DNA of 36,875 bases from contig JAPDJQ010000023.1 of NCBI GenBank assembly GCA_029259015.1, positions 1-36,875 of the forward strand, in the 5' to 3' direction. Shown here in pieces: positions 1-36,875 of the stretch; positions within the stretch are counted from its first letter, which is position 1; each line of letters starts with the position of its first letter. The notes beneath the pieces were generated by a model. The model saw only the letters and a list, made by a program, of their open reading frames with translations, searched no databases and was not told where the DNA came from. This DNA is from Thermoplasmatota archaeon. Lineage in GTDB: Archaea; Thermoplasmatota; E2; UBA202; JdFR-43. The position numbers were made by a program, and so were the translations under genes.

Positions 1-362
1 TAACTGACGAAACATACCATCTAATAGGGGAAAAAGAGCTAAAAATGATGAAACCAACTGCATATTTGATAAACACTGCTAGAGGTAAATGTGTTGATGA
101 AAAAGCACTGGTGAGAGCATTGGAGGAAGGATGGATTAGAGGGGCTGCATTAGATGTGTTTGAAAATGAACCACAGCTAACACCTGAATTAAAAAAACTG
201 GATAACGTTGTTCTTACACCTCATATTGGCTCCGCATCATATGAAACGAGAAGTAGAATGGCTGTAATGGTTGCAGAAAATGTTATAGCTGCATTGAATG
301 GCAAAATACCACCAAACTGTATAAACCCGGAGGCTTGGAAAAAAAGTGAAAGAAATAAATAG
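1..362 (+). CDS. D-isomer-specific 2-hydroxyacid dehydrogenase (glyoxylate reductase / phosphoglycerate dehydrogenase-like), C-terminal part; truncated by window start
   Basis: Frame is open from nt 3 ([40 protein letters not shown]...LTPHIGSAS); NTARG and TPHIGSA motifs typical of the NAD-binding/catalytic region. Confidence 0.9.
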
Positions 363-382
363 CAATAGATATTTATATTTGA

Positions 383-1036
383 ATGCCTGAAGAGATGTTT
401 TTAAATCCAAATGAACCCAATCCAAACTTCATGATTTATAAGGAGGAAGCCAGAAAAGTCATTTTGAAAGCCTTGGGCGGAAAGAGTTTTTGTTTCTGGG
501 TTCTTGGTAAAACAGGCATTGGAAAAACAACTTTTTTGCTATGGATTAAAGAATTCGCTCCTCTCTATAAAGTGAAAGCAATTTATGTTCATGGAGGAGA
601 AGATTTCAAGTTTGAGGAATTTAAGGAAATGTTTGAAAAAGAAATCAGAGCATCATTCTTTTCGAGAATTTTTCTTAGGAAGAAATACGTTGAAATCCCT
701 ATTCTTTTGATGATAGACGATGTTGATCTCATGAAAGATGAAAATATTTTCAGATATGTTGTCAGCAAACTTGATGAGGAAAAACTGCATTTTTCTGTAG
801 TGTTTGCCTCTGTTGAAATAGTGGAAAATGTTAAAAAATATTTGAAAGGCAGAGATATAGAAAAAATATATCTCGAGATGCCATCTCCTGATATTTTGAT
901 GGAAATGATCAGAAAAAGAATCGAGGCAGGCGGAGGAGAAGATTTTCAGCCGTTTGGAAAGCAACTTGTAAAAGATATTATTGAATCTTCAAATACAATA
1001 AGAGAAGTATTGATAAAACTGCAGGAGGCGCTATAA
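383..1036 (+). CDS. P-loop ATPase (AAA-like), uncharacterised
   Basis: 217 aa ORF; Walker A GKTGIGKTTF and Walker B-like ILLMIDDVD. Confidence 0.75.
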   Translation: MPEEMFLNPNEPNPNFMIYKEEARKVILKALGGKSFCFWVLGKTGIGKTTFLLWIKEFAPLYKVKAIYVHGGEDFKFEEFKEMFEKEIRASFFSRIFLRKKYVEIPILLMIDDVDLMKDENIFRYVVSKLDEEKLHFSVVFASVEIVENVKKYLKGRDIEKIYLEMPSPDILMEMIRKRIEAGGGEDFQPFGKQLVKDIIESSNTIREVLIKLQEAL

Positions 1037-1662
1037 TGAAAAAGAAGAAAAAAATATTAATTGCAGATGATGAGCCCGAAATTGTAGATATAGTTAAAAA
1101 AATGCTTCAGGAACATTACGAAGTAATAACTGCATATGATGGAGAAGAATGCCTTAAGAAAGCAAAAAAAGAGAAGCCAGATTTGATACTGCTTGATATC
1201 CTCATGCCAAAGCTTGATGGATGGGAAACCCTCAAAAAGCTGAAGGAGGACGAGGAATTAAAGGATATACCTGTTTCAATGTTAACAGCACTGCCTTTAA
1301 CACCCGAGGACACAAAAAATAAACCAATAGATAAAATTGAAAATTACATTGTAAAACCATTCAGAAAGGAAGTTCTCCTCAAAAAAATCGAAGATATCTT
1401 TGAAAGAGAGGAGGAAGCCAAGAGAATTTATGAGCAGCTAAAAAAGGAAGTAGGCGAAGAAACTGCAGAAGAATATCTTCGTCTTGTAAAAGCCATAAAT
1501 AGGCATCGCCGCCTGATAGGCGTAATAATAGATTCTGCAGCTGAAGAATTCAAGCAATCAGTAAGGAATTTAATACTCAGCCAGAAAAGATTGATAGAAA
1601 CAATGAAGAGAAGGGCAGAGGAAATAGAAAAATTACTGAAAGAGAGAAAGAAGGAAAAATAG
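1036..1662 (+). CDS. Response regulator: receiver domain plus C-terminal helical/coiled-coil extension
   Basis: ILIADDEPEIVDIV...PDLILLDILMPKLDGWETL...IVKPF: acidic pair, phospho-Asp and Lys of the receiver fold; start overlaps the upstream stop (TAATG). Confidence 0.9.
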   Translation: MKKKKKILIADDEPEIVDIVKKMLQEHYEVITAYDGEECLKKAKKEKPDLILLDILMPKLDGWETLKKLKEDEELKDIPVSMLTALPLTPEDTKNKPIDKIENYIVKPFRKEVLLKKIEDIFEREEEAKRIYEQLKKEVGEETAEEYLRLVKAINRHRRLIGVIIDSAAEEFKQSVRNLILSQKRLIETMKRRAEEIEKLLKERKKEK

Positions 1663-2277
1663 TATATCACCGAATATAAATGAGATAATAAATCCAACAA
1701 AAATGAAAACAAGGAAGGGCAATTTTGGAGTTACCCATATTTCTTTATCGGCTACTTCATCAAAATTAAAATTTTTGACAGGCACTATACTTTTTTTTCC
1801 ATCCTTTTCCATACTCCATACAAATTTATTTTTTGCCTCTCTAGCCTTAATTTTATATCCGAACATACAGTAAGGAAATTCAAGATTCTTCTTATATGCA
1901 TTGTAGAAAAGGAGTATGAATGGCAGAGGAATGAAAAGGAAAAGAGAATTTATAAGAACAGTAAGAGGGAATATAAAAATTGGGGAGGGAAAAAGAGAAA
2001 TTTTAGGGGGCAGAGGGGACAGCAAGGCAATGCCCCACATTGCTTTGACATCGGCTCCTCCCATGCCAAAAAAATATAGCAAAAAAGCAAGAGGGAAAGA
2101 AATCGCAATAGATATAAATGTTGTCGCATCAGGTTTCTCCATGATAAGAAGGGCGAGACCAATGATTCCCATCAAGATCCATAATTTATTGCTTGCTTCC
2201 CTGTACTTTAAATCACTATAAGCAGCATAGGAAAGTATTGCGAATCCAGTCAGCAGTCTGAGCAAATCTATCATCAT
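1633..2277 (-). CDS. Prepilin/preflagellin peptidase-like, A24 family membrane protein
   Basis: DLKYREASN near the N-terminus and FGMGGADVKAM (GxGGxD-type motif), multiple hydrophobic segments. Confidence 0.8.
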   Translation of the reverse strand: MMIDLLRLLTGFAILSYAAYSDLKYREASNKLWILMGIIGLALLIMEKPDATTFISIAISFPLAFLLYFFGMGGADVKAMWGIALLSPLPPKISLFPSPIFIFPLTVLINSLFLFIPLPFILLFYNAYKKNLEFPYCMFGYKIKAREAKNKFVWSMEKDGKKSIVPVKNFNFDEVADKEIWVTPKLPFLVFIFVGFIISFIFGDILFFLLSLFQ

Positions 2278-2278
2278 C

Positions 2279-4639
2279 TCATTTCTTTCTGTTTCTTGTG
2301 GTATATATTAGCGCTAGAACAAACGCAGCCAAAAATGCTATAAATGTAAATGATGGGATTTTGCCTGCTTTATGGATAACAACCTCTATTTCTTCAATAT
2401 TGCTTTCTACTCCTTCATTACACACTGCTTTTACTTTAATGGTTTTTGTACCAGCTGTTAAGTTTTCTCCTAGTTTCGGTGCTTTAATTTTGATGAGTAT
2501 TTTCTTTTGTTCTCCAGGTTTTAAGGTAATGGGCGGGGAATATGGGGTTATTGTGAGATTGGCATCGTCCACCACAACTATGGTAACATTTGTTGCGGTG
2601 AAATTGTAACAGTAAACCTCTATTGGAACAACCCTTTCTGTTCCTTCTTTAATAGGTGCTATATTTGATACCCCAAGCGTTATGATTAACTGTGGATTTC
2701 CTCCTCCCACCTTTATATTGAGACTATAAGTGTTTATGCTGCCATTATTGTCCATTACCTGCAGTGTGACAGTATATTCCCCTGCTTCTGCATATTCATG
2801 CACAGCTACTGGTATAGTTCTCTCCTCATATGTTCCATCTCCAAAATCCCATTTGTACAGCTGGATAAATCCGTCTTCATCATAGCTTTCACTTGCATTA
2901 AAAGTAATTTCTTCGCCCGGTTGTGGATTAGTGGGGTGATAAGTGAATTTGGGCACAGATGGAATATTTGAGCCTGGAGGGTTGATTGTTAAGTATTTGT
3001 ACACGCTCTTCATTCCTCCATCATTGTCTTTTATTGTCAGGGTTACCTTGTAGGTTCCATTTGTATCATAAATATGAGTAACAACTTTTCCATATGCTGT
3101 GCTTCCATCTCCGAAATTCCAAGTATAGTTTACTATACTTCCATCTGAATCATAACTTGCTGAAGCATCAAATATTATTTCCTGCCCTTCTAATGGGGTT
3201 AATGGTTGATATGTAAAGTCAGCATAAGGTATAGAGTTTATGACCGTAATTTCCTTGGATAAACTCTTCTCGCCAGAAGAAGTTGTAATCGTTAATGTAA
3301 CAGTATATGTTCCTAAATTGGTGTATTGATGCACTGGGTTCTGTTCATTGCTTGTTGTTCCATCTCCAAAGTCCCAGTGCCATGAAATTATGTCTCCTGT
3401 AGATTTATCAATAAAGTGAACATAGTCCACCCTAGTTGGCTGAGAAGGAATCCATGTAAAATCAACATATACTGGCTCCTGAGGACTCTCGGCTGATGCT
3501 TCCCATATAAAATCGCCATTTGCAGAATATTTTCTGATACAGAATGCCTCTCCTCCTCCCTGCACCTTATAGCCTGCTGCTACTATGCTGCCATCTGAGT
3601 CAATAGCTATTCTCTTTATTTCTCCTTCAATGTTTTCTGGCAGTTCCCACTTAATGTTTCCGTTACCGTTATACTTGATTATATACCATTTTTTATGCAA
3701 ATTTTCTGTTCTGTAACCAGCAACAACTATATTTCCATCTGGATCTGCGCAAACAGTCAGGGCATCATCTTTTTCACCACTTATTTCCTTTTTTGCCCAT
3801 TGTTTATTTCCATTACTATCATATAAAATTGTAAGAAAATCCTCCATTGTCTGATTGTTTGTATATTCATTTCCTGTAACAACGATATTGCCATTTGGTA
3901 AAATTGCAGCATCCGATGCTGTGCTTGCTCTATCATCATAATATTTCACCCATTTTACATTGAGGTTCTTATCATATTTTATAAGACAGTATTTGCTCTT
4001 ATCATCACTCTGCACAGTTCCCGCAACAACAACTGCATCCCCTCTGGCATCTATGCCAAATGCAGCATCTATACTGTTATCAAAGACATGTTCCTCAATT
4101 TTATTGAGATTGTTTGGATCAACTTTTATTGTCCAGAAATCTATATTTGTTAGATTGGCAGATGCTTCAATATATAGAGTCATTCCTGTGGCATAAATGT
4201 AGCCATCATCATCAATTGTCATATCCATCAGAAAGTCAGCAAACCCATTATTGTATGTTTTATAAATCAGTTCATTCCCGTCTGCATCATATTTTACTAT
4301 TACGTAATCTGTGGATGGTATAGGTATGCCAGCAATTTCCTTTCCAACTATCCCTCCCGCATAAATGTTGTCGTTGCCATCAACAACAACTGCTTTACCT
4401 ATATTTGTTGCATATTCATCAAAATCAGTTTGCCATTTTATTTTGCCATCATCTCCATCATATTTCTGAACCCTCATAACAAATTTACTCCCGTCATAAT
4501 GCTGTCCAACAACAATAACATCTCCTTTTGAGTCAATGGTTACACCATATGCTTCATCCTGTGTGCCATCTATACTTGGATAACTTTGGACCAAGGGCAA
4601 AAGCATTAGCAATATCATTATGGCTGCAATTTTCTTCAT
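2279..4639 (-). CDS. Secreted, membrane-anchored protein: N-terminal beta-propeller-like repeats followed by three PKD domains
   Basis: Signal peptide MKKIAAIMILLMLLPLVQS; repeated GN(I/Y)VV(A/T)GY-type blades; three WDFGDG/WNFGDG...YTVTL PKD signatures; C-terminal hydrophobic segment then RNRKK. Confidence 0.85.
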   Translation of the reverse strand: MKKIAAIMILLMLLPLVQSYPSIDGTQDEAYGVTIDSKGDVIVVGQHYDGSKFVMRVQKYDGDDGKIKWQTDFDEYATNIGKAVVVDGNDNIYAGGIVGKEIAGIPIPSTDYVIVKYDADGNELIYKTYNNGFADFLMDMTIDDDGYIYATGMTLYIEASANLTNIDFWTIKVDPNNLNKIEEHVFDNSIDAAFGIDARGDAVVVAGTVQSDDKSKYCLIKYDKNLNVKWVKYYDDRASTASDAAILPNGNIVVTGNEYTNNQTMEDFLTILYDSNGNKQWAKKEISGEKDDALTVCADPDGNIVVAGYRTENLHKKWYIIKYNGNGNIKWELPENIEGEIKRIAIDSDGSIVAAGYKVQGGGEAFCIRKYSANGDFIWEASAESPQEPVYVDFTWIPSQPTRVDYVHFIDKSTGDIISWHWDFGDGTTSNEQNPVHQYTNLGTYTVTLTITTSSGEKSLSKEITVINSIPYADFTYQPLTPLEGQEIIFDASASYDSDGSIVNYTWNFGDGSTAYGKVVTHIYDTNGTYKVTLTIKDNDGGMKSVYKYLTINPPGSNIPSVPKFTYHPTNPQPGEEITFNASESYDEDGFIQLYKWDFGDGTYEERTIPVAVHEYAEAGEYTVTLQVMDNNGSINTYSLNIKVGGGNPQLIITLGVSNIAPIKEGTERVVPIEVYCYNFTATNVTIVVVDDANLTITPYSPPITLKPGEQKKILIKIKAPKLGENLTAGTKTIKVKAVCNEGVESNIEEIEVVIHKAGKIPSFTFIAFLAAFVLALIYTTRNRKK

Positions 4640-4692
4640 ATTTTGTGAAATTACACCCTATTTATAAAATGTATGGTGCAATTATAAAAAAA

Positions 4693-5394
4693 TCAGGATA
4701 GATCGCCACATGAACAATGTACTTCATGAATTGCAGAATATAAATCTTCTATACCTTCTCCTGTTTTTGCAGAGACGAGCAAAGGGCGCTGAAGAATGCT
4801 CGTGTATTCAAGATATTTTATAAGACTCTTGGCAAGAGAATGCAGCGCATCTCCTTTTTCCAGCTTTTTCTCAAGATATTTTTTGTCAACATATTTCATC
4901 AAATTTTCTCTATCAACCAAATCCACCTTATTTATTGCAGTTACTGATGGGATCATCAGCTTTAGATTAATCATTGCATTCTGAGCCAGCATTGCTAGAT
5001 AATTTTCTATAGAAAGAATTTCTTGAGCATCTACAATGAACAGAGAAGCGACAACATCGTGTTTTTCCAATTTCTCTACAATTTTTCTGCCATGATTATG
5101 ATATAGAAAAATTTCCAGCTGGCCAGGCGTATCAACAATCTTTATTTCATTTTTGTCTGCACAAATCCATTCATCCATTGATACAATTAATTCCATGCTT
5201 TTGAGTAATGCCCCATTTATTCCAAGATTGAATTTTTCCTGTATCTCCTCGACTTTTACCCATTCCCTTATGTCCACATCTGCATCATTGCATGGGGTGG
5301 CAGCATCAAGGTTTATTAAAATCCCATATTTGGATAGATGCTTTGCAATGCTGGTTTTGCCTGCTGCCGCCGGGCCAATAACGAGAACAAACAT
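4693..5394 (-). CDS. GPN-loop family GTPase (XAB1/Npa3-like) with GIN in place of GPN
   Basis: P-loop GPAAAGKTS, DTPGQLEIF, NKVD, SAKTGEG; LGINGAL at the GPN-loop position. Confidence 0.8.
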   Translation of the reverse strand: MFVLVIGPAAAGKTSIAKHLSKYGILINLDAATPCNDADVDIREWVKVEEIQEKFNLGINGALLKSMELIVSMDEWICADKNEIKIVDTPGQLEIFLYHNHGRKIVEKLEKHDVVASLFIVDAQEILSIENYLAMLAQNAMINLKLMIPSVTAINKVDLVDRENLMKYVDKKYLEKKLEKGDALHSLAKSLIKYLEYTSILQRPLLVSAKTGEGIEDLYSAIHEVHCSCGDLS

Positions 5395-5555
5395 TATACG
5401 GGATAGAGAATCTTCAGTGCGGTTATGACCACAGCGGTTAAAATAGCGAAAACTATTATGAATCTGGGATCGATTTTAACCCCGGTTTTTTCCTCCTCAA
5501 AGTATCTTATAAGACCAGCTGCAGATTGAAATCCTGTCTTACTTTTCTTTGCCAT
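5394..5555 (-). CDS. secG: Preprotein translocase Sec61-beta / archaeal SecG subunit
   Basis: Absent from ORF track (53 aa). Hand translation: MAKKSKTGFQSAAGLIRYFEEEKTGVKIDPRFIIVFAILTAVVITALKILYPV*; classic GFQSAAGLIRYFEEE...IDP plus single TM. Confidence 0.9.
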   Translation of the reverse strand: MAKKSKTGFQSAAGLIRYFEEEKTGVKIDPRFIIVFAILTAVVITALKILYPV

Positions 5556-5634
5556 GTTTCAACAAATTTATACAGGATATAAAGTTTGCGGTAAACTATA
5601 AATTTTCCGTGACATTGGTAGCATTACTGAAAAG

Positions 5635-6300
5635 ATGAAGGAATGGGATTTAATTGCTGAAAGTTTTGATACAACCCGCCGTTATCCATGGAAGGAATGT
5701 CTTGACTTTATTGAAGAAATGCATGGTATCGCCATAGATATTGGCTGCGGAAATGCCCGTCATTTGATTCCAATGGCAGAAAGATGTAAACTGGCTGTTG
5801 GTATAGATGCATCAGTTAAGATGGCTGAAATAGCATATAAAAAAGTTAGGGAAGCGAAGCTGAAAAATGTAGCTGTGATATGCGGTGATGCCTGCAACCT
5901 GCCTTTTAAAGACAATTTTTTTGATTTTGCCCTTTTCATCGCCTCTCTCCATAACATAAAGGGAAGAAAAAATAGAATAAAGGCACTGGAAGAGTTGAAG
6001 AGGGTGCTTAAGCCGGATGGAAAAGCCTTGATTTCGGTATGGGCAAAGTGGCAGGATAAATGGCGACTGTATTTCATAAAAAATATTTTTAAATGGAAAG
6101 AGCACGGCGATATTTACATTCCATGGAAAAGGAATGGCATGAATGTTATGAGATTTTATCATCTGTATAGCATGTGGGAGTTTAGGAAGGATATAAAAAG
6201 AGCAGGATTAAAAATAGAAAAGGCATGGAGTGTTAAGAAGAAATCAAAAAGATATGCAGACAATCATTTTGCAGTGGTGTTCAAGGCAATTCAAAAATAG
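5635..6300 (+). CDS. SAM-dependent class I methyltransferase, Trm9/ALKBH8-MT-like
   Basis: IDIGCGNARHL...GIDAS...GDACNLPFKDNFFDFALFIASLHNI...LEELKRVLKPDGKALISVW. Confidence 0.8.
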   Translation: MKEWDLIAESFDTTRRYPWKECLDFIEEMHGIAIDIGCGNARHLIPMAERCKLAVGIDASVKMAEIAYKKVREAKLKNVAVICGDACNLPFKDNFFDFALFIASLHNIKGRKNRIKALEELKRVLKPDGKALISVWAKWQDKWRLYFIKNIFKWKEHGDIYIPWKRNGMNVMRFYHLYSMWEFRKDIKRAGLKIEKAWSVKKKSKRYADNHFAVVFKAIQK

Positions 6301-6315
6301 TTTTATAAATGAGTA

Positions 6316-6711
6316 ATGAATACAAATACAATGGCAATAATGCTAGTTGTTGAAGATGAAGAGCCTATACAGGAGCTTATAAAGGAGTATTTAGCCCCCC
6401 TCAAAATTGAAATACATCAAGCATTCAGTGGAGAGGAGGGAGTGGAAAAATATAAGGAACTGATGAAAAAAGGGAAAAAGCCTGACATAGTCATAATGGA
6501 TTTGAAACTGCCTGGCATTGATGGTGTGGAAGCGACGAAAAAAATCCTTGCGATAGATCCAGATGCCAAGGTGTATGGTTTTACAGCATACTTTGGCACA
6601 GAATGGGCAAAAGAACTGGAGAAAGCAGGAGCAAAAGGCGTTATCGCTCGTCCTGTCGGATTCGATGGTTTCAGAGATATTATAAAAGATATACTAAAGA
6701 AAGAGAGTTAG
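6316..6711 (+). CDS. Stand-alone CheY-like response regulator receiver protein
   Basis: LVVEDEEPIQELI...PDIVIMDLKLPGIDGVEATKKI. Confidence 0.85.
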   Translation: MNTNTMAIMLVVEDEEPIQELIKEYLAPLKIEIHQAFSGEEGVEKYKELMKKGKKPDIVIMDLKLPGIDGVEATKKILAIDPDAKVYGFTAYFGTEWAKELEKAGAKGVIARPVGFDGFRDIIKDILKKES

Positions 6712-7085
6712 TGGCCAAACCACAACTCATCTGGAATTTCCTTGTACACATCTGCTGCATCTTCTTCTCTTCTTTCCCTTTCCTCCTCCTTCCTTTTTCC
6801 TTCCTCCTTGTACTTTAGGATAGCTTCCTTGTTCAAAAACCAGTAATGGGTTCGCCAGCTCCTTCCGTCGTATATGGTTGTTTCCTCCCTTTCTGTTACC
6901 AGCATGCCCTCCTCCTCTAGGATATAAAATAGTTGTCTATCCTCTGGCTCAAGAATGTTATCTATTATTCTGTCTTCAAAACCAAATAAATCCATAACAA
7001 AGTTTGCATCTTTTAAAGCTGATTCCATATCTATATCCACTCTTGCGGCGATTGCGGTAGCTAGGTCTTCAAGCGTGATTATCAT
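6708..7085 (-). CDS. Conserved hypothetical protein with charged C-terminus
   Basis: 125 aa ORF with good codon structure, fills the intergenic space, tail-to-tail with the response regulator. Confidence 0.65.
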   Translation of the reverse strand: MIITLEDLATAIAARVDIDMESALKDANFVMDLFGFEDRIIDNILEPEDRQLFYILEEEGMLVTEREETTIYDGRSWRTHYWFLNKEAILKYKEEGKRKEEERERREEDAADVYKEIPDELWFGH

Positions 7086-7285
7086 AAATTATATTTTTGT
7101 AACTTGAGTATATAAAAGTTTCTATTTAAAATTTCCAGAACAAATTTTTTGTTTTTTACTCAGAGTTTTCTAGGTTACTGCCAAAATTGAAAAGAGGCGG
7201 ATAGATAAGCGGGTTGAGAAATGAGTTTTTACACTCATTGATTTCTTCCGATATTTACTTATACCAGATATAAATTAACTTAGCA

Positions 7286-7597
7286 ATGGGAGAGGAAGAG
7301 ATTGAACAACGAGTTCCATTGCCGAACAGACAGAGCGGAGAGATGATGGCTATTGTGGAGCAGCATATGGGCGGAGGAAGACTCCGTATTATCTGCGAAG
7401 ACGGTAAAACAAGACTGGCAAGAATACCTGGAAAAATAAGAAAAAGAAAATGGATAAAAACAGGGGACTTATTGATCATAAAACCCTGGGACTTTCAAGA
7501 AGAAAAGGCAGATGTTGTTTATCGTTACACTCCGACACAGGTTGCAAATTTGGCTAGGAGAAATTTAATACCTGAGAGCCTGAGCGGATTTCTATGA
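7286..7597 (+). CDS. Translation initiation factor aIF-1A
   Basis: RLRIICEDGKTRLARIPGKIRKRKWIKTGDLLIIKPWDFQEEKADVVYRYTPTQV. Confidence 0.95.
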   Translation: MGEEEIEQRVPLPNRQSGEMMAIVEQHMGGGRLRIICEDGKTRLARIPGKIRKRKWIKTGDLLIIKPWDFQEEKADVVYRYTPTQVANLARRNLIPESLSGFL

Positions 7598-8307
7598 GTT
7601 GGGAAGCAGAAGTGGAAAAGCTGTTGAAAACAACAGAAGGGGAGGTTTTTGAGAAAGCGACTCTTCAATCATTATGGAAATTAATGAATAATGGTTACAT
7701 TGATTCTTTCGAATTCCCCATTTCTACAGGAAAGGAGGGAAATGTTTTTAGAGCAAGACAGAAAGACAGGCTTATAGCAGTTAAGATATATCGCATCAAT
7801 ACAGCTACTTTCCGAAGCATTTCAAAATATTTGATGTATGAGCCCCCTCAGAGGGTAAAAAGAGATAGGAGAAGTATAATATTTGCATGGGCTTTGAAGG
7901 AGTTCAACAATCTCAAAAAATTGTATAATGCCGGTGTTAGAGTGCCAGAACCAATTGCTAGGGAAGGTAATGTAATAGTTATGGAATATATAGGCACAGA
8001 AGAACAGCCTGCCCCTTTACTCAAGGATGCTGAAATAAAGGATGCTGAAAAAGTTTTTGATAGAATAAAGAAATACCTGCGCCTCATGTATCATAAGGCT
8101 GAACTGGTGCATGCAGATTTTTCTGAATATAATGTTTTAATGGATGGAGATGAGCCGGTTATAATAGATGTTGGACAAACAGTGAGCAAGGACAATCCAA
8201 TGGCAATGGAATTTTTGAGGAGAGATGTTAAAAACATAACCAAATTTTTTAAGAAATATATCAGAGTTGATGAAGAGGAAATTTTAAAATATATTCTGGA
8301 GGGCTAA
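7594..8307 (+). CDS. RIO-type serine/threonine kinase (Rio1)
   Basis: STGKEGNVFRA...IAVKIYRI...FRSISKYL...LVHADFSEYNVLMDGDEPVIIDVGQTV; 4-nt overlap with aIF1A. Confidence 0.93.
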   Translation: MSWEAEVEKLLKTTEGEVFEKATLQSLWKLMNNGYIDSFEFPISTGKEGNVFRARQKDRLIAVKIYRINTATFRSISKYLMYEPPQRVKRDRRSIIFAWALKEFNNLKKLYNAGVRVPEPIAREGNVIVMEYIGTEEQPAPLLKDAEIKDAEKVFDRIKKYLRLMYHKAELVHADFSEYNVLMDGDEPVIIDVGQTVSKDNPMAMEFLRRDVKNITKFFKKYIRVDEEEILKYILEG

Positions 8308-8308
8308 A

Positions 8309-8839
8309 ATGAGATATGTTAAAATCCCCATGGATAGAATAGCAGTTTTGATTGGTAAAAATGGAGAAGTAAAGGAAGAAATAGAAAAACATGGTGTACA
8401 GCTTGAAATTGACTCTGCCACAGGAGATGTGAAAATAGTGGCTGAAGATTCCCTAAAGGAAATGGAAGCCGAAAATGTTGTAAGAGCGATAGGACGCGGT
8501 TTTTCCCCTGAAAAAGCTATTCTTTTATTTAACGAGGACTACTATTTTGAACTGCTTGATATGCGTGATTGGGTGGGAAAAAAGAAGGAACATGTAAAAA
8601 GAATTGCAGGAAGAATTATAGGTAAGGAAGGAAAAACAAGAAGAATAATTGAGGAGACAACAGGAGCATATATATCTGTTTACGGGCATACAGTCGGTAT
8701 AATAGGCAGAATAGATGAATTGCAGATGGCTAAACAGGCAATAGAAATGCTGCTTGAAGGGGCAAATCATCACACAGTGTACAGATTTCTCGAAAAGGAA
8801 AGGAGAAGAAGAAAATTGCAGGAGTTTGGACTTTACTGA
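8309..8839 (+). CDS. KH-domain RNA-binding protein (Dim2/Pno1/Krr1-like)
   Basis: IPMDRIAVLIGKNGEVKEEIE... RIIGKEGKTRRIIEETTGAYISVYG; follows rio1 as in many archaea. Confidence 0.9.
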   Translation: MRYVKIPMDRIAVLIGKNGEVKEEIEKHGVQLEIDSATGDVKIVAEDSLKEMEAENVVRAIGRGFSPEKAILLFNEDYYFELLDMRDWVGKKKEHVKRIAGRIIGKEGKTRRIIEETTGAYISVYGHTVGIIGRIDELQMAKQAIEMLLEGANHHTVYRFLEKERRRRKLQEFGLY

Positions 8840-8863
8840 AAGTTAATGGCTGCATTTTACATG

Positions 8864-8938
8864 CGGGCGCGGCGGGATTCGAACCCGCGACTGCTGGCTT
8901 AGAAGGCCAGCGCCCTATCCAGGCTAGGCCACGCGCCC
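8864..8938 (-). tRNA. tRNA-Arg(TCT), no intron
   Basis: Minus strand: gggcgcg tg gcctagcctggatagggc g ctggc CTTCTAA gccag cagtc gcggg ttcgaat cccgc cgcgccc; full cloverleaf. Confidence 0.95.
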
Positions 8939-8993
8939 TTACATGTAAAGAGCAATCGTTTTAAAAATATTTACTGAAAGTAAAATATGAATA

Positions 8994-9027
8994 GGGGAGG
9001 CGGGGGCGAGGGGGAGGCGTGAGGGGG
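8994..9027 (+). other. Predicted G-quadruplex motif
   Basis: GGGG AGGC GGGGG CGA GGGGG AGGCGTGA GGGGG: four G-runs of at least 4, loops of 4, 3 and 8 nt. Confidence 0.7.
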
Positions 9028-9066
9028 AGAAAAAAGAGGACTTGCAAGCCCTCGCCCCTATATCTT

Positions 9067-9082
9067 ATAGGCTTTTGCCTAT
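9067..9082. terminator. Short perfect hairpin ATAGGC-TTTT-GCCTAT; possible terminator or regulatory stem
   Basis: 6-bp perfect inverted repeat with a 4-nt loop. Confidence 0.3.
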
Positions 9083-9269
9083 CATTTATTATGAATCTAC
9101 TATATAAATTTTCTGATTCAATTTTAGAACTATGGAAAAAATTTATTGGCAAAAGTTTTATTTTTGTTAATTTTCTGGGAAGAAATAGATATAGAGGTAA
9201 AATTTTACTCCATGTGTTATGATTATTCAGCAGGCGATATTATTTTAAATTTCTTATGATTAACTTCTT

Positions 9270-10307
9270 ATGAAAAAAATTGCTGCGCTGGCGATTGCAT
9301 TGATGGGCCTGATGATATTTTTGCCTTTAGTTGATGCAAGAGTGGATGCTAAGTTCGTGATAAGAGATGAATATGGAAATCAAATCTATTTTAGAACACC
9401 AGAAGGAAAAATAATATATGGAAATATTCTTGTTGGACAGAAAATAATTTTCGATGCCAGAGATTCAAATTCAATGTACCCCATTGACAGATATCACTGG
9501 GATTTTGATGGAGATGGAAATTGGGATAAAGTTACGAAAGGCCCTATTGTTTATTATACATATGAAAAACCAGGAGTATATAATGTTACGTTAATGGCAG
9601 TAGCAACAACTGCTCCACCACGTGGAGATGCAGATACAGTCACACACACAGTGGTCGTTGTTGGGGATGTTGTTCCTCCGGTGGCGCGTTTTTCGCTGTC
9701 TTTGTACAGTAAAAACGAGACTGCTGTAACTTACCTTTTTAATGCTAGCCAAAGCTATGACAAAGACGGATATATAAGATATTACATATGGGATTTTGAT
9801 GGAGATGGAAAATTCGAGGATACTGGAACAAATGAGCAAATTATGTGGACATATAAAGAAAATGGATATTATGTTGTAACTCTTCACGTTACTGATTACG
9901 ATAAACAGAGCAATAAAACAATTCGTGTGATAAAGGTGGCTGGACTCCCGAATGGCTCGCTAAATGAAATAGAAGGAAAAATAAAAATTAAAAATAAATG
10001 TGGAGGAACAATAAATGTTACCATAGTCCTGAACAATTATGAAAAGTACAACTTGACCATCGAAAAGGAGCAAGTGATAAATGTTTCTGTGAGCCCATCC
10101 CTCAATGAAATAGATGTATATTTTGAAGGAAAAGAAGCCACTTTTATTTTTAATGGAAGCAAAGATATTACAGTAGTTATAACACCTGAGAAGATTTATA
10201 CAGTGTTGTCAACAAATAGAACTCCAGGATTTGGCTTTATTTGTCTGATAACAGTCATGGCAATTTTGTTGCTGCGAAAGCTAAAAAATGAAAAGAAACG
10301 TGCATAA
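9270..10307 (+). CDS. Secreted/anchored PKD-domain protein
   Basis: Signal peptide MKKIAALAIALMGLMIFLPLVDA; two WDFDGDG...YNVTL PKD repeats; C-terminal TM followed by KKRA. Confidence 0.85.
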   Translation: MKKIAALAIALMGLMIFLPLVDARVDAKFVIRDEYGNQIYFRTPEGKIIYGNILVGQKIIFDARDSNSMYPIDRYHWDFDGDGNWDKVTKGPIVYYTYEKPGVYNVTLMAVATTAPPRGDADTVTHTVVVVGDVVPPVARFSLSLYSKNETAVTYLFNASQSYDKDGYIRYYIWDFDGDGKFEDTGTNEQIMWTYKENGYYVVTLHVTDYDKQSNKTIRVIKVAGLPNGSLNEIEGKIKIKNKCGGTINVTIVLNNYEKYNLTIEKEQVINVSVSPSLNEIDVYFEGKEATFIFNGSKDITVVITPEKIYTVLSTNRTPGFGFICLITVMAILLLRKLKNEKKRA

Positions 10308-12402
10308 TGTCTTCTCGCTAATACATCTTTGCACGGTTTTTTCCTTCTTCCTGCTTATTACTTCATCTGCTCCCTTTTGCTATGCATATTCTGATTTATC
10401 TGTTGAATGGGTTAAAGTAGATAAAGAAGTTGTAGGCGAGGGAGAGATTGTTGAAATAAAAGCAAAGGTAAAAAATTTGAATGTCGGCGTTAGTAGAGCA
10501 TTTGCAGTCTCCTTTTATTATGACGTTACCGATAGTGAACATTTAATTGGTAGGATATATTATGACTCCATTAATTACTATCGTATTCCTTCCATAAAAT
10601 GGGATACGAAAAATAAGGAAGGGAAGCATAAAATCATTGTTCATGTGAGCGATGATAACGAAGAAAATAATTATGGCTATTGCGACATAACTATTCTACC
10701 AACGAGAACTAAGGCGAAACTACTTCTCGAGGAAATATACTATCATGCCAGACCACACCGAAATAATGAATATCTTTGCATAATGAATGCTGGAGATAAA
10801 AGCGTGGATTTAAATGGTTGGTATGTAACAACGCAGCCGTGGAAGCGGGCGGACAAGCAGAATAAAATCATCTTCCCTAATATAATTTTGAAGCCAGGAG
10901 AAAAATTATATGTGACACAAAATGCAACTGCTTTTGAATTTGAGACAGGATTCTGGCCAGACTATGAATATTATAATTGTTCCTCCATCCCCGATCTGAA
11001 AAGGGAAGGAAGATTTATTATGGCAAACGATGGAGGTGTAATATGTTTGAAAGACGCGTATAATCATACTATTGATGTTGTTGTTTATGGAAATGCATAT
11101 TTCAATGAAGGATGGACAGGAAATGCCATCAAAAAAGTGGAAAAAGGAGTTGTTTTGAAAAGAAATGGATGCATCGATACAAATACAAGTGAGGACTGGG
11201 AATACAACAGAACATTCATCATAGGTCAGTCTGATTTCGGGGTATGGCATGGAAAAGCCAGTAAAGCAATTGCTTTTTGCTCTCCAGATTGTTCATATAA
11301 AATTATATCTGAAGAAATAGAAAGTGCGGATGAACTTCTCATAAATTTATATACATTCACTAATCCATTTCTTGCGGAAATTCTGAATGAAAGCAATGCA
11401 ACAGTAAAATTATTATTGGACGGAAATGTGATTGGTGGCATTCCCATGGAGGAAAGATGGATTGCATATATGCTGAGTAAAAAGCATGAGGTGAGATACA
11501 TGTTCGGCGATGAAGAAAATGACATCTATAAAAGATACAGATACAATCATGCAAAATATGTTGTGTATGGCAACAGATGCATCATAGAATCAGCGAACTG
11601 GGGTAAGAGTGGCATTCCAGTGAATCCAAGCTATGGGAACAGGGAGTGGGGTATCGTTATTGAAAGCGAAGACATGGCTTCCTTCTTAAAAAATGTTTTT
11701 GAATATGACTGGAATCCAGATTTTCAGGACAGCATTGAATTCAATGAAAGCAGTTTTACACATGGCAAGCCTCCCTCCGATTTTTCTATCAGCTATTATA
11801 TTCCTCATGGAGATTATACTCCAGCATTTCCTCCTTTTCATCTAAATAATTCATTCAATGTAACCATTATTCTCTCGCCAGATAATGCGGAGGAGGAAAT
11901 TAAAAAATTAATTGATGGGGCAAAAGAAGAAATCCTGATTGAGCAGGCATATATAGAGAAGGAATGGAGCAACGGAATCAATCCCTTCATTAAAAAAATA
12001 GTGGAGAAAAATGAGAGCGGCGTAGCTGTCAGGGTTATTCTCAATGATAATCCTGCTTACATATCTACTTCAGCAATGAATAAAGAAACAAGCGAGTTTT
12101 TAAGGGGTAAAGGCATAGAAATGAAGTTGCAGCGAAACATAAACATACATAACAAAGGAATGATTGTGGATGGATGTAAAGTTCTTATTTCATCAATTAA
12201 CTGGGGAGAGAATTCAGTTAGAAACAATAGAGAAATAGGAGTTATAATAGAAAATGAGGATATTGCCGCATATTTCGAGCAGATTTTCTGGTATGACTGG
12301 AATTATGAGGTTGGAGAAAAAGAGAATATGCCAGATGAAATTTTTCTGCTGCCATTATTTGCGGCAACCTTTTTAATAATTTATCTATACAGAAAGAGAT
12401 AA
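10288..12402 (+). CDS. Secreted, membrane-anchored protein: CARDB-like domain, lamin-tail domain (LTD)-like region, two phospholipase D-like domains, C-terminal TM
   Basis: Signal-like N-terminus; VDLNGWYV...LKPGEKLYVT (LTD-like); HAKYVVYGN...SANWG and HNKGMIVDG...SSINWG (PLD HxK motifs); TM then YRKR. Confidence 0.85.
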   Translation: MKRNVHNVFSLIHLCTVFSFFLLITSSAPFCYAYSDLSVEWVKVDKEVVGEGEIVEIKAKVKNLNVGVSRAFAVSFYYDVTDSEHLIGRIYYDSINYYRIPSIKWDTKNKEGKHKIIVHVSDDNEENNYGYCDITILPTRTKAKLLLEEIYYHARPHRNNEYLCIMNAGDKSVDLNGWYVTTQPWKRADKQNKIIFPNIILKPGEKLYVTQNATAFEFETGFWPDYEYYNCSSIPDLKREGRFIMANDGGVICLKDAYNHTIDVVVYGNAYFNEGWTGNAIKKVEKGVVLKRNGCIDTNTSEDWEYNRTFIIGQSDFGVWHGKASKAIAFCSPDCSYKIISEEIESADELLINLYTFTNPFLAEILNESNATVKLLLDGNVIGGIPMEERWIAYMLSKKHEVRYMFGDEENDIYKRYRYNHAKYVVYGNRCIIESANWGKSGIPVNPSYGNREWGIVIESEDMASFLKNVFEYDWNPDFQDSIEFNESSFTHGKPPSDFSISYYIPHGDYTPAFPPFHLNNSFNVTIILSPDNAEEEIKKLIDGAKEEILIEQAYIEKEWSNGINPFIKKIVEKNESGVAVRVILNDNPAYISTSAMNKETSEFLRGKGIEMKLQRNINIHNKGMIVDGCKVLISSINWGENSVRNNREIGVIIENEDIAAYFEQIFWYDWNYEVGEKENMPDEIFLLPLFAATFLIIYLYRKR

Positions 12403-12403
12403 A

Positions 12404-13252
12404 ATGGAAATGATATCCTGGCTGATAATTGCTGTAGTAATCTTTACTTTGGCATATTCATTCATAAAAAAATTTCCTGTTTCACAGGCAATTGTTATTG
12501 CTAACTTTATCATCTTTATTATAACCTTATATCGTTTCCCCTTGGAAGATCTTGCATTTCGTCCATCATATTTATTCAGCTATAAAATATACACCCTATT
12601 TACTTCCATGTTTTTGCATGGGGATTTCTACCACATTTTTTTCAACATGATAGGTATAATATTCATTGGTTTTCCTCTGGAGAATGAAATAGGTGCAAAG
12701 AAATTTGTATTAATTTATTTCATATCTGGTATTTTTGCTGCCATCATTTACTCCATAATAGAAGGTGGAAATAATTATCTAATAGGGGCTTCAGGTGCGA
12801 TTTTTGGTATACTTGGATGTTTTGCTGCGGCCTATCCATTCAAGAAAATTGCTATACCATTATTCATGCCAATCATTCTGTTTTTGAGGTTGCCTGTCAT
12901 TGTTGTTGCTTTGCTTTATGCAAGCATAGAGACATTGTATACATTTGCTGGTGTAACAGATGGTATAGCCCACTCTGCTCATGTCGGTGGTTTCATTGCT
13001 GGCGTTTTTCTTTCTCCTTTAATTAAAATGAAATTTGTTGAGAAAAAGGAAATTAGCTTGGACGATTTTGAGCCATTTATAACAAATGAGAGACAGCGCG
13101 TAATATTTGAAAAGGCAAAGCAAGCAGATGAGCCTGAGCTGCGAGATGCATGGCTCTCTTATCTGGCCAAAGATTTGAAGTGTCCGAAATGTGGTGGCAG
13201 CATAGAAATAAAAGATGGAATAAGATGCAGGAAATGCGGCTACAAGAAATGA
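12404..13252 (+). CDS. Rhomboid-family intramembrane serine protease with C-terminal zinc ribbon
   Basis: HGDFYHIFFNMIG, LIGASGAIFGILG (catalytic Ser), HSAHVGGFIAG (catalytic His); C-terminal CPKCGGSIEIKDGIRCRKCGYK. Confidence 0.92.
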   Translation: MEMISWLIIAVVIFTLAYSFIKKFPVSQAIVIANFIIFIITLYRFPLEDLAFRPSYLFSYKIYTLFTSMFLHGDFYHIFFNMIGIIFIGFPLENEIGAKKFVLIYFISGIFAAIIYSIIEGGNNYLIGASGAIFGILGCFAAAYPFKKIAIPLFMPIILFLRLPVIVVALLYASIETLYTFAGVTDGIAHSAHVGGFIAGVFLSPLIKMKFVEKKEISLDDFEPFITNERQRVIFEKAKQADEPELRDAWLSYLAKDLKCPKCGGSIEIKDGIRCRKCGYKK

Positions 13253-14064
13253 ACCATGACATATGCCAAGATTGCCCCACCATTCAAATATGGCAGTCCT
13301 GGCTGAGGCCCTTTAGCTATTAAAAACATTAAAAGCATATAACCAATTAAAGCTCCAGCTAATGTGGCGGCGAATCCAAGCAACCCCTTTTCCAGATATG
13401 CTGCAGCAATTAATATGCCAGGTATAATCAAGTCGCCGAGTCCCATATAGACAGCATCTCTTTCCTTTCCAAATTTACTCTTTAAATACGAGAAAGAGGC
13501 TTTTTTGGGGACAATCATTAGCAATGGCAGATTGGAAGAGGTTATTGTTTCTGCAAGTTTTACCATGTGTCTCGTTTTGTATACAGATAGAGCATCATAT
13601 ATGGCTAGAGCAATGAGGAGCAGGAGAATATATTCTATTGAAAGAGAGATTGCAAAAATGGCTGCTATTCCACCAGCGAGAAAAACACCAAAAAAATCTA
13701 TTACATACCATTCCGGATGCTTTATGAATAGAACCAACATTGCTATTGAAATTATTAATGCCAGGAAAAAGGAGAAGGAAGCGGAAACAAAATAAAAGAA
13801 TGCCTGAAATATGGATAGAGAGGCCATAAAGAAGAAAAATAAGATGACATATTTCACCATCTCTTCCTTGTATTTTGCCATTATTAAAATAAAGAGAGTG
13901 AATACAAGCAGAACAGCAAATAGCTGGATTATATTCATCGGGTCAGATGGATTTTCAAATGCTTCAAATCCTGCTTCCTTAAAGGGCTTTGCTACAAACA
14001 CTGCTATTAACTGGCTTATGATAAATAGAAAAGCCATTCCGATGGGGGCAATAAATTTCCTCAT
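13240..14064 (-). CDS. Presenilin-like GxGD intramembrane aspartyl protease (PSH)
   Basis: AIYDALSVYKT (YD motif), YMGLGDLIIPG (GxGD), QPGLPYLNGG (PAL-like) in a polytopic membrane protein. Confidence 0.88.
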   Translation of the reverse strand: MRKFIAPIGMAFLFIISQLIAVFVAKPFKEAGFEAFENPSDPMNIIQLFAVLLVFTLFILIMAKYKEEMVKYVILFFFFMASLSIFQAFFYFVSASFSFFLALIISIAMLVLFIKHPEWYVIDFFGVFLAGGIAAIFAISLSIEYILLLLIALAIYDALSVYKTRHMVKLAETITSSNLPLLMIVPKKASFSYLKSKFGKERDAVYMGLGDLIIPGILIAAAYLEKGLLGFAATLAGALIGYMLLMFLIAKGPQPGLPYLNGGAILAYVMVHFL

Positions 14065-15035
14065 GCTTTTCCCATTATTTCTTTATATCTTTTCTCTATT
14101 TCTTTCTTCAAATCATCTGCTATATAATTGCGTGTAAATGCATCTGCTTTTGCTGCTATTGCAATTTTTGTTGCAAGCAGTCGCGCAATCTTACCTCTTT
14201 TATTCCTCGGAGCCCTATTTATCATTTCATGCTGGAAAATTACACCATGTTTAGTGGGTAGAGAACCATCTTTTATATGCCTGAATAAAGCTTTTTCTGC
14301 TCCTAGCAGCTGAATAGTTCCCGCCGGCAATGTTGCAAGCTTTTCTATGCCTCCGGCATGGGCAATTAGGCGGGCGGCTATACCTCGACCAATAATTTTG
14401 CTTACGTTTGGTGCCATTTCTTCCATAACTTTCTTTATGTAGCCTTCAAGCTCCTGCCTTACTTTATAGATTGAAGAAAGTAAATTTGCAAGATTCTTCA
14501 GATTTTTTTCCTCTGCTTTGTCCAGTGCTCCTTCTCCTATTCTTATATTCGAAAGTTTTTCAGCAAGCTCTTTGCCATCCTCTATTTCATCGAAAGAAAA
14601 GTAGCTGTACCAGTCACGAAGCCTTTCAAGTAGTATGTTTGTTATTTTTATTAAGTCATCGAGAGCATTAACTGCTTCAGAAATTCGCTTTGTCCTTTCT
14701 TTCTGCTCTTCTTCTATTTTCCTCATTGCAACCTTGATGCATGCATTTAAAAGCATGTCTTTATCATAGCCAAAATCCGCTGCCCTCACTTCTAATCTTT
14801 TTACCTTGCCGAGTTTACCTATTTTACACAGTCTTTTTTCATCCACAATAGGCTCATATTTCTCAAATTCTTTTTCTTCATCTAAAACCTCTCCCTTCAA
14901 AATTTTGTAAAGCCTCTCTGCTATTTCATCAGCATTTTTTGGGAAGAGCTTTTTTTCAATTACTTCATCATCATAAAGGAAGGTTCCAAACCACTTTGTT
15001 TTCAAATATGGCATTAATTTAAATATAGAATGCAT
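14061..15035 (-). CDS. Nop5/Nop56-58 C/D-box RNP core protein (true start may be 15014)
   Basis: GRGIAARLIAHAGGIEKLATLPAGTIQLLGAEKALFRHIK...HGVIFQHEMINRAPRNKRGKIARLLATKIAIAAKADAF (Nop domain). Confidence 0.93.
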   Translation of the reverse strand: MHSIFKLMPYLKTKWFGTFLYDDEVIEKKLFPKNADEIAERLYKILKGEVLDEEKEFEKYEPIVDEKRLCKIGKLGKVKRLEVRAADFGYDKDMLLNACIKVAMRKIEEEQKERTKRISEAVNALDDLIKITNILLERLRDWYSYFSFDEIEDGKELAEKLSNIRIGEGALDKAEEKNLKNLANLLSSIYKVRQELEGYIKKVMEEMAPNVSKIIGRGIAARLIAHAGGIEKLATLPAGTIQLLGAEKALFRHIKDGSLPTKHGVIFQHEMINRAPRNKRGKIARLLATKIAIAAKADAFTRNYIADDLKKEIEKRYKEIMGKA

Positions 15036-15043
15036 TTAAAAAT

Positions 15044-15919
15044 ATGCTTGAAGTTGAAGTTGCTGGAATAAAAATGAAAAACCCTTTGATGCTTGCATCA
15101 GGCATTCTGGATTTAACCAAGGAAAGCATGGAGAAGTTTGGCGATGCTGGAGCTGTTGTAACAAAATCTGTTGGAATGGAAGAAAGAAAGGGATATAAAA
15201 ATCCTGTTTTCTGCGAGGTAGAATGCGGAATTTTAAATGCAATTGGACTTGCAAATCCCGGAATAGATGAATATCTGAAAGAAATAAATGGAATAAAAGT
15301 GGAAAATTTAATTGGAAGTATTTTTGGAAAAGATGAAAATGAATTCAGTCATCTTGCTAGAAAATTCACTCCTTATGTAAAAGCTATAGAAATGAACATG
15401 AGCTGTCCCCATGCAAAGAAAGTAGGGGCAGAATATCCAACAGAAGAAATAAAAGGAGCTGTTGAATCTGCCAAAAAAGCGAGGAAACCAGTATTTGTAA
15501 AACTTGGCATGGAAAATATTCTGGAAAGGGCAGAGAATGCTATAGAAGGAGGGGCTGATGCAATTGTCGCGATAAATAGCGTAAAGGCAATGGCAATAAA
15601 TGTAGATGTGGCAATGCCAGTACTGGGCAATAAAGTTGGCGGATATTCAGGCAGGGCAATAAAGCCTATAGGAGTAAGATGTGTTTATGAACTTGCCAGC
15701 AACTTTGATTTGCCGATTATTGGCGTAGGAGGCATATCAAAGGCAGAAGATGTTATAGAATATATGATGGCTGGAGCAAAGGCAGTACAAATTGGCACCG
15801 CCATATATTATGAAGGCGAAAAAATATTTGGCAAAATATGTCGTGATTTGGAAATTTGGCTTGACAAGCATGGATATACAAACATAAATGATGTTGTTGG
15901 CATGGCATTAAAAAAGTGA
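15044..15919 (+). CDS. pyrD: Dihydroorotate dehydrogenase catalytic subunit
   Basis: KNPLMLASGI, NAIGLANPG, NMSCPHAKKVGAEY, GGYSGRAIKPIGVRCVYEL, IIGVGGISKAEDVIEYMMAGAKAVQIGTA. Confidence 0.93.
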   Translation: MLEVEVAGIKMKNPLMLASGILDLTKESMEKFGDAGAVVTKSVGMEERKGYKNPVFCEVECGILNAIGLANPGIDEYLKEINGIKVENLIGSIFGKDENEFSHLARKFTPYVKAIEMNMSCPHAKKVGAEYPTEEIKGAVESAKKARKPVFVKLGMENILERAENAIEGGADAIVAINSVKAMAINVDVAMPVLGNKVGGYSGRAIKPIGVRCVYELASNFDLPIIGVGGISKAEDVIEYMMAGAKAVQIGTAIYYEGEKIFGKICRDLEIWLDKHGYTNINDVVGMALKK

Positions 15920-16021
15920 AAAACTTAAAACAAAACATTACGCCCTCCTATTTCATTCGTTAATCTTATCGTTCATCCACTATCCACCAAATTTTTAAAT
16001 ATCCAAATAAAAATAATACCA

Positions 16022-17053
16022 ATGGAAAAATGCGATGTTGCAATAGTAGGGGGAGGAATCGCCGGCTTAAGTGTTGCTAAATTTTTGGCAGAGAAAGGTA
16101 TACCTTTTATATTGCTGGAGGAGCATAACGATTTTTTTAAAAAGCCATGTGGCGAGGGGGTTATACAGAAAACAATGGGCTATGATTTTTATGAGCTATA
16201 TGGAAGCAAAAAAGGTGTTGAGAAGGAAATATGGGAAACAGTTATCTATACATCTTATGGAAAAATCTCTGTTGAAATGCCTATTGTAATGACAGATAAA
16301 AGAGATGTTGAGGCTGAGCTGGCGAGGCAGGCAAAAAAGGGCGGAGAAATAAGAATGGGGGAAAAGGTTGAAGATATAAAAGAGGGTATTTTGCTTCCGC
16401 AGCAGGTAAAGCCAAAAATAGTTATTGGAGCAGATGGAGTTTTTTCCACTGTAAGAAAATATGCTGGAATAAAAAAGCCAAAATGTGGGATGGCGGTGGA
16501 GGCATACAGCAAAGAAGTCGATCTGGACAATGAAAAATGCCATGTTATAATGAGGAAGGATGTTGTGAAATATGGCTATGCTTGGTATTTTCCAAAAAAG
16601 GATAAATGGAATATTGGTGTTGGCAGCTCAAAAAAGAAATATTTTAAAGAGAGTTTTGAAAAATTTAAGGAAAAGAATCCTGGAAGGGAATGGAGGGGAG
16701 CTTTCGTTCCCTTAGATAAACCTCTTAAATCATATGGTAAAAACGCTATTTTAATAGGGGATGCAGCAGCTCATGTTCTTGCTACTCTTGGGGCAGGGAT
16801 AACGACATCGATGATTGTGGCAAACATAGCTGCAGAACATATAGAAAAATGGGCAAAAAATGATTACAGAAATATAGAAGCAGCATTATTTGAAAAAGAA
16901 TGGAGAAAAACCCTGGGGAAATACCTTAAATATTCTTATTATGTTAAAACGTTCTTTTTTGATGTTGTGAAAAGTGAATATCTCCGTTATAAACTACTTG
17001 CAAAAATGTGCAGAGATACAACAGACTATTATAGGAAGATAATGAGGAAATAA
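16022..17053 (+). CDS. Geranylgeranyl reductase family FAD-dependent oxidoreductase
   Basis: DVAIVGGGIAGLSVAKFLAEKG...KPCGEGV...VIGADGVFSTVRKYAG...ILIGDAAAHVLATLGAGI. Confidence 0.85.
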   Translation: MEKCDVAIVGGGIAGLSVAKFLAEKGIPFILLEEHNDFFKKPCGEGVIQKTMGYDFYELYGSKKGVEKEIWETVIYTSYGKISVEMPIVMTDKRDVEAELARQAKKGGEIRMGEKVEDIKEGILLPQQVKPKIVIGADGVFSTVRKYAGIKKPKCGMAVEAYSKEVDLDNEKCHVIMRKDVVKYGYAWYFPKKDKWNIGVGSSKKKYFKESFEKFKEKNPGREWRGAFVPLDKPLKSYGKNAILIGDAAAHVLATLGAGITTSMIVANIAAEHIEKWAKNDYRNIEAALFEKEWRKTLGKYLKYSYYVKTFFFDVVKSEYLRYKLLAKMCRDTTDYYRKIMRK

Positions 17054-17074
17054 GTAAAAAAAGAAGATCCGCAG

Positions 17075-17491
17075 TCACAATACTTTTATCTCTTCTATTC
17101 CGTGCTGCCTCTTTGCTATCTCCCTCAATATGTTGATATTTCTGCCTTCCTTACCTATCGCTTTTCCTTTATCTCTTGCATTCACAACAACACTTACTCT
17201 ATTCTCTTCTTCATTTATAACAATCTTTTCTAGTTTGAACGGCTTGAAGAGATTTATTATGAATTGTTTTTTATCATCATCATATTCGACGAATCTCACT
17301 TCTTTTTTGAAAATGCCTTCCAGCTTCTTTATATTTCTAGCTTCTTTTCCTATTGCTTTCCCCAATTTTCCCTTGCCCACAATAAAAGTTATTCTGTTAT
17401 CTCTTTCAATACAATCTATAATTGGCGTTCCTATAAGTACTTCAGCTACGGCAATATAATGCATTTCCTGCTGCGTCAGCTTTATCTTCAT
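17075..17491 (-). CDS. nusA: NusA-like KH-domain transcription factor (archaeal NusA)
   Basis: Two KH-like segments VGKGKLGKAIGKEARNI and ARDKGKAIGKEGRNINIL; last gene of the rpo operon. Confidence 0.9.
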   Translation of the reverse strand: MKIKLTQQEMHYIAVAEVLIGTPIIDCIERDNRITFIVGKGKLGKAIGKEARNIKKLEGIFKKEVRFVEYDDDKKQFIINLFKPFKLEKIVINEEENRVSVVVNARDKGKAIGKEGRNINILREIAKRQHGIEEIKVL

Positions 17492-17492
17492 G

Positions 17493-21860
<4,368 letters not shown>

Positions 21861-24800
21861 TCACACCAACCTCCTCAATACTAGCTTTGGTTCAATAATA
21901 AGCGATTGAAGTTCCTCAAGCAATAACTTGAAGGCATAACTCATTTCAACTGGACTTATTTTTGCATCATCGCCGCAAAGCAGACATTTTAGGAAACCTC
22001 TTCTTGTTTTGAATGCAATGTGTCCGCAATTTTCGCAAACATATTGTATTGTCAAATCAGATTCTTCAAGAAGCCTTTCCTTTATTGTCATCGAAGCTCC
22101 ATGTCCAATAAGACAATCTCTTTCCATTTCTCCAAATCTTAAGCCTCCTTCCCTCGCTCTTCCTTCTGTTGGCTGCCTTGTTAATATCTGTACAGGTCCT
22201 CTGCTTCTGGCATGTATCTTACCTGCAACCATGTGATGAAGCTTCTGATAATAAATGACTCCTACGAAAATGTCAGCCACATACATCTTGCCTGTTTCGC
22301 CATCATAAAGAACTTCCTTGCCATTATGCTTGAAACCATTTTTCACCAGTGCATCTCTCAGCACCTTCTCCGGCTCTCCTGAAAATGGAGTGCCATCAAC
22401 AAATCTTCCTTCCATGGCTCCTACCTTTCCTCCTATCATCTCCAGCACATGACCAACTGTCATTCTGCTCGGAATTGCGTGAGGATTGATTATTAAATCT
22501 GGCACAATGCCGTCTTCTGTGAAAGGCATATCCTCTGGGTCAACAATTAAGCCCAGCACTCCTTTTTGTCCATGCTTTGAAGCAAATTTATCTCCAAGCT
22601 CTGGAACCCTTTCATCTCTCACCTTTATTTTCACCATTCTTGCTCCGTTTAGTGTTTCTGAAAGTACGACAGTATCAACAAATCCTTTTTCTCCATGTCT
22701 CACTGTTATGGAAGTTTCCCTTCTCTTTTGTGGCACGAGTACATCCGTTGGCTCTTCAAGGAAACGAGGTGGCGAAGTTTTTCCAATTAAAACATCTCCT
22801 CCCTTCACCTCGCACTCAGGAGTTATTATGCCATCCTCTGCCAGATGAATGTAAGCTTCCTCGCTCCTCACACCTCTACACTCTGGATCAGGAATTTCGA
22901 AGTGGTCCTCCTGTCCGCCAGGATAGCGTTGCTCCTCAGCGGCATAAGTTCTGAAGAATGTACTCCTTGCTAATCCTCTATCTATTGAAGCACGATTCAT
23001 AATCAAAGCATCTTCCATATTATAGCCATGATAGCTCAAAACAGCAACAACAAAATTCTGCCCGGCTGGGCGGCGGTGGAAGTTAATGTATTTGGCAGAA
23101 TAAGTTCTAACAATAGGCACTTGTGGATAATGAAGGAGATGGCCTCGCGTATCAGGTCTTTTTCTATAATTTGCTGCAGCGAATCCCAACGACTGCTTAC
23201 CCATTCCAGCTCCCATTGTAATACGGGGTGATGAATTATGTTCAGCATATGGAACTAAGCTCGCTCCTACGCCAAGAATGCAGAGAGGATCAATTTCCAT
23301 GTGAGTATGCTCTGGAGTTAAATCCTCCTCGCGCAAAGCAATATATGCATTTTCTTCCTCCTCAGTATCAATATATTCGATTACTCCCATATTTATTAAA
23401 TCGCTCCATGATAACTCGCCTCTTTTAACTTTCTCTCTCATTTCCTTGGTGTAAAGAAGCTTACCATTCTTGACAATAAACAGTGGCCTTCTAACCCTTC
23501 CTGGATCACAGTTTACAACTACATCATTGCTGTCCTCGTAATAGCATACATTTATTTCCTTATCAATTTCTCCTCTTCTCCTCCTTTCTCTTATTTCCTC
23601 AACAAGTTTCTTTCCATCAGGATGAATGCCAATTAAATCGCCATTTAAATAAACTCTTGCTCCCTTCAGCCCTTTCTTTACTTCCATAACTCCCATTTTA
23701 GTTAGTTCTTTTTCAACTTCTTCCTCAGGATATCCTTCAGAAATTTCAACAGTTAATGCTAAATTCTTCACTAGTCCACAGTTGGGCCCTTCTGGTGTTT
23801 CATTTGGACACAGTCTCCCCCAGTGTGTAGAGTGTAAGTCTCTTGCTTCAAAGTGTGGCTGAGAGCGAGTTAATGGGGAGGTAACCCTTCTCAAATGACT
23901 TATTGTGGATAGATTGGAAGTTCTATCAAGCAGTTGGCTTACGCCTGTTCTTCCACCAACCCAGTTGCCAGTAGCCATCGCATGATGAATGCGCTGGTCA
24001 AAAACATCCTGCCTTACATGAGGTTTTATTCTCAACTCCTCCAAATCTTTTCCTCTTGCATAAAGTCTTTCAAGTTGATATTTCAAATCCTTGCATAATG
24101 CAACGAAAGCCACTCTAAACAAATCCTCCATTAAGTCTCCAGCCAACTTAAGGCGTTTGTTGGCATAGTGGTCTTTATCATCTTCTCTTCTGTATCCAAG
24201 AGCCAATTCAAGCACAGCTTCTCCCATTCTTGCAAGGAAAATGCCTTTTCTTATTCGGTCTTTTGTTTCGTTTCCCAAGTGTGGCAGTATTGTTCTGTCC
24301 AGCAATTCTTTTACTCTCTCCCTTCTATATTCCTTTGCTTGCCCGCCTGCTATTTTCTTTCCAATGAAATCTATTGCTTCTTCCTCATTTGTTACTCCAT
24401 ATTCTTCTTCGCACGCCTCAATATTGGCGAGAACAAAAACTTCCGTTTCAGGGTATGAAGCCATATTGTCAAATATTGTTGGATTATCCAAACCGAGGGC
24501 TTTTAAAATAATTATAAGAGGAATCTGACTGGCAACGTTTGGTAAGGTGGTCATAAGCATGCCATCTTTTCTTTTCTCAACAACAATAAGGCTTCTGAAA
24601 CCTTCTTTCTGAGAGAAAACCTGGGCTGTTTCCACTTCATATCCATATCTGTTAGTTTTTTCTGTTAGCACTCTATTTGACGCCAGATCTTCCAGTGTTA
24701 TCAGAACCCTTTCTGTTCCGTTTATTATAAAATATCCTCCTGGGTCTAAAGGATCTTCCTGCAGTTCTATAAGTTTCTTTTCGTATTCCTCGTCATTTAA

Positions 24801-25235
24801 TTTTCTTCCAGCTTCCTCCTCCAGAACCTCCCTTGAAATATTGCATTTCTGAGACCTAACCATTATCGGAAGATGACCTATTTTTGCTTCTTCTGCCAAA
24901 TCATCTCTCACCTTGCCATCTATTACAGGAATAAATTCAAGAAAGACAGGCGCCTCATATGTTAAGTCTCTTAGCCTTGCTTCCATTGGTGTTATTGGAT
25001 GCTCCTCGCCTGTTGCTTCTTTCACCATCGGCTTTCCTACTCTTATTTTGCCCAGCTTGACTTTATATCCCTCTATCTCTGGATGTATGTATCCTCTTTC
25101 CAGTCCCTCGCCTTCTCCTATCCTTGTTGAATTTACTATGTTCTGCAGCCTTCTGTTCAGGAAATCGTTATAGGATGCTATTTGATGATTTACTATACTC
25201 CTCTCCCTATAAAATGCGTCTATTACTTCTCTCAT
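21861..25235 (-). CDS. rpoB: DNA-directed RNA polymerase subunit B (unsplit)
   Basis: Single 1124 aa [52 protein letters not shown]-terminal CENCGH...CLLCG. Confidence 0.97.
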
Positions 25236-25474
25236 ATTATCTCCTTACTCACAACACGATAAGCGACACTTATACCAGCAGTAGGACTTTTCCTTATTAT
25301 TTTAATTACATCTCCCTCCTTCGCATTTATGGCTTTTGCCACAGGGTCATCAATGCGGATGCGAGGGAGTTGTTCTTTTTTAATATTATATGTTTTGAGC
25401 AGTTTTTCAACTTCCTCTTCTGATAAAATCTCATGATGCGGCACGAGCTCATGCTTTAGTATATCTATCTTCAT
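25232..25474 (-). CDS. rpoH: DNA-directed RNA polymerase subunit H
   Basis: [21 protein letters not shown]...[40 protein letters not shown]. Confidence 0.95.
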
Positions 25475-25523
25475 TTTTCTACCCCTATATTATTATCTCG
25501 CATATTTTAATTTTTGGGTCATA

Positions 25524-25627
25524 CGGGCCTGAGGGGATTTTCTAGCTGCTTGCCTCGCAAGCAGGCATTCGAACCCCTGGCCACCTGGTTAAAAGCCAGG
25601 TGCTCTACCTAGCTGAGCTACAGGCCC
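25524..25627 (-). tRNA. tRNA-Lys(TTT) interrupted in the T-loop by an apparent intron (25538-25567)
   Basis: Minus strand: gggcctg ta gctc agctaggta gagc a cctgg CTTTTAA ccagg tggcc agggg ttcgaa [30 nt] t cccct caggccc g; removing the 30 nt restores a perfect T-arm and acceptor stem. Confidence 0.9.
25538..25567 (-). other. Putative noncanonical tRNA intron between positions 59 and 60 (30 nt)
   Basis: Intron tgcctgcttgcgaggcaagcagctagaaaa; perfect 8-bp inner stem CTGCTTGC-GAG-GCAAGCAG; AAU at both junctions; UUCG/AGAA central helix (3 bp plus G-A) giving a relaxed bulge-helix-bulge. Confidence 0.8.
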
Positions 25628-25772
25628 TTCCCCACTGTTGCATATACCGCCCAATATAAATTTTTTTCTATTAAAGTATGGAAATTTGGCATAATATTAA
25701 ACTTATATAAAATGCGATATCTGGCGATAACTATTTAAAATTCGTTTATATAATATTTTCGGAGGCATAAAA

Positions 25773-27389
25773 ATGAAGAAAAAAGCGATATTAGTTGGGA
25801 TATTGGTTATAGCAATGGCATTAAGTGCAGTGAACTTTGGAGAGGCAAGCGAGGGCAATGAAGCGCCCTTCAAGGATGCAGTTAAGGTCACGCCAAATAT
25901 TTTGAGGCTGGGAGAGACAGCAATGCTGAATCAGGGGAATGTTTTGATTACGCCAAATAGCCCCGAAGAGGATATTTTGCCAGCTATCACGGTAGATGGC
26001 AATGGCAAGATCGGTGTTACATGGACACATGAAATATCAGCAATAGAATCAGACATAGGCCTTGCATACTCTACAGATAACGGCGAAACATGGGTGTCGA
26101 ATGTTGTTTCATTAGAGGGATTCCAGTATTATGCAGACATGGCATATGTCACAGGTAGCAAATATGAAGGGGGCGGCGATTTTGATGGATTCTGGGGAAT
26201 ATGTCTAGATACATCTACAGAGAGCGGACAGTTCTGGATGATTTCTGATATAACAGATGAGTCCACATATGAATTCTATTCCTTCACTGAAGGTGCTTTG
26301 CCAGGAGCAACATATGCAAGCATAGAAGATGATACATGGTATCCAATGACTTACTTCGAGGGTATTGTTGGGCCTGTGCACTTTTACATTGATGATGACC
26401 AGAACATGAACCAGGGAATAATGTTATTCTGGATGGGTGGAGATTTATCCGGATATGTATATAACTGGGATGCTGAAAGCGTGCTTGATACTGCTCCAGC
26501 TCAGGATCCAGATATGGCATGCATACATGACAGCGACCCAGCATGGACCGAGAATGATTTCTTCTACATAGTTTGTCAGCACAATAATGAGGATACAGGA
26601 AAAGCTGAAATTGTATATAAGAGATGCGTTCCTGTTCAGGAGGCAGATATTGAATTTGTTGCAGAACAATATTATTTAGTCAGTGGCGATTTCGATGCCG
26701 CTCATCCAGACATTGATGCATCTGGAAGCAATGTAGTTGTTGTTTTCATGAGCAACGATAACGTCTATGGAGACTGGGACATAAAATGTGCTTACAGCAG
26801 TGATTATGGCAAGACATGGGAGATAAGTGATGTTGCAGCAGAGCATCCAGTAGATGAAACATATCCTGCTGTATATCTTGCAGGAAACACTGTCTATTGT
26901 ATATACATAAAGGAGGGCAATCTTTACTTGGTAAAATCAACAGATGGCGGAGCAACTTGGGAGGAGCCAGAGCAGATAAATGAAGTGGATGGAACAGTTG
27001 TCGCAGAAGAAAACGCTGCTGACATATGCAGTAAGGGCATAGTATGGACAGATAACAGAAATGGAAATAAAGACATTTACTTCGCTCCATTACCAGCACC
27101 AATAATAACAATAGGCATTTCAGGAGGATTTGGAGTCAAAGCAACAATAAGCAATGAAGGAACAGAAGCAGCAGAAAATCTAGCATGGAGCGTTGATTTA
27201 TCTGGTGCAGTATTCATAGGCAAGCATGCTGAAGGAACAATCGATACACTAAATCCAGGAGAGAGCGTAACAGTAGGTCCAGGATTAGTATTTGGAATAG
27301 GGCCAACAACAATAACAGTAAATGCAGGAGGAGTAACAGCAACAGCAAGCGGCTTCGTGCTTGGCCCATTGGTGCTTGGCGTGAGCTAA
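25773..27389 (+). CDS. Secreted protein with BNR/Asp-box (sialidase-like) repeats and a C-terminal beta-rich domain
   Basis: Signal peptide MKKKAILVGILVIAMALSAVNFGEA; AYSTDNGETW, AYSSDYGKTW, KSTDGGATW Asp-boxes; GGAGG ribosome-binding site upstream. Confidence 0.8.
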   Translation: MKKKAILVGILVIAMALSAVNFGEASEGNEAPFKDAVKVTPNILRLGETAMLNQGNVLITPNSPEEDILPAITVDGNGKIGVTWTHEISAIESDIGLAYSTDNGETWVSNVVSLEGFQYYADMAYVTGSKYEGGGDFDGFWGICLDTSTESGQFWMISDITDESTYEFYSFTEGALPGATYASIEDDTWYPMTYFEGIVGPVHFYIDDDQNMNQGIMLFWMGGDLSGYVYNWDAESVLDTAPAQDPDMACIHDSDPAWTENDFFYIVCQHNNEDTGKAEIVYKRCVPVQEADIEFVAEQYYLVSGDFDAAHPDIDASGSNVVVVFMSNDNVYGDWDIKCAYSSDYGKTWEISDVAAEHPVDETYPAVYLAGNTVYCIYIKEGNLYLVKSTDGGATWEEPEQINEVDGTVVAEENAADICSKGIVWTDNRNGNKDIYFAPLPAPIITIGISGGFGVKATISNEGTEAAENLAWSVDLSGAVFIGKHAEGTIDTLNPGESVTVGPGLVFGIGPTTITVNAGGVTATASGFVLGPLVLGVS

Positions 27390-27555
27390 CTCCTCTCTTT
27401 TTCTTCCTTTTTATATTTCTTGAATTTTGTTTGATTTTTTAATTGTATTTGCTGAAATTGATAAAAAACAGCAGTAACTTTTCCATTTTTGCATATCGAA
27501 AAATTCTGTGTGAAAAGATTTAAGTTTTGATTTTGATTACAGCAGTGGTGATTTG

Positions 27556-28902
27556 ATGGAGAAGAAGGTAACAGTTGAGGAGTTGTTAGAAAAAGCGAAA
27601 AAACCCGCTCAGGATGCAATGAAATTACATCCTTTTTATAAAGGAAAAATACAGATAATGCCAAAATGCGCTGTAAGAAGTTATGATGATTTTGCTATAT
27701 GGTATACTCCTGGCGTGGCTGAGCCATGCAAGGATATTGCCAAAAACCCTGAGAGAGTTTTTGATCACACAAACAAAGGGAATTATGTTGCAGTCATAAG
27801 TGATGGCACTCGTGTTCTTGGCTTGGGAGATATCGGCCCATTAGCAGGCTTGCCTGTAATGGAAGGAAAAGCCCTGCTTTTCAAATATCTTGGAGGCGTA
27901 GATGCATTTCCTGTAATGATAGATACAAAAGATCCTGATGAGTTCATTCAGGCAGTTAAGTGGGTAGCCCCAACATTTGGAGGAATAAATCTTGAAGATA
28001 TAGCGTCACCTAAATGCTTCTATATTTTAGATAGGCTGAGAGAAGAGCTTGATATTCCTGTATGGCACGATGATCAGCAAGGAACAGCCGCAATAACTCT
28101 TGCTGGAATAATAAATGGACTTAAAGTAGTTGGCAAAAAACTCAATGAGGTGACATATTCTATTATTGGAGCTGGGGCAGCCAATATATGTTTGATAAGG
28201 ACATTGATAAAGGCTGGTGTACCACCCGGCAATATAATAGCTGTTGATTCAAAGGGAATACTTCATCCAAACAGGGAAGATATAGAAGAACTCAAAGAAA
28301 AAAATCCTTACAAATATGAAATTGCAATGAAGACAAATGCTGAAGGTAGAACAGGAGGCATTCCAGAGGCAATAAAAGGAACAGATGTATGCGTAGCTGC
28401 TTCAAAGCCTGGTCCTGGCACCATAAAGAAGGAATGGGTTGCTGAAATGAATGATGATGCAGTAATGTTTGCTGAAGCAAATCCCATTCCAGAGATATGG
28501 CCATGGGAAGCTAAAGAAGCAGGAGTGAGAGTATTTGGAACAGGAAGAAGCGATTTTCCAAACCAAGTTAACAATAGCCTTGGCTTTCCAGGCATATTCA
28601 GGGGAACTTTAGATGTAAGGGCTAAGACAATAACAGATGAAATGCATATTGCAGCAGCATACGCCATAGCAGAAGTAGCAGAAAAGAAAGGGCTTAGCGA
28701 GGATTATATTGTGCCAACAATGGATGATTGGGAAGTTTTTCCATATGAAGCGGCAGCTGTGGCAATGAAAGCAATAGAGCAGGGAATAGCAAGAAGGAAG
28801 CTAAGCAGACAGGAAGTATATGAAATGGCAGAGGAAACAATAAAACTTGCCAGAGAGCAGACACAGGCATTAATGAAACACGGGTTCATAAAAGTCCCAT
28901 GA
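27556..28902 (+). CDS. Malic enzyme (malate dehydrogenase, oxaloacetate-decarboxylating)
   Basis: [71 protein letters not shown] at 27556 preferred over in-frame TTG at 27553. Confidence 0.95.
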
Positions 28903-29231
28903 AAGATGCCATAGAAGAGAGCCAGGAAGGAAGTATAATTCATATAAAGGTGAAGATAGGCAATAAAAATAGATTTCCTGCAGGATATGATGAATGGAGG
29001 CATAGGATAGAAATTGAAATTGATGAAGAGCCAGTGAAAGGAAAGGCGAATAGAAAGATAGTTGAAATATTGGCAGCCTATTTCAATCTGAAAAAAGAAG
29101 ATATAGAGATAATACATGGAAAAAAATCAAGGGAAAAAGAGATTTTAGTAAAAAAGAAAAAGGATGAAGTATTGCATATATTGAAAAATGGATTGCAGGG
29201 TAGCGCTGGAGGAAATAGAAAAGGCAATTGA
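28899..29231 (+). CDS. DUF167/YggU-family protein
   Basis: IHIKVKIGNKNRF...EIEIDEEPVKGKANRKIVEILAAYFNLKKEDIEIIHGKKSREKEILV; 4-nt overlap with malic enzyme gene. Confidence 0.85.
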   Translation: MKDAIEESQEGSIIHIKVKIGNKNRFPAGYDEWRHRIEIEIDEEPVKGKANRKIVEILAAYFNLKKEDIEIIHGKKSREKEILVKKKKDEVLHILKNGLQGSAGGNRKGN

Positions 29232-29598
29232 GGAGATAAGAGATAAAAATAGAAATACACCCATCATTGTGGAAGGAGAAAAAGATGTTAGAGCGCTGAA
29301 TAGCCTTGATATAAATGGAGACATAATTACTGTGCATTGCGGAATGGAAATAGCAAATTTGTGCGATTACATTGCTTCTCATTACAAGGAAATTATAATA
29401 TTAACTGATTGGGATAGAAAAGGGTGGCAGCTGTGCAGGAAAATAGAGAAGAATCTTAAAGGAAGAACAAAATGCATAACAGAATATCGTCTAATATTTG
29501 CAAAAAATGCAATGGTTAAGGATATAGAAAGCATACCCACCTTTCTTAAAAATCTCAGAAATAAAGTAAATAGAAGGCGCAATTATTTCAGAGACTGA
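29188..29598 (+). CDS. Small stand-alone Toprim-domain protein
   Basis: TPIIVEGEKDVRALNSL (catalytic Glu) and IIILTDWDRKG (DxD) motifs. Confidence 0.8.
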   Translation: MDCRVALEEIEKAIEEIRDKNRNTPIIVEGEKDVRALNSLDINGDIITVHCGMEIANLCDYIASHYKEIIILTDWDRKGWQLCRKIEKNLKGRTKCITEYRLIFAKNAMVKDIESIPTFLKNLRNKVNRRRNYFRD

Positions 29599-29870
29599 AA
29601 AGTTATTTTGAGTTTTTCTGCAAATTCTTTCGCCTTTTTATTCATTTTAGGCAGAGCATCTATAAATTTCAATAAGCTTATGTGATGTTTCCCAAAATAA
29701 ATACCCGAGCCAAAACCAATCAAGTCGTTGTTTTTTATTGTTTCTTCATTTGCTTTTCCTACATTTAAAAGTTCTGCATCTAAAACTCTAGCAATTTCTC
29801 TAGCAATTTTTTCCGTATTGCCGTGATGTATAGAAACATATAGTATCGCTGTCCTCATTTTCTCCCTCAA
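29583..29870 (-). pseudogene. Flavodoxin-like protein, apparently internally deleted (95 aa); intact small protein or decayed gene
   Basis: AILYVSIHHGNTEKIAREIA...NDLIGFGSGIYFGKHHISLLKFIDALPKMNKKA runs directly into KEFAEKLK, which resembles the C-terminal end of this family. Confidence 0.55.
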
Positions 29871-30331
29871 AAAATTTTTGCGATAATATTGCAGATTTTT
29901 TCAAGAAATTGTTTGTCTTCATGGGTAAATGGAGCATATGAATGTGAATCTATATCTAACTCTCCAACAATTTTTTCATTTTTGAAAATTGGAACAACAA
30001 TTTCGGATTTTACTGCTGGACTGCATGATAAATAATTTTTTTCCTTTGAAACATCCTGCACGATAAAGGTATGCCTTTTTTCCGCAGCCTGCCCGCATAT
30101 CCCCTTTCCAAATGGTATTCTGACATGTTCTGTTGGCTCTCCTGAAAAAGGGCCAAGTACTAATTCATTTTTTGATTCATCAGCAATATAAAATCCGACC
30201 CAGTCATAATATGGCACCTCATTTCTCAGCAGTACACATATTCTCATAAGCTTTTCATTTCTATCTGAGGAATCATCCACAATTTCTTTTACTTTTTTGA
30301 TGAGATTATCGAATATCTCTTTCTTATCCAT
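29867..30331 (-). CDS. GAF-domain protein, free methionine-(R)-sulfoxide reductase (fRMsr)-like
   Basis: YDWVGFYIAD...LVLGPFSGEPTEHVRIPFGKGICGQAAE...YLSCSPAVKSEIVVPIFKNEKIVGELDIDS; conserved Cys residues present. Confidence 0.82.
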   Translation of the reverse strand: MDKKEIFDNLIKKVKEIVDDSSDRNEKLMRICVLLRNEVPYYDWVGFYIADESKNELVLGPFSGEPTEHVRIPFGKGICGQAAEKRHTFIVQDVSKEKNYLSCSPAVKSEIVVPIFKNEKIVGELDIDSHSYAPFTHEDKQFLEKICNIIAKIF

Positions 30332-30395
30332 TTTATCATCCTCAATATTAACTTTTACTTAAAGTATTTTTCTTGAACTAAATAAATGGAAACTA

Positions 30396-31118
30396 ATGCA
30401 AAAGCAATTAAATAGCAAATCTATTTGCTATGTGGAACTAAATACTCTACTCCTGCCCCTGGGTGTAATACCCTCACTTTTTCTGCTTTACCTAATTATA
30501 GGAGAAAGAGAAGGAAAATTCAAGGAGAAAAGCATCATCATAGTATATATTGGGGGTATTATTTTGGGCAGCGTTATATACATAATGGAAGGGATGATTC
30601 TATATCTTATGATTACAGGAGACGTATATCTTAATCTTATCATAATTTTTTCTTTTATTTTTTCATTTCTAGATCAGCTGGTTAAGCTAGCAGTTCTTAA
30701 TCTATCTGCTCTATCTGACAGTGGCTTGCCCCTGTACGGAGCTTCTTTCAGTCTGGGTTTTTCTTCTGTATTTGCTCCTCTCCTCTTTGGAAGAACTTTA
30801 GAAGTTGGATTGGAAAATGCAATGCTTGTTGCGCTGCCATTTTCAGTAATGTTAATTAACTGTTCAATTGGAATTATTATTGGTACGGGGGTAAAAAGAA
30901 ATATGCGTGGAAAATATTTTGGGCTAGCAACAGTTGCTGGCATGATTATATGGATTACAGTGATTATATCAATAGTTTACTCTCTTGCTGGAGAATCTGT
31001 TATATCTGCTATTTTTTCGGTATGTTCAATAGTTATTTCTTCTTTTGCATTTATTACAGTATATAAAAAGCATCTTCCTTATGCAATGATGGATAGAAGA
31101 GAGTTGCGGAAGCTGTAA
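30396..31118 (+). CDS. Polytopic membrane protein of unknown function (start uncertain; in-frame GTG at 30432 possible)
   Basis: 240 aa, about six to seven hydrophobic segments. Confidence 0.7.
   Translation: MQKQLNSKSICYVELNTLLLPLGVIPSLFLLYLIIGEREGKFKEKSIIIVYIGGIILGSVIYIMEGMILYLMITGDVYLNLIIIFSFIFSFLDQLVKLAVLNLSALSDSGLPLYGASFSLGFSSVFAPLLFGRTLEVGLENAMLVALPFSVMLINCSIGIIIGTGVKRNMRGKYFGLATVAGMIIWITVIISIVYSLAGESVISAIFSVCSIVISSFAFITVYKKHLPYAMMDRRELRKL
30412..30431. promoter_or_regulatory. Perfect 9-bp inverted repeat with 2-nt spacer (operator-like)
   Basis: ATAGCAAAT-CT-ATTTGCTAT; flanked by direct repeats GAACTAAATA at 30375-30384 and 30435-30444. Confidence 0.55.
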
Positions 31119-31151
31119 AAGTTTATAAAGGGATAAAAAATAACTCCTTAG

Positions 31152-31628
31152 ATGAACCAGAAAAATTTACTGAAAATAGTTGTTATTGCATCAATACTCT
31201 ATTTCATATGGCTATTTATTGTTGCCTTAAATGAGACAATGAATGGCAGCAAAATATTATTATCTTTAAAGACGTGGAGTCTGATAGGTGTGGTTGTGTA
31301 TGTATTTTTTTTGTTTATTGAAATTATGGTGTATATTACCACTCCAAAAAAAGAAACAAAAGAAATTAAGTTAGTGTCAGAAGTAATAAAAAAGATTGTG
31401 TGCAACAGTTGTCATACTACTTTTACCATAACAGATACAGGAGTGAGACCAATGAAATATGTGTGTCCGAACTGCGGCAAAGAAGGAGTGCTGAGGGGCA
31501 AGAAAGTTAAGGGAATCGTTAAAACAATTACATGTTCAAGTTGTGGCGATAAGTTTGAAATAATTGATACAGGAGAAAGGCCCCTCACCTATCAATGTCC
31601 ATCATGTCATTATGAGGGAGTTGTATAA
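31152..31628 (+). CDS. Two-TM membrane protein with tandem zinc ribbons
   Basis: Two hydrophobic helices, then duplicated CxxCxxxFxIxDTGxRPxxYxCPxCxxEGV units. Confidence 0.8.
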   Translation: MNQKNLLKIVVIASILYFIWLFIVALNETMNGSKILLSLKTWSLIGVVVYVFFLFIEIMVYITTPKKETKEIKLVSEVIKKIVCNSCHTTFTITDTGVRPMKYVCPNCGKEGVLRGKKVKGIVKTITCSSCGDKFEIIDTGERPLTYQCPSCHYEGVV

Positions 31629-31630
31629 TA

Positions 31631-31885
31631 ATGCTGAAGGCTAAAATTGAGATAAGGTTGAAGAAAGGAGTGGTCGATCCAGAAGGAAAAAATATTGCAA
31701 AGGCGTTGAACTTACTGCATTTTAAGGAGGTAAAGGAAGTAAAAGTTGCCAAAATAATTGAAATTTTTCTTGAAGGAAATGATGTTGAAAAAGCTAGGGA
31801 AAGAGCAGAGGAGATGTGCAAAAAGTTGCTTGCAAACCCTGTCATTAATGAATATACCATTTCGATAGAACATGTCCATGGATAA
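31631..31885 (+). CDS. purS: Phosphoribosylformylglycinamidine synthase subunit PurS
   Basis: AKIEIRLKKGVVDPEGKNIAKALNLLHFKEVKEVKVAKIIEIFLEG...MCKKLLANPVINEYTI. Confidence 0.93.
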   Translation: MLKAKIEIRLKKGVVDPEGKNIAKALNLLHFKEVKEVKVAKIIEIFLEGNDVEKARERAEEMCKKLLANPVINEYTISIEHVHG

Positions 31886-34199
31886 TTTATTCATAAAGGA
31901 TGGATACGTGTACAGAATAAATTTACTGGATGCAAATGATGAGCAGTTAATAGAAATAAGCAAAACAATGGGTCTCGCCTTAAATTTGCAGGAAATGAAA
32001 AAAATAAAGGACTATTTTAGCAGAAAAGGTAGAAATCCCTCTGATTTGGAACTTGAAGCTTTAGCTCAGTCATGGAGTGAACATTGCTGCTATAAATCCT
32101 CAAAATACTATCTGAGACAGTATGTTTATAATATAGCAAAAGATAAAATTATTGCCAGAGAGGATGCTGGAGTGCTGGAATTTGACGATGAGCATTACTA
32201 TGTTGTCGCTTTGGAAAGCCATAATCATCCTTCTGCCATTGAACCATATGGAGGGGCTGCTACTGGTATTGGGGGCATATTAAGAGATGTGCTTTGTATG
32301 GGGGCACAGCCAATAGCATTGATAGATCCTTTATTCTTCGGAAGCCTGGATACAAGATATGAAGAATTACCAAAAGGTGTGAAGCATCCTCGCTATTTAT
32401 TCAAGAGAGTTGTTGAGGGAATAAGGGATTATGGTAACAGGGTTGGAATACCTACAGTTGCAGGCCAAGTATATTTTCATGAAAGTTATACAGGAAATTG
32501 CCTCGTGAATGTTGGATGCATAGGTATTGTTAAGAAAGATAAACTGGCTCATAGCCGCGTTAAAAAGCCAGGCGACATATATGTCTATGCAGGTGGTAAA
32601 ACAGGAAGAGACGGAATACACGGCGTAACTTTTGCATCTGAAGAGTTAAGAGAAGAATCTGAGGAGAAATCAATAACTGCTGTACAGCTTGGTGATCCAA
32701 TAACGAAAGAACCTCTTATCCATGCTTGCCTTGAATGCAATGAGAAAGGACTTGTGGAAGGAATGAAGGACATGGGAGGCGGCGGGCTATCGTGTGTGTG
32801 CAGCGAGATTGCATATGAGGGAGGATATGGAGCAGAAGTTTATCTGGATAAGGTGCCGCTGAGAGAAGCAGATATGGAGCCATGGGAAATATGGGTTTCT
32901 GAAAGTCAGGAAAGAATGCTGCTCGTTGTTAAAGAGGAAAATCTGGAGGAAGTGCTGAGAATATTTGAAAAATGGGATGTGGAGGCAGTTCCAATTGGAA
33001 GAGTCATTGAAGAGCCATTCATAAAGGTGTATTACAGGGGACAGCTTGTTGGAGAGCTTGATCTATTATTCCAGATTGGTGCTGTGGAATATGCAAGGGA
33101 GTGGAAAAAGCCCGAAATAAAGGAGAAAGAAGATGTAGAATTTGAAATGCCCGACTTGCAGGAAGCATTAATGAAGATTTTGTCCTCATCCAATGTTTGT
33201 AGCAGAGAATGGGTAATAAGGCAATATGATTTTGAGGTGAGGGGAGCGACGGTTTTAAAGCCTCTTCATGGCAATATAGGAATGCAAAGCCACTCAGATG
33301 CTGCTGTTATTAAGCCTTTAGAGGAATCATGGAAAGGTATTGCAGTCACGGCAGATGTTAATCCATATTATACAAGCCTCAACCCTTATTGGGGAACATG
33401 CGCCGCCGTGGATGAAGCATGTCGTAATCTCGCTGCCTCTGGAGCAAGGGTGGATGCATTTGTTGATTGCCTCAATTTTGGCAATCCTGAAAAGCCAGAG
33501 AGAATGGGAGAATTTGTTGAAAGTATGAAAGCATTACACGACATGGCTTCTGTATTGAACGTTCCTTTTGCATCGGGCAATGTAAGTTTCTATAATGAAA
33601 GCATGGCTGGAAGCGTGGCTCCCACGCCAACCATAATGGCAGTTGGAATTGTGGAAGATGTAAGAAAGTGTGCAACCATCAATTTTAAAGAGGAGGGCAA
33701 TCCAATTTATATAATTGGTGAGACAAAAAAAGAGATGGGAGGGAGCGAATATTATCAGTATTTAGGCATTAACGCTGGCATAGTGCCGAGAAGCGATGCC
33801 CATTTACTTAAGAAAAGTATCGAAAAAGTCATAAGGGCAATTGAAAATGGTGTAATAATTTCATGTCATGACATATCCAATGGCGGGCTAGGCGTTGCTC
33901 TTGCGGAGATGGTTATTGCCGGGAAAGGAGCGGAAATTTGTTTGTATTCGCTGCCAGATTTGAGAACCGACTTTAAAATATTTTCAGAGAGCAATACGAG
34001 ATGGGTGGCAGAAGTTAAAAAGGAAAAGGAGGAAGAGTTCAAACAAATTTTTGAGGGGCTAAAGATATATAGGATAGGATATGTGAAAGGAGAGGGGCTT
34101 ATAATATATGATGGAGATGAAATGAAAAAGTACGTGGATTTGGACAAAGAAGAATTATATCAGGCATGGAACAGCAAGTTATGGGAAGAGATGGGATAG
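31872..34199 (+). CDS. purL: Phosphoribosylformylglycinamidine synthase subunit PurL
   Basis: LAQSWSEHCCYKSSK, ALESHNHPSAIEPYGGAATGIGGILRDV, SCHDISNGGLGVALAEM; 14-nt overlap with purS. Confidence 0.96.
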   Translation: MSMDNLFIKDGYVYRINLLDANDEQLIEISKTMGLALNLQEMKKIKDYFSRKGRNPSDLELEALAQSWSEHCCYKSSKYYLRQYVYNIAKDKIIAREDAGVLEFDDEHYYVVALESHNHPSAIEPYGGAATGIGGILRDVLCMGAQPIALIDPLFFGSLDTRYEELPKGVKHPRYLFKRVVEGIRDYGNRVGIPTVAGQVYFHESYTGNCLVNVGCIGIVKKDKLAHSRVKKPGDIYVYAGGKTGRDGIHGVTFASEELREESEEKSITAVQLGDPITKEPLIHACLECNEKGLVEGMKDMGGGGLSCVCSEIAYEGGYGAEVYLDKVPLREADMEPWEIWVSESQERMLLVVKEENLEEVLRIFEKWDVEAVPIGRVIEEPFIKVYYRGQLVGELDLLFQIGAVEYAREWKKPEIKEKEDVEFEMPDLQEALMKILSSSNVCSREWVIRQYDFEVRGATVLKPLHGNIGMQSHSDAAVIKPLEESWKGIAVTADVNPYYTSLNPYWGTCAAVDEACRNLAASGARVDAFVDCLNFGNPEKPERMGEFVESMKALHDMASVLNVPFASGNVSFYNESMAGSVAPTPTIMAVGIVEDVRKCATINFKEEGNPIYIIGETKKEMGGSEYYQYLGINAGIVPRSDAHLLKKSIEKVIRAIENGVIISCHDISNGGLGVALAEMVIAGKGAEICLYSLPDLRTDFKIFSESNTRWVAEVKKEKEEEFKQIFEGLKIYRIGYVKGEGLIIYDGDEMKKYVDLDKEELYQAWNSKLWEEMG

Positions 34200-34238
34200 A
34201 CCTCTAAAATATATATAGATGGACTAGCATTTTATTGC

Positions 34239-35453
34239 ATGAAACTTAAAATTATTATTGTTTGTCTCGCTGCTACAATGCTCTTAATGCCTTTGCCATC
34301 TCACGGAAAAAATGAGGGAATAAATGGAATTCTTGATGAAATAACAGAAGAGCTACTCAGGGAGTATATTCAAACTTTACAGGATTTTGGGCCACGTGTT
34401 ACAGAAAGTGAAGCCTGCAGACAGGCTGCTGAATACATTATTTCGCAATTTGAGGAATATGGGCTTGTGGTTAGAGAGGATAACTGGACGTATCACGGCT
34501 ACGAAGATATAAACATAGAAGCAACAATTCCTGGACAGAATGAGTCAAGCGATGAAATATACATTGTCTGTGCCCACTATGATAGTGTGCCGGGCTCACC
34601 AGGAGCAGATGATAATGGTTCTGGCACAGCTGCGGTGCTGGCGGCGGCGAAAGTTCTGAGCAAATATAGATTTGAGCATACCATTCGCTTTGTTACTTTT
34701 TCTGGAGAAGAAGAAGGATTGCTTGGCTCGAGAGAATATGCAAAGGAGGCACATGAAAATGGAGATAATATTGTTGCTGTTTTAAATGCAGATATGATTG
34801 GATATACAAGGACAAATGATGGGAGAACGCGCGTGGTAATAGAAGAAACAGGACATTCTTCATGGATTACAAACCTTTCAATAAATATGAGCATGGAATA
34901 TGCAGATGAGATTGGATTGCAAGTAGTTAGATGGCCTTCATATCCGTACAGTGACCATGCTTCATTCCTTGAATATGGTTATGATGCTGTCTTTTTCTTT
35001 GAATACGAGTTCAATGACTACTATCACTCTTCGGATGATACAGTTGATAAAATGGATTTAGATTATGCAGCACGTGTTACAAAATTAATCGTGGCAACAC
35101 TTGTTGAGCTTGCTGGATTAGAGGAAGGAGATTATGAAAACCCTGTGGTTAAAATAGAAAAGCCTCAAGGGCATCTCTATATAAACAATAGAGAGATTTT
35201 CCCTTTGCCATTTGGTGCGACGGTTGTAATTGGAGGAATAGAGATTGAGGCATATGCCTTTGATAATGAAAGTGGAATAGATAGTGTGGAATTCTATATA
35301 GATGGGGAATTGAAGGCAGTTGATAGCGCGGCACCATATACATATGAATGGGATGAAAGAGCCATGTTTTTACATGAGATGGGGGTAAAGGCATATGATA
35401 AGGCAGGAAATGAGGAATATGATGCAGTAAAGATGTGGATATTCAATATTTAA
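34239..35453 (+). CDS. Secreted M28-family zinc peptidase with C-terminal Ig-like domain
   Basis: Signal peptide; YIVCAHYDSVPGSPGADDNGSGTAAVLAAAKVL, FSGEEEGLLGSREYAKEA, SDHASFLEYG; C-terminal VEFYIDGELKAVDSAAPYTYEWD. Confidence 0.9.
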   Translation: MKLKIIIVCLAATMLLMPLPSHGKNEGINGILDEITEELLREYIQTLQDFGPRVTESEACRQAAEYIISQFEEYGLVVREDNWTYHGYEDINIEATIPGQNESSDEIYIVCAHYDSVPGSPGADDNGSGTAAVLAAAKVLSKYRFEHTIRFVTFSGEEEGLLGSREYAKEAHENGDNIVAVLNADMIGYTRTNDGRTRVVIEETGHSSWITNLSINMSMEYADEIGLQVVRWPSYPYSDHASFLEYGYDAVFFFEYEFNDYYHSSDDTVDKMDLDYAARVTKLIVATLVELAGLEEGDYENPVVKIEKPQGHLYINNREIFPLPFGATVVIGGIEIEAYAFDNESGIDSVEFYIDGELKAVDSAAPYTYEWDERAMFLHEMGVKAYDKAGNEEYDAVKMWIFNI

Positions 35454-35569
35454 GCAGAAGCTATAGATTTAAAGCTTAAAAATGAAAAAGCCGACTCCGT
35501 TAGATTTCCTCTTCCTCCTATTTTCATCTCTTACCACAAGATTTTTAAACAATTGTTAATTTAATTCCT

Positions 35570-36043
35570 ATGAAGATAAAAGTGCTATTGGTGGCTTTGC
35601 TGCTTTTGTTCGCTTTTCCAATATATGAGAGAAGTGATGGGAAAGTTACGGCAAGGCAGCAGCAGGGAGACATTATAAATGTGACTGTCGAGGAAGTATG
35701 GGAAATGCTGCAGAATGAAGAAGACGGGAAACAGATTCCTGTTGATGTAAGAACCCCAGCTGAATATTTTGCTGAAAGAATTGCCACCCCTCATCTCTAT
35801 GATAAGCCAATTTTATATCCACTGCAATTGATAGAGATACCGATTTTTGCAAAAATTTTCATTATTTTATTCAATGGCAAGGAAGTAATTTTATACTGCA
35901 GAACAGCTCATCGTAGCTACATTGCTGCGCAAATTTTGATAGACGCAGGCTGGGAAGGCAAACTATACAATATGGTAGGAGGAATAACAGCTTGGAAAGC
36001 AGCAGGATTACCAACTGTAAAAGGATTTGGATTTGGAAGATAA
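35570..36043 (+). CDS. Secreted rhodanese-like domain protein
   Basis: Signal peptide MKIKVLLVALLLLFAFPI; PVDVRTPAEY; active-site loop CRTAHRS; GGITAWKAAGLP. Confidence 0.88.
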   Translation: MKIKVLLVALLLLFAFPIYERSDGKVTARQQQGDIINVTVEEVWEMLQNEEDGKQIPVDVRTPAEYFAERIATPHLYDKPILYPLQLIEIPIFAKIFIILFNGKEVILYCRTAHRSYIAAQILIDAGWEGKLYNMVGGITAWKAAGLPTVKGFGFGR

Positions 36044-36081
36044 CCTAGTTAAATTTATATGCGGCATATCTTTCACCCCTA

Positions 36082-36875
36082 ATGCCTGATTTGGAAAAAG
36101 ACCTTGTCAAAAATAAAATAGGCTTTGTTGCAGGCATATTCCTATTTTTCTTTTTCATTTTTATTCCTATTGGTATAGATGAATCAGTTAGAAAAGCGCT
36201 TGCAGTATTATTGTTATGTGCAGTATGGTGGGGAACAGAAGCTATACCAATCTATGCTACTGCTTTACTTCCTGGCATTTTGCTGCCATTGCTTGATATT
36301 CTGCCTTTGCAGGAAGCATTGAATCAGTATGCTCATCGAGTAATATTTCTCTTTTTTGGAGGTTTTTTAATTGCAAGGGCAATGATTAAATGGGGCTTAG
36401 ATAAAAGGATTGCCATCATTATCCTTTCAAAAGGAGGCAAAAATTCGAATATTTTAATTCTTTACTTTATGATTGTAACTGCATTTCTCTCCGCTTTTAT
36501 ATCAAATACAGCCACCACAGCCATGATGCTACCTATTGGTATGGCTGTTTTACTTAATATAAAGATTAAGGAAAGGGCAAATTATGGCCGCGTATTAATG
36601 CTTGCCATTGCATATGCTGCCACTATAGGAGGAATGGCAACGCTTGTTGGTACACCTCCCAATGCAATATTTGCAGGTTTTTCAGAAAGCTTGTTAGGAA
36701 AAGAAATAACATTTTTTGAATGGCTTAAAATTGGCTTACCTTTTTCCCTAATAATGCTTCCTCTGACATGGCAGTTTTTACTTCGAAGATATAAGCCAGA
36801 AATTGTGGAAATTAAAGAAAAAGGAGTGATTGAAGAAGAAAAAATAAAGCTTGGTGGGCTTAAGAGAGAAGAAAA
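36082..36875 (+). CDS. SLC13/DASS-type anion:sodium symporter, N-terminal part; truncated by window end
   Basis: Hand translation from ATG 36082: MPDLEKDLVKNKIGFVAGIFLFFFF...AVWWGTEAIPIYATALLPGILLPLL...AFISNTATTAMMLPI...LVGTPPNAIFAGF; open to window end, absent from ORF track. Confidence 0.9.
   Translation, partial: MPDLEKDLVKNKIGFVAGIFLFFFFIFIPIGIDESVRKALAVLLLCAVWWGTEAIPIYATALLPGILLPLLDILPLQEALNQYAHRVIFLFFGGFLIARAMIKWGLDKRIAIIILSKGGKNSNILILYFMIVTAFLSAFISNTATTAMMLPIGMAVLLNIKIKERANYGRVLMLAIAYAATIGGMATLVGTPPNAIFAGFSESLLGKEITFFEWLKIGLPFSLIMLPLTWQFLLRRYKPEIVEIKEKGVIEEEKIKLGGLKREE

Follow-up and report, generated by a model that had tools for sequence, protein, structure and literature searches.

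The tRNA-Lys(UUU) gene of a 36,875-nt stretch of Thermoplasmatota DNA (hereafter the window) is interrupted in its T-loop by a 30-nt insert, which we regard, with a probability of about 0.93, as a protein-spliced archaeal intron at position 59/60, predicted to be cut by EndA at a UUCR/YGAA BHB motif, joined by RtcB and spread between tRNA isotypes. The window corresponds to contig 7 of an approximately 86% complete genome of 1.41 Mb. Sequence comparisons identify the insert as a putative archaeal BHB intron rather than an oddity of one gene.

The gene lies on the minus strand at 25627-25524 and measures 104 nt unspliced and 74 nt without the insert. It reads GGGCCTG TA GCTC AGCTAGGTAGA GCAC CTGG CTTTTAA CCAG GTGGCC and continues AGGGG TTCGAA (tgcctgcttgcgaggcaagcagctagaaaa) T CCCCT CAGGCCC G, with the anticodon UUU at 25593-25591 and the discriminator G at 25524. 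The 5' exon (positions 1-59, 25568..25627) ends in UUCGAA, the intron (UGCCUGCUUGCGAGGCAAGCAGCUAGAAAA) occupies 25567-25538, and the 3' exon (position 60 to the discriminator, U CCCCU CAGGCCC G) follows at 25524..25537. Excision of the 30 nt restores a 74-nt cloverleaf with the T-arm junction UUCGAAUCCCC, and the spliced sequence was called in silico as a full 74-nt tRNA-Lys, bearing out the original prediction of a T-loop intron at this site. The hairpin CUGCUUGC-GAG-GCAAGCAG within the intron (helix h', 25546..25564) has the perfect 8-bp stem, CTGCTTGC/GCAAGCAG, that had also been described. Both junctions read AA|U as previously noted, forming the 5' bulge (25567..25569) and the 3' bulge (25537..25539), each with a predicted cut after base 2. 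As AAU stands on both sides, several excision registers yield the same product; of these, BHB geometry selects cleavage just past base 2 of the bulge.

Some 30 nt upstream of the gene is a TATA-like element, TTTATATT (25653..25660, minus strand), which by its sequence is a likely promoter. Archaeal tRNA promoters are located upstream of the gene, so a T-loop insert should leave transcription unharmed; in eukaryotic tRNA genes, such an insert would split the internal B box. Downstream on the same strand is a conserved neighbour (25232..25474) encoding an 80-aa RpoH-like protein, part of an rpoH-rpoB-rpoA series, which we take to be RpoH from a reading of its sequence.

In the proposed mechanism, the T-stem would be retained in the precursor as the outer helix, and UUCR of the T-loop would pair with YGAA near the intron 3' end, giving a 4-bp central helix and two 3-nt bulges. 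EndA, as an alpha'2 homodimer, would cut after base 2 of each bulge and RtcB would ligate the halves to UUCRAAU. Because UUCRAA^UCC is near-identical in every tRNA, any insert ending in YGAAAA would create a splice site there, so that introns could pass from isotype to isotype at 59/60; this spread would have taken place in the host's order of Thermoplasmatota. We infer cutting and ligation in the cell, as well as the route of spread, from sequence.

The sister species has its tRNA-Lys gene interrupted at the same position, the outcome of a comparison proposed with the original prediction, and across the host's order the insert lies at the identical base in 18 of the 21 tRNA-Lys(UUU) genes read directly (G021 included). 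These orthologues combine near-identical exons with divergent inserts of 13-34 nt. The exons are identical in the window genome (G000) and two genomes of the same genus (G001 and G002), whereas in a further member, G003, 9 of the 30 insert positions differ from the window copy. Exact intronless tRNA-Lys genes were found in G009, G014 and G016, all from one genus of the family, of which another member (G013) has the intron. In other families of the class, tRNA-Lys is intronless; the Lys-RpoH neighbourhood is kept in the case checked (L031), and conservation of the RpoH-like neighbour marks the locus as orthologous. Scanning GTDB genomes showed tRNA-Lys to carry an intron at 59/60 in Methanomassiliicoccales and halophilic Thermoplasmatota as well. 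The pattern used gave 65 matches, from which a few were excluded (for example, L119, L124, L144, L149, L158 and L159), these being intronless genes matched through a chance downstream ATCCC. In Methanomassiliicoccales and related lineages, tRNA-Lys(UUU) often shows an apparent second insert in the D-arm (L113, L118, L122 and L297, among others).

Introns at 59/60 are present in at least eight of the about 33 tRNA genes detected in the window genome, namely Lys(TTT), His(GTG), Ala(CGC), Arg(CCT), Arg(TCG), Leu(TAG), Thr(CGT) and Cys(GCA). The tRNA-Lys case had been recognized originally, and at least seven further genes with the same kind of intron had been missed. They were identified by pattern and covariance-model searches, which make the tRNA census a lower bound. 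The pattern matched seven times in the window genome and its reversed version not once which, together with the insert at the same position in the sister species, argues against chance in tRNA-Lys. A covariance model (R1) trained on 28 introns from the host's order found at least one match in all 22 genomes of that order, with up to 10 per genome, and none in other genomes of the class outside it. Beyond the class, it matched 25 genomes of the phylum, most of them a single time; some of the pattern and model matches outside the order (for example, in G311, G093, G272 and G295) may be chance. The window tRNA-Lys intron, itself part of the training set, scored 55.7 bits (E 1.6e-9). We read 87 introns of the order, covering 24 tRNA identities (both lower bounds, with four Lys and other entries read by hand). 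Isotypes were likewise assigned by hand for the two-intron genes L210, L215, L249, L250, L253 and L235, for which automatic calls were wrong, and for L223, L064, L231 and L241. Canonical 37/38 introns also occur in the window genome, for example, in Met(CAT) and Thr(CGT). The latter gene (L210, on C41 of G000) has two introns, in the anticodon loop and in the T-loop, and gave no match to the Rfam tRNA model at E 0.1.

Standard finders mishandle such genes, as had been anticipated for tRNA-Lys. On the unspliced gene, ARAGORN built the T-arm into the insert and reported a 68-nt gene, and the Rfam tRNA model scored 38.0 bits over model positions 7-64 only, again with a mis-built T-arm. Among five T-loop-intron genes tested, ARAGORN missed four and mis-modelled the fifth, and weak Rfam matches in the window genome proved to be tRNA genes interrupted in the T-loop. 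Misses of this kind by common finders explain too-low tRNA counts in genomes of the group.

Across the group, the BHB has the T-stem outside, with UUCR of the T-loop paired to YGAA near the intron 3' end and bulges of AA|N (5') and AA|U (3'). The first two bases of the 5' bulge are AA in 102 of 105 unique introns, and 92 of the 105 end in AA as parsed. The constancy of the GAAAA 3' end is partly a product of search selection, since some of the introns were retrieved by a pattern demanding GAAAA; intron position -6 and the Lys set are free of this effect. Most relatives have CGAA or UGAA as the 3' strand of the central helix, making four pairs. Within the order, A57 is accompanied by U at intron base -6 in 30 of 31 introns, while among the 56 introns with G57 the partner is C in 33, A in 18 and U in 5 (Fisher p 5e-17 over 87 introns, not corrected for relatedness and thus overstated). 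Switches of position 57 within orthologues are independent of this p value: the central helix of Ala(CGC) is UUCA/UGAA in the window genome and UUCG/CGAA in G004 and G011, and both sides of the helix also switch together, in the opposite direction, among Arg(CCT) orthologues. Pairing in helix h' reached 65% of the positions tested, compared with 42% (sd 2) when intron halves were swapped among introns, and the excess appeared only in the expected register. A structure count on the alignment agreed: 90.3% of cells were paired, and covariation was 0.464 as against 0.03-0.08 for slid versions.

The window copy has a weaker form of this motif. Its 5' strand, T-loop U54 U55 C56 G57 (25570..25573), belongs to the pairing and covariation seen group-wide, and faces AGAA in the intron (25540..25543), giving three Watson-Crick pairs with G-A as the last central pair. 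The original description of a relaxed UUCG/AGAA helix holds for this copy, with its one G-A mismatch, but not for the group, in which the mismatch occurs in 18 of the 56 G57 introns of the order. On sequence comparison, the G-A form, window copy included, is a minority variant of a near-canonical motif, and the AGAA variants would presumably still be cut by EndA.

These details bear on the possibility that the intron has a relaxed BHB and needs a broad-specificity endonuclease as in Thermoproteales, as the original prediction had supposed in arguing that the host enzyme should tolerate relaxed motifs. The three-pair central helix fits that proposal: it is open in the predicted fold of the pre-tRNA (minimum energy -20.8 kcal/mol, against -19.2 kcal/mol for the three-pair BHB), and G-A recurs at the same pair in several relatives. 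In most relatives, however, all 4 bp of the central helix are intact and the bulges measure 3 nt, as in the same-genus G003 copy, whose predicted fold is a textbook BHB. The enzyme itself also speaks against it. The window genome encodes one EndA, a single 345-aa open frame that contains two PF01974 repeats; its second repeat conserves the Tyr/His/Lys triad in alignment with A. fulgidus EndA, and the nearest sequences are the Methanopyrus EndA-like protein and Archaeoglobus alpha'2 enzymes. No insertion at the CSL site was found in the aligned EndA proteins of the order relative to wild-type A. fulgidus EndA and the CSL chimaera 3p1y, and none corresponding to the ASL, judged from the range aligned with 4fz2 alone. 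By sequence, this EndA is thus of the 'narrow' alpha'2 type and a predicted homodimer. The literature attributes efficient cleavage of relaxed motifs to (alpha-beta)2 and epsilon2 enzymes bearing specific loops, and regards alpha'2 enzymes as narrow (PMC6379350, PMC12397907). The architecture check suggested originally thus turned up an enzyme that is not of the broad-specificity type. With a near-canonical 3-4-3 motif in the group and an alpha'2 EndA lacking CSL- or ASL-like insertions, a relaxed-tolerant enzyme is not required, and we consider this explanation unlikely. The T-loop introns are compatible with a narrow enzyme, being near-canonical in geometry though not in position. A full-length RtcB ligase (E 1.6e-185) is also encoded in the window genome.

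Far less probable is that the insert is kept, producing a tRNA with an enlarged T-arm, or that the gene is a dead copy. The stable hairpin could suit a retained element, but the exons stay conserved against inserts that vary in both sequence and length, orthologues lacking the intron match base for base, and the covariation of position 57 with the intron is what a splice helix requires. This is moreover the only Lys(UUU) gene detected in the window genome; a second, uninterrupted copy, which had been named as evidence that would count against the intron, was not found in the approximately 86% complete assembly. We give still less credence to an att-type scar left by an element integrating at the tRNA 3' end. 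Although tRNA 3' ends are common integrase targets and G004 has an apparent 22-kb duplication of the 3' half of tRNA-Arg(CCT), intron included, that case copies a pre-existing intron, and neither recurrence at one and the same base across 24 tRNA identities nor a BHB covarying with the host T-loop would be expected of a scar. A self-splicing group I intron was rejected, as the insert is 30 nt long and an Rfam search of the locus gave no match besides tRNA. Assembly error was discarded given the agreement of independent metagenome bins, and a pseudogene was considered and dropped.

In support of the preferred reading of a spliced intron spread between isotypes, several introns are shared by different tRNA genes. 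Those of Thr(CGT) and Ala(CGC) are identical at 33 of 34 positions in the window genome, and those of Gly(TCC) and Arg(CCT) at 45 of 45 in G013. A core, TGCAACTTG...CAAGTTGC, recurs in Cys, Glu, Lys(CTT), Arg, Ser, Gln and His genes. Near-identical introns in different isotypes suggest that introns have probably moved between tRNA genes, and the simplest reading is that they were copied at a site with the same flanks everywhere. The copying may have proceeded through recombination or through reverse splicing followed by reverse transcription. T-loop introns of 45-50 nt (L278-L292) contain two copies of CAAGTTGC and the 30-nt forms one, from which we infer that the latter arose by deletion between the repeats. 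We think it reasonably likely that the T-loop has served as a reusable landing site, with YGAAAA introns copied between isotypes to about ten per genome under a strict alpha'2 EndA. If so, the accepted rule tying non-canonical intron positions to a broad-specificity EndA would concern motif geometry and not position.

In G004, the full tRNA-Arg(CCT) gene with its T-loop intron (L222, C4:16831) is accompanied 22 kb away by a copy of its 3' half with an identical intron (L223, C4:38846). The arrangement resembles the termini of an integrated element, which would mean that T-loop introns do not prevent integration.

A single 59/60 intron is of a kind already known in other archaea: the position has been catalogued among the non-canonical intron sites of archaea (PMC4090602), and similar introns in different tRNA species of Thermoproteales have been read as evidence of intron transposition (PMC4033280). 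The introns described here resemble the non-canonical introns of Crenarchaeota and Thermoproteales in being short, EndA-excised (predicted here) and similar across tRNAs, with 59/60 among the listed positions and some genes holding more than one (PMC4090602, PMC4033280). They differ in that one position dominates, the BHB is near-canonical and the host is euryarchaeal, with an alpha'2 EndA in place of the (alpha-beta)2 enzyme with CSL of Thermoproteales. Geometry (3-4-3) and enzyme class are instead those of canonical 37/38 introns in Euryarchaeota, which have alpha4 or alpha'2 EndA. Euryarchaeal tRNAs are described as having one intron at the canonical position (PMC4090602), in agreement with the original remark that a T-loop intron is unusual there, whereas many T-loop introns and two-intron tRNAs coexist here. 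Euryarchaeal alpha4 and alpha2 EndA are considered strict for the canonical position, and unusual positions have been tied to broad-specificity endonucleases (PMC4090602, PMC4033280). Korarchaeum cryptofilum likewise combines a homodimeric (alpha2) EndA with introns at non-canonical positions, but its enzyme is described with a specific loop (PMC4033280), which the EndA studied here lacks. The Asgard lineages Atabeyarchaeia and Freyarchaeia also carry a heavy load of non-canonical introns outside Thermoproteales, in 92-95% of tRNA genes and at various positions, in contrast to the T-loop-focused set of Thermoplasmatota (PMC11291895).

We found no report of T-loop introns in the host's order in the open-licence literature searched, and what appears new is the expansion at 59/60 in Thermoplasmatota under an alpha'2 EndA without a specific loop. 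This one-site expansion is at odds with the published view that euryarchaeal tRNAs contain a single intron at the canonical position (PMC4090602). It also offers a second large case of intron movement between tRNA genes, at a single site with flanks shared by all tRNAs. Having a strict-type enzyme together with many near-canonical T-loop introns, the system makes position and motif separable in a direct test. Intron content also varies at a second tRNA locus of the window: tRNA-Arg(TCT) (8863-8938, minus strand) is uninterrupted, and T-loop introns are present in the corresponding genes of G008, G013, G017 and G019.
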